From the NCBI RefSeq assembly GCF_004698125.1, contig NZ_ML214297.1, forward strand, positions 1,426,001 through 1,490,000: a stretch of 64,000 nucleotides of DNA. Direction: 5' to 3'. How positions within the stretch are numbered: the stretch's first letter is position 1; the number at the start of each line of letters is the position of its first letter. The position numbers and the translations under genes were made by a program. A model generated the notes under the pieces. That model had not been told where the DNA came from. It saw only the letters and a program-made list of their open reading frames with translations, and searched no databases. The stretch is from Halosimplex halophilum. Lineage in GTDB: Archaea; Halobacteriota; Halobacteria; Halobacteriales; Haloarculaceae. Positions 1-64,000 of this stretch are shown here, piece after piece.

Positions 1-985
1 GGACGCCGAGGGCGACGACGGGCTCGACGGCCGCCGCCCAGGCCGGCGTCGCGACGAGGCCGTCGTAGGTCGTCACCCACAGCAGGGCGACGACGAAGGC
101 GACCTCGCCGGGCCGGTCCGGGAGGGGATCCTCCGTCAGCGCCGTCCCGGGCAACCGGACGGCGAGCGAGCCGTCGGCGTCGCGCTGGAGCGGTGCGACG
201 CGTCCGTACGCGGCGAAGACACTACTGATCGGGTCGACGCGGTCGAACCACGACTCACCGACGAGCAGCGACCCGGCGACGGTCGCCAGCGTGTACGCCA
301 CCACGACGCCCGCGAGCAGTCGCGAGTTCTCGCCGACCGGGCTGACGACCTCCAGCCAGACCAGCGCGAGTAGCCCGCCGACCGCCGGCCAGCGGCCCCA
401 CGAGGCCGGGAGCGAGACGCCGCCGACGACGGAGCCGTCGGTATCGTCTCCCTCGTCGGCGTCACCGCCGCGCTCGTCGGGGCTGGCGCGGACCCACCGG
501 GCCGCCGCGAGCGGCGCGCGCCAGGGGTTCAGCGCGGGCCAGGTGTTCCCGACGAGGTAGGTCGTCGCCGTGTAGCCCGCCCACCAGCCGACCCACACCA
601 CGAGGAGCGCGAAGTTCCGGACGCCCTCGCGCGGGCCGACGAACCCGGTCGCCACCACCAGGAGGAGCACGCCCACCGAGAGCGCGCGGGCGAACGGGAC
701 GACCGTCCGACGGATCCGGGCGGGCGCCGGGAGGGCGAGACGCCACCAGTTCACCCCGCGCATCGCGTCGTGGTCCGTGAGCAGCGTCGTGAACAGGAAG
801 GAGCCACCGACGACGACACCGCCCGTGAGAATGGTCAGCCACGTCGGCACCGTCGCCGAGGCGACCGACCCGCCCAGCGACCCCGAGTGGGCGGCCGCGC
901 GCCCGGCGACGGCCGCGAGCGCGAGCGCGGCCGCGACGAACTGCCCGAGCCGTCGCCCGCGCCGACCCGGTCCGGTCCCCGTCAT
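1..985 (-). CDS. Polytopic membrane protein, C-terminal part outside the window
   Basis: The reading frame opens with ATG at 985 and stays open to the left edge, so about 328 N-terminal residues are present and the C-terminus is missing. The sequence shows a cleavable-looking or anchoring first hydrophobic stretch ending in AAAHSG, then several hydrophobic segments separated by short charged loops, e.g. around TWLTILTGGVVVGG and LLVVWVGWWAGYTATTYLVG, followed by an NPW motif and an acidic loop. Composition and motif order recall integral membrane proteins of haloarchaea that carry an 'AHxG' start; some relatives are labelled fenitrothion hydrolase in databases, a label I do not trust here. 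Function unknown. It is divergent from the small membrane protein that starts at 1111. Confidence 0.75.
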   Translation of the reverse strand, partial: MTGTGPGRRGRRLGQFVAAALALAAVAGRAAAHSGSLGGSVASATVPTWLTILTGGVVVGGSFLFTTLLTDHDAMRGVNWWRLALPAPARIRRTVVPFARALSVGVLLLVVATGFVGPREGVRNFALLVVWVGWWAGYTATTYLVGNTWPALNPWRAPLAAARWVRASPDERGGDADEGDDTDGSVVGGVSLPASWGRWPAVGGLLALVWLEVVSPVGENSRLLAGVVVAYTLATVAGSLLVGESWFDRVDPISSVFAAYGRVAPLQRDADGSLAVRLPGTALTEDPLPDRPGEVAFVVALLWVTTYDGLVATPAWAAAVEPVVALGV

Positions 986-1110
986 GCGTTGGCCACCCTT
1001 CCGACCGGAGCCTGTTAACTGCTCGCTCGTCCCGCCGGTTCGTCCCGCCGGACGGACGCCGCCGCGCGCGAGAGCGCGTCGCTTTTTGCGGTGGGTACCC
1101 AAGGCCGGGT

Positions 1111-1359
1111 ATGGCCGAGACCGACGAGGGGGGGTACAACCGGAAGCGGGCGGCGCTGGCGGTGTTGCCCTTCCTCCTGCTCGGGGTGGCGGACGTGCTC
1201 CTCCTGCTGGGGTGGGGGATCAACCCGCTGTGGGGCTTCATGATCCTCCCGCCCATCCTCTTCATGAGCGCGCTCGCCTGGATCGCCTTCCGCTCGGGCT
1301 TCGTCGGGGACCGCGTGGTCGACGACGACCCCGCGGTCGCCGAGGTCGACCACGACTGA
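1111..1359 (+). CDS. Small two-helix membrane protein
   Basis: An 82-residue protein with a short charged N-terminus containing NRKR, two long hydrophobic segments (about residues 14-35 and 42-62) and an acidic tail rich in Asp, Glu and Val. The positive-inside pattern suggests both termini on the cytoplasmic side. The codon pattern and acidic tail look native to the genome. I do not recognise a characterised family; proteins of this size and layout are common haloarchaeal hypotheticals. The stop codon overlaps the first base of a large inverted repeat that could end its transcript. Confidence 0.75.
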   Translation: MAETDEGGYNRKRAALAVLPFLLLGVADVLLLLGWGINPLWGFMILPPILFMSALAWIAFRSGFVGDRVVDDDPAVAEVDHD

Positions 1360-1440
1360 TACGGATGATTGCAAGACAGTCCGGGATCGACCGCACGACC
1401 GCGTGCGGTCGACCCGGTAAACGCTTGCAATCATCCGTAT
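1359..1440. repeat. 82-bp nested palindrome (MITE- or REP-like element)
   Basis: ATACGGATGATTGCAAG at 1359-1375 is repeated perfectly as its reverse complement at 1424-1440. Inside lies a second stem: CCGGG pairs with CCCGG and TCGACCGCAC with GTGCGGTCGA, closing a six-base loop GACCGC. In total about 32 base pairs can form a cruciform or RNA hairpin. It contains no ORF. It sits between convergent genes, so it could act as a bidirectional terminator. The long perfect ends also fit a non-autonomous mobile element. No clear target-site duplication is visible. Confidence 0.8.
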
Positions 1441-1637
1441 GACGCCGGCCGGATTCGCCGAGCAGTGGCTTCGTGTCGAGCGACGGCGTCGTGAGCAGCA
1501 CTACATGGCGTAGCCCCACGGCGTCGCGAGCGGCATTCGTGGATAGTCGGACAGCGATTCCACTGGCAAGCGTCGCCACTGGGCGAGCCAGCGTCGTCAC
1601 TACCGGAGCGAGCGTCGCCGGCCGAGGACCGGCCGGG

Positions 1638-1907
1638 TTACGCGAACAGGTCGTCGACGGCGCCGCGCGCGGCCAGGGCGGCGTCGTCGGCGACGCGGTC
1701 GGGGTCGCCCGCGGCGTCGGGCGCGTTGAGGTACACGTCGACCTCCAGGACCCCGTCCTCGAAGGTGACGGTCACGTCGAGGTCGTCGACCGCCGACCGG
1801 TCGAACCGCGAGAAGACGACGGTTTCGGCGGCCTCGGCCGCGGTCTGGACGACCTCCTCGTCCGTCGGGTCGGCGTCCCCGTCGGCCGCCGCGTCGTCGG
1901 TCGGCAT
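1638..1907 (-). CDS. DUF3194 family protein
   Basis: An 89-residue acidic protein with an N-terminal Asp-rich tail, a helix around EEVVQTAAEAAETVVFSR and a beta pattern DLDVTVTFEDGVLEVDVYL. This layout and its position directly behind prefoldin beta match the archaeal DUF3194 family, which keeps this neighbourhood in many archaea. Its ATG follows the prefoldin stop codon with no intervening base, so the two are almost certainly cotranscribed and translationally coupled. The biochemical role of DUF3194 is not known to me; a link to protein folding or translation is inferred only from context. Confidence 0.85.
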   Translation of the reverse strand: MPTDDAAADGDADPTDEEVVQTAAEAAETVVFSRFDRSAVDDLDVTVTFEDGVLEVDVYLNAPDAAGDPDRVADDAALAARGAVDDLFA

Positions 1908-2303
1908 CTACGCGCCGCCGGCACCCGGGCCGCCCATGCCGCCCGGACCGCCCGCGCCGCCGCCCTGGAGCATGTTCTGGAGTTCGGTCTGGAGCTCCTC
2001 GAACTGCTCCTGGACGCGCTCCTCCTGCTTCTCCAGCGTCTCGACGCGCACTTCGAGGCTGTCGACCTTCTCCTCGAGGTCGTCCTGGGCCTCGCCGTAC
2101 TCCGTCTGGACGAGCAGCTCGCCGACGCGGCGGTACATGCCGGCGTCCTCGTCGATGTTCTCGAGCTCCTCGAGGGCCGTCTCGGCCTCCTGGAGCTGGG
2201 TCTCGGCCTGCTGTTTCTGCGCGGCGACCTGCTGGGCCTTCTCCTGTAGGTCCTGCAGTTCCTCGAGCTTCTCCTGTGCTTCAGGCGGCAGATTACCCTG
2301 CAT
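1908..2303 (-). CDS. pfdB: Prefoldin subunit beta
   Basis: A 131-residue protein consisting of two long coiled-coil helices (about residues 8-50 and 75-115) joined by a short beta hairpin region around [20 protein letters not shown], the classic prefoldin beta fold. Six subunits (two alpha, four beta) form the jellyfish-like co-chaperone that captures unfolded proteins and passes them to the thermosome. The tail is a Gly/Ala-rich segment beyond the usual family end, seen in halophiles. An AT-rich box lies about 23 bases upstream of the ATG, suggesting its own, nearly leaderless promoter. DUF3194 follows immediately. Confidence 0.95.
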
Positions 2304-2325
2304 ACCTTGCCGTGCGGGACCCGTG

Positions 2326-2333
2326 GTGAAAAA
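2326..2333 (-). promoter_or_regulatory. Probable TATA box of pfdB
   Basis: On the minus strand an AT-rich GTTTTTCA stretch lies about 23 bases before the pfdB ATG in otherwise GC-rich DNA. This is the spacing expected for a leaderless archaeal transcript, and suggests that pfdB-DUF3194 is transcribed independently of the HTH gene upstream. Confidence 0.4.
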
Positions 2334-2430
2334 CCCCCGCTTTCGAGTCGGGACGGCGAGCGGTCCGGCCGCCGGGCCCGACCGCGGCGCCGTTCGGGTC
2401 CCGACCGTGTCCGTCGCGCCGCCGGACCCG

Positions 2431-2841
2431 TCAGTTGTTGCGGCCGTCGACCTCGGTGACGTGTTCGAGCCACTTCTCGACGGTCGGCTGGCCCCAGTAG
2501 CGGACCGTGTCCGAGCGGTGGTCGTAGTCGACGACGCCCGCCGCGTCGAGCCGCGGGAGGTGCGTCTCCACGAGCTCCGTCGCGAACTCGTCGTGGCTGC
2601 GCCCGCGGGCCTCCCCCAGACCCGAGGGCTCGCTGGCCGCCAGCAGCATCGCCAGTTCGTCCACCGTCGCGGTGCTCACGTCGCCCTCCCGGAAGAACTG
2701 GCAGACCTCGCGGCGCCGCCAGTCCGACAGGGCCTCGAACACCGTGTCGATGAACGGCCGATCCCCCTCCAGGTCCTCGACCGCAGGCTCCGCGCGACCA
2801 CGTCCGTCGTCCGTTGACCCGCTCCGTTCACTCATACCCAT
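2431..2841 (-). CDS. Small HTH regulator, DUF7344-like
   Basis: A 136-residue acidic protein with a helix-turn-helix type core: [20 protein letters not shown] starts the domain, followed by VDELAMLLA and a recognition segment [22 protein letters not shown] with a wing. This is the pattern of the haloarchaeal DUF7344 winged-helix proteins, thought to be transcriptional regulators. An in-frame second Met (codon 3, MSERS) is an equally good start. It lies on the same strand between a Bat-type sensor protein and pfdB. A second protein of this type is at 25598-25993. Its target is unknown. Confidence 0.8.
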
Positions 2842-2958
2842 CTACCCTACCGTTGCCCGCTCTCCATCAAGAATATCGGCCCTAGAAGCCTAGGGTACCT
2901 GTTGTCTCGCTCACCTGTTCCGAGAGCCGGACGTTCCCGGCGCGGTGGGCCGGCGGGG

Positions 2959-5634
2959 TCACTGGGAGTCGAACATCGCCTCGAGGACGCGGCGGTGGCC
3001 CTTGCGGAGGTGCTGGAGGAAGGTGGTCGATGCGATGTCCAGCGAGTCGGCCAGCGTCTCGGAGTCGGCCTCGCGGGGCCACTCGTAGTAGCCGTTGTAG
3101 TAGGCGGTCTTGAGGACCGCGCGCTGGCGGTCGGTCAGCCGGGCGCCGATGTCGCCGTGGCCCGGCCACCAGGGGGCGTCGGTCCGGTGGCGCTCGCGCT
3201 TGGCGGCCAGCTGCACCTCGGGGAACCGGGCGTCCATCGCCTCGGTGACCTGCCGCACGTCGAGATCCGCCGGCGCCTCGACGAGCATGCGGCCGACGCC
3301 GTCCTCGACGACGCCGCGTTTGCCGCGCGCGCCGGCGTCGGCCAGGTACCGGAAGGCGGAGTCGGTCAGCGTCATCTCGAAGTGGGGGCCGTCCTCGCGG
3401 TCGAGTTCGCGGATCTCCTCGAGGTTGGACAGCTCCCGGGCGGCCGCCGCGCCGACCTCGGGGTCGACGCCCTCGACGGTGAGGTAGTTGACGACGCGGT
3501 CGTCGCCGGTCCGGACGGCGTGGTCGATCTCGAACCGACAGCCGTGTTCGCGGCTGGCCTCGAACAGCGGGAGGTCGCCGTGGACCTCGAACTCCAGTTC
3601 GAGGACGGAGTCCGACTCGACGAGCCGGCGGTACTGGGCGGCCGCGAGCGCGAACCCGACCGCCTCGCCGAGCGTCTCGAAGCCCGCCAGCTCCCGCTTG
3701 CTGAAGGCGTTCGGGCGGGCGGCGTACACCGCCAGCAGGCCGTGGGTCGTCGCCCCGTGGGTCAGCGGCACCGCGACCATCGACCCGAACCCGTTCTCGA
3801 CGGCGGCCGTCCGCCAGGGCTCGAAGACCGGGTCGCTCGCGATGTCGTGGACGACCTGCACCTCGCCGGTGCGGTAGGCCTCGGCGGCCGGGCCGCCGCC
3901 CCGCTCGCCCGCCCCGACCGTGACCGTGATCTCCTCGAGGTAGTCGTCGGCGATCCCGGCACAACACTCCGGCCGCAGCTCCCGCTCGGAGGCCTCGCGC
4001 CCGCCGATCCAGGCGAACTCGTAGTACTCCGACTCGGCCAGCCGCTCGCAGACGGTCTCCTTGACGGCCTCGCTGGTCGTCGCCCCCGTCAGCGCGCGCA
4101 CGCTCTCCTGGACGAGCTCCTGGATCTCCGCCAGCGTCTCCAGCTCGCCGCGCTGGCGCTCCAGCTCGGTGATGTCCCGGGCGATGGTGACGGTCCCCTG
4201 CACCTCGCCGTCGGGGCCGCGGTACGGCGCGATCGTCAGCTGGACGACCAGCTCGCCGTCCCCGCCGGCCAGTTCCTCCTCGACGGTCCGGGCCCGGCCG
4301 GACTCCAGGACCGCCCGCCGGTGGTCCTCCATCCGCTCGGCGACCGGGTCGGCGAACACGTCGCCGGTTGTGGCCCCGACGACCGCGTCGCGGTCCATCC
4401 CCAGGTTCCCGAGCATCGCCCTGTTGACGACCTGGTAGCGCCCCTCGGTGTCCTGCATGGCGATGGGGTCGGGGCTGCTGTCGATGACCGCCCGCAGCTC
4501 CTGTTCGCGCGCCTGGATCTCCTCCTCGCGGCGCTCGCGGTCGGTGATGTCGATGGCGACGGCGATGGCGCCCGTGTCCGACGCGTCGTCGCGGCCCTCG
4601 CCGGTCGTCGCCGACTCCGAGAGGGGTTCGAGACACGCCTTGTAGGTCCGGCCGTCGATCGTCGCCGTCTCGACGGTCGTCTCCCCGTCGAGCGCCCGCC
4701 GGAACCCATCGACCAGGTCCGGGCAGACGGGTTCGAACGCCTCGACCGGTTCGCCGAGGAACTCCTCGCGGTCGCAGACCAGCGCGTCGAAGTCCAGCCC
4801 CTGACAGTGGTCGACCCGCCCGTCCCCGTCGACGACGACCATCATCACCGGCAGGTCCGCCATGATGGTGCCGAGCCGCTCGCGGTTGGCCGCCAGCGCC
4901 TCCCGGCGGCGCTCGCGCTCGGTCACGTCTCGGACGACGTTGACGACCGCCACCACCTCGCCGCCGCGCTCGATCGGCGTCATGCGGTTCTCGACGACGC
5001 CCGTCCCGCCGTCGAGCCGGACCTCCGAGGTGACCGTCCGGCTCTCGGCCCCGCCCGCGAACAGCGCGCGCAGCGCGCGCATCCCCTCGTGGAAGATCTC
5101 GCCGTCGATGATCCCGAGCTCGCGCAGGCAGTCCACGTCCCGGCCCTCGACGCGCTCGGTCGGGACGCCCGTGAACCGGGTGAACCCGTCGCTGGCCGCC
5201 CGGATCGTGTGCGAGCGGTCGACCACGTACACCGCGTCGGCGGCTGCGTCGACGCTGGCCTCGTAGAGCGCCCGCTCGGTCTCGAAGGGGTCGGTCGGCT
5301 CGGCGAACGTCACGACCGCGACCGTGACGCCCCCCTCGCGCTCGACCGGCCGGACGGCGACGGTGACCTCCCGGCCGGTCCCGTCGACGACGCCGTTCCC
5401 GATGGTGCGCTCGCCGGTCTCGACGGCCCGTTCCAGCGGGTCGCTCGGGCAGTCGACGACCTCGCCGACCGACGACTCCCGCGGGTCCGCCTCGACCCGT
5501 TCGGCGAACGGGCCGTTCCAGACGCGGATCGCGCCGTCCGGACCGCAGACGACCGCCGGGTCGTCGACCGCGTCCAGCAACTCGTCGACGAGGGGGTCGT
5601 CCGCCGCCCCGCGACCCTCGACCCGCTCGCTCAC
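2959..5634 (-). CDS. Multi-PAS, GAF, Bat-type HTH sensor-regulator
   Basis: About 891 residues. Reading from the N-terminus there are four PAS-like units: LLDAVDDPAVVCGPDG, then AAADAVYVVDRSHT, LPVMMVVVDGDGRV and SSPDPIAMQDTEGRY. A GAF-like domain follows (about 505-665), then a BAT-type domain, and finally an HTH_10 domain in the last 59 residues beginning LTDRQRAVLKTAYYNGYYEW. No histidine kinase or receiver domain is present, so it is a one-component cytoplasmic sensor and DNA-binding protein of the bacterio-opsin activator class. I chose the GTG at 5634 because a GGAGGGGGG Shine-Dalgarno-like run lies just before it; an upstream GTG at 5649 would overlap that run. Targets are not evident. 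Confidence 0.88.
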   Translation of the reverse strand: MSERVEGRGAADDPLVDELLDAVDDPAVVCGPDGAIRVWNGPFAERVEADPRESSVGEVVDCPSDPLERAVETGERTIGNGVVDGTGREVTVAVRPVEREGGVTVAVVTFAEPTDPFETERALYEASVDAAADAVYVVDRSHTIRAASDGFTRFTGVPTERVEGRDVDCLRELGIIDGEIFHEGMRALRALFAGGAESRTVTSEVRLDGGTGVVENRMTPIERGGEVVAVVNVVRDVTERERRREALAANRERLGTIMADLPVMMVVVDGDGRVDHCQGLDFDALVCDREEFLGEPVEAFEPVCPDLVDGFRRALDGETTVETATIDGRTYKACLEPLSESATTGEGRDDASDTGAIAVAIDITDRERREEEIQAREQELRAVIDSSPDPIAMQDTEGRYQVVNRAMLGNLGMDRDAVVGATTGDVFADPVAERMEDHRRAVLESGRARTVEEELAGGDGELVVQLTIAPYRGPDGEVQGTVTIARDITELERQRGELETLAEIQELVQESVRALTGATTSEAVKETVCERLAESEYYEFAWIGGREASERELRPECCAGIADDYLEEITVTVGAGERGGGPAAEAYRTGEVQVVHDIASDPVFEPWRTAAVENGFGSMVAVPLTHGATTHGLLAVYAARPNAFSKRELAGFETLGEAVGFALAAAQYRRLVESDSVLELEFEVHGDLPLFEASREHGCRFEIDHAVRTGDDRVVNYLTVEGVDPEVGAAAARELSNLEEIRELDREDGPHFEMTLTDSAFRYLADAGARGKRGVVEDGVGRMLVEAPADLDVRQVTEAMDARFPEVQLAAKRERHRTDAPWWPGHGDIGARLTDRQRAVLKTAYYNGYYEWPREADSETLADSLDIASTTFLQHLRKGHRRVLEAMFDSQ

Positions 5635-5745
5635 GGACCCCCCTCCCACACGTGGTACCTACCCATGATGGGCGTACGGTACAGCGCCGAGGCTCATAAC
5701 TTGTGGGCCTGGTTCGCGGGAGCGGTAGGTCGGCTCGCCGCTCCG

Positions 5746-5997
5746 TCAGTCCGCCGTCACGGCGGCCCCGCACTCCTCGGCGACGGCGACGAGCGACAGC
5801 CAGGTGTTACAGCCGGCCCGCAACGCGACGAGGTCGGCGGCGCTGACGGTGACGGTCAGCGTCGCGCCGTCGCGCTCCAGCGTCGCGGTCGTGCGGTCGC
5901 CCTCGATGTCGCCGGCCTCGACGGCGACGCTGCGCTCGACGCGGCGCGCGCGCTCGGCGTCCGGATACTCGCAGTCGAAAACGGCCTCGTGGTCCAC
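5746..5997 (-). CDS. pcc1: KEOPS complex subunit Pcc1
   Basis: An 83-residue protein with the beta-alpha-beta pattern of Pcc1: HEAVFDCEYPDAERARRVERSV, then a strand pair and a C-terminal helix with LVALRAGCNTWLSLVAVAEE. Pcc1 is the small dimerising subunit of KEOPS, the complex (Kae1, Bud32, Cgi121, Pcc1) that makes the universal t6A base at position 37 of ANN-decoding tRNAs. It follows rpoP by nine bases on the same strand, a neighbourhood kept in many archaea, so it is likely the third gene of an rpl37ae-rpoP-pcc1 operon. Confidence 0.87.
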   Translation of the reverse strand: MDHEAVFDCEYPDAERARRVERSVAVEAGDIEGDRTTATLERDGATLTVTVSAADLVALRAGCNTWLSLVAVAEECGAAVTAD

Positions 5998-6006
5998 GGC
6001 TCCGCG

Positions 6007-6141
6007 CTACTGTACGTCGACTTCCTTCACGTCGCGGCTGCGCTCCTTCAGGAGCACGCGGTGGCCGCAGTACGGACAGCGGACGCCGCCGTACTCGTCC
6101 AGTTCGACGTCGCGCTTGCAGCGGGAACACTTGTAGCTCAT
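6007..6141 (-). CDS. rpoP: RNA polymerase subunit P
   Basis: A 44-residue zinc-ribbon protein starting MSYKCSRC, with Cys5, Cys8, Cys22 and Cys25 as the four ligands. It corresponds to archaeal RpoP (eukaryotic Rpb12), a small subunit that helps assemble RNA polymerase and open the promoter. The length is normal for the family. Its ATG overlaps the TGA of the L37Ae gene by four bases (ATGA), which implies translational coupling. It is followed by pcc1. Confidence 0.95.
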
Positions 6142-6416
6142 TCGTCGTCGTCGGCGAGCGCGGCGCGGATCGACCGGGTGACCGTCCGGCCGCCGGGGGT
6201 CGTCGGGCTGTACGCGCCGCCGGTGAAGGTGTGCCCGCAGTAGCCGCACTCCCAGATACCGGTGCCCTGGCGGTCGACGCGGTCCTCGCCGCACTCGGGG
6301 CACTCGTGGTCCTCGTTCATCTCGCTCTCGATCTCGGCGACGCGGCGGCGGGCGACGCGGCCGTACCGCGCGCCGAACCGTCCCGCGCTCCCGGTTCGTC
6401 CCTGCTGTTCGGCCAT
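6138..6416 (-). CDS. rpl37ae: Large-subunit ribosomal protein eL43 (L37Ae)
   Basis: A 92-residue protein with a basic N-terminus ([18 protein letters not shown]) and a zinc ribbon whose ligands are Cys39, Cys42, Cys57 and Cys60, as in archaeal L37Ae. It is a structural component of the 50S subunit. I start it at MAEQQG (6416) because this matches the family N-terminus; upstream in-frame codons are Arg/Gly-rich and unlike halophile proteins. It is the first gene of the rpl37ae-rpoP-pcc1 block. Confidence 0.95.
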
Positions 6417-6609
6417 AGTATCGTACCGTCCGGCAGTGGGCCGTATAAACCCTGCGAGTCGCAGCCGCCCGCACCGCTCGACGCGCCGGCCGCCGCCCGG
6501 TCGCCGACAGCCGCTCGCAGACCGCCCGGCTGCCGGCGGCCACTCGCCCGCCGCCGCGTCACGGCCCGCGAGGGCAACTCGTTTGCCGTCGCCGCGCGAC
6601 GGACTGGAC

Positions 6610-7149
6610 ATGGGATGGACGGTCGAGACCGACACCGTCACGCACTGCCCGACCTGCGGCGCCGAACTCGGCGAACGGGAGACATCCGACGGGACGCGCC
6701 CGTACTGCGCGGCCTGCGACCTGACGGTCTACCGGAACCCGGTCCCGATGGCACGGGCGACGGTCGTCGACGGCGACGAACTGCTGCTGGTCCGGCTGGG
6801 CGTCGGCGAGGACGCCGGCGAGTGGGCGCTGCCCGGCGGCCGGGTCGAACACGGCGAACCGCCCCGCGCCGGCGCCGCGCGCGAACTCGAAGAGGAGACC
6901 GGGCTGTCGGTGGCGCCCGCCGACCTGCAACTGCTCGGCGACGGCTTCCTGGAGTTCGACGCGACGACGATGGTGTCGTTCAACTACGCTGCGCCCGCCG
7001 ACGCGGCGACGGGGACGGTCGCGGCCGCCTCCGACGCCGCCGACGCGCGGTTCGTCTCCCGCGCCGAACTGCGCGAGATCGACGCCCCCTTCCGGGCCTC
7101 CGGCCGCGACCAGCTGCTGGCCGCGTTCGATGCCGTCGGCGACGAGTAG
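6610..7149 (+). CDS. NUDIX hydrolase with N-terminal zinc ribbon
   Basis: A 179-residue protein. Cys13, Cys16, Cys33 and Cys36 form a zinc ribbon, after which a NUDIX domain begins. The NUDIX box spans residues 77-99 and keeps Gly77, Glu83, Arg91-Glu92, Glu95-Glu96 and Gly98, so the Mg2+-binding catalytic helix is intact. Such enzymes cleave nucleoside diphosphate-X compounds; the zinc ribbon resembles that of NudC/NADH pyrophosphatase-like proteins, but the substrate cannot be deduced. The start is ATG at 6610, divergent from rpl37ae. Confidence 0.9.
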
Positions 7150-7185
7150 AACGCTCCGGGTGCTCGCCCGCGAGATCGGTGTCGG

Positions 7186-7911
7186 TCAGTCCTGCAGGTC
7201 GGCCTCGCGCAGCGCCTCGTTGAGGTCCTCCCGGACCACTTCGCCGAGCTCGCGCTCGCGGGCCGTCGTGACGACGCGGTTCTCCTGCACCGAGGAGCCG
7301 TCGCGGATGAGCAGCCGGACGTTGCCGTTCTCGCCGGCGCGGGTGGCCTTGGCGCGGACGCCCGACCGCGAGCCCGAGCCGCCGGCGTCGATGGGGCCGG
7401 GGATGATCTTCTTGACGTGGGGGTGGCCGGCGACGGTCCGGATGGCCCGCTTGCCCGCCCGGCCGCCGACGAGCGTCGAGTGCGAGCCGCCGATCTTCTC
7501 GCTCGGCGCCGCGTCGACGACCTCCAGCGGGGCCTCGCCCCGCCGGGCGAGGACAGACTCGACGGGGTCGTCCTCGTCGCCGACGCGGTAGAACTCGTGG
7601 TGCAACTGCCCGCGGACCGCCCGCAGGACCTCCCGGTCGCCCGTCGCGTACACCTCCTCGGGGCGCTTGCGGCGCACCTCGTCGGCGACCAGCCCGGCGA
7701 AGTTGCGCAACTCGACCACCTCGCTCTCGTCGCCGTCCTCGGGCGTCGTGGTCACCTCGCGGACGCCGACGACCTCCTCGTCGACGAGCGTCGTCACGCG
7801 GGCGCGGTCCCGGTCCAGTTCGAGGACGACGGCGTCGGCGTTGTCGGAGCGACAGACCAGGCAGTAGTCGCCCGGCCGCTCCAGCGACGAGCCACAGCGC
7901 CGACACTCCAT
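7186..7911 (-). CDS. DUF2103 protein with N-terminal zinc ribbon
   Basis: A 241-residue acidic protein. It opens with a zinc ribbon (MECRRCGSSL, then DYCLVCRSD), followed by a conserved central block around SEKIGGSHSTLVGGRAGKR and a run ending GHPHVKKIIPGPID. These match the archaeal DUF2103 family, described as predicted metal-binding proteins. The HPHVKK segment contributes histidines that might bind metal. There is no known enzymatic role. It is convergent with the NUDIX gene, with about 36 bases between the stop codons. Confidence 0.8.
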   Translation of the reverse strand: MECRRCGSSLERPGDYCLVCRSDNADAVVLELDRDRARVTTLVDEEVVGVREVTTTPEDGDESEVVELRNFAGLVADEVRRKRPEEVYATGDREVLRAVRGQLHHEFYRVGDEDDPVESVLARRGEAPLEVVDAAPSEKIGGSHSTLVGGRAGKRAIRTVAGHPHVKKIIPGPIDAGGSGSRSGVRAKATRAGENGNVRLLIRDGSSVQENRVVTTARERELGEVVREDLNEALREADLQD

Positions 7912-8007
7912 GTACGGGGATATTCCGGTCGAGCGGCAAAAGGAGCGCGGAACGGGCCGTTCCGTGTGTGTCGGTGACAGCCCACCGCCGACGACCCGGC
8001 GCCTCGT

Positions 8008-9453
8008 TCAGAGGTCGTCCGGGTCGCCCTTGAGATACTCCCGCAGGACGACCGTCGCGTAACTGCCCTTCGGGAGCGTGAACTCGAAGGTCACCACCCC
8101 GTCGGCGTCGCCGCGTCCGTCGGCGCCGTCGGTCCCGCCCGCGCCAGCGCCGTCGACGGACAGGTCGGTCCGCAGCAGGATCGCCCGGCGCGTCCCCGTC
8201 GACTCGAACTCGCCGGGGAGGTCGAAGTCCGCGGGGTCGAGGTCAAGGTCGTCGAGCACCTCCCGCTCGATCTCGCCGGGCTCGCCGTCGCCGAGTTCCG
8301 TCTCGGTGCCGACCAGCGGGGCGGTGACGAACGCGCGGCCCCGTTCGCAGTGCCGGCGGACCGTCCGGACCCGGTCTTCGGTCACGCGCTGGGTGCGGTC
8401 GGTATCGGGGAGCGCGACGCCCGCCGGCGCGTCCGAGTCCGCGAAACAGACCACGTCGCCCGCGACGGGTTCGTGGAACGGGAGCCCCCGCTCCAGCCGC
8501 TCCGAGAGGATCCGGTTGAACGCGTACGACTGGGCGGCGTTGACGAACAGCCGCTGGAGGTTCGAGGGGACCGCCTCGAGCGCGGCGCGGTAGTCCTCGT
8601 CGTCGAGGTCGCCGCCCCCTCCCTGTCGTTCGACGAGCCGGTGGCACATCGACCGCTCGAAGCCGAGTCGCCTCGGGAGTCGATCCAGCGCGCCCGCCCA
8701 GTCCTCGGTCTCGTCGACGTAGGCGCGGGCCTCCCGCGTCGACTCGGGTTCGCGATCGGCCGGGTTGCCGACGTAGGCCAGCACCGCGCCCTTCCAGTCG
8801 CCGCGGAGGACCGCCAGGCCGACCTCGTGGGTGACCGGCCGCTTGCTGCCGAACCGCTGCTGGCCGAAGTAGTTGGGGACGCCGACGGTGACGGGTTCGT
8901 CGCCAGCGGTGGCGTCCGCGGTCTCGGACTCCCCGGGGTCGCTCCCGCTGGCGAACGCCCGGAGATCGGCGGTGACGGCGTCGGCGAGTTCGGGCGCGTC
9001 GAGGTCGAGCCCGCGGACGGCGATCTCGAAGGCGTTGCCCGCCAGGTCGCCGAACAGGACCGGCCGGCCGGTCCGCCCGAGCGGTTCGATCTCGGTGTCG
9101 CGGATGTCGACCGCCCGGAGGTCGTCGGGTTCGACCTTCTCGACCGAGAACAGTTGCGTCGTGACGGCGTGTTTGTCCTTCGTCCCCGCCCAGGAGACCC
9201 GCTCGCGGGAGATGCCCAGGCGGTCCGAGAGTTCGGCGGCGAAGTCGTTGGTGTCCCACCCCCGCAGGGTGACCCGCGCGAGCACGTTCGGGTAGGCGCC
9301 GGCCCCGGAATCGAGCGGTTCGGGATCGAACGCCTCGACCTCGGTGACGCGGAAGTCCTCGGGCGCCTCGCGCAGGCGGCCCCCGAGACCGGGCGCGTCG
9401 CTGACGTAGTACTCCATCCCGACCGCCCGCTCGACGGGGTGTGCCTCGCGCAT
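8008..9453 (-). CDS. truD: tRNA pseudouridine(13) synthase TruD
   Basis: A 481-residue protein with the TruD signature [14 protein letters not shown]; Asp93 in that motif is the expected catalytic aspartate. Later conserved blocks include [21 protein letters not shown] and [16 protein letters not shown]. Between them sits an Asp/Glu-rich insertion typical of halophiles. The enzyme isomerises U13 in the D-stem of tRNAs. The start at 9453 gives an extra 12 residues before MEYYVSD, which is a possible alternative start. It appears to be a single-gene transcript. Confidence 0.95.
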
Positions 9454-9532
9454 CTGTCGGTGAGTCGCCCGGCCGCGAGTAAATGCCTGTCGACCCTCGC
9501 GGGTCGAGAGGGGCCTCGACCGCCGGCCGTCG

Positions 9533-10051
9533 TCACTCGATGGTGACGGTGGCCGCCGCGTTCTGCTCGTCGTTCACGCGCACGTCGACCTCGTAGTCGC
9601 CGGGCTCGTCGGGGTTGTCGACGGCGGGGTAGCCGACGACGACCACGTCGCCCTCCGAGAGCGTGTAGTCGGTGTCCAGCGTCACGTCGAAGGAGTAGGC
9701 GTTGTTGTTGACGCCGCTGACCGACCCCTCGTCGAACTCGCGCTCCAGCTCGCCGTCGTCGTCGGTGTCGACGCCGAGGACGATCTCCCCGTGCTGGGCG
9801 GAGTCGACGGTGAAGTTCTCGCGGGGGTACGTCGCGCCGATCGCGGTCCACTCGCTGCCGTTCGTCGTCTCGTCGACCGTCAGGCGGAGCGTCTGGTTCA
9901 CGTCGGTCGCGCCCGCGCTGTCGTCTTCGAGGGCGACCTGCTCGCCCGTGACCGTCGTGGGGTCGCCGTCGCCGCTCCCGCCGGTGAGCGCCGAACAGCC
10001 GGCCAGTGCAACCAGCGTCGCGAGTCCGACCGCGATGAGCGTTCGTTTCAC
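9533..10051 (-). CDS. Secreted lipoprotein of unknown function
   Basis: A 172-residue protein with a Sec-type lipoprotein signal ([19 protein letters not shown]; lipid attachment expected at Cys19). The mature part is acidic, with a beta-rich pattern that ends [13 protein letters not shown], reminiscent of an Ig-like or type IV pilin-associated beta fold. No catalytic motif is visible. It would be anchored on the outer face of the membrane. It is divergent from the MBL-fold gene at 10187. Confidence 0.8.
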
Positions 10052-10186
10052 GCTCGCCCGGAAGGACCTGCCACTGGTAAACTTGTCGGACGTATCGGGA
10101 CAGAAAGCTTATACCCGGGGATCCCCCGGAGCGGTTCGGCGGTGACCCCGAAACTGACAGGTGTCGGCCGGTCGAACCCGAGACGC

Positions 10187-11005
10187 ATGGAACGCACGCG
10201 CGTCGACGCGGCGCGAGTCGACGTGGCGGTCGAGACCCGCGCGCCGACGGGCGAGACGGCCGCGTACGTGCTGGGCTCTGATCCGGCGCTGCTGGTCGAC
10301 CCCGCCGCACGGACCGACCGCCTCGACGCGGTGGCGGCCGAGCGCCGCGTCGGCCACGTCGCGGTCACGCACCACCACCCCGACCACGTCGGCGCCGTGG
10401 CCGACTACGCGGCCGAACACGACGCGACGGTCTGGGCGCGGACGGGCCGGACGGACGCCTTCGAGGCGGTGGCCGGCGTCGCGCCCGACCGGACCTTCGC
10501 GGAGGGGACCCGCATCGGGACCGGCGAGGGGGCGGTCCGGGTGGTCGACACGCCGGGCCACGCGCCCGAGCACGTCGCGTTCGCCGCGAGCGGAGTCGGC
10601 AGGGCCGACGACAGCGTCCTCGTCGCCGGCGACCTCGCCGTCGCGGAGGGGAGCGTCGTCGTCGGCGCCCCCGAGGGCGACCTGCGCGCGTACCTCACCT
10701 CGCTCCGCCGGGTCCACGCGATGGCGCCCGACCGGCTCCTCCCGGCCCACGGCCCGAGCGTGGAGGGCCCGGCGGTCCGCGCGACGGCGACGCGGCTGGT
10801 CGCCCACCGGCTCGACCGCGAGCGCCGGGTCCGCGAGGCTGTCGCGGCGGGCGCCGAGACCGTCCCCGCAGTCACCGACGCCGCCTACGAGAGGGACCTG
10901 TCGGGCGTGCGCGACCTCGCGGAGGCGACCGTCCGCGCACACCTCGAAAAGCTCGCCGTCGAGGGGCGAGTCCGGTGGGACGGCGAGCGGGCGCGACCGG
11001 CGTAG
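10187..11005 (+). CDS. MBL-fold hydrolase
   Basis: A 272-residue metallo-beta-lactamase-fold protein. The metal motif HxHxDH is at His62, His64, Asp66 and His67 (THHHPDHVGAV); later ligands are in DTPGHAPEHVAF and in the LLPAHGP segment. The C-terminus contains a winged-helix-like part around DLAEATVRAHLEKLAVEGRVRW, as in the LACTB2-type subgroup. It is predicted to be a Zn-dependent hydrolase of thioesters, nucleic acid or similar; the substrate is open. The next gene starts 65 bases downstream on the same strand. Confidence 0.88.
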   Translation: MERTRVDAARVDVAVETRAPTGETAAYVLGSDPALLVDPAARTDRLDAVAAERRVGHVAVTHHHPDHVGAVADYAAEHDATVWARTGRTDAFEAVAGVAPDRTFAEGTRIGTGEGAVRVVDTPGHAPEHVAFAASGVGRADDSVLVAGDLAVAEGSVVVGAPEGDLRAYLTSLRRVHAMAPDRLLPAHGPSVEGPAVRATATRLVAHRLDRERRVREAVAAGAETVPAVTDAAYERDLSGVRDLAEATVRAHLEKLAVEGRVRWDGERARPA

Positions 11006-11070
11006 CTCGACCGGTCTTCGCGGCCGGCCGCTCGCGACGCGCTTTTCCCCGTCGGCCCGGTAGCTCGCCC

Positions 11071-11799
11071 ATGGAGAGTCTCGAAGCCGAACGCGAGCGC
11101 GCCCAGGCGCTGGACGTGGCCGAGCTGGCCGACGCCATCGAGGCCATCGGCTTCGAGTGCACCCGCTGTGGCGCCTGCTGCAAGGCCGTCGAGGGCTGCG
11201 AGGGCGACGCCGAAGCGGGCGCGGAGAGCGAGCCCGAAGCAGGCGGGAAGACCGGGGGGAGCGACGGTCACGACCACACCGCGACCGTGTTCCCCGACGA
11301 GGTCCGCCAGTTGCAGGAGACGGGCGACTACGACTGGCGGGACGTGGCGCGGCCGATGCCCTACGGGCTCGTCGAGGGCGAGGACGGCCCGCAGGGCGAG
11401 ACCTTCGAGTGGGCGCTGCAGACCGACGACTGCGGCGACTGCCGGTTCTACGCCGAGGACGACGACGGCGTCGGCGCCTGCACGGTCCACGACGACCGCC
11501 CGCTGGTCTGCCGGACCTACCCGTTCAGCGTGGCCCTGGGCGGGACGAGCCAGCCGATGGGCGAGGCGGTCGACGAGGAGGGGATGGTCCGCGCCCACGA
11601 GTGCGAGGGGCTGGGCCGGGACATCTCCCGCGAGGAGGCCGAGGAGCTGGCCCGGGCGCTCAAGGAGCGAGCGGTACGCGAACTGGCGGAGGCCATCGCC
11701 GTCCGGGACGGCTACCGGCCGGTCGAGCGCGACGCCGGCGAGGTGGTGGTCTTCGACTCCGAGGGGCCCAAGCGACCGGACGGGTCGCCCGTCGAGTGA
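11071..11799 (+). CDS. YkgJ-family cysteine-cluster protein
   Basis: A 242-residue protein with the cluster FECTRCGACC (Cys30, Cys33, Cys36, Cys37) and later cysteines in DDCGDCRFY, GACTVHDDRPLVCRTYPF and HECEG. This spacing is typical of the YkgJ/UPF0153 group, thought to bind zinc or an iron-sulfur cluster. An acidic Glu/Asp/Gly insertion follows the first cluster. Function is not established. It lies behind the MBL hydrolase on the same strand and may be cotranscribed. Confidence 0.85.
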   Translation: MESLEAERERAQALDVAELADAIEAIGFECTRCGACCKAVEGCEGDAEAGAESEPEAGGKTGGSDGHDHTATVFPDEVRQLQETGDYDWRDVARPMPYGLVEGEDGPQGETFEWALQTDDCGDCRFYAEDDDGVGACTVHDDRPLVCRTYPFSVALGGTSQPMGEAVDEEGMVRAHECEGLGRDISREEAEELARALKERAVRELAEAIAVRDGYRPVERDAGEVVVFDSEGPKRPDGSPVE

Positions 11800-11884
11800 G
11801 GGCGCCGAACCGGCGCCCGGCGAGTGACGGGACCGGCGCCAGTCGCGCTCCGCGCACCGATCTGGTGGGGGAGGGGTGGCATAC

Positions 11885-11893
11885 TTTGATAAA
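11885..11893 (+). promoter_or_regulatory. Probable TATA box of the TRAM gene
   Basis: TTTGATAAA is the only AT-rich block upstream of the TRAM gene. An archaeal TATA box here would put the transcription start near 11913, downstream of the ATG at 11905. This supports the GTG at 11929 as the true start. Confidence 0.45.
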
Positions 11894-11928
11894 ACAGGGG
11901 GTCTATGACCCACCCGGAGGTCTACATC

Positions 11929-12324
11929 GTGGAAATCTCGGATAAACTGCTGTGTCTGTTCAGTGCGGACGTGTCGGACGACGGCGACCGATACGTCGTG
12001 GAGGTGCCCAAGCGGGAGATCGAGACGGGGGCGGTCGAACCGGGGGAGACGTACCGCGTCGCGCTCATCTCCTCGGAGGTGCAACAGTCCGAACAGCGGG
12101 ACGACGACAACGTCCCCTCCGAACCGCAGCCGCCGGTCGAGGCCGGCGAGATCCGCTACGTCGAGATCGAGGACATCGGCAAACAGGGCGACGGCATCGC
12201 GCGCGTCGAGCGCGGGTACGTCATCATCGTCCCCGGCGCCGACGTGGGCGAGCGCGTCAAGATCGAGGTCACCGAGGTCAAGTCCAACTTCGCGGTCGGC
12301 GAGATCATCGACGAGGACCTGTAG
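11929..12324 (+). CDS. TRAM-domain protein
   Basis: 131 residues from the GTG at 11929. The start choice rests on GGAGG eight bases upstream and on the TATA box position; an ATG at 11905 would add eight residues. The C-terminal half (VEAGEIRYVEIEDIGKQGDGIARVERG through VKSNFAVGEII) is a TRAM domain, an OB-like RNA-binding fold found in tRNA modification enzymes and as small stand-alone archaeal proteins that can act as RNA chaperones. The N-terminal half is a short extension typical of halophiles. Its RNA targets are unknown. Confidence 0.87.
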   Translation: MEISDKLLCLFSADVSDDGDRYVVEVPKREIETGAVEPGETYRVALISSEVQQSEQRDDDNVPSEPQPPVEAGEIRYVEIEDIGKQGDGIARVERGYVIIVPGADVGERVKIEVTEVKSNFAVGEIIDEDL

Positions 12325-12563
12325 TTCTCCGGGCACCCCCGCCCGCCAGCCACCCGCCGAGCGGCGCGGCCGCCGAACCTACCCGGACGACGGCGTCACC
12401 GACCCCGCTGGTACGACCGGTTAACCAACGGCACCAACGGCCCCCGTCCAGCCCGCCGTAGGCCGGCGTTACGACCGGGGGCGGACCAACTAATCGCAAG
12501 AGGGCGTCGGGTTTTACCGATCGTACCAAACCCGCTTTAGGGGAACGGTACCTCCCTGGAAGT

Positions 12564-12809
12564 ATGAGCGCGACCACCGCGAGCGCGACGGGCGACCAAC
12601 TCACCCCCAAGCAGCGCCGGATCCTCGAGTACCTCCGCGACAACGCCGGTCAGCAGACCTACTTCAAGTCGCGGCTCATCGGCGACGAACTCGATCTGTC
12701 GGCCAAGGAGGTCGGCTCGAACATGACCGCCATCCAGAACAGCGACCTCGATCTGGACGTGGAGAAGTGGGGCTACTCCTCGTCGACCACCTGGAAGGTC
12801 ACGGCGTAA
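12564..12809 (+). CDS. Small winged-helix-like protein, DUF7123-like
   Basis: An 81-residue protein with LTPKQRRILEYLRDN, a middle helix around RLIGDELDLSAKEVGSNMTAIQ, and an aromatic C-terminal wing WGYSSSTTWKVTA. The arrangement is that of a compact HTH that senses or binds DNA. It matches a small family that is widespread in haloarchaea and has no assigned function. The 238-base region before it contains no ORF; an AT-rich CTTTAG block lies about 30 bases before the ATG. Confidence 0.8.
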   Translation: MSATTASATGDQLTPKQRRILEYLRDNAGQQTYFKSRLIGDELDLSAKEVGSNMTAIQNSDLDLDVEKWGYSSSTTWKVTA

Positions 12810-12901
12810 CCGAACTCCCTCTCGCGCTTTTTCACACCCGCCAGCGACGGCTGGCGGATGGTGCGTCTTCGTGTTCCACGGGAGTTCGGCCCGAGTGCCC
12901 G

Positions 12902-13504
12902 TCAGGGGTCGTAGGTGACGATGTCGTCGGCGTCGGCCGCCAGCTCGGCGGCCTCGGGCCCGAACGAGTCGGCGTGCTGGACGAGCAACAGGAGCAGCGT
13001 CTCCGGCCGCCGGAGCGCGTAGCCGTCCTCGCGGGAGAGCAGGCCCGCCTCCTCCAGCTGGCTGGCGTACTTGCTGACGGTGGGCGCGGAGACGCCCAGT
13101 TCCTCGGCGAGCGCGGTGCCCGACGCCGCCGGGTCGCGCAGGAGCGCGACGACCATCCCGCGGGGGGTCTCCCGGCGGAGGTAGCCCAGCGCTACCTGCT
13201 CGAACTCCGAGAAGCGGTCGGCGGGGAAGTACCGCCGGTACTCGCCGTCCTCGCGGCTCTCGACGACGCCCTCCCGTTCGAGCCGCCGGAGGTGGTGCTG
13301 GGTCTCCCCCGTGCCCAGCTGCAGGTCGTCGCGGATCTTCGAGAAGTGCGCGCCGGGCGTCGCGGCGACGTACCCGAGCAGGGCGTCGGGCGCGTCGCTG
13401 TCGCTGTCCTTCGCGAAGCCGACGAACGGGCTGGACGCCCCCAGCGCGGCGAACCGACGGAGCGTCGCCCGCTTGCTCTCGTCGACATCCCCCTCTCGCG
13501 CCAT
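12902..13504 (-). CDS. Two-domain winged-helix transcriptional regulator
   Basis: A 200-residue protein with two consecutive winged helices. The first (about 38-95) contains YVAATPGAHFSKIRDDLQLGTGETQHHLRRLEREGVVE; the second (about 110-170) contains GTALAEELGVSAPTVSKYASQLEEAGLLSR. This double wHTH organisation is common in haloarchaeal regulators of the ArsR/MarR-like group. No ligand domain is seen, so it may act with a partner or respond to DNA occupancy. It is convergent with the DUF7123-like gene and may be read in its own unit. Confidence 0.87.
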   Translation of the reverse strand: MAREGDVDESKRATLRRFAALGASSPFVGFAKDSDSDAPDALLGYVAATPGAHFSKIRDDLQLGTGETQHHLRRLEREGVVESREDGEYRRYFPADRFSEFEQVALGYLRRETPRGMVVALLRDPAASGTALAEELGVSAPTVSKYASQLEEAGLLSREDGYALRRPETLLLLLVQHADSFGPEAAELAADADDIVTYDP

Positions 13505-13613
13505 TACGAGCCCTTTGGCAGTGGGGTGGTAAAACGGCTTCGGCTGGTCGAACGGTCGCGGAAAACGGGGTCGGCGGGCGGGTCACCGCCCGGGAGGGCG
13601 CGGCAAGGGCGTC

Positions 13614-14843
13614 TTACTCGGTCTCCGTCTCGGGCTCGCGCTCGCCGTCGGAGGCGGTGTCGGCGCTCCCGCCGCTGCCGTCGCCGCCGGGGCCGCCGAC
13701 CGGACTGCCGGAGGGGTCCATCTCCGCGTCCATCTCCTGGATGACCTCGTCGGGGTCGCGGATGTTCGTCGCGTCGTTGCCCTCCTTGATGGCCTGGGCC
13801 TCCTGTTCCATCTCCTCGACGTCGACCTCCGCCTCCTGGTCGATCTGGCCGAGGATCTCCTCGATGTCGTCGAGGCCGAGCAGCTCGCGCGTCTCGCTGT
13901 CGAAGTCGAGGCTGTCGAGTTCGCTCTCGCCGTTGACCTTCGCCATGTCGCTCACGTCGCCGCCGGAGAGGTGCTTGCCGTAGCGGCCGACCAGCGAGGT
14001 GAGCTCCTGGGGCATGACGAACGTGGTCGACTCGCCCTGGCCGATGTTCTCGAGGGTCTCCATCCCCTTGTCGATGATGGCGCGCTCGCCCATCGACTCG
14101 GCGGACTTCGCCCGCAGCACGGTCGAGATGGCGTCACCCTGCGCTTCGAGGATCTGCGACTGCTTTTTCCCCTGGGCGCGGACGATGTCGGACTGCTTCT
14201 CACCCTGGGCCTGCTCGATGGCCGAGCGCCGTTCGCCCTGCGCCTCCAGGATCATGGCGCGGCGCTTGCGCTCGGCGGAGGTCTGCTGCTCCATCGCCTG
14301 CTGGACGTCCTTCGAGGGGTTGACCTCGCGGACCTCGACGCTCTCGACGCGGATCCCCCACTCGTCGGTGGGCTCGTCCAGCTCCTTGCGGATCTTCGCG
14401 TTGATCTCCTGGCGCTTGTTGAGCGTGTCGTCGAGTTCCATGTCGCCCAGCACGGCCCGGAGGGTGGTCTGGGCGAGGTTGGAGACGGCCTTCTTGTAGT
14501 TGTCCACTTCGAGGAACGCCTTCTTGGCGTCCATGACCTTGATGTAGACGACCGCGTCGGCGGTCACCGGCGAGTTGTCGCGGGTGATCGCCTCCTGGCG
14601 CGGCACGTCCAGCGTCTGGGTCCGCATGTCGAAGGCGTAGGTCTTCGAGACGAACGGCGGGACGATGTTGATACCCGGTTCGAGCAGTTTGCGGTACTCG
14701 CCGAAGACCGTCAGGGCCCGTTTCTCGTAGGCGTTGACGATCTCGACGGACTTGTAGACGACCACGACCGCCAGCAGCAACAGCAGCACTGCGACGATCG
14801 GAAGGGCGCCACCGACGCTCTGCAACACTGGTGCGGGGCTCAT
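13614..14843 (-). CDS. SPFH/stomatin-like membrane protein
   Basis: A 409-residue protein. An N-terminal membrane helix (about 13-31) precedes an SPFH/Band-7 domain with PGINIVPPFVSKTYAFDMRTQTLDV and a later VESVEVREVNPSKDVQQAM block. Next comes a coiled coil of repeated EAQGE/RAQGKKQ units (about 190-250). The long acidic tail ends in a Gly/Ser-rich stretch. SPFH proteins form oligomeric membrane microdomains and often scaffold proteases. An NfeD protein is encoded just upstream, the classic partner of this family, so the two are likely a functional pair. Confidence 0.93.
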   Translation of the reverse strand: MSPAPVLQSVGGALPIVAVLLLLLAVVVVYKSVEIVNAYEKRALTVFGEYRKLLEPGINIVPPFVSKTYAFDMRTQTLDVPRQEAITRDNSPVTADAVVYIKVMDAKKAFLEVDNYKKAVSNLAQTTLRAVLGDMELDDTLNKRQEINAKIRKELDEPTDEWGIRVESVEVREVNPSKDVQQAMEQQTSAERKRRAMILEAQGERRSAIEQAQGEKQSDIVRAQGKKQSQILEAQGDAISTVLRAKSAESMGERAIIDKGMETLENIGQGESTTFVMPQELTSLVGRYGKHLSGGDVSDMAKVNGESELDSLDFDSETRELLGLDDIEEILGQIDQEAEVDVEEMEQEAQAIKEGNDATNIRDPDEVIQEMDAEMDPSGSPVGGPGGDGSGGSADTASDGEREPETETE

Positions 14844-14966
14844 ACGTTCGAAGTTTGCTCCACCCAGTCAAAAGTGTTGGGTGAGATACCACAGTTCCGG
14901 GCGGCGTCGATGTCGGGTCGGCGGTCCCGGAGCCGGGCGGTCGCCGCGGTCGGGACCCGGTGAGGC

Positions 14967-15662
14967 TCAGGCGGTGTCCGTCTCGAACTCGCGGTCCCGG
15001 TCGGAGTCCTCGGACTCGGAACCCCCGGACTCGCCGTCCGAGTCGGCCGCGGCGTCGTCTATCGCCGTCCCCTCGCCGTCGGTCGCCGCCCCCTCGTCGT
15101 CGGTCGCCGTTCCCTCGCGCTGGCGCTCGCGGGCGAGCGCGCGGTCGATGTCGTCGACGCCGCCGGCGAGGGGTTCGACGGTGAGGACGTTGCCGCCGCC
15201 GGGGTCGACGACCATCACCTCGGTCCCCTCCTCGATCTCGCCGTCGACGCTCTCGGCGCGGTAGTAGGGGTTGAACCCGCCCCCGTCGAGCTTGACCTCG
15301 CCGCCGCTCCGGGAGACGCGCTCGGTGACGCGGCCGGTCTTGCCCCGTAGCGAGTCGGAGTCGCTCGTCTGGTCGGTCCCCTTGCCGCCGTAGAAGTCGA
15401 ACTGGCGGTAGACGTAGAGCGCCGCGCCGCCCGCCCCGAGGACGAGTCCGGCGAGGATCAGCGGCGCGAGGACGCCGAGTCCCGGGGGCAACAGCAGGCC
15501 GACGAGCCCCGCCACCAGCAGGGCGACGCCGAGGACGACGAAGTGCGCGCCGGGCGCGAACGCCTCGGCGAACATCAGTCCGGCGCCCGCCAGCACGAGG
15601 AACAGCGAGAGGTTCGACCCGATCCACGACAGGACCGAGGTCTGACCGATCCACTCGAACAT
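14967..15662 (-). CDS. NfeD family membrane protein
   Basis: A 231-residue protein with three to four hydrophobic segments in the first 90 residues (including LVLAGAGLMFAEAFAPGAHF and a PPGLGVLAPLILAGLVLGAG block). An OB-like NfeD domain follows around SLRGKTGRVTERVSRSGGEVKLDGGGFNPYYRAES. The tail is Asp/Glu/Ser-rich and disordered. NfeD proteins are membrane partners of SPFH/stomatin proteins. The gene lies 123 bases upstream of the SPFH gene on the same strand, which agrees with that partnership. Confidence 0.92.
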   Translation of the reverse strand: MFEWIGQTSVLSWIGSNLSLFLVLAGAGLMFAEAFAPGAHFVVLGVALLVAGLVGLLLPPGLGVLAPLILAGLVLGAGGAALYVYRQFDFYGGKGTDQTSDSDSLRGKTGRVTERVSRSGGEVKLDGGGFNPYYRAESVDGEIEEGTEVMVVDPGGGNVLTVEPLAGGVDDIDRALARERQREGTATDDEGAATDGEGTAIDDAAADSDGESGGSESEDSDRDREFETDTA

Positions 15663-15734
15663 AGCGGAGATTCGGTCGCCTGCCCGAAAACACTTCTGCT
15701 CGTGCGGGTTTCCACCGCGCCGCCGCCGGAGCCG

Positions 15735-16172
15735 TCAGAACCGTACGAACACCGCGTAGACGACCGCGGTCACGGCGGCGACGCCGAGCGCGATCGCGCC
15801 GACCGTCGACGGGGTCAGCGGCGTGACGACGCTGGCGAACACCAGCAGGACCAGCAGCGCGCCGGCGGCGACGAACACCGCGCTCTCCAGGCTCGGCGTG
15901 TCCGACTCGACGGGCAGGTCCGGCGTCACCGACCCGGCGACGTTGCCGCCGCCCCCGTTCTCCCCGCCCCCGCTCCCGTCGCCGTCGTCGCCGTCCGTCC
16001 CGCCGAAGGCGACCGTCGGGCCGTCGTCGTCCTCCTCGCCGACCGCCACGTCCCACTCGTCGCCATCGTCGAGGGTGTCGGCCTCCTCGACGTCGCCGGT
16101 GTCGTCGCCCACCTCGTCGACGGAGAACCGCCACTCCTCCTCGTCGTCCTCGGCCCCGGCGTCGTCTGCCAT
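15735..16172 (-). CDS. Acidic protein with two C-terminal membrane helices
   Basis: A 145-residue protein. The first 85 residues are very rich in Asp, Glu and Gly and probably disordered. Two hydrophobic segments follow (about 93-113 and 120-142), ending FVRF. It resembles a haloarchaeal hypothetical family (DUF7312-like). It sits just upstream of the NfeD-SPFH pair on the same strand (72 bases to nfeD) and may belong to the same membrane module. It is divergent from the ABC exporter genes. Confidence 0.75.
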   Translation of the reverse strand: MADDAGAEDDEEEWRFSVDEVGDDTGDVEEADTLDDGDEWDVAVGEEDDDGPTVAFGGTDGDDGDGSGGGENGGGGNVAGSVTPDLPVESDTPSLESAVFVAAGALLVLLVFASVVTPLTPSTVGAIALGVAAVTAVVYAVFVRF

Positions 16173-16392
16173 GGCCGCTCGTTACGGCCGGCGACCAATA
16201 GGGCTTGTCGTCGCCGGCCGCGCCGTGGACCGACTCCTGTTCGATAGCAGATAGAAACGCCGTTCTCCAAGCGCTTTTGTTTCAGGCGGTTCCCCTCGGA
16301 GTATGCGAGCGTGCCCTCCAGCCGAGCGGTGGCCGTCGCGGTGCGAGCGGCCGTCCGCCCGACAGCGGCGTGGCGTCGAACGCGAGTCGCTC

Positions 16393-16414
16393 GCGCGGGA
16401 ACCGCTTCCCGCGC
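16393..16414 (+). promoter_or_regulatory. Short perfect hairpin upstream of the ABC operon
   Basis: GCGCGGGAA is followed by a four-base loop CCGC and the exact reverse complement TTCCCGCGC, 28 bases before the GTG of the ABC ATPase gene. It could be a leader-RNA hairpin or an operator. It may also be chance in very GC-rich DNA. Confidence 0.3.
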
Positions 16415-16442
16415 GGTCCGCGAGTTCCGGGGGTGAGCGACG

Positions 16443-17207
16443 GTGACCGATCCCGCCGTCGTCGCCGACGGACTGACGAAGCGGTACGGCGAGGAACTGG
16501 CCGTCTCGGACCTGTCGCTGTCGATCCCGGGCGGCGACGTGTACGGCTTCCTCGGCCCCAACGGCGCCGGGAAGACGACGACGATGCGGATGCTGACCGG
16601 GCTGACCCGCCCGACCGAGGGGACGGCGACGGTCGCGGGCGCCGCCGTCGACGACCGGCCGGCGCTGACCGAGCGGATCGGCTACCTGCCGGCCGACCCG
16701 CCGGTCTACGACGAGCTGACCGGCCGCGAACACCTGCGGTACGTCGCGCGGCTCCACGAGCTTCCACCGGCGGAGGCCGGCGAGCGAATCGACGACATGC
16801 TCGCGCGGTTCGAGCTGGCGGGCGACGCCGACCGCCGGATCGGGGAGTACTCGACGGGGATGCAGAAGAAGGTCGGCGCCATCGCGGCGCTGCTAGGCGA
16901 CCCCGAGGTGGTCTTTCTCGACGAGCCGACCAGCGGGCTCGACCCGCGTGCGGCGCGAACGATGCGCGAGACCGTCGCGGCGGTCGCAGAGCGCGACGTG
17001 ACCGTCTTCCTCTCCTCGCACGTCCTCTCGGTCGTCGACGAACTCGCCGACACCGTCGGCGTCATCGACGACGGGGAGCTCGTCGCCGAGGGGCCCCCGG
17101 CGGAGCTGAAACGGCGCGCCCGCGACGACGGCGAGGCGGACCTGGAGACGGCGTTCCTCGACATCACGGAGGACGAGGATGTCCCGGACGAACGAGTCGA
17201 GGCCTGA
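16443..17207 (+). CDS. ABC transporter ATP-binding protein
   Basis: A 254-residue ATPase with Walker A GPNGAGKTT (38-46), the signature YSTGMQKK (replacing LSGGQ), Walker B VVFLDEP and a switch histidine in LSSHVLS. It resembles the CcmA/NatA class that energises membrane exporters built from one large permease. It starts with GTG at 16443, preceded by a GGGGGTGA stretch. The permease gene begins inside its 3' end, with a 29-base overlap, so they form an operon. The cargo is unknown. Confidence 0.93.
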   Translation: MTDPAVVADGLTKRYGEELAVSDLSLSIPGGDVYGFLGPNGAGKTTTMRMLTGLTRPTEGTATVAGAAVDDRPALTERIGYLPADPPVYDELTGREHLRYVARLHELPPAEAGERIDDMLARFELAGDADRRIGEYSTGMQKKVGAIAALLGDPEVVFLDEPTSGLDPRAARTMRETVAAVAERDVTVFLSSHVLSVVDELADTVGVIDDGELVAEGPPAELKRRARDDGEADLETAFLDITEDEDVPDERVEA

Positions 17208-18951
17208 GCGGGGGGCGGCGACGAGGGACCGACCCGCGTCGCCGGGCCGGCGCGGGCGGTTCCCGTCGCCCGCCGTCAGCGCGACCGTCGCCCGCGTCGA
17301 GTTGCGGCGGATGGTCCGGCGGGTCCGCGCCCAGGACGTGTGGCTCGCGATGGTCGCGCTGGGGGCGCTCGCCATCCTCGCGGTGCTCCCGATCGCCTTC
17401 GACGCGGCGAGCGACTGGGGCGCGACGCTCGCGAGCGGCGACGCCGCCCCCGCCGCGACCGTCTCCCTGCTCGTCGCCACCGGGTGGGTGTTCGTCCTCG
17501 CGATGGGCGTCGTCGCCGGTGTCGGCTCCTACGGCGAGATCGACGAGCCCGCCGGGATGCTGACGATCCGCCCGCCGAAGGACGTTGCGGGCGGACTCCT
17601 CCTGATGAACGCCGTCGCCTACGTCCCGTACGTGGCCGTCCCGTTCGGCGTCGGGTTCGCCGGCTTGGCCGCCGGCGCGGGCACGCCGCTGCCGCTGGCC
17701 GGCGGCTTCGCCGCGACCGCCGCGCTGCTGGTCAGCGCGATGGCGATCGGCTACCCCGCGGGGCTGGCGCTGAAAGGCGCCGTCCGCCGGTCGAAGTGGC
17801 TCTCGCGGCTCAAGCCCGTCCTCGGTGCGGTCGTCGCCGTGGCGTACTTCTGGGTGATGTTCGCCGGGCATCTCCCCGCGCTCATCGACGCCCTCTCGCC
17901 CGTGTTGCGCGGGCCGCCGCTGGCCTGGCTGGGCGACCTCGCGCTGGCGACCACGCCGGGCGCCGGCGCCTCGACGCTCGGCGCCGCGGCCGCGCTCGGT
18001 CTGACCGTCGCCGCCGCCCCGGTCGGCGTCCTCGCGACGGTCCGCGCCGCCGAGTTCGCGTGGTTCACCGACGAGCAGCGCGACACCGACGCGGAGTCCG
18101 AACCCGACGAGGGGTCGACCGCCGGGCCGTCGGGCGCCGCGTCCGGGACGGTCACGCCGACCGGTTCGACGCGGCTGGGCGACGCCCTCGGGCTGGTCTG
18201 TCGCCGGCAGGGCACGGTCGGCGTCGCGGCGACGACGCTCGTCCGCGCCTACCGGGCGCCGCTGCAGTTGCTGTTCGCCGCGGTGCCGCTGCTGTTCGCG
18301 CTCCCGATGGTCGAGGGCGCGCTCGCGACCGGGACGGTCCCGTCGTACGCGCCGTGGTTCGCGATGCTGTACGGCGCGTGGGCGGCCGGCGTCGCCGCGC
18401 CGCTCAACCTCCTGGGTAACCAGGGCGCGGCGCTCCCCGGCCTCCTCACCTCGCGCGCGAGCGGCCGCGAGGTCGTCCACGGGACCGTCCTCGCGGTCGT
18501 CGCCCCCGCGGCCCCCGTCGCGGCGGTGCTCTCGGGCGCGGCGGCCCGCGCCAGCGGGCGCTCGACCCCGGAAGCGGTCGGCTTCGCGGCGCTCGCGCTC
18601 GTCGTCGTCGCCGGCGGCGCGGTCGTCGCGGCCGCGGTCGGCGCGCGGTTCCCCCGCTTCGACGGCGTCGACGTGACCGCCGACCGGACGGCGACGCCGC
18701 CGAGCAAGGCCGCGTTCTCGCTGTACTCGATCCTCGCCGCGCTGGGCGTCAGCGCCGCCGGCGTCCTCACCGACGAACTCTACGGGCTGGTGATCCACTC
18801 GCTGCTCGCCCCCCGGCTCCCCTTCGGCCTCTCGCTGTCGGTCGCCGGGCTCGAACGGGTCGCGCTGGGCGTCGCCGTCGCCCTCGTCGCCGCCGTGCCG
18901 GCGGCGTACGTGCTGGCGGTCCGGCGAGTGAGCGACTACCACATCGAGTAG
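17179..18951 (+). CDS. ABC transporter permease
   Basis: A 590-residue protein with a basic N-terminus, many hydrophobic segments in two halves, and an acidic cytoplasmic loop around DEQRDTDAESEPDEGSTAG between them. No periplasmic binding domain is present. With the preceding ATPase it makes an ABC-2-like exporter found in many haloarchaea. The ATG at 17179 lies within the ATPase gene; a later start would lose only basic residues. The substrate cannot be told from the sequence. Confidence 0.88.
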   Translation: MSRTNESRPERGAATRDRPASPGRRGRFPSPAVSATVARVELRRMVRRVRAQDVWLAMVALGALAILAVLPIAFDAASDWGATLASGDAAPAATVSLLVATGWVFVLAMGVVAGVGSYGEIDEPAGMLTIRPPKDVAGGLLLMNAVAYVPYVAVPFGVGFAGLAAGAGTPLPLAGGFAATAALLVSAMAIGYPAGLALKGAVRRSKWLSRLKPVLGAVVAVAYFWVMFAGHLPALIDALSPVLRGPPLAWLGDLALATTPGAGASTLGAAAALGLTVAAAPVGVLATVRAAEFAWFTDEQRDTDAESEPDEGSTAGPSGAASGTVTPTGSTRLGDALGLVCRRQGTVGVAATTLVRAYRAPLQLLFAAVPLLFALPMVEGALATGTVPSYAPWFAMLYGAWAAGVAAPLNLLGNQGAALPGLLTSRASGREVVHGTVLAVVAPAAPVAAVLSGAAARASGRSTPEAVGFAALALVVVAGGAVVAAAVGARFPRFDGVDVTADRTATPPSKAAFSLYSILAALGVSAAGVLTDELYGLVIHSLLAPRLPFGLSLSVAGLERVALGVAVALVAAVPAAYVLAVRRVSDYHIE

Positions 18952-18990
18952 AAACCGAGCGCCGAAAACGGAGCGGCCGCCTGCCGCTCG

Positions 18991-21105
18991 CTACCGGATC
19001 TTCGTCCCGGGCTCGGCGTCGCCGTGGGTGGTCAGCAGGTCGGCCTGCTCACCCGCCGCGAGCACCATGCCGTTGGACTCGACGCCGAACAGCTCCGCCT
19101 TCTCCATGTTCGCCAGCAGGACGACCTTCGTCCCCGGCAGCTCGTCGAGGTCGTGCAGCTGCTTGATGCCGGCGACGACCTGCCGCGTCTCCAGGCCGAT
19201 GTCCACTTCGAGGCGGGCGAGCTTGTCCGAGTCCTCGATGGGTTCGGCCGACTCGATCCGCCCGACGCGGATGTCCAGCTCCTCGAAGTCGTCGAACCCG
19301 ATGCGCTCCTCGGCGAGGGCTTCCAAGTCCATACTCCCCTCGTCGCTCCCGGCGGCCTCGTCGGTTTCGGTTCCGTCGTCACCGCCGTCGTCCGCGTCCT
19401 CCGCCACTTCCTCGACGCGGTCTTCGAGCTTCTGGTTCAGTTCCTCGACGCGCTCCTCGTCGATCTTCTCGAACAGCTCGGTGGGTTCGCCGAAGTCGGC
19501 GGGCGGGGCCTCCAGCGCGGCGTCGAGCGTGGCGTCGGCGACCGACCCGTCCTCGCCGAGCTGCTCCCAGAGCCGTTCGGCGGTGTCGGGGGTGGCGGGG
19601 TAGACGAGGACGGCGACGGCCTTGGCGACCTGGACGCAGTCGCGGATGACCGGCGCGGCCTCGTCGTCGTCGAGGTTCCAGGGCTCGTGGCGCTGGATGT
19701 ACTCGTTACCGAACGCCGCCAGGTCGACGGCGGCCTGGGTGGCCTTCCGGACGGAGTAGTCGTTGACCGCGGCCTCGAACTCCTCGACCGCGTCCTCGAT
19801 GCGCTCGCGGACCTCCTCGCTCACGTCGGCGTCGGGCGTGCCGCCGAAGTTGCGCTCGGCGAACAGGAGCGAGCGGTAGGCGAAGTTGCCGACGTTCCCC
19901 ACTAATTCGCCGTTGACCCGCTCGGCGAACCGGTCCCAGGAGAAGTCAATCTCGTCCTGGAAGCCGCCGACCGTGGTGAGGTAGTACCGCAGCGTGTCGG
20001 GGTGGAACCCCTCGTCCAGGAACTCGCGGGCCCAGATCGCGCGGTTGCGGCTCGTCGAGAAGGCGTCGCCGTCGAGGTTCATGAACCCGCTGGCGACGAC
20101 GGCGCGTGGCTCGTTGTAGCCCGCGACGTGGAGCATGGCCGGCCAGAAGATCGTGTGGTGCTGGATGATGTCCTGGCCGATGATGTGGACGATCTCCCCG
20201 GAGTCGGGGCCGCCGGCCTCGACGCCGACCTCGTCGGCCTTCCAGGCCGCTTCCCAGTCGTAGGTGTCGGCGCCGACCCGCTCGGTGTACTGCTTCGTCG
20301 AGGCGACGTACTCGATGGGCGCGTCGACCCAGACGTACAGCACCAGGTCCTCGCCGTCGTCGCCGGGGTAGTCGAACCCCCAGTCCAGATCCCGGGTGAT
20401 ACACCAGTCCTGGAGACCGTCCTCGATCCACTGGCGGGGCTGGTTGCGGGCGTTGCTGGTCCCCTCCAGGCGGTCGAGAAAGTCCGAGAGGTAGTCGGCG
20501 AGCTCGGAGACGCGGAAGAACTTGTGGGTCCGCTCGCGGTACTCCGCGGGGTTGCCGGAGATCGTCGAGACGGGATCCTCGATCTCGCCGGGTTCGAGGT
20601 GGCGGCCACAGCCCTCGTCGCACTCGTCGCCGCGGGCGTCGGCGCCGCAGTACGGGCAGGTGCCCTCGACGTAGCGGTCGGGCAGGGGCTGGTCCTCCTG
20701 GGGGTCCCAGGCGACCTTGATCGCCTGTTCCTCGACGTACCCCTCCGCCTCCAGCCGCTCGACGATCTCGTAGGTGAGCTCGCGGTTGGTGTCGTCGTGG
20801 GTGTGGCCGTAGTTGTCGAAGTCGATGTCGAACTTCGGGAACGTCTCCTCGTACTGTTCGTGCCACTCCAGGGCGAAGTCTTCGGGGTCGACGCCGTCCT
20901 CGATGGCCTGGACGGCGATCGGGGTGCCGTGCATGTCCGACCCGGAGACGAAGGCCGTCTCCTGGCCGAGCGTCTCCAGGGCCCGCGAGAGCACGTCGCC
21001 GCCGACGTACGTCCGCAGGTGGCCGATGTGCAGGTCGCCGTTGGCGTAGGGCAACCCGCAGGTCACTACGGCGGGATTGTCAGTGGGGAACTCCTCGTGG
21101 CTCAT
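18991..21105 (-). CDS. metG: Methionyl-tRNA synthetase
   Basis: A 704-residue class I enzyme. HIGH is at 26-29 (ANGDLHIGHL). A zinc-knuckle domain follows with TCPYCGADARGDECDEGCG. The KMSKS position reads FSTSR (349-353), so both lysines of the loop are replaced. After the anticodon-binding domain comes an acidic linker and a C-terminal tRNA-binding (EMAP II-like) domain starting around FEELDIRVGRIESAEP. The fused C-terminal domain is normal for many archaeal and bacterial MetRS. It charges tRNA(Met) for initiation and elongation. The gene stands alone. Confidence 0.97.
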   Translation of the reverse strand: MSHEEFPTDNPAVVTCGLPYANGDLHIGHLRTYVGGDVLSRALETLGQETAFVSGSDMHGTPIAVQAIEDGVDPEDFALEWHEQYEETFPKFDIDFDNYGHTHDDTNRELTYEIVERLEAEGYVEEQAIKVAWDPQEDQPLPDRYVEGTCPYCGADARGDECDEGCGRHLEPGEIEDPVSTISGNPAEYRERTHKFFRVSELADYLSDFLDRLEGTSNARNQPRQWIEDGLQDWCITRDLDWGFDYPGDDGEDLVLYVWVDAPIEYVASTKQYTERVGADTYDWEAAWKADEVGVEAGGPDSGEIVHIIGQDIIQHHTIFWPAMLHVAGYNEPRAVVASGFMNLDGDAFSTSRNRAIWAREFLDEGFHPDTLRYYLTTVGGFQDEIDFSWDRFAERVNGELVGNVGNFAYRSLLFAERNFGGTPDADVSEEVRERIEDAVEEFEAAVNDYSVRKATQAAVDLAAFGNEYIQRHEPWNLDDDEAAPVIRDCVQVAKAVAVLVYPATPDTAERLWEQLGEDGSVADATLDAALEAPPADFGEPTELFEKIDEERVEELNQKLEDRVEEVAEDADDGGDDGTETDEAAGSDEGSMDLEALAEERIGFDDFEELDIRVGRIESAEPIEDSDKLARLEVDIGLETRQVVAGIKQLHDLDELPGTKVVLLANMEKAELFGVESNGMVLAAGEQADLLTTHGDAEPGTKIR

Positions 21106-21449
21106 ACTACTCGATACCTCCAGTCGACTCTTTAACGCGGTGATTCGCTGTCATCGTCGGTCGCTGCCGTCGGGGTCCGCTCGCTGGTCGGTCTGTGCCC
21201 GGTCGGATGCCGGCCTTCCCCGCCGTCGACCGGCCGGGCCCGAAGGCCCGGCTGGGGGTATGAGCCCGCGGCGGCGCGGTGGGTCCACCCGGCGCTAGAA
21301 GGAGCCGCGCATACGCATACGGCGGGTGGACGGGACTGTCATCACGTCGGGATGAGACCCCTCGGGACAAAAAGGTTGTCACCGTCCGCCGTCGGTCGGC
21401 GTCGCGGCGACCCGGCCCGCGGGCGCCCGTCCCGGGCCCGTACGCGCTC
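21106..21449. other. Intergenic region upstream of metG
   Basis: A 344-base stretch without a convincing ORF. It includes a tight hairpin CCGGGCC-CGAA-GGCCCGG at 21234-21251, which could end the transcript of the minus-strand gene that stops at 21450. It also includes the upstream region of metG. No tRNA or known RNA fold was recognised. Confidence 0.5.
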
Positions 21450-22127
21450 TCAGTCCTGGACTGCGACGCCGCCGAACAGCGCGAATCCGGTGATGACCAG
21501 GTCGACCTCGTCGTGTTCCGCCTCGCGGCGGGGACGTTCGTCCTCGGCGCCGGCCAGGATGGGGAGCACGTCCACGCGGACGTTCCACTCGCGGGGGACG
21601 ACGACCTCCACGGCGCCGAACAGGGCGTTGGCGTTGATCGTCGCGGGCGGGTGTTCGACGACGGCGTCCCGGAGGTCGAGTTCGACCCCGCCGAACGCGG
21701 CGGTGAGGTCGGCGCCGTGGAACGTCTTCGAGGTCGACCGCTCGGCGCGGCCGCCGAAGACGGCCACCGACGTGAGGAAGTCGGATTCGCGGGCGACGGC
21801 GCGGGCGCGGTACTGCCCGGCGATCAGCGAGAGCCCGAACAGGACGAGCAACACGGGCCACAGCGAGAACACCGTCTCGGGGGCCAGCACGTCCAGCGCG
21901 ACCAGTTGCCAGCCGCCGGCGACGATCACAACCGCCAGCGGACCGAAGAGGTTCCGGAAGCCGCTGGCGACGACCGCGAACAGGCCGACCAGCACGAACA
22001 GCGACGGGACGTAGACGAGCAGCCGGTCGGCGTCGTAGATGCCGGTCGTCTCGGCCAGCAGGACGACGCCCAGCAGCACGACGACGGCGCCGACGAGGAT
22101 CTGGGAGGTGACGCGGCGGTACTCCAT
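21450..22127 (-). CDS. Membrane protein with LiaF-like C-terminal domain
   Basis: A 225-residue protein. Four hydrophobic segments occupy residues 8 to about 105. The C-terminal part reads SVAVFGGRAERS, then LTAAFGGVELDLRDA, NANALFGAVEVVVP and ITGFALFGGVAVQD: repeated 'FGG' turns of a beta-helix as in the LiaF / cell-wall-active antibiotic response family. In bacteria such proteins sense envelope stress; in a haloarchaeon without a cell wall of that type the role is unknown. Start chosen at the ATG before EYRRVTSQ. Confidence 0.85.
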   Translation of the reverse strand: MEYRRVTSQILVGAVVVLLGVVLLAETTGIYDADRLLVYVPSLFVLVGLFAVVASGFRNLFGPLAVVIVAGGWQLVALDVLAPETVFSLWPVLLVLFGLSLIAGQYRARAVARESDFLTSVAVFGGRAERSTSKTFHGADLTAAFGGVELDLRDAVVEHPPATINANALFGAVEVVVPREWNVRVDVLPILAGAEDERPRREAEHDEVDLVITGFALFGGVAVQD

Positions 22128-22234
22128 ACGACTGTTTCGCTCGGTGACATGGTAAACACCGTCGATAGCGTGGTTATCACGCACGAACCGGGCGAGAACC
22201 GGGACGGACGCCGCAGGGACCCGGCAACCGACGG

Positions 22235-22537
22235 TCACTCCCAGGTGATCTTCACGAGGAAGGCGAGCGCGAGCAGTTCGAGGACGTTCAGCGCCATCAT
22301 GCCGCGCTGGGCGACCGGTGCCGCCGAGTAGACCCAGCCGTGGAAGGTGCTGTGGAAGTAGAGGAGATAGACCGCCAGCAGGTTCTCCGCGAGGAGGAAG
22401 GCGCCGAAGACGAGCAGGCCCAGGGTGTGTTTCGCGCCGTGGGCCCGGTAGTTGCGCGCCCAGACCGCGGTCAGGCCGACCAGCAGGGCGACGTTGGCGA
22501 CCACGGCGAGCCGGGCGGCCTCGAACCACATGGTCAT
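22235..22537 (-). CDS. Small membrane protein, three to four helices
   Basis: A 100-residue protein that is almost entirely hydrophobic: AARLAVVANVALLVGLTAVW, then KHTLGLLVFGAFLLAENLLAVYLLYFHS and a final MALNVLELLALAFLVKITW. The charged residues lie in short loops. It resembles small integral membrane proteins of unknown function in haloarchaea. It is on the same strand as, and 107 bases upstream of, the LiaF-like membrane gene, and 202 bases downstream of an HTH gene. No operon is certain. Confidence 0.75.
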   Translation of the reverse strand: MTMWFEAARLAVVANVALLVGLTAVWARNYRAHGAKHTLGLLVFGAFLLAENLLAVYLLYFHSTFHGWVYSAAPVAQRGMMALNVLELLALAFLVKITWE

Positions 22538-22739
22538 TGCTGACTCCCCCTTTTGTGACGCTCCCGCAAATAGGCTGTCCGAATTGTCACCCGACTTCGC
22601 GGCCCGGGGAGTCGTCGGGTCGCTCGTAGCCTCGACGGCCCTCCGGGCGCCGGCGGCCCCGCGGCCCTCGGCCGGTCGCTTTGCGGCACGTCGCTCGGCA
22701 GCTCGTTCGACGGGTCGGTCGGTCGGCTGGCGTGATAGG

Positions 22740-23027
22740 TCATGAATCGTCCTCCAGGACGGTCTCGAGGACCTCCTCGACGGTGTCCCAGTTTGCGCGA
22801 CACTGGTCGGTGGGGAGGTAGACGGCGCCGTAGTCGTCGCCGCTGGCCTCGACGACGTTGTTGTCCTCGAGTACGTCGAGATGGTGGCGGACGGTGGTGT
22901 AGTCCAGGTCGAGGTCCTCGGCGAGCTGGTTGGCGTTGCGCGGCCGCTCGTCTATCGCACGGAGGATGCGCGCCCGGTTGTCACCCCCGCGGGTGCTGGC
23001 GAACACGTACCACAGCACCCCTTCCAT
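22740..23027 (-). CDS. ArsR-like winged-helix regulator
   Basis: A 95-residue single-domain protein. The helix-turn-helix reads RARILRAIDERPRNANQLAEDLDLDYTTVRHHLDVLEDNNVVE, followed by a wing with YGAVYLPTDQ and a C-terminal helix. This is the common small haloarchaeal HTH that resembles ArsR or the HTH_20 family. No metal-binding cysteine pair is visible apart from one Cys in DQCRANW. The start is the ATG at 23027, matching relatives that begin near MEGVLWYV. The VTT gene lies upstream on the same strand. Confidence 0.88.
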   Translation of the reverse strand: MEGVLWYVFASTRGGDNRARILRAIDERPRNANQLAEDLDLDYTTVRHHLDVLEDNNVVEASGDDYGAVYLPTDQCRANWDTVEEVLETVLEDDS

Positions 23028-23140
23028 TACCCCGAACAGTGACCCGGCCCCCTTGTAAGCGCACCGACGGCGGAAAGGGGCCGCGACGGCCGCCGGATCG
23101 GCTGGAACGGTCTGACCCACCGGTCGCGACGCCGCTCGGC

Positions 23141-23710
23141 TCACAGGTTCGCGACGGCGCCGCGGAAAAAGAGGATCCAGACGAGGAAGCGGCCGACGCT
23201 GCCGACGAAGGTGGCGGCGGCGAACTTGACGTAGTCGTCTTCGAGCACGGAGAAGGCGTAGACCGAGAGCGTGTCGGGGAAGGCGGGCACAGACAGCGCC
23301 AGCGCGAGGCCGGCGTAGCCGTACTTCTTCGAGAGCTGGACGACCTTCGACTGTGACCACTCGATGATGTCGAACCGCGACCGGCGGAGCCACCGGATGA
23401 CGGGGCCCGACTCCTTGGCCTCCTGGCCGATGTGGAACGCGAAGACGCTGCCGCCGGCCTTGCCGACGCTGGCGACGAGGACGACGATCGCGAGGTTGGC
23501 CCACAGCGGCAGGCCCAGCCGGAGCTGGTCGGCCAGCGGGAGGACGATCTCCGAGGGCAGCGGGAGGATGAACGTGATCAGGAAGGAGTAGACGAGGACG
23601 ATGAGCAGACCGGCGGGGCCCGTCGCGGTGCAGACGGCGGTGACGACCGCGCCGCCGGGGTCGCTACAGGAACTGCCGAGCAGGAGCGCGGGGACCTCGA
23701 CGGGGAGCAC
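23141..23710 (-). CDS. VTT (DedA/SNARE-associated) membrane protein
   Basis: A 189-residue membrane protein with a GTG start. The core YSFLITFILPLPSEIVLPLADQLRLG and GKAGGSVFAFHIGQEAK with later GYAGLALALSVPAFPDTLSVYA are the features of the DedA/YqaA-like VTT superfamily, which in other organisms includes lipid scramblases and undecaprenyl-phosphate or polyprenyl-phosphate flippases. The protein is shorter than typical DedA proteins. An AT-rich box lies about 26 bases before the GTG, consistent with a leaderless transcript. Confidence 0.85.
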   Translation of the reverse strand: MLPVEVPALLLGSSCSDPGGAVVTAVCTATGPAGLLIVLVYSFLITFILPLPSEIVLPLADQLRLGLPLWANLAIVVLVASVGKAGGSVFAFHIGQEAKESGPVIRWLRRSRFDIIEWSQSKVVQLSKKYGYAGLALALSVPAFPDTLSVYAFSVLEDDYVKFAAATFVGSVGRFLVWILFFRGAVANL

Positions 23711-23735
23711 GACCGGCGGTAACGCGCGGGGTGTC

Positions 23736-23743
23736 GTAAACTT
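23736..23743 (-). promoter_or_regulatory. Probable TATA box of the VTT gene
   Basis: AAGTTTAC on the minus strand, inside a short AT-rich island, is about 26 bases before the GTG start of the VTT protein. This fits a leaderless archaeal promoter between mfnA and this gene. Confidence 0.4.
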
Positions 23744-23763
23744 TCATATTTGCCCTACGTAGC

Positions 23764-24819
23764 TCAGTACCAGTCGAGGTCGGCGACGAACGACCGCAGC
23801 ATCGAGCGGGTGACGTGGGGCATGCAGACGACGCGCATCTCGTCGGCGCCCGTCTTCGAGACGCGCCAGCCCCGCGAGCGCAGCTCCTCGGTCATCGGCA
23901 CCGACAGGTCCGCCGCCACCAGCGGCAGGTCCGGCTCGACCACGTCGTGGCCCCGGGCGGCGAGCTGGTCGGCCAGCCACTCCGCGTTGTCCATCGACCG
24001 GTCGTACTGCTCGCGGTAGCCCTCCGGCCACAGCGCGTCCATCGCCGCGACGGCGCTGGCGACGCCCGCGCCGCTGCGCGTCCCGGTCAGCGTCACCTGC
24101 GACGTGGACTCCAGGTAGGGTGTCCGGATGGCGAGTTCGTCCAGTAGCTCGCGGTCGCGGACCAGCAGCCCGCCGGCGGGGATGGCGGCCTGGCCCATCT
24201 TGTGGGGGTCGATGGTCAGCGTGTCCACGGCGGCGTCGTCGAAGCCCCACGCGTGGTCGGTGAAGGGGAGGACGAACCCGCCCCAGGCGGCGTCGACGTG
24301 ACAGAGCGCGTCGACCTCGTGAGCGAGGTCGGCGACCTCGGGGACCGGGTCGACGTAGCCGTACTCGGTCGAGCCGGCGACGGCGACGACGCAGACGGTG
24401 TCCTCGTCGACGAGTTCGGCCATCGCCGCGGGGTCGGCGCGGTGGTCGGTCGTCGGCGCGGTGCGGTACTCCACGTCGAGGAGGTCGGCGGCCTTGGTGA
24501 AGGAGAAGTGGGCGCTCGTGGGGGCGACGACGTTGGGGTCGTCGGTGTCGGCGCGGTTGCGGGCGATCCGGACGGCCTGGATGTTGGCCTCCGTCCCGCC
24601 GCTGGCGACGTAGCCCTCGGGGTCGGGGTGGCCGGTCACCTCGCCCAGCAGGTCGACCGCCCGCTCCTCCAGAGCGGCGACGCTCTCGTAGGTGCCGGGG
24701 TCGCCGGGGTTGGTCGCCAGGAACCGTTCGGCCGCCTCCCGAGCCGCGGGGTGGGGTTCGGTACACATCGACGACAGGACGCGCTCGAAGTCCTGCGGCT
24801 CGGCCAGCTGCATACCCAC
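23764..24819 (-). CDS. mfnA: MfnA-family PLP decarboxylase (probable aspartate 1-decarboxylase)
   Basis: A 351-residue type II PLP decarboxylase. The PLP lysine is Lys207 in [10 protein letters not shown]; the preceding CHVDAAWGG carries the Asp that contacts the pyridine nitrogen. The family ranges from tyrosine decarboxylase in methanogens (methanofuran pathway) to aspartate 1-decarboxylase making beta-alanine. Haloarchaea do not make methanofuran, so the second role is the better inference, particularly as pantoate kinase and phosphopantothenate synthetase genes lie in the same window. Start at 24819 or at the second Met, two codons on. Confidence 0.9.
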
Positions 24820-24867
24820 AGGCAGGGGGGCGACTCGTTTAGCTCCTGTGGTGTCGGAGCCCGCGCT

Positions 24868-25608
24868 TCACGGGGTCGAGGCGGCCAGGCCGCCGAGATA
24901 CGCGGTCAGGTCGTCGACGACCGTGGGGTCGTAGGTCACCACCCCGGCGTAGGTCCCCGGTCGCTCCTCCGCGGCGATCAGCGCGGACTTGGCGTCGTCC
25001 TCGCCGGCGCCGTCGAAGGCGACGACCCAGAAGTCGGTGACCTCCCCCGTCTCGTCGCGGTGGACGGCGACGCCGTCGATAGCGGGCGGCTCCCAGTCGG
25101 GCTCGCCGAAGACCGTGACGGACAGGTCGGTCGTCCCCGCCAGGTGTTCGTACATCGGGACCTGCGCCCGGAAGGCCGACAGCGACTGGAAGGTCGCGTA
25201 GAGGCTCCCGCGACCGGTCCGCCAGGCGCGGTCCTCGACCTCGCGGGCGGTCGCCACCAGCCGGCTCCTGTCGTCCATCTCGAAGGCGGTTCCCGAGAGC
25301 AGCCCGACCAGCTCGCGGTAGGCCGACGCGTCCGCGGTCGCGTCCCAGGGCGCGCCCCCGGAGGGGTCCCGCAGTTCGTCGAACGCCGCCGCCGGGACGG
25401 CCCCGAGGTACTCCCCGTCGCGCTCGACGACGAGATACCCCGACTCCTCGGGGATCGGCAGCGACTCGTGGCGCAGGTCGGCGTCGAACCGGTCGAGAAC
25501 GGGCGCCAGGTCGTCGTACGGCTCCGGGCCGAAGGTCGTTATCGTCTTCCGCGGGCCGCGCGCCCGCTCGCGTAGCTCGCGGAGGCGGTCCCCGCCGTCA
25601 CCCCCCAT
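24868..25608 (-). CDS. DICT sensory-domain protein
   Basis: A 246-residue acidic soluble protein. The sequence has SGYLVVERDGEYLGAVPAAAF, then ATFQSLSAFRAQVPMYEHLA, DLSVTVFGEPDW and FWVVAFDGAGEDDAKSALIAAEE. This resembles the DICT sensory domain, found with light- or diguanylate-linked regulators in bacteria and as stand-alone haloarchaeal proteins. Its 5' end overlaps the preceding HTH gene by 11 bases, so the two are cotranscribed and may act together as sensor and DNA-binding protein. The ligand is unknown. Confidence 0.8.
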   Translation of the reverse strand: MGGDGGDRLRELRERARGPRKTITTFGPEPYDDLAPVLDRFDADLRHESLPIPEESGYLVVERDGEYLGAVPAAAFDELRDPSGGAPWDATADASAYRELVGLLSGTAFEMDDRSRLVATAREVEDRAWRTGRGSLYATFQSLSAFRAQVPMYEHLAGTTDLSVTVFGEPDWEPPAIDGVAVHRDETGEVTDFWVVAFDGAGEDDAKSALIAAEERPGTYAGVVTYDPTVVDDLTAYLGGLAASTP

Positions 25609-25993
25609 CCTCCGCCCCCGGGTCGCCTGCCGAAGCGAGCAGAGCGTCGAGGTCGACGCCCGCCTCGGTCGTGTCGGCCGCCAGTGCCGCGTCGACGGCC
25701 GCCTCCCCGCCGGCCGAGAGCGGGACGAGCGTGACTCGCCCCTCGTCGGAGTCGTACTCGACGAGTCCCGCCGCGTCGAGCGCCGGCAGGTGGACGTGGT
25801 GGAGCGCGACCCGCACGTCCTCCCGGGCGACCGGCCGGTCGGGGCCCGGTCCCGCCTCCGCCCACCCGGTCACCAGGTCCGCGAGCGTCCCGACGGACGC
25901 CGACTCGTGCTCTCGCAGGTAGTAGAGCACGATACGCCTGTCACGATCGGCGAGCGCCCCGAACAGGCGGGACGTGTTTCCCCCATTATTCAT
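25598..25993 (-). CDS. DUF7344-like HTH regulator
   Basis: A 131-residue protein starting MNNGGNTSRLFGALADRDRR. The HTH contains RIVLYYLREHESASVGTLADLV, and the second part reads VALHHVHLPALDAAGLVEYDSDEGRVTL, the same layout as the HTH protein at 2431-2841. A clear AT-rich box lies about 23 bases before the ATG, so the message is probably leaderless. Its 3' end overlaps the DICT protein gene. The pair looks like a small regulatory operon. Confidence 0.87.
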   Translation of the reverse strand: MNNGGNTSRLFGALADRDRRIVLYYLREHESASVGTLADLVTGWAEAGPGPDRPVAREDVRVALHHVHLPALDAAGLVEYDSDEGRVTLVPLSAGGEAAVDAALAADTTEAGVDLDALLASAGDPGAEDGG

Positions 25994-26015
25994 AGTTACG
26001 TTTCTCTCCCCGCGT

Positions 26016-26024
26016 CTAAATATC
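26016..26024 (-). promoter_or_regulatory. TATA box of the HTH-DICT operon
   Basis: On the minus strand AGATATTTA is the core of an AT-rich island (AATAGATATTTAGA) about 23 bases before the ATG at 25993. This is a good match to a haloarchaeal TATA box and fits a leaderless transcript. Confidence 0.55.
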
Positions 26025-26233
26025 TATTGGGGGACAGATTCCGCGGACCCGGGAACCGGCACGTGCGCCGCTCCGGGACCGGACGCGGCCGGTTCGGCGT
26101 CGGACAAATCGGGCCCCGGTGGCTTCGAGGGTCCGAGCAGGTTCGACCGGGTCCGGGCGGGACCGGTCGGGCTGGGAGCGGGCGGGCCGGGAGCGGTACT
26201 GCGGCCGCGACCCGCCCGGGCGACTACCGACAC

Positions 26234-26240
26234 TTATAGC
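26234..26240 (+). promoter_or_regulatory. TATA box of the SDR gene
   Basis: TTATAGC in CACTTATAGC lies about 23-29 bases before the ATG at 26263, in otherwise very GC-rich DNA. The message is expected to be leaderless. The rest of the divergent region 25994-26262 is GC-rich and holds no further recognisable site. Confidence 0.5.
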
Positions 26241-26262
26241 GGCGGCCGTTCTATCCCGTGGC

Positions 26263-27006
26263 ATGTCCACCGAGCAGTCCCTGGAGGGCGACGCGGCGAT
26301 CGTGACCGGCGCGAGTTCCGGCATCGGCGAGGCGACGGCCCACGCGCTGGCCGAGGACGGCGCGGACGTGGCGCTGGCGGCCCGCCGCGAGGAACGGCTC
26401 GAATCGATCGCCGCCGACCTGGAGGACGCCTACGGCGTGGAGACGCTGGTCGTCCCGACGAACGTCCGCAGCGAGGACGCCGTCGACGCGCTGGTCGAGA
26501 AGACCGTCACCGAGTTCGGCGGGCTCGACCTGCTGGTGAACAACGTCGGCGTCGTCGCCGGCGATGGCGTCGACGACCTCTCGACCGAGGACTACCGCAC
26601 GATGATGGAGGTCAACGTCGACGGCTACTTCTTCGCGACCCGGGCCGCGCTGCCCCACCTCCGGGAGTCCTCCGGTACTGTGGTCTTCATCGGGAGCTTC
26701 GCCGGCCAGTACCCCCGACCCTTCAACCCGGTCTACGCGGCGACGAAGTGGTGGGTCCGCGGGTTCGCCAAGAGCGTCTCCGCGGACGCCGGCGCGGACG
26801 ACGTGGCCGTCACGACCATCAACCCCGCCGAGGTCCGCAGCGAGTTCGCCAGCGAGAGCGGCGAGTCCTTCGAGGACCGCTTCGACGAGGGCGAAGTCTC
26901 CGAGCCCACGGAGATCGCCGACGCCGTCCGCTTCGCCGCCAGGCAGGACCCGTCGATGGTCTCGGAACTGGACCTCTATCGGCGGGACAAGCTGACGTTC
27001 TTCTGA
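26263..27006 (+). CDS. Short-chain dehydrogenase/reductase
   Basis: A 247-residue classical SDR. The nucleotide-binding TGASSGIG is at 15-22, NNVG at 93-96, and the catalytic Ser145, Tyr158 and Lys162 are all present (IGSFAGQ, then VYAATKWW). The residues RREER near 41-45 suggest NADP(H) preference. The substrate is not predictable; the family reduces ketones or oxidises alcohols. It is transcribed toward the VapBC pair, 87 bases away. Confidence 0.92.
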   Translation: MSTEQSLEGDAAIVTGASSGIGEATAHALAEDGADVALAARREERLESIAADLEDAYGVETLVVPTNVRSEDAVDALVEKTVTEFGGLDLLVNNVGVVAGDGVDDLSTEDYRTMMEVNVDGYFFATRAALPHLRESSGTVVFIGSFAGQYPRPFNPVYAATKWWVRGFAKSVSADAGADDVAVTTINPAEVRSEFASESGESFEDRFDEGEVSEPTEIADAVRFAARQDPSMVSELDLYRRDKLTFF

Positions 27007-27093
27007 CTCTGCGGCGCTGTCGGTCGCGTTTCACCGACGCTCTCCGGGACATGTGGAGAAACATGTATCCGGTCGGAGGTGGTACGTCCGGAC

Positions 27094-27351
27094 ATGGCGA
27101 CAGAGGAGACGAAGGTGAACGACCGGGGGATGGTGACGGTCCCGGCGTCGCTCCGTCGGCGGCTCGACATCGAAGCCGGGGACAAACTGCGCTGGGATGT
27201 CGACGAGGACGGCGACCTCACCGTGACCGTCGTCAAACAGCGGTCCGGCGCGTTCGACGACTTCGAGGCCGTCTCGATGGGGGGCGACGGCCTCGAAACG
27301 CACGACCTCGCGGGACACGAAGGCGATACCGCGTTCTCGGAGGACGCGTGA
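27094..27351 (+). CDS. vapB: AbrB-type antitoxin
   Basis: An 85-residue protein with a SpoVT/AbrB swapped-hairpin domain at about 6-48: VNDRGMVTVPASLRRRLDIE then DKLRWDVDEDGDLTVTVVKQ. The C-terminal tail is acidic and would wrap around and inhibit the toxin. A GGAGGT lies 13 bases before the ATG; an upstream GTG at 27079 is possible but would overlap it. The last bases overlap the VapC start (GTGA), the usual coupled layout. Confidence 0.88.
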   Translation: MATEETKVNDRGMVTVPASLRRRLDIEAGDKLRWDVDEDGDLTVTVVKQRSGAFDDFEAVSMGGDGLETHDLAGHEGDTAFSEDA

Positions 27352-27776
27352 CGCCGGTCGCGGCCGTCGACACGAGTGTGCTGGTGGGGAGAGCGGACGC
27401 GGACGACCGGCACCACGATGCCGCGACTGCTATCGTCGACGGTATCGACCGCGGGCGACTCCCGACGGGACGCGTCACGAACTACGTCGTTCTGGAGATG
27501 CTGAACTGGATCCACGGCCGTCGGCGCCACGAGGCAGCGATCGCGCTGTACGCCTCACTGAAGGCGTCGGCCGGGTTCGAGATCCATCACGCGCCGCGGA
27601 AAGACTACGACCGGGCGATCGACCTGTTCGAGACGTACGACGGCCTCGCGTTCGGCGACGCGACTGTCGTAGCGCACCTGCAGCGAGAAGGGATCGAGCA
27701 CCTCTATTCGTTCGACGACGACTTCGACGCGGTGGCGGGCGTCACCCGACTGGCGACGCCCGACGACCCGTTCTGA
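27348..27776 (+). CDS. vapC: PIN-domain toxin (VapC-type)
   Basis: A 142-residue PIN-domain protein starting GTG. Acidic residues expected at the active site are Asp8 (VAAVDTSVLVG), Glu50 (VVLEMLNWI), Asp104 (AFGDATVVAH) and Asp123/Asp125 (SFDDDFD). VapC toxins are Mg2+-dependent RNases that often cut tRNA or rRNA and are silenced by the cognate antitoxin. The start overlaps vapB by four bases. The stop codon abuts the stop codon of ppsA on the other strand (TGATCA at 27774-27779). Confidence 0.9.
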   Translation: MTPVAAVDTSVLVGRADADDRHHDAATAIVDGIDRGRLPTGRVTNYVVLEMLNWIHGRRRHEAAIALYASLKASAGFEIHHAPRKDYDRAIDLFETYDGLAFGDATVVAHLQREGIEHLYSFDDDFDAVAGVTRLATPDDPF

Positions 27777-30101
27777 TCAACGCACGTCGTCGAGCAGCAG
27801 CTTCTGCTCGACGCGCTTGACCTCGTGTTGCACGTCGCGGACGGCGTCGATGTTCGCGGAGATGGAGGTGACCCCCTCGTTGACGAGGTGGTCGACCATC
27901 TCGGGTTTCGAGGCGGCCTGGCCGCAGATGCTCGTGGCGACACCCTCCTCGCGGCAGGTCTCGATGGTCTCGCTGATGAGCTTGAGCACCGAGGGGTGCA
28001 GCTCGTCGAACCGATCGGCGACCCGCCCGTTGTTGCGGTCGACCGCGAGGGTGTACTGGGTGAGGTCGTTCGTGCCGAACGAGACGAAGTCGATGCCGGC
28101 GTCGGCCATCGCCTCGACGCCCAGCGCGGCGGCGGGCGTCTCGATCATCACGCCCCAGTCCTGCTTGTCGGGGTCGATGCCCTCCTGTTCCATGAGCCGG
28201 CGGGCTCGCAGCACGTCCTCGGCGTCGTTGACGAGCGGGAACATGATCTCGACGTTGTCGTAGCCCAGCTCGAACAGCCGGCGGAACGCGGCGAGTTCGT
28301 GGGCGAACAGATCGGGGCGGTCGAGGCTGCGGCGGATGCCCCGGTAGCCGAGCATCGGGTTGTGCTCGGCGGGCTCGTCGGCGCCGCCCTCCAGCTGGCG
28401 GAACTCGTCGGTGGGCGCGTCGAGCGTGCGCACGCGGACGGGCCGGGGGTAGAACTCCTCGGCGACGCCCCGCACCCCGTCGACGATCTCGTCGACGTAC
28501 TCCTCGGCGCTGTGGTCCTCGATGTACCGCTCGGGCGTCTTGTTCGTCGAGAGGATCATGTGCTCCATCCGCAGGAGGCCGACGCCGTCGGCGCCGGTCG
28601 CCGCGGCGCGCTCGGCGGCGTCCGGGATGGAGACGTTGACCTTGACCTCCGTCGCGGTCATCGGCTTGACGGGGGCCTGCGGCCGGACCTCCTCGACGGG
28701 TTCCCGTTCGTCGCCGCCGGTGGCGTCGCCCTGCTCGACGGTGCCCTTCTCGCCGTCGATGGTGACGACCTGGCCGTCGTGGAGCCGCTCGGAGCCCTGC
28801 TCGGTGCCGACGATGGCCGGGACGCCGAGTTCCCGCGAGACGATGGCGGCGTGGCTGGTCATGCCGCCCTCGTCGGTGATGATGCCGGCGGCGCGTTTCA
28901 TCGCCGGCACCATGTCGGGGGTGGTCATCTCGGCGACGATCACGTCGCCCTCCTCGACCTTGTCGAGGTGGTCGAGCTTGCGGACGATCCGGGCCGGGCC
29001 CGACACGCGGCCGGGGCTGGCGCCGATGCCCGAGAAGACGACGTTGCCCTCCGACCCGCCGCTGCCCCCGCCCGAGTCGGCGGCGGCCGCGCCGCCGTCG
29101 GCGACGCCCGCCACGTCCTCGACGCTGTTGGATGCCCCTTCGACCTCCTGGGCGTCCTCGTCGATGGTGGTGATCGGCCGCGACTGGAGGACGTACAGCT
29201 CGCCGTCGGCGATGGCCCACTCCACGTCCTGGGGGTCGCCGTAGTAGGACTCGATCTCGTCGCCCAGGCCCACGAGGCGGTCGAGTTCCGCCTCGGAGAG
29301 GACCTGTTCGTCGCGCCTGTCCTCGGGGACCGGCCGCTCGATGGTCTCGCCGGTCTCCTCGTCGCGGACGTGCATGACCTTCTTGGTGGCGACGGTTGCG
29401 TCGCGCAGCTCGCCCGTCTCGCGGTCGAGGACGTACTTGTCGGGGGAGACGGCGCCGGAGACGACCGCCTCGCCCAGGCCCCACGCGGACTCGACGATCG
29501 CCTGTGGGGCGCCCGTGGTGGGGTGGCTCGTGAACATGACGCCGCTCTTCTCGGCGTCGACCATCAGCTGGACGACGACCGCGATGTTGACCACGTCGTG
29601 GGAGAAGCCCTGTTCCTGGCGGTAGTAGATGGCCCGCTGGGTGAAAAGCGAGGCCCAGCAGTCCCGGACCTTGTCGAGCAGGCCCGAGCGGGTGACGTTG
29701 AGGAACGTCTCCTGCTGGCCGGCGAAGGAGGCGTCGGGCAGGTCCTCCGCCGTCGCCGACGAGCGGACCGCCACGGAGGCGTCGCCGTCCTCGATGTCGT
29801 CGTAGGCCGCGAGGATCTCCTCGCGGATGGAGTCGGGCAGTTCGGTCTCCGTGATGAGCTCCTGGGCGCGCTCGGCGGCCTCCGCCAGCGCCTGGGAGTC
29901 GTCGACGGAGACGTCGACGGCCTCGAACAGCTCCTCGTCGATGCCGGTCTCCTCGATGAACGACCGGTACGTCTCGGCCGTCACGACGAACCCGGGCGGA
30001 ACCGGCAGCCCCGCCGATGTCAGCTCCCCCAGGGATGCGCCTTTACCTCCGACCGAGTCGAAATCCTCGGCCGTGATGTCGTCCAGCCAGAGTAATGCCA
30101 T
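27777..30101 (-). CDS. ppsA: Phosphoenolpyruvate synthase
   Basis: A 774-residue PEP synthase. The N-terminal ATP-grasp part starts VGGKGASLGELTSAGLPVPPGF. The phosphohistidine domain carries GGMTSHAAIVSRELGVPAIVG, whose His is the phospho carrier. The C-terminal TIM barrel includes LLRMEHMI and the segment VSFGTNDLTQYTLAVDRN. The enzyme converts pyruvate and ATP to PEP, AMP and phosphate for gluconeogenesis. A Gly/Ser/Ala-rich linker precedes the phosphohistidine domain. The start is the ATG at 30101; the TTG upstream at 30134 is unlikely. Confidence 0.96.
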   Translation of the reverse strand: MALLWLDDITAEDFDSVGGKGASLGELTSAGLPVPPGFVVTAETYRSFIEETGIDEELFEAVDVSVDDSQALAEAAERAQELITETELPDSIREEILAAYDDIEDGDASVAVRSSATAEDLPDASFAGQQETFLNVTRSGLLDKVRDCWASLFTQRAIYYRQEQGFSHDVVNIAVVVQLMVDAEKSGVMFTSHPTTGAPQAIVESAWGLGEAVVSGAVSPDKYVLDRETGELRDATVATKKVMHVRDEETGETIERPVPEDRRDEQVLSEAELDRLVGLGDEIESYYGDPQDVEWAIADGELYVLQSRPITTIDEDAQEVEGASNSVEDVAGVADGGAAAADSGGGSGGSEGNVVFSGIGASPGRVSGPARIVRKLDHLDKVEEGDVIVAEMTTPDMVPAMKRAAGIITDEGGMTSHAAIVSRELGVPAIVGTEQGSERLHDGQVVTIDGEKGTVEQGDATGGDEREPVEEVRPQAPVKPMTATEVKVNVSIPDAAERAAATGADGVGLLRMEHMILSTNKTPERYIEDHSAEEYVDEIVDGVRGVAEEFYPRPVRVRTLDAPTDEFRQLEGGADEPAEHNPMLGYRGIRRSLDRPDLFAHELAAFRRLFELGYDNVEIMFPLVNDAEDVLRARRLMEQEGIDPDKQDWGVMIETPAAALGVEAMADAGIDFVSFGTNDLTQYTLAVDRNNGRVADRFDELHPSVLKLISETIETCREEGVATSICGQAASKPEMVDHLVNEGVTSISANIDAVRDVQHEVKRVEQKLLLDDVR

Positions 30102-30156
30102 GACCGTACCCACAGTGTCGCCGAGGACGCCCAAGAACTTTCCGGCCCGAATACCG

Positions 30157-30164
30157 GTAAAAAC
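30157..30164 (-). promoter_or_regulatory. Probable TATA box of ppsA
   Basis: GTTTTTAC on the minus strand, inside AAAGTTTTTACCGG, lies about 56 bases before the ppsA ATG, leaving a leader of roughly 30 bases. It is the only AT-rich block in the divergent region. Confidence 0.4.
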
Positions 30165-30310
30165 TTTGCGTTAGAGGCGGTAACGGCGACGTTCTGTCGA
30201 ACATTGTTTCGCTTCCGAGTACCTGTGGCACCCTCGCACGGTCGGCGGTCGCACGGCGAAGCGCTCGCCGCGACCCCAAGAGCAAACACCGGCCGTCGGA
30301 ATCTACGGGT

Positions 30311-31804
30311 ATGTTGTCGACTGGAGTCGCACGCGCAGGCGTCGTCGTCCTGGCGGGCTTGCTCGTCGCCGCGACGGTCCCGGCGGCGACGGCCGGCGCG
30401 TCCGATCCGGCTGTCGGGCCGGCGGGGCCGGCGGTCGCGGCCGGCGACGCCACCGGGATCGTGGACGGTGGCGTGGCTGCGAGCGCGGCCGGGCTCGGAT
30501 CAGGTATCAACCGTACGCTCGGCGGCGACGGCACGATATTCTACGCGCTCGAACGGGCCGCCGACGGCGGCTACGTGCTCGGCGGTGCGACGGACGCCGC
30601 GGGGGGCGGACGCGCGGCGGTCCTCGTCGGGACCGACCCGGACGGCACGGTCGAGTGGCGCGAGACGTACGACGGCGGGTCGGTGACCGACCTGAACCGG
30701 ACGGGCGACGGCGGGTACGCGGTCGCCGGGACGGACGCGTTCCTGAAGGTGAACGCGACGGGCGCCGTCGAGTGGGACCGCTCGGACCTCCTCGACAAGG
30801 GCAACGCCGTCCGGGCGGTCGACGGCCGGCTGTACGTCGCCGGCTGGGTCGAGCCCGGCGACACGCGCCGGTCGACGGTCGTCAGCACGGATCTCGACGG
30901 GTCCGAGCGGTGGACCCACACGAGGACCGCGTCGGACGGCAACGGGTCGGCGGTGAACCTCGCCGTCGATTCCGACGGCGTGTACGTGCTGGAGAACCGC
31001 TTCGGCGAATGGCCGGCGCCGCTCTCGCTGCGGAAGCTGGACGCGCGCGGCTCTGTCGCGTGGACCCGGACGTTCCAGCGCTCGGAGAACCTCGACGCCG
31101 CGGGGCTGGTCCGGACCGACGGCGGGTTCGCGGTCCTCGCCAACGAGTACGACTTCACCGACAACGTGAGTCGGCCGGTGTTGATCCGGACGGACGAGCG
31201 GGGTCGCGAGCCGGCGTCGACGGTCCTCTCGGCGCCCCCGCGGACGAGCCTGCTCAACGTCGAACGGACCGGCGGCGGCGCGGTCGTCGGGGTCGGACAC
31301 ACTACCGACGGCGACCGGGACGCCGTGTTCCTCCGCGTCCGGCCGAACGGGACGGTGCTCGACCGGCGGACCGCGGGCGGCCCCGGCGACGACTGGTTCG
31401 TCGACGTGGAGCGGGCCGCCGAGCGCAACTACACGGCCGTCGGGATGAGCGAGTCGTTCGCGGACGGCCGCGCCGGCTGGCTCCGGACCGTCGCGCTGTC
31501 CGGAGCGGCGTCGCCGGACCTGCCGACAGCCACCCCGAGTCCGACGCCGACGCCCTCCCCGACGCCGACCGCGACTGCGACGGAGACGGCCGGTCCGGCG
31601 ACGACCGGGACCACCGGGACGGCGGCCGCGGTGTCGGGCGCGACCGCGACTGCACCGTCGCCGACGAGCGCCCCGTCCGGCGTCGACGGGACGACCGACG
31701 GCGGCTCGGCGACCAGCGCCGACGGTCCGGTCCCGACCGCCGCGGGCGCGCTGGCAGTCCTGCTCGCGTTCGCACTCCTCGGGTCGCTCCGGCGCGACCG
31801 CTGA
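30311..31804 (+). CDS. Secreted repeat protein with Thr/Pro stalk and C-terminal anchor
   Basis: A 497-residue exported protein. A signal peptide ends near ATVPAATAGASDP. The extracellular part has beta-propeller-like repeats built on units such as DGGYVLGGATD, DGGYAVAGTD, DGRLYVAGW and DGGFAVLANEYD. Then comes a Thr/Pro/Ser-rich stalk (PTPTPSPTPTATATET) and a final hydrophobic segment AGALAVLLAFALLGSLRRDR that would anchor it. The stalk is the kind that is O-glycosylated in archaeal surface proteins. The function is unknown. Confidence 0.82.
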   Translation: MLSTGVARAGVVVLAGLLVAATVPAATAGASDPAVGPAGPAVAAGDATGIVDGGVAASAAGLGSGINRTLGGDGTIFYALERAADGGYVLGGATDAAGGGRAAVLVGTDPDGTVEWRETYDGGSVTDLNRTGDGGYAVAGTDAFLKVNATGAVEWDRSDLLDKGNAVRAVDGRLYVAGWVEPGDTRRSTVVSTDLDGSERWTHTRTASDGNGSAVNLAVDSDGVYVLENRFGEWPAPLSLRKLDARGSVAWTRTFQRSENLDAAGLVRTDGGFAVLANEYDFTDNVSRPVLIRTDERGREPASTVLSAPPRTSLLNVERTGGGAVVGVGHTTDGDRDAVFLRVRPNGTVLDRRTAGGPGDDWFVDVERAAERNYTAVGMSESFADGRAGWLRTVALSGAASPDLPTATPSPTPTPSPTPTATATETAGPATTGTTGTAAAVSGATATAPSPTSAPSGVDGTTDGGSATSADGPVPTAAGALAVLLAFALLGSLRRDR

Positions 31805-31832
31805 GCGGCAAAACGTCCGGGTGACCTCCTCG

Positions 31833-32750
31833 TCAGGCCTCGATGATGTCGTCCTCGTCGCTCTCGGGGATCGCGAGGTCGCCGTCGAGGGTCGTGACCG
31901 CCCGGCCGCCGACTCGCGGCGCGGTCACGCCCTCCTCGCCCTCGCGGGTGTCCACGAGTACTCGACCCGGGCGGTCGAGGAAGTGCCCCTGCTCGAACAC
32001 GAGCGGGTCGTCGGCGTCGAGCGCGGCCTGGTAGCGCAGGTAGGCGCCCACCGCGCCGCTGGCCGTGCCCGTCACGGGGTCTTCGGGGATGCCCGCCAGC
32101 GGGACGAACGCCCGCCCGTGCAGGGTCGCCTCGCCCTCCAGCGTGTCGAACGTGAACGCGTACAGCCCCTCGGCGCCGTTCGTCTTGCACAGTTTCTCGA
32201 TAGCGTCCAGGTCGGGGTCGACCGCCGACAGTTGCTCGAAGTACCCGACCGGAACGACGAGGAAGGGCAGGCCGGTCGAGGCGCGGGCGATCGGCAGGTC
32301 CTCGCCGACCTCCGACAGCGCCGCGGTGTCGAGGCCGAGCGCGTCGGCCGCCTCCTCCAGCGACACGTCGACCTCGCGGACCTCGGGCGGCGACTGCGTG
32401 AGCCAGACGGTGCCGTCGGGTTCGACCTCCACGTCGAGGGTCCCGACCTCGGTCTCGACGGTGTGCTCGCCGTCGGCGACCTCGCCGCGCTCGGCCAGCG
32501 ACGCGAACGCCGCGACGGTGGCGTGGCCACAGAGGTCGACCTCGCGCTCGGGCGTGAAGTAGCGCAGGCGCCGATCCGCTTCGTCGCTCGGCAGGACGAA
32601 CGCCGTCTCGCTCGCGCCGAGTTCGGAGGCGATAGCCCCCATCTGGTCGTCGGCGAGGTCGGCCGCCTCGGCGACGACCCCCGCCGGGTTGCCGGCCATC
32701 GGTTCCGTCGTGAACGCGTCGACGAGCTGGACGCGACGGTTCTCGGTCAT
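31833..32750 (-). CDS. PhzF-family isomerase
   Basis: A 305-residue protein of the PhzF/DapF-like fold. The N-terminal VQLVDAFTTEPMAGNPAGVV, the catalytic Glu in ASELGASETAFVLP, the RYFTPEREVDLCGHATVAA block and the symmetrical second half with DPVTGTASGAVGAYL are all present. In phenazine producers PhzF isomerises DHHA; the haloarchaeal protein is a distant homologue, so the substrate is open. The length is as expected. It lies alone between the secreted repeat protein and cetZ. Confidence 0.88.
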   Translation of the reverse strand: MTENRRVQLVDAFTTEPMAGNPAGVVAEAADLADDQMGAIASELGASETAFVLPSDEADRRLRYFTPEREVDLCGHATVAAFASLAERGEVADGEHTVETEVGTLDVEVEPDGTVWLTQSPPEVREVDVSLEEAADALGLDTAALSEVGEDLPIARASTGLPFLVVPVGYFEQLSAVDPDLDAIEKLCKTNGAEGLYAFTFDTLEGEATLHGRAFVPLAGIPEDPVTGTASGAVGAYLRYQAALDADDPLVFEQGHFLDRPGRVLVDTREGEEGVTAPRVGGRAVTTLDGDLAIPESDEDDIIEA

Positions 32751-33065
32751 GTGCTCGGTCTGTCGGTCACGTCCGCAATAAAGAGGCGGGTGTGGATGCG
32801 GACGCTCGCGTGACTGCGCTCCGACGACACGCCGACCGCGACCGCAGTATCGCTGGTGCCGCAGACAGCGTGAAAGCCCCGACGCGTTCGACTCCCGCGG
32901 TTCGCTGCGCTCCTCGACTCGCTCCGCTCGTCTGCGGTGCTTACGTCGCCCGTCTTCCCGGAGCGGACGGGGGCTTTCACGCTGTTCGCGGTCGGAAGGT
33001 CACTCCCGCGGTCGGCGGTCGCGGTGCCGGTGCTGCGGTCCGCTCCTCGAAGAGTTTCAACTACT
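32751..33065. other. Intergenic region with palindromic element
   Basis: A 315-base stretch without an ORF, between the starts of the PhzF gene and the end of cetZ. It carries the 121-bp palindromic element 32865-32985. An AT-rich CAATAAAGAG block at 32774-32783 could be the PhzF promoter on the minus strand (TTTATTG). Nothing else was recognised. Confidence 0.6.
32865..32985. repeat. 121-bp palindromic intergenic element
   Basis: ACAGCGTGAAAGCCCC at 32865-32880 is repeated exactly in reverse complement at 32970-32985. The interior is GC-rich and contains several CTCG/CGAG-type short repeats. It codes for nothing convincing. Elements with a 'GAAAGCCCC...GGGGCTTTC' frame appear to be a common intergenic theme in haloarchaea, but this rests on memory. 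A second element with the same theme lies at 53335-53454. Confidence 0.7.
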
Positions 33066-34247
33066 TCAGATCGGGTCGAGTTCGCCGGCGTCGTCGGTGA
33101 CGAGGTCGTCGATCTCGTCCTCGCGGGTGTCGGCCTGCTGCTGGATGTTGGACTTGGCGTCGACGGCCTGCTCCTGGAGGGCGTCGATGCGGTCGACCCG
33201 CGTGACGTTCGAGAGCAACACCGCGACCGAGAGCGTGTCGGCGTCCTCGCGGGGGTCGTCGCCGGCCAGCACCTCGACGCTGTCGGTCTCGCTCTCGAGC
33301 CACTCGCGGGCGCGACGCATGCCCTTCTGGGAGAACTCCGAGGGCGGGCCGGAGACGACGATCAGCGAGCGCTCGGCGGAGTCGATGTCGGCGGGGATCG
33401 TCAGCCGGGACTTGACGGCCTTGCGGACGAGCCCGTGGACCTTCATCGTGAGGTCGCTCTCGTCGCGGTTCTCGTCGTGGCCGTTGGTGAACCGGCTGAT
33501 GAGCCCCCCTTCCCCGCGCGGGACCGACTCGACCTCCGTCGATGCGAAGGCGATGGAGCTGACGCCGCCGGTCGCGAGGGTGCGTTTCACGTCCGAGGAG
33601 TCCATGGCGGCCTCGGAGATGCGCGAGCCGTCGAGCTCCCCCGCGGCGAGCAGGGTGACGACGCGGCGGGCGATCTCCTCGTTGGTGCGCTCGTAGCCCG
33701 TCTCGACGGAGTCGCCGTGCTGGCGCCAGGCGTCGTTGTCGAACAGGACGAGGTTCTCGGTGGCCTCCGTGAAGCTCGTCAGCGAGCGGGCGGCGTTGAA
33801 CGCGGGCCGGCCGCCCTCGTCGGCGCTGGGGAGCACGCCCAGGCCGTAGACCGGCTCGGCGTAGCGGTCGCTCAGGGTCTCGGCGAGGACGGGCGCGCCG
33901 CCGGAGCCGGTGCCGCCGCCGAGGCCCGCGACGACGAGGAAGCCGTCGATGTCGTGGATCGGCACGCCGTCCATGGCGCGCTCGATCTCGTGGTGGTCCT
34001 GGCGCGCGATGGTCGCGCCGACCTCCGGGTCGGCGCCCGCGCCGCGGCCCTTGACGCGCTGGTCGGTCTGGCCGATGAGGATGCGGTTGTCCCGCGGGAC
34101 GTAGTCGAGCTTGGCGAGGTCGATCTCCGCGGAGTTGACCGCGAGGGCGAACCGGCACAGCGACCGGCCCGTGTCCGACTCGAAGGCGAGCAGTTTGTCC
34201 ACGACCTTCCCCCCGGCGTTGCCGAAGCCGATGACGGCGAGGTTCAT
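33066..34247 (-). CDS. cetZ: CetZ tubulin-like protein
   Basis: A 393-residue tubulin/FtsZ-superfamily GTPase. The N-terminal MNLAVIGFGNAGGKVVDKLL and the nucleotide loop GLGGGTGSGGAPV are diagnostic; the T7-type region is around SEAAMDSSDVKRTLA. CetZ proteins form polymers that control cell shape and swimming-rod formation in haloarchaea, distinct from FtsZ in division. The Met start at 34247 matches relatives; upstream in-frame codons are Arg-rich. The acidic tail is halophile-typical. It is divergent from the AEC transporter. Confidence 0.88.
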   Translation of the reverse strand: MNLAVIGFGNAGGKVVDKLLAFESDTGRSLCRFALAVNSAEIDLAKLDYVPRDNRILIGQTDQRVKGRGAGADPEVGATIARQDHHEIERAMDGVPIHDIDGFLVVAGLGGGTGSGGAPVLAETLSDRYAEPVYGLGVLPSADEGGRPAFNAARSLTSFTEATENLVLFDNDAWRQHGDSVETGYERTNEEIARRVVTLLAAGELDGSRISEAAMDSSDVKRTLATGGVSSIAFASTEVESVPRGEGGLISRFTNGHDENRDESDLTMKVHGLVRKAVKSRLTIPADIDSAERSLIVVSGPPSEFSQKGMRRAREWLESETDSVEVLAGDDPREDADTLSVAVLLSNVTRVDRIDALQEQAVDAKSNIQQQADTREDEIDDLVTDDAGELDPI

Positions 34248-34505
34248 GCGTGCCCGTCGGGCGTGTGTTTCGTTAACTATGTGCCCCCTTCTCGGTCGCC
34301 GCGGGACGCAACCGGGGCTTACTCGACCCCGCCGCGCCGCCGGAGGGCGTCCGGGGCCGCAGGGTAGACGAAACGAACCCGCGACCGCCTGGTAACCGGT
34401 CGGTGAGGGCGGACGGCTGCCCGACGCGTCTCGCCGCGGCCCCACGTCCCGGAGCGCCCGACCGGATTCGGAAGCGTTGAGGCGCGGGCGGTCGATCCCA
34501 GGGGC

Positions 34506-35474
34506 GTGTCGCTGCTCTCGATCTTCGGGTCTGCGATCCTCCCGGTCGTCGGGATGGCCGCGCTGGGGTACGTCCTCGGCCGGGCGAAAGACGTCGACGT
34601 CGACCCGCTGAACACGACGGTCGTCTACGTCCTCGCGCCGGCGCTGGTCTTCCACAGCGTCGCGACGACCGACCTGAGCGGCGCGACGCTGGCCGGGATC
34701 GCCGCCGGCGTGACCGCGTTCACCGTCGTGATGACGGTCCTCGCGGAGGGAGTCGGGCGCCTCGTCGGCGTGCGCGAACCGATACTCTCCGCGCTGGTGC
34801 TGGTGAGCGTCTTCTCGAACTCCGGCAACTACGGGATCCCCCTCTCGGCGTTCGCGTTCGGGCCGACCGGTCGGTCGACGGCGGTGATCTTCCTGACGAC
34901 CCAGAGCGTGCTCGTCTACACCGTCGGCGTGTACATCGCCGCCCGCTCGGGCAGCGACGACTGGACCGAGGGGCTGCGGCGGGTGTTCACGGTGCCGCTG
35001 GTCTACGCCGTCGCGGCCGCGCTGGCCGGGCGCGAACTGGGCGTTCTCCCCGCCGAGGGGTCGACGCTCATGGAGACGGTCGGCATGCTCGGCAACGCCT
35101 CGATCCCGCTGATGCTCATCATCCTCGGGATCGAACTCGCCCGGACGGACTACGGCGCGACGCTGCGGACCGTCGGGACGGCGACTGTCCTGAAGATGGC
35201 CGTCGCGCCGGTCGTCGCCGTGGGCGTCCTCGCGGCGGGCGCCGCCGCCGGCGCCGGACTGGAGAACCGGACCGTCGCGCGGGTGTTCGTCCTCGAAGCC
35301 TCGACGCCGTCGGCGGTGACGCCGCTGATCCTCCTCATCGAGTTCGGCGACTCGACCCCCGTCGACGGCGTCACCGTCTCCGAGTTCGCCAGCACCGTCG
35401 TCCTCGTCACGACGCTCGTCAGCCTCCCCGCACTGACGCTACTCATCTCGCTGTTGCAGTCCGGCGTGCTGTGA
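34506..35474 (+). CDS. AEC family transporter
   Basis: A 322-residue protein with about ten hydrophobic segments and a GTG start. The features are SVFSNSGNYGIPLSAFAFG in the first half and MLGNASIPLMLIILGIELA in the second, typical of the auxin-efflux-carrier (bile acid/auxin) superfamily. Bacterial and archaeal members move dicarboxylates or amino acids; the cargo here is unknown. It is a single gene between cetZ and the small ORF behind scpA. Confidence 0.88.
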   Translation: MSLLSIFGSAILPVVGMAALGYVLGRAKDVDVDPLNTTVVYVLAPALVFHSVATTDLSGATLAGIAAGVTAFTVVMTVLAEGVGRLVGVREPILSALVLVSVFSNSGNYGIPLSAFAFGPTGRSTAVIFLTTQSVLVYTVGVYIAARSGSDDWTEGLRRVFTVPLVYAVAAALAGRELGVLPAEGSTLMETVGMLGNASIPLMLIILGIELARTDYGATLRTVGTATVLKMAVAPVVAVGVLAAGAAAGAGLENRTVARVFVLEASTPSAVTPLILLIEFGDSTPVDGVTVSEFASTVVLVTTLVSLPALTLLISLLQSGVL

Positions 35475-35531
35475 ACGGACTCTCACCGTCCGGTAGCGCC
35501 CCGCAGAAACAGCGACCGACCGCTCGTCGCC

Positions 35532-35657
35532 TCAGCGGCGGCGCTCCCGCCGCCGACGCCCGTCGTCGCGGACGTACCGGAGCGCCCCGTAGAAGGCCTC
35601 GGTGTCGACCCGCCCGTCGGCCTCCTCCAGCCGCTCCCGGAACTTGGTCGGGGTCAT
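35532..35657 (-). CDS. Tiny basic protein downstream of scpA
   Basis: A 41-residue frame: MTPTKFRERLEEADGRVDTE, then AFYGALRYVRDDG, ending in an Arg-rich tail with three RRR clusters. It lies about 98 bases behind scpA on the same strand, below the size many gene finders accept. It looks real because the N-terminal half is amphipathic and acidic/basic patterned like a short DNA- or RNA-binding protein. A GTTAAC and ACATACAAC AT-rich spot lies just upstream of the ATG. No family is known to me. Confidence 0.6.
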   Translation of the reverse strand: MTPTKFRERLEEADGRVDTEAFYGALRYVRDDGRRRRERRR

Positions 35658-35754
35658 GGTCAACGTTAACATACAACGCCGACGCGAATAAGCGTTTCGT
35701 CGCGTGCGGTCGCTGGTCGGTCAGTAGTGACGCGCAGGCGGTTCGACGGTCGAA

Positions 35755-36810
35755 TCAGTCCGCGACCGCTTCTTCCGAGCCCGTGGGGGCGTTGGGGTCC
35801 TGCACCCACAGGTCGCCGAACATCTCGTCCTGGGTGAGCCGGACGTGCCCGCGGTGGGCCAGGAAGAGCAGCCCGAGGAACGTGAGCACGCGCGAGCCGC
35901 CGGTCTCGGAGATCTCGCGGTAGAGCACCTCGTCGCGGCCCTTGTCGTACTGCTCGCGCAGCGCGTCGTGCACGTCGTCGATGATCTCGTCGACGTGTTC
36001 CTCGTGGGCGGTGTCGGTCACGTCGGCGGCGCTGGGCTCCTCGTCCATCCGGAGGTCGTCGCCGGTGCGGTAGTCCAGCTCCTGGGTCCCCCGGTCGAAC
36101 CCGCCCGGCGAGTCGCTGGTGTCGTACTCCCGCGATTCCTTCCACCAGTTGTCCCGCTCGGCCTCCCGCAGGTCCCGGACGAGCTCGTCCAGGGTCTGGG
36201 GCATCCCGCGGGCGCGACGGCGCTCCAGCCGGCGGTCCATCTCCGACTCCAGCGCGGCGAACGGATCCGGCCCCTCGAAGCCGTCGTCGGGGGTCTCGCC
36301 GCCCTGCTCCCAGGGCTCCTCCCACGGCTCCGCCTCCTCCTCCTCGTCGCCGTCGTCCAGCATCGCGTCGCTCTTCATCCGCAGGAGGACGCTCGCGTAG
36401 AACAGCGCCCGCCCCGAGGTCCGCAGGTCGCCCTCGTCGAGGCGGTCGAGGAACTTGTCCGTCACCGCGACGATGTCGATGTCCCACGGGTCGATCTCCC
36501 CCTCCTCGGCGAGGCTGACGAGCACCTCGACCGGCTCGACCTCCTCGTCCTCGCCGTCGCCCCCGGCAGTCGAGGCGGCCGCGTCCGCTTCTTCGTCCAC
36601 CGTCGGGTCCGGCTGCCCGTCCACCGACGGGTCGCCGGTGACGAGTTCGTCCGCGGACCCCTCGTTCGTGTCACCCGAATCGTCGCCGTCGCCGCTCCCG
36701 CCGAACGGGTTCGCTCCGCCCTCGCCGGGCGGGTCGCGGTCCTCGTGACCGGCGATGTTCAGGGGGATGTCGCCCTCGTCCCCGTCGCCGTCGTCCCGTT
36801 CGTCAGTCAT
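35755..36810 (-). CDS. scpA: Segregation and condensation protein A
   Basis: A 351-residue kleisin. After an acidic disordered N-terminus (about 90 residues) comes the ScpA signature VEPVEVLVSLAEEGEIDPWDIDIVAVTDKFL, then the helical DLRTSGRALFYASVLLRMKSDAML. The C-terminal winged helix ends VLTFLGLLFLAHRGHVRLTQDEMFGDL. ScpA bridges the two Smc heads. The gene overlaps the 3' end of smc by 8 bases (36803-36810), so it is coupled to it. No ScpB gene is next to it. Confidence 0.9.
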   Translation of the reverse strand: MTDERDDGDGDEGDIPLNIAGHEDRDPPGEGGANPFGGSGDGDDSGDTNEGSADELVTGDPSVDGQPDPTVDEEADAAASTAGGDGEDEEVEPVEVLVSLAEEGEIDPWDIDIVAVTDKFLDRLDEGDLRTSGRALFYASVLLRMKSDAMLDDGDEEEEAEPWEEPWEQGGETPDDGFEGPDPFAALESEMDRRLERRRARGMPQTLDELVRDLREAERDNWWKESREYDTSDSPGGFDRGTQELDYRTGDDLRMDEEPSAADVTDTAHEEHVDEIIDDVHDALREQYDKGRDEVLYREISETGGSRVLTFLGLLFLAHRGHVRLTQDEMFGDLWVQDPNAPTGSEEAVAD

Positions 36811-39800
36811 CCGCGGGCACCCCCTCGGAACTGAGGTCGATGCCCGTCACCGCGCTCACGTTGTCGCCCTGCATCGTCACGCCGATGGCCCGCTCGGAGC
36901 GTTCGAGCATCGCCGAGCGGTGGGAGACGACGACGAACTGCGCCTCGCCGGCGAGTTCGTCGACCATCTCGCCGACGAGGTCGGCGTTCTTCGCGTCGAG
37001 GAAGGCGTCGACCTCGTCGAGCGCGTAGAACGGCGCGGGGTTGTGCCGCTGGATCGCGAAGATGAAGGCCAGCGCGGTCAGGGACTTCTCCCCGCCGGAC
37101 ATCGCCGCCAGCCGCTGGATCGGCTTGTCCGCGGGCTGGGCCTTCATCGTCAGCCCGCCGTCGAAGGGGTCCTCCTCGTTCTCCAGGTGGAGGTGCCCGG
37201 TCCCGTTCGAGAGCCGCTCGAAGATGTCCCGGAAGTGCTCGTCGATGGCGTCGAACGCCTCCATGAACGTCTCCTTCTTGTTCTGCTCGTAGCGGTCGAT
37301 CCGGTCGCGGATGCCCTCGGCCTCCTCGACCAGCGTCGCCTTCTTGTCCGTCAGGTCGTCGAGGTCGTCCTCGACGCGGTCGTACTCCTCGATGGCGAGC
37401 ATGTTCACCGGCTCCAGGGCCTCCATCTCGGACTCCAGCCGGGCGATCTCCGACTCGACCTCGTCGTGGTCGGGGATCTCCTCGGGGTCGTAGTCGCCGA
37501 CCGCCGACTCGAGCTCGTCGACCTCCCACTCCAGGCGCTCGGCCTCGTCCCGGCGCTCCTCGAGGTCGCTCTCGACCGCGCCGACCTCCTCTTTCTTCTC
37601 GTCGCGCTCGGCGCGCGCTTCCTTGAGGTCCTCTTTCAGCTCCTCGCGGTCGTCCTTGAGGTCGGCCAGCTCGGACTCCAGCTCGGCGACGGCCTCCTCC
37701 TTCTCCGCGAGGACTTCCTCCTTCTCGGCGATATCGCTCTCGAACTCCTCGATCTGCTCCTGCTTCTCGGCCTTGCGGTTCTGGGCTGCCTCGATCTTCT
37801 CCTGGAGGTCGTCGATGGCGTCCTCGGCGTACTCCTTCTCCAGCTGTAGCTCGTTCAGCTCGCCGTCCAGGTCGTCGATCTGGTCCTCCAGCTCGTCGAT
37901 CTCGGCGCGGATCTCGTCGGCGCGACTGGTCAGGTCGGGCAGCTCCGAGTCCTCGACCTCGGCCTCGAGTTCCTCGATCTCGGCCTCCAGCTCCTCGATC
38001 TCCGCGGTCTTGTCCTCGATGTCGGCCTCGATGGCGTCCATGTCCGCGGAGACCTCGTCGCGCTCGCTCTCGATCTCTTCGAGCCGGTCTTCGAGGTCCG
38101 ATATCTTCTCCTCGACCTCCTCGCGCTCGGTCTCGCGGCGCTCGATGTCGGTCTCGATGTCGCGGACCTGCTCGGCCGCGTCCGATTCCTTGTCGCGTGC
38201 GTCGTCGAGGCGGTCCTCCACGTCCCGTAACTCCTCGCGGACGGACTGGCGCTCGTCCTCCAGGTCGTTGATCGTCGCGGCGATCCGCTCCAGCTGGCCC
38301 TGGCCGCCGGAGAAGGAGTACCGGGTGCCCTTCGAGGAGCCGCCGGTCATGGCGCCGGACTTCTCGACGAGGTCGCCCTCCAGGGTGACCATCCGGAAGT
38401 CGCCCATCAGGTCCCGGGCGGTGTCCATGTCCTCGACGACGAGGGTATCGCCGAGGACGTACGAGAAGACGCCGGCGTACTCGCTGTCGAAGTCGACGAG
38501 GTTGGCCGCGAAGTCGACGACGCCGTCGTGGCTCGGCAGGCTCGGCAGCGAGCGGTTCTGCATCTGCGTGATCGGCAGGAACGTCGCACGTCCCGCGCCC
38601 CGCGACTTGAGATAGTCGATACACTGCTGGCCGATGCCGTCGTCGTCGACGACGACGTGGGCCAGCCGGCCGCCGGCTGCCGTCTCGCAGGCCACCGCGT
38701 ACTCGGGGTCGACGCCGCCGAGTTGCCCGACCGTGCCGTGGACGCCGTCGATGTCGGCGTTCAGGATGGTCGTCACCGCGCGCCCGTACGAGGAGTCGCC
38801 GTCCTGGCCGGCCTTGGCCTCTAACTCGGCGTACTCCTGCTGTTTGGCCGTCAGCTCGTCCTCGATATCGTCGAGTTCGTCCTGTAACTCGCGCCGTTCG
38901 TCCTTGAGGTCGGCGACCACCTCGGCGATGGTCTCCTGGTTCTTCCGGGCCTTCTCCAGTTCGCCCTCCAGGTCGTCGATCTCGGCCTCGATCTCGGGGA
39001 TCCGCTCCTCCAGTTCCTCGATCTCCGACTCGGTCTCCCGCTGCTCGTTCGACCGCCGACGCGCCTCGTCGAGCAGGCGGTCCTGCTCGCGCTGGAGGTC
39101 GTTCTTCTCGGATTTGAGCGTCTCCAGCGTCTCCCGTTTCCCCTCCAGTTCGTCCTTGACCTCCTCGAACTCCTCGCCGACCTCGTCGATGCGCGCCTGG
39201 ACCTCCTCGAGTTCGCTCTCCTTCTCCTGCACGTCGGCCTTCAGCGAGGACTTCGATACTTTGGTCTCGCGGATGTCGGACTCCAGGTCGTCGATGGTCT
39301 CCTGCTTGCGGTCGATCTCGACGAACGCCTGGCGGCGCTCGTTCTCGGCGTCCTCGATGGTCTCCTCGGCGGACTCGATCTTGTCTTCGAGCCGGGAGAT
39401 GTCACCCTTTACCTCCTCCATCTCCCGTTTGATGGCGAGCTGTTCGTCCTCGCCCTTGCGCTCGATCTCGGCGTTCAGTTCGTCGAGCTCGTCTTCCAGC
39501 CTGAGCACGCGTCCCTGGCGCTCGTCGAGTTCCATCTGGAGGTCCTCGAGCTCGGCCTCCAGCTGGTCGACGGCGTCGGCCGCCGCGGCGAGTTCCTCGC
39601 GCTTGTCCTCCAGCTCGGCGGCCTTCCGGTAGCTCTCGTACTCCCCTTTCTCGTCGCGCAGGTCCTGGTACTCCAGGGCGGTCTCCCGTTCGTCGGAGAG
39701 CTGGTCGAGGCGCGTCTCCTTCTCCTCGATGCGGAGTTCGGCCTCCTCGATGCGCTCCTCGACGACCTCCAGTTCCTCGAAGGCCGACTCCTTCTTCTGG

Positions 39801-40375
39801 TCGAACTCGGCGACACCGGCGATCTCGTCGATGATCTCGCGACGCGCGCCGGCGGTCATGTTGATGATCTCGGTCACGTCGCCCTGCATGACGACGTTGT
39901 ACCCCTCGGGCGTGACGCCGGCCTGGGCGAGAAGATCCTGGATGTCCGAGAGGTTGACCGAGCGGCCGTTGATGTAGTAGTAGGAGTAGTAGTTGTCGTC
40001 GGTCTCCTTGACGCGCCGGCGGATGGAGATCTCGTCCACGTCGCCGACGTTCTCGGTGCCGGCGGCGGTGACGACCTGCGACCGGGAGAGGGTGCCGTCC
40101 TCGTTGTCGAGGATGACCTCGACGCTGGCCTCCCGTTCGCCGGACGTGTCCACGTCGTCGTCGGCGTGGCCGGGGTTGTAGATCAGGTCGGTCAGCTTCT
40201 CGGCGCGGATGCCGGAGGTCCGCGCCAGGCCCAGCGCGAAGAGGACGGCGTCGATTATATTGGACTTACCGGAGCCGTTCGGGCCGCTGACGGTGGTGAA
40301 ATCCTCGTAGAAGGGAATGCGAGTCTTCCGGCCGAAACTCTTGAAGTTGTCGAGTACGAGCTCTTTGATGTGCAT
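36803..40375 (-). CDS. smc: Chromosome segregation ATPase Smc
   Basis: A 1190-residue SMC protein: N-terminal Walker A GPNGSGKSNIIDAVLFALG, long coiled coil, hinge domain near 500-640 (YGRAVTTILNADIDGVHGTVG, with AVACETAAGGRLAHVVVDDD), a second coiled coil and the C-terminal head with the signature MSGGEKSLTALAFIFAIQ and Walker B YALDEVDAFLD. Smc forms the condensin-like ring with ScpA that organises and segregates the chromosome. Coiled coil is interrupted by a Gly-rich turn near the hinge as normal. It is followed by scpA and preceded by a small coiled-coil gene. Confidence 0.98.
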   Translation of the reverse strand: MHIKELVLDNFKSFGRKTRIPFYEDFTTVSGPNGSGKSNIIDAVLFALGLARTSGIRAEKLTDLIYNPGHADDDVDTSGEREASVEVILDNEDGTLSRSQVVTAAGTENVGDVDEISIRRRVKETDDNYYSYYYINGRSVNLSDIQDLLAQAGVTPEGYNVVMQGDVTEIINMTAGARREIIDEIAGVAEFDQKKESAFEELEVVEERIEEAELRIEEKETRLDQLSDERETALEYQDLRDEKGEYESYRKAAELEDKREELAAAADAVDQLEAELEDLQMELDERQGRVLRLEDELDELNAEIERKGEDEQLAIKREMEEVKGDISRLEDKIESAEETIEDAENERRQAFVEIDRKQETIDDLESDIRETKVSKSSLKADVQEKESELEEVQARIDEVGEEFEEVKDELEGKRETLETLKSEKNDLQREQDRLLDEARRRSNEQRETESEIEELEERIPEIEAEIDDLEGELEKARKNQETIAEVVADLKDERRELQDELDDIEDELTAKQQEYAELEAKAGQDGDSSYGRAVTTILNADIDGVHGTVGQLGGVDPEYAVACETAAGGRLAHVVVDDDGIGQQCIDYLKSRGAGRATFLPITQMQNRSLPSLPSHDGVVDFAANLVDFDSEYAGVFSYVLGDTLVVEDMDTARDLMGDFRMVTLEGDLVEKSGAMTGGSSKGTRYSFSGGQGQLERIAATINDLEDERQSVREELRDVEDRLDDARDKESDAAEQVRDIETDIERRETEREEVEEKISDLEDRLEEIESERDEVSADMDAIEADIEDKTAEIEELEAEIEELEAEVEDSELPDLTSRADEIRAEIDELEDQIDDLDGELNELQLEKEYAEDAIDDLQEKIEAAQNRKAEKQEQIEEFESDIAEKEEVLAEKEEAVAELESELADLKDDREELKEDLKEARAERDEKKEEVGAVESDLEERRDEAERLEWEVDELESAVGDYDPEEIPDHDEVESEIARLESEMEALEPVNMLAIEEYDRVEDDLDDLTDKKATLVEEAEGIRDRIDRYEQNKKETFMEAFDAIDEHFRDIFERLSNGTGHLHLENEEDPFDGGLTMKAQPADKPIQRLAAMSGGEKSLTALAFIFAIQRHNPAPFYALDEVDAFLDAKNADLVGEMVDELAGEAQFVVVSHRSAMLERSERAIGVTMQGDNVSAVTGIDLSSEGVPADD

Positions 40376-40399
40376 GGTCGCTCGCGGTGGAGAGCCGGC

Positions 40400-40666
40400 C
40401 TAGGCGATGATGATGTCGCCGGGGCCGCTCTCCGTGCTATCCTCTTCGTCGGTAGCCTCGGTTTTAGTCCTGTCGGCCGCGGCTTCGTCTGGAGATTCCG
40501 ACGGGTCGCCGGACTCCTCGGGGGTGAACCCGAGGTCCTCGTCGACCGCGTTCTCCAGCTCGCGCAGCCGGACCTTGCACTCGACGAGCTCGTCCGTCAG
40601 CCCCTCGACGGACGCCTCGAGTTCCTTGACGCGTGATTCGAGCTCCTCGACTCGGTTACCGCACAT
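40400..40666 (-). CDS. Small coiled-coil protein preceding smc (DUF7518-like)
   Basis: An 88-residue protein from the ATG at 40666. Residues 3-45 (NRVEELESRVKELEASVEGL onwards) form a short coiled coil with heptad pattern; the rest is acidic and disordered. A longer start at 40693 is possible. It lies 24 bases before the smc ATG on the same strand, and the same small coiled-coil protein is found before smc in several haloarchaea. It could be an accessory subunit of the Smc complex; that is inference from position only. Confidence 0.75.
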   Translation of the reverse strand: MCGNRVEELESRVKELEASVEGLTDELVECKVRLRELENAVDEDLGFTPEESGDPSESPDEAAADRTKTEATDEEDSTESGPGDIIIA

Positions 40667-40885
40667 ACCACTACGAGTGGCTTCCCCCGTCATAAACCTA
40701 CGTCAGACATTCGCACCGATCCTGATAGGAACCGCCTACCGCCGGCGTGTCCCCGGCGACGCGCGGACCCGTTCCGTGACGGCGGTCGCTCCGGGCGACC
40801 GGCCGCGCGGTCCGCTCCCCGGCATCGATACGAAACGTCGGTGTCAGTTTTGCTGTCCTTATTTGACGCCGGTCTGGGCCCGGGC

Positions 40886-41163
40886 ATGGATCGGAAACCG
40901 ACCACCTGGCGGTCGCCGCGCTCGTCGTGTTCTCCGGGTGTTCGATCATCGGGGGCGGCGGGTCGACGGGGACGCCGGGGCGTGCGCCGCCTTCTCCGGA
41001 CAGACCGGGATCACCGGCCGACAGGGGAACCGGTAGTTCGGCGCGGCGGTCGAAACCGCGTGCGAGACGGGCGCTGGATCGGTCTGACGACGGTACTCCC
41101 CGCTCTGACCGCTCGGTCGCGTTACCGGACGGGGTTCGGCACGTGATCGGGACCGACCCGTAA
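40886..41163 (+). pseudogene. Degenerate lipoprotein gene
   Basis: An ATG at 40886 opens MDRKPTTW, but a reading-frame slip after about six codons is needed to continue into DHLAVAALVVFSGCSIIGGGGS, a clear lipoprotein signal with lipobox FSGC. The frame then runs on as Arg/Pro/Ser-rich, non-acidic sequence until a stop at 41161, unlike any halophile protein. The layout mirrors the start of the lipoprotein gene at 41206 (Met, basic residue, hydrophobic run ending LSGC), suggesting a decayed paralogue. No sequence similarity past the signal is visible. Confidence 0.55.
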
Positions 41164-41171
41164 CCGGATGT

Positions 41172-41186
41172 AAAGAATTTTCAAAC
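41172..41186 (+). promoter_or_regulatory. AT-rich promoter box of the lipoprotein gene
   Basis: AAAGAATTTTCAAAC lies 20-34 bases before the ATG at 41206 and is the most AT-rich block in the region. It is a likely TATA element for a nearly leaderless transcript. Confidence 0.45.
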
Positions 41187-41205
41187 AGTGTTCTGAGACA
41201 ACAAT

Positions 41206-42783
41206 ATGGTCCGACAGGTAGCCGCCCTGGCTGTCGTGGCGCTGGTCCTCCTCTCGGGGTGTAACGCCTTCGGGGGGTCGGGGACTGCGAGTCCCGCGAC
41301 CGCCGGCGGAGCGACCGACCCCGCGACGGACACCGAGGCACAGCCCGACGGAGAAACCGTCACTGGGGCCGAAACGGGCGAGAGCGGGACGGCGACGGCC
41401 ACCGCGGAGTCGGCACCCACGCCGACGCCGACGGCGACAGCCACTGCCACTGCGACACCGACGCCGACGGCGACTGCCACGGCGACGGCAGTTTCGACAC
41501 CGACGCCGACACCCGCCGCGACGCCCACACCGACGGCGACGGCTACCCCGACACCGACGCCCACACCGACGGCGACGCCGACGGACACGCCGACGCCGAC
41601 ACCCACTCCGACGGCGACACCGACGCCGCCGCCGTCTCCCACGCCCACCTCGACACCCACGGCGGCGCCGACACCGACGCCGCCGCCGGGGCTCGAACCG
41701 CTCTCGTCGATGGATCTGCCCCCTGGCGTGTACACCGAGAACGTCGATACCGAAAGGCTGCGGGAAGCGTTTCGGGATCGGCTCTCGGCGATCCCCCACC
41801 GGGCCCACCTGAGAGTCGAGAACTCGACGGGACCGCTCGAGACGGTACGCACGGCGAACGACAGCGACGCTTCGCTCACGACGCTCGACGACACCGAGGA
41901 CCCCGAACTGACCCTCTGGATCGGGCCGACCGAAGCGGGGGTCGCGTACGACGGGAAGACGTGGTACCTCGACGGCCCGACGGACCTGCGGGACAGCGCG
42001 AAGTCGATCGCGGGGTACTCCCGACAGACCATCTCGAACCACCTGGAGGACGCCACCTGGGAGCCGGTCGGCGTCAGGCCGACCGACGAGGGCGACCGCG
42101 TCGTCCTGAACGCGACCGGCCTCGCCACCGACACAGCCCTCGGTACCGACGGTGATCCGGTCGACGTGCGGGGGATCGTCGACGTGACCGGCGACGGTCG
42201 CATCGTCAACGGGACGATCACCTACACCGTCGACTACGGGGGCGAGACCGACACGCGGACGGTGACGTTCGGAACGGAGCGGGCGAGCGGCGACTTCGTC
42301 TCGAAGCCGAACTGGGTCTCTGACCCGCCCCAGGTGACCGCCGAGGTGACCGGCGGCGACCGACTCGTCGAACTGTCGCTGACCGGCGGCCCGGCTGTCG
42401 ACGCCGGAACGCGGCTGTCCGTCAACGATAGCGACTGGCCCGGGACGCTCGGAACCGTCACCCTCGACGAACGCCTCGACCCCGGGGAGACCGCGTACAT
42501 CTACCGGACCGGGGAGAGCGACGCGGCGGCCTTCCACGTCAGCGTCGGCGAGCGTCCGACGCTCCCCGAGAACGCGACCGCGTTCACGGAGGACGTGTAC
42601 GTGCACGGTCGGGAGGGCGAGTTCATCTTCCAGGCCGGCGCCCGGGTCGACGGGGGAACGTCCGCGAGCGCGTCGCTCCGGAGCCCGCCGGCGGTGCCGT
42701 CCGGAGCGAGCGCCTCCGCGGTCCCCTGGCTCGCGGCGCTCGCACCGGTCGGACTGTTCGCGCGACGGGCGGCCCGGAACTGA
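41206..42783 (+). CDS. Lipoprotein with long Thr/Pro/Ala stalk
   Basis: A 525-residue protein. The signal ends LVLLSGC (lipidated Cys19). From about 70 to 165 it is a low-complexity stalk of alternating TPTP, TATA and TPTA units, likely O-glycosylated and extended. The C-terminal two-thirds is a folded extracellular domain with LEPLSSMDLPPGVYTENVD and several beta segments. The C-terminus ends in a hydrophobic stretch SAVPWLAALAPVGLFARRAARN. The protein therefore has both a lipid anchor and a possible C-terminal helix. Function unknown; the domain resembles large haloarchaeal lipoprotein families. Confidence 0.85.
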   Translation: MVRQVAALAVVALVLLSGCNAFGGSGTASPATAGGATDPATDTEAQPDGETVTGAETGESGTATATAESAPTPTPTATATATATPTPTATATATAVSTPTPTPAATPTPTATATPTPTPTPTATPTDTPTPTPTPTATPTPPPSPTPTSTPTAAPTPTPPPGLEPLSSMDLPPGVYTENVDTERLREAFRDRLSAIPHRAHLRVENSTGPLETVRTANDSDASLTTLDDTEDPELTLWIGPTEAGVAYDGKTWYLDGPTDLRDSAKSIAGYSRQTISNHLEDATWEPVGVRPTDEGDRVVLNATGLATDTALGTDGDPVDVRGIVDVTGDGRIVNGTITYTVDYGGETDTRTVTFGTERASGDFVSKPNWVSDPPQVTAEVTGGDRLVELSLTGGPAVDAGTRLSVNDSDWPGTLGTVTLDERLDPGETAYIYRTGESDAAAFHVSVGERPTLPENATAFTEDVYVHGREGEFIFQAGARVDGGTSASASLRSPPAVPSGASASAVPWLAALAPVGLFARRAARN

Positions 42784-42869
42784 TCCGCGGTCGCCGTGTC
42801 GCCGCGGCCGCGAGTCGACGTCCGCCCGTGGTCGTTAGCCTTTAGCCGGGCGGCGCCGAACCGCGGGTA

Positions 42870-44357
42870 ATGACCGCACAAGCCGTCGAGTCCGAGGATC
42901 TGGCGACCGTCATCGGGCTGGAGGTCCACGTCCAGCTGGAGACGGACACGAAGATCTTCTGTGGCTGCTCGACCGACGTGGGCGACGACGAACCGAACAC
43001 CCACACCTGTCCCGTCTGCCTGGGCCTGCCCGGCGCGCTCCCGGTCGTCAACGAGGGGGCGGTGGAGGCCGCCGTCAAGGTCGGCAAGGCCATCGACGCC
43101 ACCATCCCCGAGGAGACGACCTTCCACCGGAAGAACTACTACTACCCCGACCTCCCCAAGAACTTCCAGATCACCCAGTACGACGCGCCGATCTGCGCCG
43201 ACGGCGAACTGGAGTTCTCCGTGGAGGGCGAGCGCCGCTCGGTCGCCATCCGCCGCGCCCACCTCGAAGAGGACCCCGGCAGCCTCCAGCACAAGGGCGG
43301 TTCCATCGACACCGCCGACTACACGCTGGTCGACTACAACCGCGCGGGCACGCCGCTGATGGAGATCGTCACCGAACCGGACTTCCGCTCGCCCGACGAG
43401 GTGCGCGCGTTCCTCGCGAAGCTCACGGAGGTCCTCGAATACCTGGGCATCTTCGACGCCACTCGCGACGGCTCGCTGCGCGTCGACGCCAACCTCTCCA
43501 TCGTCGAGGGCGCGGAGGTCGGCGACGACGGCGCAATCGACGAGGAGACCCTGGAGTCGGCCAACCGGACGGAGGTCAAGAACATCTCCAGCCACAAGGG
43601 CGCCGAGAAGGCGCTGGCCTACGAGGAGACCCGCCAGAGGAACGCCATCCAGCGCGGCCGCGCGGTCGAGCAGGAGACGCGCCACTGGGACGAGTCCAAG
43701 GGCGTCACCCTCTCGATGCGCTCGAAGGAGGAGGAGAAAGACTACCGGTACTTCCGCGAGGCCGACCTGCCGCCGCTCAAAGTGAGTGACTGGAAGGAGA
43801 AGCTCGCTATCCCGGAACTCCCCGATGCCCGACGCGAGCGCTTCCGCGCGGAGTACGGCCTCAACGAGGAGGCGGCCGACAAACTGACGAGCACGAAGGA
43901 GGTCGCGGACTTCTTCGAGGACGTGGCCGAGCAGTTCGACCCCGACCTGGCCGCGACGTGGGTCGCCGACGAACTCCTGGGCGAGCTCAACTACCGCGAC
44001 ATGGCGATTACGGACGTGTCCGACCGCTTCGACGAGATCGAACGGCTGGTCGAACTCGTCGCCGAAGACGAGATCACGACGAAGAACGCCCGCGAGACAG
44101 TGCTCCGCGGGATGCTCGACGACGGCGACTCCCCCGACGAGATCGTCGAGCGCGAGGACCTCGGGAAGACCAGCGGCGACGAGGTCCAGCAGGCCGTCGA
44201 GGCGGCCATCGAGGAGAACCCCGACGCCGTCGCCGACTACCGCGACGGCGACGACGGGGCGATCAACTTCCTCGTCGGGCAGGTCATGGGCAAGACCGGC
44301 GGGAGCGCGGACCCGGGCGACGTGAACCGGGCGCTCCGCGAGGAACTGGACGGGTAA
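42870..44357 (+). CDS. gatB: Asp/Glu-tRNA amidotransferase subunit B
   Basis: A 495-residue GatB. The N-terminal VIGLEVHVQLETDTKIFCGC and the CPVCLGLPGALPVVN block supply zinc-binding cysteines; FHRKNYYYPDLPKNFQITQYD carries the kinase-like active site. The C-terminal helical and YqeY-like domains are complete. GatB, with GatA and GatC, amidates Asp-tRNA(Asn) or Glu-tRNA(Gln). GatA and GatC genes are not in this window. The start is ATG at 42870; a TTTAGC box lies about 30 bases before it. See the AspRS entry. Confidence 0.97.
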   Translation: MTAQAVESEDLATVIGLEVHVQLETDTKIFCGCSTDVGDDEPNTHTCPVCLGLPGALPVVNEGAVEAAVKVGKAIDATIPEETTFHRKNYYYPDLPKNFQITQYDAPICADGELEFSVEGERRSVAIRRAHLEEDPGSLQHKGGSIDTADYTLVDYNRAGTPLMEIVTEPDFRSPDEVRAFLAKLTEVLEYLGIFDATRDGSLRVDANLSIVEGAEVGDDGAIDEETLESANRTEVKNISSHKGAEKALAYEETRQRNAIQRGRAVEQETRHWDESKGVTLSMRSKEEEKDYRYFREADLPPLKVSDWKEKLAIPELPDARRERFRAEYGLNEEAADKLTSTKEVADFFEDVAEQFDPDLAATWVADELLGELNYRDMAITDVSDRFDEIERLVELVAEDEITTKNARETVLRGMLDDGDSPDEIVEREDLGKTSGDEVQQAVEAAIEENPDAVADYRDGDDGAINFLVGQVMGKTGGSADPGDVNRALREELDG

Positions 44358-44498
44358 CGACGACGAGCGGTCGCGCCCCGTACCCGACTCGGCGGTGTCA
44401 GTCGCCGGTCGGTTCGGTCCGTCGACGGACTGGCGGTGCCTGAAACGGCGACTGTATCCTCCGGTCGGTCTAACTGTTGTCCAGTCACAGCGTCGAAC

Positions 44499-45527
44499 GT
44501 GTCAGACCCGACCAGGCGCGCGGTGGTTCGGCGCGGGGCGGCCCTCGGCGCGGCGATGCTCGCGGGCTGCGAGTCGCCGGTGAGTTCTGGGGAGAACGGG
44601 ACGCCGACACCGTGTCGCGGCGACGCCGGACGCCCGCCGCGGGCGTACCTCGACGGCGGTATCTCCGAGTTCGACCCCGCCGGCGAGCGCTTCAGCGGGA
44701 CGGCCTTCCTGGACTTCGAGCGAGAAGTGGACGCGCTGGAACGGTACGGCGTCGCGCTGACGGCTTACGACCCGGACGGCGCGGTCGCCTTCGAGGTCGA
44801 TTTCGGCGACTTCACGGAGGAGACGGCCCGGACGATGTCGTTCGAGACCGAGCGGTTCCCGATCGTGACGGTCCCGACCTGGGAGGGGACCCAGGCGGAG
44901 GACTTCCGGTGTACCACGCCGGAGACGCGGGCCGTCGTCCGGGGGTACCACGGCTACCACGAGACGCCGTTCACCGAGTGGCCGCGGACGAGCGAACACG
45001 ACTTCGAGACCGCGACCGGCCACGTCTGGAGTTCGCTGGCCGGCCGCGTCGAGGAGCGCGGAGACCCGGTCGCGCTGGCGGTGTGGCTGGCGAAGTGCCA
45101 GCAGCGGATGCTCGGCCGCGACGCCGGGGAGGCGCTGTGGGCCGTCCCCGACGCGACGTGGCTGGCGCGCGAGGAGACGTACACGGTCACCTGCTACCCC
45201 TCGGACGCCCCGGACGGTGCCGAACCGCCGGCGGCCGTCCCGGAAGCCGTTCGCGAACTCGGGGAGTCGAACCCGGACGAACCGGTCAGGCGGACCCTGT
45301 CGCGGTCAGCGTTCGCCGAGACCTACGCCGCCGCCGAGGGCGACGACGAACCCGGCGTCCCGTCCCCGGACGGACGCTACGCGCGCCACGCCGGACACTG
45401 CACGCCCGGGACCGCGAGCGCCGCCTACGCGTTCGCCGACGACGAGGGCGGCTTCGACCTCGTGTACGAGTGGGCGGGCATGGACGACGAACCGCCGGAC
45501 CGGGCGTCGGGACTCGACGGCTCGTAG
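44499..45527 (+). CDS. Tat-type lipoprotein of unknown function
   Basis: A 342-residue protein from GTG at 44499. The signal TRRAVVRRGAALGAAMLAGC has twin arginines and a lipobox, so export by the Tat route with lipid attachment at the Cys is expected; Tat lipoproteins dominate in haloarchaea. An ATG at 44436 gives a longer frame but places the signal 21 residues in. The mature part is acidic, with HETPFTEWPRTSEHDFETATGHVW and a late SAAYAFADDEGGFDLVYEW block. No domain is recognised. Confidence 0.82.
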   Translation: MSDPTRRAVVRRGAALGAAMLAGCESPVSSGENGTPTPCRGDAGRPPRAYLDGGISEFDPAGERFSGTAFLDFEREVDALERYGVALTAYDPDGAVAFEVDFGDFTEETARTMSFETERFPIVTVPTWEGTQAEDFRCTTPETRAVVRGYHGYHETPFTEWPRTSEHDFETATGHVWSSLAGRVEERGDPVALAVWLAKCQQRMLGRDAGEALWAVPDATWLAREETYTVTCYPSDAPDGAEPPAAVPEAVRELGESNPDEPVRRTLSRSAFAETYAAAEGDDEPGVPSPDGRYARHAGHCTPGTASAAYAFADDEGGFDLVYEWAGMDDEPPDRASGLDGS

Positions 45528-45586
45528 ACCCGGGACCGTGGGCGAACCGCGGGACCGGTCGGGTGGGCACTCGTTCCACGTTCGGG

Positions 45587-47038
45587 TCAGTCCGTCACCG
45601 GTTCCTCGCCGTCGACGGCGTCGCCGACCCCGTCGCCAGCTGGGGGGCCTTCGTCGTCGATGACGGCCTCGCGCCAGCCGCCGCGGCGGAACCAGGCGAC
45701 GCCGACGACGAACGAGGCCAGCGCGGAGGCGGCCATCGCCCACCAGAGGCCGTTCACGTCGACGGGGGTCACCGCGAGCGGATCGACGGCGACGGCGTAG
45801 GCCAGGAAGACCGCGACGGGCACCCGGAAGACCCACCGCGAAAGGAGGGAGAGAACGAACGCGACCTTGGTCCGGCCGGCGCCGCGGAACCCGCCCTGGA
45901 CGACCATCAGGCCGCCGAAGAAGGCCCAGAAGGGGGCGATGATCCGCAGGAGCGTGACGCCGGCGTCGATCACGGCCTGCTCGCCGATGAACACGCCCAT
46001 CGCGATAGCGGGGAACGCGTAGACGAGCCCGCCGGCGGCGAAGAGGACGGCCATCGCGCCGCCGGTGGCCGTCCAGGTCACGTCGGCCGCGCGATCGGGC
46101 TGGTCGGCGCCGAGATTTTGACCGACGCCGGTCGCGGCGGCCTGGCCGACCGCCCCGGAGACGGTCCAGGAGACCGACATCAGGCGGATGCCGATGCCGT
46201 AGGCGGCCGTCGCCACCGCTCCGAACCGCGCCACGAGGGCGGCGAAGGTGACCGCGGCCAGCGAGCGGGTCAGCCCGTCGAGCGTCGCGGGGTAGCCCAC
46301 CGCGACGAGCCGCCGGAGGATCTGCCAGTCGGGCGAGAGGTCGCCGAGTCGCAGGCGGATGCCCCAGCCGCCGTCGACGAGGATGTACAGCCCGATGGCG
46401 GCGGCGACCCCGCGGGAGATGAAGGTCGCGATAGCGGCCCCCTGTGCGCCGAGGCCGAGGAAGGGTCCCCAGTCGAGGATGAACACGGGGTCGATGACGA
46501 TGTTGAGGCCGGCGCTGGCGGCGACGAGCCACATGGCCGTCCTGGTGTCGCCGGCGGCCCGCAGCGACGAGCGGAAGACGAAAAAGAGGAAGGTGAAGGG
46601 GATGGCGAGGAAGACGAACTCGATGTAGGCGACGGCGGCGTCGAAGACGGCGCCCCGGGCGCCGATGAGTGCGACCAGCGGCCGGCGGACGGCGAAGCCG
46701 AACGCGCCGAGCGCGGCGGCGACGGCGACGGCCAGCAGGACCGACTGGGCGACGGTCCGCTGGGCGCGCCGCTCGTTGCCGGCGCCGATGTGCTGTGAGA
46801 CGACGGCGTTGGTGGCCGCGGTCAGGCCCATGGCGACGGAGATGAACAGGTACGCGGTCGGGAACATCAGCGAGACGGCGGCGACGGCCTCGGCGCTGAC
46901 GCGGCCGACCCAGAACATGTCCGCGAGGTTGTAGGCGGTCTGGAGGAGGTTGCCGGCCACGAGCGGCCAGGCCAGCCTGAACAGCCGCGGGGTCACCGCG
47001 CCGGTGGTCATGTCGACGCGCGAGTCGGTCTCTGCCAC
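45587..47038 (-). CDS. MATE family efflux transporter
   Basis: A 483-residue protein with about twelve hydrophobic segments: LAWPLVAGNLLQTAYNLADM and a second-half repeat YPATLDGLTRSLAAVTFAAL match the MATE (DinF/NorM) family, which exports cationic drugs using Na+ or H+. I start at GTG 47038 because GGGGAG lies five bases before it; the ATG at 47011 is the alternative. The C-terminal tail is acidic. It is convergent with the Tat lipoprotein gene. Confidence 0.93.
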   Translation of the reverse strand: MAETDSRVDMTTGAVTPRLFRLAWPLVAGNLLQTAYNLADMFWVGRVSAEAVAAVSLMFPTAYLFISVAMGLTAATNAVVSQHIGAGNERRAQRTVAQSVLLAVAVAAALGAFGFAVRRPLVALIGARGAVFDAAVAYIEFVFLAIPFTFLFFVFRSSLRAAGDTRTAMWLVAASAGLNIVIDPVFILDWGPFLGLGAQGAAIATFISRGVAAAIGLYILVDGGWGIRLRLGDLSPDWQILRRLVAVGYPATLDGLTRSLAAVTFAALVARFGAVATAAYGIGIRLMSVSWTVSGAVGQAAATGVGQNLGADQPDRAADVTWTATGGAMAVLFAAGGLVYAFPAIAMGVFIGEQAVIDAGVTLLRIIAPFWAFFGGLMVVQGGFRGAGRTKVAFVLSLLSRWVFRVPVAVFLAYAVAVDPLAVTPVDVNGLWWAMAASALASFVVGVAWFRRGGWREAVIDDEGPPAGDGVGDAVDGEEPVTD

Positions 47039-47215
47039 TGTCTCCCCGCAGGAACCACCCGACCGTAAACGTACCCGTCTCCGGCGGGGGCCGCCGGACC
47101 GGAAACGGCTCGTCTCCGGTGGCGGTCGCCGCCGCCCACTCGCTCCGGGGCGGCGACCCGCGCTTTCGACGCGCGTATCAGAACGTCCTTTGTCGTCCGG
47201 GCCCGACGTTCGACA

Positions 47216-48355
47216 ATGACACTCGGCCTCGGCCAGGCGCTCGCGGCGGCCGCGGGGACCATCGGGGGCCTCGACGCGGTCGTCGGCCACGCGGGAACGA
47301 CGCACGCGGGGACGCCACACTGGGTCCTCGGCGCGGTCACGGTCCTGGGGATCGCCGCGGGGATCGGCGGCTATCGGATGCTGCGCGACGGGGCGCGGAG
47401 CGACCGGTTCGGCGCCGGGCTCCTCTCGGCGGGTGCGGTGGCGGTCATCGCCGGAACCATCGGCCTCGTCGAGGTGCAGATCGCGCCGGCTGCGACGCCG
47501 GACTGGACGGAGTGGTTCCCCGTGATCAACGCCGTCTCGGCCATCGCCGTGGCGCTCGGGAGCCTCGTCGTCGTCCGCTGGAAGTGGCCCGAGCGCCCCC
47601 GCTACGTCGGGCTCGGCCTCCTGCTGGCGGCGTGGATCGCCTACCCGACGCTGCTGCCCGGGGAGGGGCTGACGAACCCGCTGGGGTACCTGCTGGCCGC
47701 GGCCGTGCCCGGTGCCATCCTCTACGTCTTCTACCGCGACGCCGGGCCGTCGTTCCCGCGCGTGCTGGCCGCGCGGGTCCCCGCGCTCACCGCCGTCGTC
47801 ACCTTCGCCCTGTTCGGCGTCTTCTACCTGTTCTCGGCGGGGACGCTCTCGGTGAACCCCGACCTGACCGCCGACGTCGCGGGCCAGGGGTTCGTCACCC
47901 CCTACCAGGTCGCCTCGCCGCTGGTGTACTGGCCGGCCCTGGAGTTTTACTTCCCCGCCGTCCCCCTGTCGGGGTACGTCTCGCTGGGGTCGCTGTTGCT
48001 CGTGGCCATCCTCGGCGGGCTGGTCGCCAGTAACGCGGCGCTGGCGGCGCGCCAGCTCACGGCCGGCGGGTCCGTCGACTCCCCGCGGGCGGTCGTCGGG
48101 ACGCTCACGACCGCCGGCGCGACCGCCTGCGGCTGCTGCGCGCCCGCGGTCTACGGCGCGGCCGGCGCGCTGTTCGGCGCGGCCGCCACGCCCGTCTACT
48201 GGGCGTTCATGGACCCGTCGTCGCCGGTCGGCGGCCTCTTCTTCGCCGCGAGCGTCCTCCTCCTGACCGGGAGCGCGGTCCGGGCGAGCCACGACCCCGC
48301 CTGCGCGGTCCCCCGCGAACCGGAGGCGAGCGGCGCGGCCGAGCAGGCGGCGTAG
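47216..48355 (+). CDS. Polytopic membrane protein with His-rich start and CGCC motif
   Basis: A 379-residue membrane protein with about nine or ten hydrophobic segments. Near the N-terminus there is GHAGTTHAGTPHW with three histidines, and at 305-308 the motif CGCC in TACGCCAPAVYGA. Cysteines are rare in haloarchaeal proteins, so this conserved-looking motif could bind a metal or take part in thiol chemistry. The layout recalls haloarchaeal membrane proteins linked with copper handling, but no identification is safe. It is divergent from the MATE gene. Confidence 0.8.
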   Translation: MTLGLGQALAAAAGTIGGLDAVVGHAGTTHAGTPHWVLGAVTVLGIAAGIGGYRMLRDGARSDRFGAGLLSAGAVAVIAGTIGLVEVQIAPAATPDWTEWFPVINAVSAIAVALGSLVVVRWKWPERPRYVGLGLLLAAWIAYPTLLPGEGLTNPLGYLLAAAVPGAILYVFYRDAGPSFPRVLAARVPALTAVVTFALFGVFYLFSAGTLSVNPDLTADVAGQGFVTPYQVASPLVYWPALEFYFPAVPLSGYVSLGSLLLVAILGGLVASNAALAARQLTAGGSVDSPRAVVGTLTTAGATACGCCAPAVYGAAGALFGAAATPVYWAFMDPSSPVGGLFFAASVLLLTGSAVRASHDPACAVPREPEASGAAEQAA

Positions 48356-48415
48356 GGTGGGACCCGTTCGCACGCCACCCCAGCCGTTATCGGGGTCGGC
48401 TCCGAGCCGCGTGGC

Positions 48416-49447
48416 ATGGACGAGTTTCATCTCCGGGGGTCGCCCGCGGACCTCGGGACGGAGTTCGCGGCGCAGGTGGCCGACTCCGATCGGTCGCTCG
48501 CGGACGTGGCGCCCGAGTCGCTCGACCCGTCGCCGGCGGTCCGCGAGTTCGCCCGCGAATGTGTGCCGCAGGTCCGCGAGCACGCGCCCGGGCTGCTCGA
48601 CGAACTCGACGCGGTCGCCGAGGCGGCGGGCGTCGAACGCGAGGGCGTCCGGGCCGTGGCGCTGGCGGCCGACGCCGACCCCGGGTGTTCGCTCGTCGGC
48701 GTCCCCGGCGAACGCACCGAGAGCGGGAGCGCGCTGTTCGCCCGCAACCACGACTTCTACCCCTCCTTCCGGCAGTACTCGAAGCTGTACCGGACCGATC
48801 CGACTGACCGGCTGGCGAGCGTCGGCTGCGCCCACGGGCTCGCCGGTCGGCTGGACGGGGTCAACGAGGCGGGTCTCGCCGTCGGGTTCGCCGGGGTCCC
48901 GACCGAGGAGTACGACCCGGGCGTGATGTGGCCGCTGGCCGTCCGGACGGTGCTCGATACCTGTGAGACCGCCGCCGAGGCGGTCGACTACCTCGAATCC
49001 GTCCCGCACGCGCGGAACGTGAACGTCCTCGTCGCGGACGCGGACGGCGACGTGGCGGTCGTCGAGGCGAGCCCCGGAGCGGTCGAGATGCGGCGACCGG
49101 ACGACGGCGACCACCTCCTGGTCGCGACCAACCAGTTCGACTCGGCGCGGATGCGCACTCACCAGTCGGTCGATCGGACCCCCGCAGATTGCCCGCGCCA
49201 CTGTGTGGTCGAGGCGTGGGCCGACGACCGCGAGGGGACGGTCGGGCCGGCCGACCTGCGGCGCCTGGTCGGCGACCCGGAGGCCGGCGTCGCGTGGGGC
49301 CTCGACGGGGCCGAGGACGACCCGCGGTCGACGATCTGGTCGTGGGTGGTCGACACGGGCGCCGACAGCGCGTCGCTCGCGCGCGACTCGCCCGCCGAGG
49401 CCCCCTACGAGTCGGTCGCCGTACCGGGTCGCGAGACCGGCCGCTGA
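48416..49447 (+). CDS. C45-family autoproteolytic acyltransferase/hydrolase
   Basis: A 343-residue protein of the C45 (acyl-CoA:6-aminopenicillanic acid acyltransferase-like, NTN-hydrolase) family. The expected nucleophile is Cys91 in DADPGCSLVG, which would be exposed by self-cleavage before it. The following blocks ALFARNHDFYPSF and DGVNEAGLAVGFAG and later NVNVLVADADGDVAVVEASP fit the family. The physiological acyl substrate is unknown; haloarchaea do not make penicillins. The start is ATG at 48416. Confidence 0.85.
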   Translation: MDEFHLRGSPADLGTEFAAQVADSDRSLADVAPESLDPSPAVREFARECVPQVREHAPGLLDELDAVAEAAGVEREGVRAVALAADADPGCSLVGVPGERTESGSALFARNHDFYPSFRQYSKLYRTDPTDRLASVGCAHGLAGRLDGVNEAGLAVGFAGVPTEEYDPGVMWPLAVRTVLDTCETAAEAVDYLESVPHARNVNVLVADADGDVAVVEASPGAVEMRRPDDGDHLLVATNQFDSARMRTHQSVDRTPADCPRHCVVEAWADDREGTVGPADLRRLVGDPEAGVAWGLDGAEDDPRSTIWSWVVDTGADSASLARDSPAEAPYESVAVPGRETGR

Positions 49448-49646
49448 GCCATTCCGGGTCCTCCGCACGTGCCCGCGCGACGCATCCGCTCGCACGGCCC
49501 CGCACGGCCCCGCACGCGCTCCCGTTCGCGTGCGCTCGATCGCACGCACACGCCCGCTGTCCGCCGATTTCGCCCGAAACCTTTAGGACGGGGACCACCC
49601 TATCGACGCCCATGACCCCAACCCGCGGAGCCGGAGGTGGCGCCCG

Positions 49647-52241
49647 GTGGAGCTGATAATCACGGAGAAGAACAACGCCGCGCGGCGCATCGCGGAGATC
49701 CTGAGCGACGGGGCCGCGACGACCACCCAGCGCAACGGCGTCAACGTCTACGAGTGGGGCGTGACGACCTGCGTCGGTCTCTCCGGCCACGTCGTCGGCG
49801 TCGACTTCCCCGAGGAGTACGGCGACTGGCGCGACGTGGAGCCGGTCGAGCTGATCGACGCCGACATCGTCAAGTCGCCCACCCAGGAGAACATCGTCCG
49901 AACCCTCCGGCAACTCGCCCGCGAGTGCGACGAGGCGGTCATCGCGACCGACTACGACCGCGAGGGCGAACTCATCGGCAAGGAGGCCTACGAGCTCATC
50001 CGCGAGGAGACCGACGCCCCGGTCAAGCGGGTGCGGTTCTCCTCGATCACCGAGCGCGAGGTCAAGGAGGCGTTCGCCGAACCCGACGACATCGACTTCG
50101 ACCTGGCGGCCGCCGGCGAGGCCCGGCAGATCATCGACCTCGTCTGGGGCGCCGCGCTGACGCGGTTCCTCTCGCTGTCGGCCCGGCAACTCGGCGAGGA
50201 CTTCATCTCGGTCGGGCGCGTGCAGTCGCCCACCCTCAAGCTCATCGTCGACCGCGAGCGGGAGATCCAGGCGTTCGACCCCGACGACTACTGGGAGATC
50301 TTCGCCGACCTCGCGAAGGACGGCGAGACCTTCGAGGCGCAGTACTTCTACGACGACGACGGCAGCGAGGCCGAGCGGGTCTGGAACGAGGGCGACGCCG
50401 ACGACGCCTACGACCGGCTGCGCGAGGCGGCCAGCGCCGAGGTCACGTCGGTCCGCCGGCGCACCCGGACGGACAACCCGCCGGCGCCGTTCAACACGAC
50501 CGCCTTCATCTCCGCCGCGGGGTCGCTCGGGTATTCGGCCCAGCGCGCGATGTCCATCGCCGAGGAACTCTACACCACGGGGTACATCACCTACCCCCGG
50601 ACGGACAACACGGTCTACCCGGAGGACCTGGACCCGGAGGAACTCCTCGACGAGTTCACGATGACCCACGAGTTCGGCGACGACGCCGAGTCGCTGCTGG
50701 ACCTCGACGAGATCGAGCCCACCGAGGGCGACGACGAGACGACCGACCACCCGCCGATCCACCCGACCGGCGCGGTGCCCGACCGCGACGAACTCGACGA
50801 GGACGAGTGGGAGGTCTACGAGCTCGTGGTCCGCAGGTTCTTCGCGACGGTCGCCGAGCCGGCGACCTGGGAGCACCTGCGCGTCGTCGCCGAGGCCAAC
50901 GACTGCCAGCTGAAGGCCACCGGCAAGCGCCTGCTCGAAGCCGGCTACCACGACGTGTATCCGTACTCGTCGGCGAGCGAGTCGTTCCTCCCGCCCGTCG
51001 AGGAGGGCGACGCGCTCGACGTGACCGACGTGGAACTGGAGGCCAAACAGACCCAGCCGCCCCGCCGGTACGGCCAGTCGCGGCTCATCCAGCGGATGGA
51101 GGACCTGGGGCTGGGGACGAAGGCCACGCGGCACAACACCATCGAGAAGCTCTACGACCGCGGGTACATCGAGGACGACCCGCCCCGGCCCACCGCGCTC
51201 GCGGAGGCGGTCGTCGAGGCCGCCGAGGAGTACGCCGACCGGGTCGTCAGCGACGACATGACCGCCCAGCTGGAGGCGGACATGTCCGCCATCGCCAACG
51301 GCGAGGCGACGCTCGACGACGTGACCGAGGAGTCCCGGGAGATGCTCGAACGCGTCTTCGAGGAACTGCGCGACTCCCGTGAGGCGATCGGCGACCACCT
51401 CCAGGAGTCGCTGAAGGCCGACCGCCGCCTGGGTCCCTGCCCGGAGAGCGACCACGACCTGCTGGTCCGTCAGAGCCGGCAGGGTTCGTATTTCGTCGGT
51501 TGCGACGGCTACCCCGACTGCCAGTACACGCTCCCGCTGCCGAGCACGGGCGAGCCGCTCGTCCTGGAGGAGACCTGCGAGGAGCACGGCCTCAACCACG
51601 TGAAGATGCTCGCCGGCCGGGACACGTTCGTCCACGGCTGCCCGCAGTGCAAGGCCGACGAGGCCGACGACACCGAGGACGAGGTCATCGGCCGCTGCCC
51701 CGACTGCGGCGACGAGGAGGGCGGCGAGCTGGCGATCAAGCAGCTCCGGTCGGGCTCGCGGCTCGTCGGGTGCACTCGCTACCCCGACTGCGACTACTCG
51801 CTGCCGCTCCCGCGCCGCGGCGACATCGAGATCACCGACGAGTACTGCGACGAGCACCACCTGCCGGAACTGGTCGTCCACAGCGGCGAGGACGACGACG
51901 ACCCGTGGGAGCTGGGCTGTCCCATCTGCAACTACCGGGAGTACCGCGCCCGCCAGGCCGTCGACGACCTGGAGGACCTGGACGGCGTCGGCCCCGCGAC
52001 CGCCGAGCGCCTGGAGACCGCCGGCGTCGAGGAACCGGCGGACCTCCGTGAGGTCGACCCGGACGTGCTCGCCACGGAGATCCAGGGCGTCAGCGCCAGC
52101 CAGATCCGCGACTGGATCTCCCAGCTTCCGGAGGTCGACGCCGGCGACGACGACGAGGGCCCCGACGGCGACTCGGAGGAGGGTGACCGGGAGCTCGTCG
52201 ACACCGCCGGCCGAGCCGACGGGACCGCCGAGAGCGACTGA
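49647..52241 (+). CDS. topA: DNA topoisomerase I (type IA)
   Basis: An 864-residue type IA topoisomerase. The TOPRIM domain is MELIITEKNNAARRIAEIL with the later DYDREGELIG acidic motif. The catalytic tyrosine is in TTGYITYPRTDNTVYP. The C-terminus has four zinc-ribbon-like modules (for example CPDCGDEEGG, GCTRYPDCDYS, CDEHHLPE and ELGCPICNY), then a helix-hairpin-helix end DLDGVGPATAERLETAG. It relaxes negative supercoils. The start is GTG at 49647: GGAGGT lies eight bases before it. A 14-codon ORF at 49612-49656 overlaps the start. Confidence 0.97.
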   Translation: MELIITEKNNAARRIAEILSDGAATTTQRNGVNVYEWGVTTCVGLSGHVVGVDFPEEYGDWRDVEPVELIDADIVKSPTQENIVRTLRQLARECDEAVIATDYDREGELIGKEAYELIREETDAPVKRVRFSSITEREVKEAFAEPDDIDFDLAAAGEARQIIDLVWGAALTRFLSLSARQLGEDFISVGRVQSPTLKLIVDREREIQAFDPDDYWEIFADLAKDGETFEAQYFYDDDGSEAERVWNEGDADDAYDRLREAASAEVTSVRRRTRTDNPPAPFNTTAFISAAGSLGYSAQRAMSIAEELYTTGYITYPRTDNTVYPEDLDPEELLDEFTMTHEFGDDAESLLDLDEIEPTEGDDETTDHPPIHPTGAVPDRDELDEDEWEVYELVVRRFFATVAEPATWEHLRVVAEANDCQLKATGKRLLEAGYHDVYPYSSASESFLPPVEEGDALDVTDVELEAKQTQPPRRYGQSRLIQRMEDLGLGTKATRHNTIEKLYDRGYIEDDPPRPTALAEAVVEAAEEYADRVVSDDMTAQLEADMSAIANGEATLDDVTEESREMLERVFEELRDSREAIGDHLQESLKADRRLGPCPESDHDLLVRQSRQGSYFVGCDGYPDCQYTLPLPSTGEPLVLEETCEEHGLNHVKMLAGRDTFVHGCPQCKADEADDTEDEVIGRCPDCGDEEGGELAIKQLRSGSRLVGCTRYPDCDYSLPLPRRGDIEITDEYCDEHHLPELVVHSGEDDDDPWELGCPICNYREYRARQAVDDLEDLDGVGPATAERLETAGVEEPADLREVDPDVLATEIQGVSASQIRDWISQLPEVDAGDDDEGPDGDSEEGDRELVDTAGRADGTAESD

Positions 52242-52252
52242 GTCGAGCCGTT

Positions 52253-52546
52253 TTATCGACTGACGGACGGCGAGAGGTCGGAGCGGCGCTTCGCGGCGGC
52301 GAGGGCCTCGTCGTGGCGTCGCTCGACGGCCCGCATCTCCTCGGGGTTGTTGTGGTAGTACGCCAGCGCCTCGTAGACGCTGGCGATGTCGAGGCCGAGC
52401 TGGTCGGCGACGCGTTCGGGGTCGTCGCCGCGCTCCTCGACGCGGGCCTGGACGACTCTGACCGTCACTCGCCGCCCCTCGACGTGTGGCTCGTCGTGGA
52501 TCGACGACTCGTCGCCGGGCACGATCCCGTGTCGCTGGGTCGCCAT
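52253..52546 (-). CDS. DUF433 domain protein
   Basis: A 97-residue protein from the ATG at 52546 (MATQRHGIVPGDE). The core VEGRRVTVRVVQARVEERGDDPERVADQLGLDIASVYEALAYYHNN is the DUF433 fold, a small HTH-like domain often found as an antitoxin next to a PIN toxin. No PIN gene lies next to it here, so it may be an orphan antitoxin or a regulator. A longer in-frame start at 52627 is Arg/Ser-rich and less likely. It is convergent with topA. Confidence 0.83.
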   Translation of the reverse strand: MATQRHGIVPGDESSIHDEPHVEGRRVTVRVVQARVEERGDDPERVADQLGLDIASVYEALAYYHNNPEEMRAVERRHDEALAAAKRRSDLSPSVSR

Positions 52547-52628
52547 CTCACGACGGAGTAGGCGCTCTGTCCGTCTTGAACCTCCGGGCGAGTCGGACCC
52601 AGCGAGATCGATCCCTTTCGACCGCACC

Positions 52629-53084
52629 TCAGAAGCCGACGTGGCTGGTCGAACTCGGCCCGTCGTCGCCGTCGTCGATGCCGCCCTCGTGTTCGAAGGT
52701 GTAGTCCTCGTCGACGAGGAACACGTCGCCGTCCTCGACGGTCACGTCCACGTCGGGGAGCGTGGTTCCGGCGGCTTCGCCGTTGTCGCACTCGCCGGAA
52801 CACGCGTTGAACATCGAGCCGTGCTTGGGGCAGATGATCTCGCCGTCGCGCATGGGGACGCCGCGGCCGGTGTCGAAGCGCTGAGCCTCGTGGGTGCAGC
52901 GGTTGATCCACGCCGCGACGCCGCCCTCGCCGTCGACCGGCGCCCCGCCGTCGGCCGCCACCTCGTCGTCGCAGGGGACGACGATGACCTCCTCCTCCAT
53001 GTCGAAAGAGTTGGTCGCCGTGAACAGGAACGATCCGTCCTCGCGAACGTCCTCGACCGTCGTCAGCCGCGCACCGTCTGCCAT
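52629..53084 (-). CDS. Rieske [2Fe-2S] protein
   Basis: A 151-residue soluble Rieske protein. The cluster ligands are Cys63 and His65 (CTHEA) and Cys85 and His88 (CPKHG). There is no membrane helix, so it is like ferredoxin-type Rieske proteins of dioxygenases and assimilatory nitrite reductase rather than the bc1 subunit. Two further cysteines (CSGEC) follow the second ligand pair. The start is ATG at 53084; upstream in-frame sequence is basic. Partner oxygenase or reductase genes are not adjacent, so the role is unknown. Confidence 0.92.
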   Translation of the reverse strand: MADGARLTTVEDVREDGSFLFTATNSFDMEEEVIVVPCDDEVAADGGAPVDGEGGVAAWINRCTHEAQRFDTGRGVPMRDGEIICPKHGSMFNACSGECDNGEAAGTTLPDVDVTVEDGDVFLVDEDYTFEHEGGIDDGDDGPSSTSHVGF

Positions 53085-53206
53085 CACCCGTGGATAGGAC
53101 AGCGACGAGTTAGGTCTGACGGCGAACACCCGCCCGACGACCCCTCCACGCCGGCGCGCGCTGGAGCGCGCTTTCATGCGCGCGACGACACCGCGCGAGG
53201 TCTTCG

Positions 53207-53274
53207 CGAGCCTGCGAGCGAAGGCTCGTCAGAGCGTGCTCTGACGGTGGATTCGCGACTCGCGGGTCGCGAAT
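53207..53274. repeat. Three consecutive stem-loops
   Basis: CGAGCCT at 53207-53213 pairs with AGGCTCG at 53222-53228. GTCAGAGC-GT-GCTCTGAC at 53228-53245 is a perfect 8-bp hairpin. ATTCGCGAC at 53251-53259 pairs with GTCGCGAAT at 53266-53274. The three are arranged head to tail in non-coding DNA. They may be REP-like sequence or leader RNA. Confidence 0.55.
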
Positions 53275-53334
53275 CGGCTGGGGAGGTTCGTGGCCGTCTG
53301 CGGTGCCGTGCGGTGACGGTGCTGTCCTGGCGGA

Positions 53335-53454
53335 CTGAAAGGGCGAGGCGCGCTCGCGTGCAGTTTAGTCGCCTGAGCGACCCCTATCCGCGCGGGCAGT
53401 GCGGAGAGCGCGGATATGTCGATCAGCGACCGCGAGCGGGCCGAGGGCTTTCAG
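53335..53454. repeat. 120-bp palindromic intergenic element
   Basis: The ends CTGAAAG (53335-53341) and CTTTCAG (53448-53454) are inverted repeats, continued imperfectly by a GAGG/CGCGCTCGCG stretch and its complement. In the middle TATCCGCG (53385-53392) is inverted as CGCGGATA (53409-53416). The frame resembles the element at 32865-32985, with GAAAG-type ends. No coding sequence is present. Confidence 0.6.
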
Positions 53455-53557
53455 CGCTCACTATCGACTGCGGTCGGTCCCGCCCCTACTCCTCCACCGA
53501 GACCCGCAGCTACTCCCATCCGAAGCGGTTTTACGGTCCCGCGAGGTGTGTGCGAGT

Positions 53558-54280
53558 ATGCAGAGGCCGTGGGACGACTGGGACCACATCCTGAAGGTCG
53601 ACCCGGACAAGGAGCTGGTCGACGGGGAGACGTACGCCGACGTCGTCACCTGTGGCACGGACGCCATCGAGGTGGGCGGCACGACGGGCGTCACCGAGGA
53701 GAAGATGGCCGACGTGGTCGAGGCCTGCGCCGAGTACGACGTGCCGCTGTACGTCGAGCCGTCGAACCCCGCCAACGTCGTCCACCGCGGCGGCGTCGAC
53801 GGCTACCTCGTGCCCGCGGTCCTCAACGCCGGCGACATCGCCTGGCTCTCCGGCGTCCACAAGGAGTGGGTCCGCATCGACGACGACATCGACTGGGCGC
53901 GCACCTTCACCGAGGGGTACATCGTCCTCAACCCCGACTCCGCCGCCGCCAAGCTCACCCAGTCCGACTGCGACCTCGACCCCGAGGACGTGGCCGCCTA
54001 CGCCGAGGTCGGCGAGCGGATGCTCGGCCAGGAGATCGTCTACGCCGAGTACTCCGGCACCTTCGGCGACCCCGAGGTCGTCGCCGCCGCCGCCGACGCG
54101 CTGGAGGAGGCCACCCTCTTCTACGGCGGGGGCATCCACGACTACGAGTCGGCCAACACGATGGCCGAACACGCCGACACGGTCGTCGTCGGCGACCTCG
54201 TCCACGACGAGGGCGTCGACGCCGTCGCCGAGACCGTCGAGGGCGCCAAAGACGCCACGCCCGCGACGCTCGGCGACTGA
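53558..54280 (+). CDS. Phosphoglycerol geranylgeranyltransferase
   Basis: A 240-residue TIM-barrel enzyme. [29 protein letters not shown], then [14 protein letters not shown] and [13 protein letters not shown] with [25 protein letters not shown] are the conserved phosphate- and prenyl-binding blocks of GGGP synthase. It joins geranylgeranyl diphosphate to sn-glycerol-1-phosphate, the first committed step in archaeal ether lipids. The start is ATG at 53558, matching relatives that begin MxxPWxxW. It appears to be a single gene. Confidence 0.94.
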
Positions 54281-54692
54281 CGGCCGGTCCTCAGTCGTCC
54301 CCGCGTGTCCGCGACGTGTGAGCGGAGCGACGACTCCGCCGCTCGTCGACGGATACGGTCACCCCGATCGGTCGTCCCTCACCGATTCACAGAGCCGACT
54401 ACGGAGTTCTCGCGCAGTATCGAACGGTCCCTCCGCGAGGGGGAGTCGCCGGAGGAGGGGTCGATCTCCGCGCGCTTCTCGTCAGCGGCGCGCGCCTCCC
54501 CACGGCCACGACGACCCCGCCCGGAAGTAACGACAGTTTCACCGGAATCGTCACTGCACCGACGACCCGTCTCCGGGGTGACGGGGTGAGCGCGCCCGGA
54601 ATCCGGAGCGTAGTCCCCCGAGAGACGTGGTGGGACACCCCTGCCGAAGGGTTCATTTACGACCAGTGTTGCGTATCGGATGGTGTGATACC
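54281..54692. other. Intergenic region, nothing recognised
   Basis: 412 bases between GGGP synthase and the small acidic protein. ORFs in it are Arg/Pro/Ser-rich and without the acidic bias of the genome. A CATTTACGACC AT-rich block at 54654-54664 may be the promoter of the next gene. No repeat or RNA fold was recognised. Confidence 0.5.
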
Positions 54693-54836
54693 ATGTGCCA
54701 CGAATACACCTCGCGCGTCTGGGACCGTGAACCCGAGGACGAGGAGGCGGAGACCGACGACGAGATGCCGGGATTCGCCAACGAGGGGGGCAACGAGGAC
54801 GTGGAGGTCCTCACCGACGGCGGCGACGAATCGTAG
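54693..54836 (+). CDS. Small acidic protein
   Basis: A 47-residue protein: MCHEYTSRVWDREPEDEEAE, then TDDEMPGFANEGGNEDVE and a tail with TDGGDES. It has Cys2 and His3 followed by a very acidic stretch, and it is preceded by an AT-rich block at 54654-54664. The length and composition match a group of small haloarchaeal proteins of unknown function with an 'MCHEYxxR' start, as far as I recall. Its composition is far more acidic than the neighbouring spurious frames, which supports it as a real gene. Confidence 0.7.
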   Translation: MCHEYTSRVWDREPEDEEAETDDEMPGFANEGGNEDVEVLTDGGDES

Positions 54837-55073
54837 ACCTACCCGTTTTTTCGACGAGTGAACGAGACAGGAGGCCGGCGCGGAGCGGCGGGGCCACTCG
54901 GAGCGCAGACCCGTCGACGGCGCGGGGCGGGACCGACGGAACCGGGGGCGACAGGGCCACGCGGGACAAGCGAGGACCCAGCGGGACGCGCCGGCCGCAC
55001 CGTCCCCCGGCGGCGTGTGAGTCGCTGACCCGGAAGGGCTGTCCTTAAGTCGGGGCCACCGAAAGGCACATCC

Positions 55074-56378
55074 ATGGACGACCGCACCTACACCGCGGAC
55101 GCCGAGCCGGGCGAGACCGTCACGGTCGCCGGCTGGGTCCATGAGATCCGCGACCTCGGTGGCATCGCCTTCCTCATCCTCCGCGACCAGTCCGGGAAGA
55201 TCCAGGTCAAGTTCGAGAAAGACGAGATGGACGACGACCTCGTCGAGACCGGACTCGGGGTTCACCGCGAATCGGTCGTCGCCGTCACCGGCGACGTGGA
55301 GGAGGAGCCCCGCGCGCCCACCGGCGTCGAGATCACCCCCGACTCGCTCGACGTGGTCGCCGAGGCCGACCCCGAGCTCCCGCTCGACCCCTCCGGGAAG
55401 GTCGACGCCGACCTCTCGACGCGGCTGGACAACCGCACGCTCGACCTCCGCAAGGACGAGGTCAAGGCCATCTTCGAGATCCGAGCGGAGGTCCTCCGCT
55501 CGGTCCGCGAGGCCTTCCGGAACCTCGACGCCACGGAGATCAACACGCCGAAGATCGTCGCCACCGGCACCGAGGGCGGGACGGAACTGTTCCCGATCAC
55601 CTACTTCGGCCGCGAGGCGTTCATGAACCAGAGCCCGCAGCTGTTCAAGCAGCTGATGGTCGGCTCCGGCCTGGAGCGGGTCTTCGAGATCGGTCCGATC
55701 TTCCGCGCCGAGGAGCACAACACGCCGCGGCACCTCAACGAGGCGACCTCCATCGACTTCGAGTCGGCGTTCTACGACCACACCGAGGCGATGGACGCCT
55801 GCGAGACCGTCGTGACGGCCGCCTACGAGGGCGTCGCCGAGAACTGCGCCGAGCAGCTCGAGACCCTGGACCTGGCCGACGAGTTCGAGGCGCCCGACGG
55901 CGAGTTCCCGCGGCTCACCTACGAGGAGGCCATCGAGCGGATCAACGCCACGGGCGAGCTCGACGAGCAGCTCGTCTGGGGCGACGACCTCCCCACGGAG
56001 GGCGAGCACGCGCTCGGCCAGGACGTGGGCGAGCACTACTTCATCACCGACTGGCCCAGCGAGATCAAGCCGTTCTACATCAAGGACCACGACGACGACG
56101 AGCAGCTGTCGACGGGCTTCGACATGATGCACCCGACGATGGAGCTCGTCTCGGGCGGCCAGCGCGAACACCGCTACGACCACCTCGTCGAAGGGTTCGA
56201 ACAGCAGGGGCTCGACCCCGAGCAGTTCGACTACTACACCAAGATGTTCAAGTACGGGATGCCGCCCCACGCCGGCTGGGGCCTCGGCGGCGAGCGGCTG
56301 GTCATGACGATGCTCGGGCTGGGCAACATCCGCGAGGCAGTCCTCTTCCCGCGAGATCGCCAGCGGCTCTCCCCGTAG
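55074..56378 (+). CDS. aspS: Aspartyl-tRNA synthetase, probably non-discriminating
   Basis: A 434-residue archaeal AspRS: OB-fold anticodon-binding domain (residues 1 to about 105), then a class II core with motif 2 [16 protein letters not shown] and motif 3 [18 protein letters not shown]. His23 (in GWVHE) and Pro82 (in PRAPTG) occupy the two positions that are Trp26 and Lys85 in the tRNA(Asp)-specific T. kodakarensis enzyme; archaeal non-discriminating AspRSs carry His and Pro there. It should therefore also charge tRNA(Asn) with Asp, needing GatB-type amidation. gatB is at 42870. The start is ATG at 55074. Confidence 0.95.
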
Positions 56379-56482
56379 CGTCGCTCGATCTCGCCGCGGT
56401 CCGCGACAGGCGGCGTCTGTCGCCGTAGACGAACCGCGACGTTGGCGCAAACGCTTTTCAGGGGCAGTCACGAAGCGAGGCC

Positions 56483-57103
56483 GTGGAGTGGACGGCCTAC
56501 ACGTTCGAGTGCGCGGACGGGGCGACCCGCGAGTCGCTGGTCGCGTGGTTCGACGACCACCACCCGGTCGACGTGCCGGACGACGACTGCGTCCACGGCG
56601 ACCTGGTCGACGGCGACGGGGCCGAGCGGGCGGTCGACCTGGCGTGGGTCGCCGAGTACTGCTACGCCCTCGTGAACGAGCCGGTGCCCGGCCTGCTCGT
56701 CGAGAGCGCCGACCTGTGGGAGCGGGCGGCGGTCGGCACGTTCGACTCGGAGACCGAGACCTGCACGGAGGCGGTGCTCTACCGGTCGGACGGCGAGGAC
56801 GGCCCCGAAGAGATAGCCCGGTACGAAGGTGAGGCGGGACTCGCGGGCCAGGACATGCTCTACCGGTTCGCGATGGCCCACCGGTTTCGCTTCCGGGCGT
56901 TCGCCCACGCGCCGCCGGCGCCGATGCTCACCGAGCTGTTCGGCGCGTTCGACGCCGTCGCCGGCATGGGCTGGGGCAGCGACCTGCTGGCGGAGTTCGA
57001 GCGCGAGACGGGCGTCGAGCCCACCGCCCGCGGCGTCGAATTCCTCGAAGACGACCCCGTGCTCGACGACGGCGAGTTCTACGAGGCCGCCGAAGAGGGC
57101 TGA
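56483..57103 (+). CDS. Hypothetical acidic protein
   Basis: A 206-residue soluble acidic protein from GTG at 56483. It contains FECADGATRESLVAWFDDHHP near the start and a central FAMAHRFRFRAFAHAPPAP, then a helical part near AGMGWGSDLLAEFERETGV. It has no membrane segment, signal or recognisable catalytic motif. It is convergent with the halorhodopsin gene. I cannot assign it to a family. Confidence 0.7.
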   Translation: MEWTAYTFECADGATRESLVAWFDDHHPVDVPDDDCVHGDLVDGDGAERAVDLAWVAEYCYALVNEPVPGLLVESADLWERAAVGTFDSETETCTEAVLYRSDGEDGPEEIARYEGEAGLAGQDMLYRFAMAHRFRFRAFAHAPPAPMLTELFGAFDAVAGMGWGSDLLAEFERETGVEPTARGVEFLEDDPVLDDGEFYEAAEEG

Positions 57104-57155
57104 GAACGGAGCGCGGGGGCGACGGACCCCGACGGGTCCCGGCGGACCCAGCGGG

Positions 57156-57992
57156 TCAGTCGTCGTCGACGGCCGCGGCGCCGCTCGCCGTGTCGGTCCC
57201 GAGGCCGGCGGTCTCGACCACGTCCTGGTTGGCGGCGACCCACCGCAGCAGCAGGAACGCGAAGACGTACTTCGCGCCGATGTCGAGCGCGGAGTAGCCC
57301 CAGGAGGTGAGCCCGACCGACTCGACCAGCGCCAGCCCCTCGACGCCGACCGCCCAGATGACCGGGTAGCCGAGCCACAGCACGACCGTCAGCGCGCGCA
57401 GCGTCCCGAATATCTCGTCGGTGCCCGCCGCCGTCGCCGACCGGGGCCACTCGACGAGGACGGCGTACAGGACCACGACGAAGAAGGCGCAGCTGATGCC
57501 GTAGAACGCCCACCGGAGCCCGTACGAGGAGGTGACCAGCGCGGCGGCCAGCCCGGTGACGCACATCCCGACGTCCGCCGCGACGACCGTGAACAGGCTC
57601 CCGAGGTCCACGTCCGCCAGCAGCCCCAGCGCCAGCAGGATCATCGGCGTCGACAGCGTCCACGTCAGATAGCGACCCCACTGGCTCAGCACCTCCTCGC
57701 CGGCCAGCGCGTGGCCGGGCGGCATCTCGACCAGCCCGACTGTCAGCCCCGAGACCAGCGCCGTGTAGCTCGATATCGAGACCAGCGGGATCAGCAGCGT
57801 CGCCCCCCAGATGAGCTTCGCGCGCGTCCCCTCGACGTTCCGGCCCATGTACACGAAGAGCAGTATCGACAGCCCCGCCAGCGCGATGTTCGCCCACAGC
57901 GACGACGACAGCAGCAGGTCGTTGTTGATCCGCTGGAACACCTCGGCCTGGGAGGCCTGCAGCGCCGGACCCCCCTGGATGGATGGGAACAT
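57156..57992 (-). CDS. hop: Halorhodopsin (light-driven chloride pump)
   Basis: A 278-residue seven-helix retinal protein. Compared with H. salinarum halorhodopsin all key residues fit with an offset of one: Arg107, Thr110 and Ser114 in WGRYLTWTLSTPMILLALG (the bacteriorhodopsin proton acceptor Asp85 is replaced by Thr110), Ala121 at the Asp96 position, Asp237 and the retinal lysine Lys241 in LDIGAKYVFAF. It pumps chloride inward under yellow light. The start is the ATG at 57992. An activator-like site lies about 40 bases upstream. No retinal biosynthesis gene is adjacent. Confidence 0.96.
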   Translation of the reverse strand: MFPSIQGGPALQASQAEVFQRINNDLLLSSSLWANIALAGLSILLFVYMGRNVEGTRAKLIWGATLLIPLVSISSYTALVSGLTVGLVEMPPGHALAGEEVLSQWGRYLTWTLSTPMILLALGLLADVDLGSLFTVVAADVGMCVTGLAAALVTSSYGLRWAFYGISCAFFVVVLYAVLVEWPRSATAAGTDEIFGTLRALTVVLWLGYPVIWAVGVEGLALVESVGLTSWGYSALDIGAKYVFAFLLLRWVAANQDVVETAGLGTDTASGAAAVDDD

Positions 57993-58031
57993 ACGCGTCG
58001 ACGTTGGCCCTCCATGAGGGAGAACACCATG

Positions 58032-58047
58032 CCAAACTATGCAGGGT
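58032..58047 (-). promoter_or_regulatory. Bop-like upstream activator site of hop
   Basis: On the minus strand ACCCTGCATAGTTTGG lies about 40 bases before the hop ATG. It fits the published bop-type UAS consensus (ACC.NACTAG TTNGG) with one extra base and CATAG in place of ACTAG. In H. salinarum Bat acts at this site. Consensus recalled, not searched. Confidence 0.55.
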
Positions 58048-58146
58048 CGGGAGCCCGCGGACCGACGACCGACCCCACGGCCCGATTCCGATCCGTTGCC
58101 GGCCGTCCGGCTCCGGACGGACACGCCGTTCGCCGCCGCGGAGTAA

Positions 58147-58184
58147 CTAATCCCCGACCGCGCCGACCGCCTGCGACCGCATCT
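58147..58184 (-). repeat. Duplicated 3' end of the PIN gene
   Basis: A 38-base stretch that matches 58334-58371 at 35 of 38 positions, including the last ten codons and stop of the adjacent PIN gene; read in frame it gives MRSQAVGAVGD and a stop, against MRSQAVGAVGE. The copies are 187 bases apart in the same orientation. Confidence 0.75.
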
Positions 58185-58333
58185 GCGCCCATCTTTTTCC
58201 AGCGGGGGTTTCCTCAGTCGCGCCGCTCCCTGCGGGAACCCCCGCGGCAAAAACACGGGTGAAAAAGCGGGACCTCACTGCGTTCGGCCCCGCGAACCGC
58301 TCGCTTCGATCGCGGATGCTCCGGTTCGTAGTC

Positions 58334-58849
58334 CTACTCCCCGACCGCGCCGACAGCCTGCGAACGCATCTCGCCGGTCATCTGGATCCCGTTGGCGTCG
58401 ATGCGGCGGACGATCCGGCGGGCCTGCGACCGGGCGAGGTACTTGTCCTCGGCGGCGGCGCGGGCGACGACGCCGAAACTGCTGGTGACGGCGCCGCCGA
58501 GTCCCTCGGCCATGCGGCGGACGCGGCGGTCCTCGGAGACGACGGCGACGGCGTGGCGGTCGTTCGGGTCGGCGTGGGCGACGACGCCGGCGAGCATCGC
58601 CGCCTCGTGGGTGCCCTCCTCGATGCCGACGACCTCGACGGCCCGCTCGTAGGCCGTGTCGGGGACCGCCGTCGACACGTCGGTCTCGTCGAGAAAGCCC
58701 TCCAGCGCGCTGCGGGCGGGCTCGGTCGTCACCTGCCGTTCGACCACTTCGGGGACGACGAGCCGGCCGTCGAAGCTCTCCAGCAGGTCCAGCTCGCCCA
58801 CCTGGCCGAGCGCGTACAGCGTCGTCGGGCCGACGTAGATGCGGGTCAC
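58334..58849 (-). CDS. PIN-domain protein of a UPF0175 pair
   Basis: A 171-residue protein from GTG at 58849. The first block VTRIYVGPTTLYALGQVGELDLL and LVVPEVVERQV, then GIEEGTHEAAMLAGVVAHAD and AVVSEDRRVRRMAEGLG match the DUF3368/PIN type paired with UPF0175 antitoxins. The usual first active-site Asp is replaced by Gly7 in YVGPTTL. A C-terminal extension ends MTGEMRSQAVGAVGE. The start overlaps the antitoxin-like gene by four bases (GTGA). The missing Asp may mean it is not an active nuclease. Confidence 0.8.
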   Translation of the reverse strand: MTRIYVGPTTLYALGQVGELDLLESFDGRLVVPEVVERQVTTEPARSALEGFLDETDVSTAVPDTAYERAVEVVGIEEGTHEAAMLAGVVAHADPNDRHAVAVVSEDRRVRRMAEGLGGAVTSSFGVVARAAAEDKYLARSQARRIVRRIDANGIQMTGEMRSQAVGAVGE

Positions 58850-59148
58850 AGCTGCTGGGCGGTGTAGGCGTCGTCGCTCAGGTCCTCGGCGGCCAGCTGG
58901 GTGGTGAGGTTGCGCTCGTGGGCGATCTCCAGCCACTCGCCCAGCGAGACGCCCGCGATCCGGGCGGCCTCGGCGACCGAGGCGTCGCCGGACTGGTAGC
59001 GCTCGACCGCGCGGCGGACGCGCAGCTCGGCCAGTCCCTCCCGCAGGGCCTTCCGGATCGTCGTCGACCGGTCCTCGTCGAGCAGTTCGGCGACCGCGTC
59101 CAGTTCCTCCTTCTCCTCGCTCGGGAGGCGCGCGCTGACTGACGGCAT
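58846..59148 (-). CDS. UPF0175 family protein (antitoxin-like)
   Basis: A 100-residue protein from ATG at 59148. RLPSEEKEELDAVAELLDEDRSTTIRKALREGLAELR is a ribbon-helix-helix-like part, and EAARIAGVSLGEWLEIAHERNL is the UPF0175 core, usually a small helical antitoxin or DNA-binding protein. An upstream in-frame start at 59178 exists but the TATA box favours 59148. It precedes and overlaps the PIN gene, the normal toxin-antitoxin order. AT-rich GTATACAATA lies about 23 bases upstream. Confidence 0.85.
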   Translation of the reverse strand: MPSVSARLPSEEKEELDAVAELLDEDRSTTIRKALREGLAELRVRRAVERYQSGDASVAEAARIAGVSLGEWLEIAHERNLTTQLAAEDLSDDAYTAQQL

Positions 59149-59171
59149 ACTCGATACGATGTCCCCCACCG

Positions 59172-59180
59172 TATACAATA
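59172..59180 (-). promoter_or_regulatory. TATA box of the UPF0175-PIN operon
   Basis: TATTGTATA on the minus strand is centred about 27 bases before the ATG at 59148, an ideal spacing for a leaderless archaeal message. It also contains the short palindrome TATA-type GTATAC, which an autoregulating antitoxin could bind. Confidence 0.5.
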
Positions 59181-59303
59181 ACTCTGTGGGTCGCCGCCGT
59201 CGCTCCCGGCGCCGACGCCGGTCGCGGTCGCCCGCCGCGTGCCGCCCGTCTCTCGCCGACCGTGTCGAGGAAAATACAAATGCGGGGCCGCCGTCGATCC
59301 GGT

Positions 59304-59822
59304 ATGGCCGCGGAATCGACCACGGACGCCGACGAGGAGGAGAGCCCGCTCGTCGGCGTCGCGACCGGCGCCGTCACGTTCCTGACGCTCGGCGTCGCCT
59401 TCTCGCTCATGTTCCTGGGCGTCGACTACTTCTGGGTGGCCTTCCCGGTGGGGTTCGGCGGCGGGATGCCGCTGGCGGTCGCGCTGGCGAAGTACTACGA
59501 GTCCAGCCGCGACCGGGAACGAGAACGCGAACACGAGCGCGGACGCGGTGACCGGAGCCGCGACGACGGGACCGACGACGCGCTGGCGGAACTGCGGGCG
59601 CGCTACGCCGCCGGCGAGATCGACGACGCGGAGTTCGAACGGCGCGTCGAGCGCCTGCTGGAGACCGAGTCGATCGACGACGCCGAGACGTTCCTCGCCG
59701 GCGAGACGGCCGACGACCGCGAGGGCGACCGGGCTGACGGACGCGACCGGACCGACGAACGCGACCGGACCGACGAACGCGAACCCGGCCACGAACGCGA
59801 CCGCGAGCCGGACAGGGCCTGA
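59304..59822 (+). CDS. Membrane protein with SHOCT domain
   Basis: A 172-residue protein from ATG at 59304. Two hydrophobic segments (about 15-38 and 40-62) are followed by a strongly charged Arg/Glu linker and a SHOCT domain: DALAELRARYAAGEIDDAEFERRVERLL. The C-terminal 50 residues are DR/ER repeats, including RDRTDERDRTDE. SHOCT is a short oligomerisation domain found near membrane helices in many archaeal and bacterial proteins. The role is unknown. An earlier in-frame start at 59262 is basic and less likely. Confidence 0.88.
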   Translation: MAAESTTDADEEESPLVGVATGAVTFLTLGVAFSLMFLGVDYFWVAFPVGFGGGMPLAVALAKYYESSRDREREREHERGRGDRSRDDGTDDALAELRARYAAGEIDDAEFERRVERLLETESIDDAETFLAGETADDREGDRADGRDRTDERDRTDEREPGHERDREPDRA

Positions 59823-59885
59823 GTCGGCCCCGTCGCGGCGGCCCGAGGGCGAAACGCATTACCGGCGCCGCACCGACGGGCGAGT

Positions 59886-60743
59886 ATGACAGCGGTGGCA
59901 CGGGCGTTCGTCCCCGGGCACGTGACGGGCTTTTTCACCGTCGACCCGGACGACGACCCGACGAAGGCGGGGTCGCGCGGCGCGGGGCTGGCGCTCTCGG
60001 AGGGCGTGACCGTGACGGTGCGACGCGCCGACGCGACCGAGGTGACGCTGAACGGCGAGACCGTCGAGGTGGAGGCGGTCGAGCGCGTCCTCGCGGCGTT
60101 AGAGGCGACCGTCGCGGTCCGCGGGGTGACGGACCTGCCGGTCGGGTCGGGCTTCGGCGTCTCCGGCGCGATGGCGCTGGGGGCGGCGCTGGCGACGAAC
60201 GACCTGCTCGACCGGCGGCTCTCGACGTACGAACTCGCGACGGTCGCCCACGGCGCGGAGGTCCAGGCCGGGACCGGCCTGGGCGACGTGGTCGGGCAGC
60301 TCCACGGCGGCGCCCCCGTCCGGCTGGAGCCGGGGAGCCCCCAGCACAACCGGATGGACGCGGTGCCGGCCCGCTCGCGCGTCGAGTTCCAGACGTTCGG
60401 CGAGCTGTCGACGAGCGAGGTGATCGGCGGCGACACCGAGGCCATCTCGGCGGCGGGCGAGCGGGCGCTCTCGCGGCTCGTCGAGGAGCCGACGCTGGGG
60501 CGGTTCATGGCGGCCTCCCGGCAGTTCGCCCGCGAGGCCGAACTGCTCCCCGACCGGGTGTACGAGGTGGTGACCGACGTGGCCGAGGCGGGCGGCGAGG
60601 CGACGATGGGGATGCTCGGACGGACGGTCGTGGCGCTGGACACCGGGCTGACGGACGCGGGCTACGACCCGACGGTCTGCCGGATCGACCCGACGGGTGC
60701 GACGCTGCTCGACCCGCCCGCCGAGCGGTCGCTCCCGGAGTAG
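59886..60743 (+). CDS. Pantoate kinase
   Basis: A 285-residue GHMP-superfamily kinase. The N-terminal AFVPGHVTGFFTV and the phosphate loop PVGSGFGVSGAMALGAAL (residues 85-102) match archaeal pantoate kinase; GTGLGDVVGQLHGGAP is the second conserved block. It phosphorylates pantoate, the archaeal replacement for the pantothenate kinase route. The phosphopantothenate synthetase gene lies at 62091, two genes away, on the same strand. The beta-alanine source is probably the MfnA-type decarboxylase at 23764. Confidence 0.9.
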   Translation: MTAVARAFVPGHVTGFFTVDPDDDPTKAGSRGAGLALSEGVTVTVRRADATEVTLNGETVEVEAVERVLAALEATVAVRGVTDLPVGSGFGVSGAMALGAALATNDLLDRRLSTYELATVAHGAEVQAGTGLGDVVGQLHGGAPVRLEPGSPQHNRMDAVPARSRVEFQTFGELSTSEVIGGDTEAISAAGERALSRLVEEPTLGRFMAASRQFAREAELLPDRVYEVVTDVAEAGGEATMGMLGRTVVALDTGLTDAGYDPTVCRIDPTGATLLDPPAERSLPE

Positions 60744-60935
60744 AGACCGCCTACTCCCCGACGGCGGCGGACCGCAGTAATCTGGTATTCGTTTTTCGTC
60801 CGTCCCGTCCCTCGTCTCCGGCGGACCGACGACGAACGCGGAAATCGGTCCGACCGTATCCCACCCCACCCCATCCGGCCTCGCGCTCCCGTCCCAACCG
60901 GGACGCGACGGCGCGGGCCCGTCCACGACCCACCC

Positions 60936-61202
60936 ATGCGAAAACGCGAGTCACTCTACCTGCACGCGCTGTTCGCGCTGGTCCGTCGCGAGTTCGAGGA
61001 GGAGCGCGAGCTCCCGGCGGGCACGTTCGACGAGTACGACGGGATGGCGGTCACGCCGACGGCGGTCCACCGCTCGAAGGGCGCACACGAGCGGGCGCTG
61101 TTCGCGCTCTCGACGGAGCTGAGCGCGGCCGCCGCGTCGGCGACAGACGACCCGGACCGCCCGCGGTTCGGCGCCGAGGGATCGAGCCAGTATGCGAGGT
61201 GA
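60936..61202 (+). CDS. UPF0058 family protein
   Basis: An 88-residue protein: MRKRESLYLHALFALVRREF, then VTPTAVHRSKGAHERALFALSTELSAAA. The spacing of the two helices and the Arg/His/Lys pattern match UPF0058, a small family in haloarchaea and a few other archaea. Members are described as metal-binding or nucleic-acid associated but untested. It lies between pantoate kinase and a Bat-like HTH gene, without an obvious promoter. Family assignment is from memory. Confidence 0.82.
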   Translation: MRKRESLYLHALFALVRREFEEERELPAGTFDEYDGMAVTPTAVHRSKGAHERALFALSTELSAAAASATDDPDRPRFGAEGSSQYAR

Positions 61203-61309
61203 CCGACGGCGCCGGGCTTCGACCCCGGCGGCCCCGGCACCCCCGGGGTCCCCGGTCACCCCGAACGACACAAGGTACTTTCCGCCGCACCTGTGGAGTG
61301 GTTGGTAGG

Positions 61310-62026
61310 ATGGCGCCGACAGCCGACCAGCCGACCGAGCTCGAGTTCCGGGTGACCAGCGCCGAGTACCCGTTCGTCAGCGGGTCGGAGCGCGGTTCCT
61401 GTCGGTGGGTCCTCCGGGAGCTGTTGCCCCGCTCGGACGGCGAGTACCTGGAGTTTTTCGAGGTGCGCGACGCCTCGCCCGCGACCGTCGAGCGGATCGC
61501 CGAGACCGAGCCCGTCGAGGAGCGGCTGGTCGACCGCTACACCGACAACGGGGTCGTGGTCTGTCACGTCGAGGAACCCCGCGAGTGCGTCGCGACGACG
61601 CTGGCCGACGAGGCGGCGTTCCTCCGCGACCTCTGGGCCGAGGACGGGGACGGCCGCGTCGTCGCCGAGGTCCTCCCTTCGCGCGACGCCGGAACCGTCG
61701 TCGACGCCCTGCTGGAGCAACACCCGGCGGTCGAACTGGTCGCCAAGCGCGACCGTCCACAGGACGGACCGCTCTTTCTCCGGCACAAGGTCCAGGACGT
61801 GCTCGCCAGAGAGCTCACCGACCGCCAGCTGGAGGTGCTGGTGACCGCCTACCGGGTCGGCTACTTCGAGCGGCCCCGCGAGACGACCGGCGCCGAGGTC
61901 GCCGCGGAGCTGGACATCTCGCCGTCGACGTTCTCCCAGCACCTCCGGGCCGCCCAGCGCAAGCTCCTCGGCGCCCTCTTCGAGGAGTGCGGTCCGGCCA
62001 CCGGCCACCGGATCGACGTGGAGTAG
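61310..62026 (+). CDS. Bat-type HTH regulator
   Basis: A 238-residue protein. The first 170 residues (YPFVSGSERGSCRWVLRELL onwards) form a BAT-like sensing domain as in many haloarchaeal HTH_10 proteins. The last 60, beginning LTDRQLEVLVTAYRVGYFERP and containing VAAELDISPSTFSQHLRAAQRKLL, are the HTH_10 (bacterio-opsin activator) DNA-binding domain. The start is ATG at 61310. It sits between the two CoA-pathway genes on the same strand; a regulatory link is possible but unproven. It shares this HTH type with the protein at 2959-5634. Confidence 0.9.
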   Translation: MAPTADQPTELEFRVTSAEYPFVSGSERGSCRWVLRELLPRSDGEYLEFFEVRDASPATVERIAETEPVEERLVDRYTDNGVVVCHVEEPRECVATTLADEAAFLRDLWAEDGDGRVVAEVLPSRDAGTVVDALLEQHPAVELVAKRDRPQDGPLFLRHKVQDVLARELTDRQLEVLVTAYRVGYFERPRETTGAEVAAELDISPSTFSQHLRAAQRKLLGALFEECGPATGHRIDVE

Positions 62027-62090
62027 CCGGTCCCGCGTCGATACGACCGAAAACGTCGGCTTTTCGGCGCTCGCCCGCGAGCGTCCGGGC

Positions 62091-62900
62091 ATGACCGACG
62101 CCGACATCGAGATCCCCGAGAGCCACCCCCGCTACGAGTCGCTGCTCACCCGCCACCGCATCGAGGCGGGCGTCGACGCCGGGATCACCTCCCGCCAGGG
62201 ACTCATCGCGCAGGGCCGCGGCGAGGCGTTCGACTACCTGCTCGGCGAACGGACGCTCCCTTCTGCCGACGCCGCCGAGCGGGCGGCGGCCGCCCACCTC
62301 CTGCTGGCCGACCACCCCGTCCTCTCGGTCAACGGCAACGTCGCCGCGCTGGTCCCGGGCGAGATCGTCGACCTCGCCGAGGCGACGGGCGCCGACATCG
62401 AGGTGAACCTGTTCAACCGGACCGACGAGCGCATGGAGCGGATCGCCGACCACCTCCGCGAGCACGGCGCGAGCGAGGTGAAGGGGCTGGCCGCCGACGG
62501 GACGATCCCGGGCCTGGACCACGAGCGGGCGAAGGTCGACGCCGACGGCATCGGCGACGCCGACGTGGTGCTGGTCCCGCTGGAGGACGGCGACCGCGCC
62601 GAGGCGCTGGGCGAACTCGGCAAGGTCGAGGTCGTGATCGACCTCAACCCGATGTCGCGCTCGGCTCGGGCCGCCGACGTGCCGATCGTCGACAACGTGA
62701 TCCGCGCGGTCCCGGGGATCACCGACCACGCCCGCGATCTGTCCGACGCCGACCGCGAGACCCTCGAATCTATCGTCGCCGAGTTCGACGCAACCGAGGC
62801 GCTGGCGGCCGCCGAGCGGGCGATCAGAGAGGGCGGCGACGGGGACGGCCAGGGTAACGGCGAAGGGGAGTGCGACGGAGACGTGGACGGCGAGGCCTGA
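62091..62900 (+). CDS. 4-phosphopantoate--beta-alanine ligase
   Basis: A 269-residue archaeal phosphopantothenate synthetase. SHPRYESLLTRHRIEAGVDAGITSRQGLIAQGRGEAFDYLLGE is the conserved N-terminal block; HPVLSVNGNVAALVPGE and NLFNRTDERMERI with DLNPMSRSARAADVPIVDNVIRA follow. It joins 4-phosphopantoate and beta-alanine with ATP to give 4-phosphopantothenate. The C-terminus is a short Gly/Asp/Glu-rich tail beyond the usual end. Together with the pantoate kinase gene it defines the archaeal CoA route. Confidence 0.93.
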   Translation: MTDADIEIPESHPRYESLLTRHRIEAGVDAGITSRQGLIAQGRGEAFDYLLGERTLPSADAAERAAAAHLLLADHPVLSVNGNVAALVPGEIVDLAEATGADIEVNLFNRTDERMERIADHLREHGASEVKGLAADGTIPGLDHERAKVDADGIGDADVVLVPLEDGDRAEALGELGKVEVVIDLNPMSRSARAADVPIVDNVIRAVPGITDHARDLSDADRETLESIVAEFDATEALAAAERAIREGGDGDGQGNGEGECDGDVDGEA

Positions 62901-62925
62901 GCGGCGCGAACCCCGAGCCGATTAG

Positions 62926-64000
62926 TCAGTCCAGCGGCTCGTCCAGCGCCGCGTTCACCCGTTCTTCGAGGGCGCCCGAGGTCACGAGGTCGGCGACGGC
63001 GGCCATCTCGTCGGCGAGCGGGCGGTCGCCCTCCAGCGGCGGGACGCGCTCCCGGACGGCCTCGTAGGCCGCGCCGCTACCGCGACCGGGGGCGAGGTCG
63101 TCGTCGACGAACTCGGCGGCCTGAGCACCGCACAGGAGTTCGACCCCGAGGACGCGGGCGACGCGGTCGGCCGTCTCGCGGGCGCCCCACGCGGCGGCCG
63201 CGCTCATGCTGACGTGGTCCTCCTGGTTGCCGCTGACGGGGGTGTTGTCCGTCGACGGCCGACCCGTACTCCGGCACTCGTTGACGAGCGCGGCGGCGGT
63301 GTACTGGGCGATCATGTAGCCCGAGCGCAGGCCCGGATCCGTGGTCAGGAACGGCGGGAGGTGCGGTTCCTGGGTGTTGGGGTTGAGCATCCGGTCGACG
63401 CGGCGCTCGCTGATGGCGGCCAGGTCCGTCAGGGCGGCGGCGAGGTAGTCCAGGCGGTGGGCGAGCGGCGCGCCGTGGAAGTTGCCGCCGGAGAGGACCG
63501 CGGCGCGGTCGGTACCGCTGGCGCGGTCGGTCGCCGCCGTGGCCCCGTCGTCGGTCCGGTCGGCGATCGAGTCCCGGCGGAAGACGAGCGGGTTGTCGGT
63601 GGCGCTGTTGAGTTCCGTCTCGACCGCCTCCCGGAGGTGGGCGACGGCGTCGCGCACGGCGCCGTGGACCTGCGGGAGACAGCGCGTCGAGTAGGCGTCC
63701 TGGACGCGGTCGCAGTTGCGGTGGGAGTCGACGATCCCCGAGTCGGCGGTCAGCCGCCGGAGGTTCGCCGCGCTCGCGGCCTGGCCGTCGTGGGGGCGAA
63801 CCGCCTGGATCGCCGGGTGGCTCGGCACCGGCGAACTCATCGTGACCTCGGTCGTGAGCGCGCCGGCGGTGTCGGCCGCCCGGACCAGTCGCTCCGTGTC
63901 GACCACGAGCAGCGCGCCGATCCCGACCGTCAACTGCGTGCCGTTGATGAGCGCCAGCCCCTCCTTCGCGCGGAGCGTCAGCGGCTCCAGCCCCGCGCGG
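62926..64000 (-). CDS. hutH: Histidine ammonia-lyase, 5' end outside the window
   Basis: About 358 C-terminal residues of HutH are present; the frame is open to the right edge. Seen are the LINGTQLTVGIGALLVVDTE block, PHDGQAASAANLRRL, TDNPLVFRRDS, SGGNFHGAPLAHRLDYLAAALTDLA and the conserved GNQEDHVSMS. The MIO cofactor (ASG) would lie upstream, outside the window. The enzyme deaminates histidine to urocanate in the Hut pathway. No other hut gene is in view. It is convergent with the phosphopantothenate synthetase gene. Confidence 0.95.
   Translation of the reverse strand, partial: RAGLEPLTLRAKEGLALINGTQLTVGIGALLVVDTERLVRAADTAGALTTEVTMSSPVPSHPAIQAVRPHDGQAASAANLRRLTADSGIVDSHRNCDRVQDAYSTRCLPQVHGAVRDAVAHLREAVETELNSATDNPLVFRRDSIADRTDDGATAATDRASGTDRAAVLSGGNFHGAPLAHRLDYLAAALTDLAAISERRVDRMLNPNTQEPHLPPFLTTDPGLRSGYMIAQYTAAALVNECRSTGRPSTDNTPVSGNQEDHVSMSAAAAWGARETADRVARVLGVELLCGAQAAEFVDDDLAPGRGSGAAYEAVRERVPPLEGDRPLADEMAAVADLVTSGALEERVNAALDEPLD

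Follow-up and report, generated by a model that had tools for sequence, protein, structure and literature searches.

A bop-type activator site before the halorhodopsin gene of Halosimplex points to membership in the Bat regulon

Bat and its target site form a classic archaeal regulon, familiar from the genes of the proton pump and its pigment. In Halobacterium salinarum, this Bat/upstream activator site (UAS) regulon comprises bop, brp, bat and crtB1, and the accessible text of the two reports concerned does not name the halorhodopsin gene, hop, among its members (PMC1502140, PMC1447603). A search of the open-access literature likewise found no source, within the portions of text available, that places hop under Bat. 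Linkage of hop to biogenesis genes has been described by Sharma et al. for Natronomonas pharaonis only, where it was taken as convergence; according to the available part of that report, there is none around other hR genes (PMC1885257). Concerning the regulator itself, the accessible sections of two further papers describe the H. salinarum Bat as already known to lack the adduct cysteine (PMC4844311) and the Bat of Halorubrum hochstenium as carrying proline in its place, and direct light sensing by Bat is called not definitively established (PMC4682037).

Here, we compare these systems with the hop locus of Halosimplex halophilum, which lies in a window of 64,000 nucleotides (the whole stretch of DNA analysed), and with the corresponding loci of its relatives. 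We hold it probable, at roughly 70%, that hop belongs to the Bat regulon, in which a Bat-type activator would drive hop, bop and the retinal pathway jointly in light and at low oxygen.

The halorhodopsin gene and its upstream site

The hop gene occupies positions 57156..57992 on the minus strand, stop codon included, with its ATG at 57992, and encodes a protein of 278 residues. This start is backed by an alignment of six Halosimplex promoters, in which the ATG column is kept. The product matches PF01036 with 152.7 bits, and the nearest solved structures are the halorhodopsin entries 5ahy, 1e12 and 2jaf (E ~1e-113), which we take to be those of H. salinarum, while the top bacteriorhodopsin structure follows at 8e-29. 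Residues R107, T110, S114, D237 and K241 are invariant across an alignment of seven halorhodopsins; the arginine, threonine and serine presumably belong to helix C, and the aspartate and lysine to helix G. Both its nearest relatives and the Arg/Thr/Ser and Asp/Lys set mark the protein as a halorhodopsin, and it is predicted to be a light-driven chloride pump, in line with the preliminary description, which had reported a halorhodopsin gene here and listed the same chloride-pump residues. The genome of this strain (4.47 Mb) holds three opsin matches, namely hop, bop and an SRII-type gene adjoining a transducer gene, the last assignment being made by eye.

Upstream of hop, the bop-type site ACCCTGCATAGTTTGG is present as an exact match at 58032..58047 on the minus strand and is also recovered by motif matrices and by alignment. 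Its 14-mer core as defined by the matrices, CCTGCATAGTTTGG, covers 58032-58045 (minus), and a spacer of 39 bases (57993..58031, minus) separates it from the start codon, close to the distance of about 40 bases given before. This spacing is typical, as hop promoters show a median of 39 bases with an interquartile range of 38-43 (60 distinct promoters). The sole other match in the window has three mismatches, at a chance expectation of 0.07 for up to three. With a matrix derived from hop promoters outside this genus (hop matrix), the site ranks 1 among 127974 window positions and its score of 13.4 exceeds all 269 control promoters, whose maximum is 8.5. A second matrix, likewise derived outside this genus but from bop promoters and without any hop promoter (bop matrix), places it at rank 24 among the same 127974 positions; here it obtains 4.5 bits compared to a 99th control percentile of 4.16, with 3 of the 269 controls scoring higher. 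That percentile, which delimits the top 1% of the controls, served as our threshold; 72 hop starts had been removed from the control set by motif, and the control starts are machine-called and may be off. The site before bop of the same strain reaches 15.4 bits with the bop matrix, and the low value of the hop site is due to its altered left half.

Conservation within the genus sets the site apart from its surroundings. Six Halosimplex hop promoters are readable, a seventh genome ending at a contig end and an eighth having no hop match, and their alignment contains CCC.GCATAGTT.GG as the longest invariant block between diverged flanks. The 16-mers of the window strain and of H. carlsbadense agree in every letter despite flank divergence, and the altered left half (CC.GCA) is common to all six sites. 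All six promoters exceed the 99th control percentile with the bop matrix, and none of the 269 controls reaches any Halosimplex hop score with the hop matrix. Within Halosimplex, the site accompanies hop in 6/6 readable promoters, one crtB paralogue in 7/7 readable promoters, and bop in 7/7 of the genomes where bop was matched. The conservation of the hop site shows that it is hardly a chance resemblance.

One element before chloride-pump, proton-pump and pigment genes

The bop gene of the window strain carries CCAACTAGTTTGG 43 bases before its ATG, and CCAACTAGTT.GG stands before bop in each of the seven Halosimplex genomes where this gene was matched. Separate motif discovery in hop promoters (70 dereplicated) and bop promoters (48) of the family returned the same 14-mer near-palindrome, CC..ACTAGTT.GG, with log-likelihood gains of 181 for hop (70 clusters) and 243 for bop (48), compared to 38-47 for shuffled sequences; six samples of 70 genuine control promoters each gave 95-115. 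The last base of the motif falls most often at -40/-39 from the ATG in hop and at -43 in bop. Moreover, AT-rich positions downstream of the site coincide between hop (n=60) and bop (n=59) promoters and are strongest at +11/+12 and +27/+28. The two versions differ in their half-sites: in hop, the TATA-side half is conserved with 6.8 bits versus 3.9 for the other half, whereas both halves are equal in bop (7.3 and 7.4 bits). The hop version of the site would therefore be the weaker one.

Among the 99 family hop genes, 90 promoters were taken and 89 were usable (that of G095 ends at a contig end); 70 bop promoters were examined from 103 bop matches. Outside Halosimplex, 50 of 83 family hop promoters lie above the threshold with the bop matrix and 33 below it. 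For further genera, 49 of 80 named hop loci were examined and 45 scored as outside the family, a membership judged by genus name, so that Haloglomus, counted with these 45, could be a family member; 23 of the 45 pass with the bop matrix (15/20 from Halorubrum and 8/25 from others) and 22 do not. Full palindromes such as CCCAACTAGTTGGG occur among the Halorubrum hop promoters, and 3/25 hop promoters of the other further genera top the hop-matrix control maximum. Thus, hop has in common with bop a UAS-type element at a fixed upstream distance, the window copy being weak against the bop matrix (4.5 bits). The resemblance to a bop-type, Bat-responsive site noted in the preliminary description is borne out by the agreement with bop in motif, position and promoter geometry, by the conservation in Halosimplex and by a linkage of Bat and hop in two other genera (see below).

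To relate the element to the described regulon, we scanned a 9-kb segment of the bat region of H. salinarum (L421) with the matrices, whose training had included no Halobacterium sequence. One marked place lies 40 bases before the bop start, which we located by what we take to be its first residues, another 82 bases before a crtB1-like gene named by eye, and a third beside the neighbour of bat; a lower-scoring place (10.2 bits) is contained in the brp promoter. The near-palindrome is therefore very probably the Bat UAS. Halosimplex and H. salinarum agree in the near-palindrome close upstream of bop, in a crtB-type gene with the element and in a bat gene near bop. They differ in that Halosimplex hop carries the element, whereas H. 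salinarum hop matches weakly (-2.4 and 5.7 bits), in the altered left half of the window hop site, and in that Halosimplex bat has no convincing site.

Further predicted targets are found in the genome of the window strain. On another contig than hop, Bat, bop, a lycopene cyclase gene (crtY) and blh form a cluster (C2:276108-281002), in which the site-bearing bop promoter heads bop-crtY-blh. One of two crtB (phytoene synthase family) paralogues has CCCAACCAGTTTGG 119 bases before its start; a like site precedes this paralogue in 7/7 readable Halosimplex genomes, 111-124 bases upstream rather than at about 40, the eighth promoter (L280) ending at a contig end. For the second crtB paralogue, five of 8 promoters were examined; their bop-matrix scores do not exceed 1.6 bits, while two of the five reach 8.9 at -77 with the hop matrix. 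We found no convincing, conserved site before bat in seven Halosimplex genomes, the best scores being 6.2 bits (bop matrix, -115) and 7.5 (hop matrix, -137), each in one genome, and none before a second blh paralogue situated 17-18 kb from hop in the two Halosimplex genomes examined (C1:1502069-1502884 in the window strain and C1:1089582-1090397 in G091). A search for the site before bop, brp, crtB1 and bat had been proposed in the preliminary description, which held that a lack of further sites near retinal or opsin genes, together with a lack of light or oxygen response, would refute its idea. The part of this search that was run did not refute it: bop and one of the two crtB genes have sites, while bat and the second blh have no convincing one.

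A gene for an uncharacterised protein of 181 residues (L343, C2:106065-106607, plus strand; Halosimplex relatives L344-L349 and L351), for which neither Pfam nor NCBIfam gives a match at E 0.01, is likely a further regulon member, as the invariant CCTAACTGGTTTGG lies 36-38 bases before its start in 8/8 Halosimplex genomes. Of 23 relatives examined in other genera, two (L372, L374) have a site of more than 11 bits with both matrices, at differing places. The SRII-transducer region of the window strain shows no site in the usual place; the best-scoring site of this region (11.0 bits with the hop matrix) is found 124 bases upstream of the probable start of the transducer gene and seems to fall within the frame before it. 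As separate observations, CCAATATAGTTTGG is located at C1:1156965-1156978 (minus; L187), 43 bases upstream of what by eye resembles a zinc alcohol dehydrogenase gene, and is followed by ATTTAA at +13 to +18; the accessible text on H. salinarum places alcohol dehydrogenases in the bop bicluster (PMC1502140). The Halosimplex genome G089 has neither bop nor hop at our cut-offs and retains bat, blh, the site-bearing crtB and the site-bearing 181-residue gene.

Bat and other candidate regulators

A full Bat protein is encoded in the genome of the window strain, 219 bases before bop and on another contig than hop, and consists of receiver, PAS (LOV-like), GAF, BAT and HTH_10 domains. This receiver, LOV, GAF and HTH layout resembles that of the archaeal LOV-HTH proteins and BAT-LOV* as far as the available text describes them (PMC4844311, PMC4682037). 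Blue-light LOV families are the second and third best NCBIfam matches of its PAS region, both below their cut-offs. The protein has the LOV adduct cysteine (GRNCNFMQG, in which Asn replaces Arg and Met replaces Leu) and retains 8 of 10 residues listed in PMC4682037 by our own mapping. The cysteine is present in 29/29 Bat homologues of the family examined, as it is in the Bat of 8 Halosimplex genomes; L323, the twin of L322, was left out of this reading. Among the 16 best Bat matches in other named genomes, which are not proven orthologues of the bop-linked Bat, 11 have the cysteine, 4 do not and one has no such segment; the residue is histidine in both Halobacterium proteins and in Halobaculum and proline in one Halorubrum. 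The Bat of H. salinarum has histidine at the adduct position and that of Halorubrum hochstenium has proline, as given in the accessible text (PMC4682037), whereas the Bat of the window strain keeps the cysteine and may be able to detect blue light.

In a minority of genomes, Bat lies close to hop itself. With a cut-off of E at most 1e-90, 15 of the 99 genomes with hop encode a Bat homologue no more than 8 kb away from it; these 15 come from two genera (g13, g15). In 8 of the 15, Bat follows 101-528 bases downstream of hop on the same strand; elsewhere, one cluster holds hop and bat together with crtY-like and blh-like genes, as identified by eye. The distances were calculated from 40 of 103 bop rows, which include 32 Bat-bop pairs within 8 kb, and from 75 of 78 Bat rows; the three left out (G040, the second G136 piece and the second G023 row) are not near hop by coordinates. 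Thirteen of the 15 hop-linked Bats, like those of the eight Halosimplex genomes and unlike the Bat of H. salinarum and of Halorubrum hochstenium, have the adduct cysteine (G110 and G105 do not). Four linked genomes with a completeness of 94-99% (G115, G120, G121 and G134) yielded no bop at E 1e-70, although they may have a more divergent one. As in the N. pharaonis halorhodopsin region, hop is linked to biogenesis genes, and the further genomes add bat, crtY-like and blh-like genes; unlike in that account, whose available part reports no control site before hop, such a site is present here (PMC1885257). In G040 and G041 (C1:291779-293539), bop and hop are adjacent on one strand.

The window itself contains two HTH_10 proteins, as the preliminary description had stated: one with BAT and HTH_10 domains by Pfam at 61199-62023 (plus strand), and one in an open frame at 2962-5658 (minus strand), recovered with a profile built from Bat C-termini. 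Their suggested role as regulators of hop is not supported; a full Bat is encoded 219 bases before bop, and this bop-linked Bat is the likely regulator instead. The strongest competing account accepts the shared site as real and has the hop version bound by another HTH_10 activator, either a Bat paralogue or a window protein. The left half that differs from bop and is kept in 6/6 Halosimplex hop sites would fit this, as would the large number of Bat-like proteins, with 61-136 candidates at first look in each Halosimplex genome queried with Bat, and the position of one window HTH_10 gene 3 kb from hop. However, Pfam finds no sensor domain in the protein at 61199, and the hop-linked activators, where found, are full-length Bat homologues, and we regard this account as unlikely.

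Joint control of two light-driven pumps

According to our preferred reading, a Bat-type activator, most likely the bop-linked receiver-LOV-GAF-BAT-HTH_10 protein, would bind CC..ACTAGTT.GG just upstream of the TATA position. Bound Bat would recruit the basal machinery, so that in light and at low oxygen the cell would produce both pumps, for chloride and for protons, along with the retinal pathway, to which one crtB and the crtY and blh genes that follow bop contribute. That Bat is the binder, that binding leads to activation, and what the signal is, we infer from the sequences compared here.

The promoter of the window strain calls for caution. At the TATA position, +8 to +14 after the site (58018..58024, minus; from the Halosimplex promoter alignment), it reads TTCTCCC, so that the AT-rich stretch present in the 5/5 sister promoters examined (TACAATA in three, TACTACA in two) is absent. 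An AT-rich stretch at this place is an accessory feature of the geometry that hop and bop have in common and does not define it. As both this position and the left half-site are degenerate, hop expression may be weak in this strain. Taken further, hop could have lost Bat control here together with its TATA box and be silent or constitutive, with the site a leftover. Such a loss appears improbable, and slightly more so than a different activator, as the 16-mer shared with H. carlsbadense has stayed unchanged between diverged flanks and the TATA box of H. salinarum bop deviates from the consensus as well, according to the accessible text (PMC1447603). Finally, a generic haloarchaeal promoter element or a chance resemblance is very improbable: although whole-genome pattern counts alone do not single out the hop site, two loose patterns being no commoner than their reversed controls (262 vs 283 and 3 vs 10), the palindromic pattern is commoner than its control (23 vs 5, most places inside called frames), the motif is not equally frequent at that place in the control promoters, and position and geometry are fixed as in bop.

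With the same control site before hop and before the proton-pump and pigment genes, it is therefore probable that a single sensor protein turns on both pumps jointly, and hop is a probable new member of the known Bat regulon. A wider proposal, which we put forward tentatively and with somewhat less than even confidence, is that Bat in Halosimplex and related genera may be a true blue-light photoreceptor that acts through its LOV cysteine and directly switches a regulon of retinal, proton-pump and chloride-pump genes via one palindromic site; a LOV-Bat might then be dedicated to halorhodopsin in some lineages without a detected bop, and the cysteine-less, redox-sensing Bat of H. salinarum would be one variant. 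If hop shares the site, chloride and proton pumping would be set together, and the cysteine-bearing Bat beside bop and hop would offer a natural system, with defined target promoters, for asking whether Bat senses light directly.
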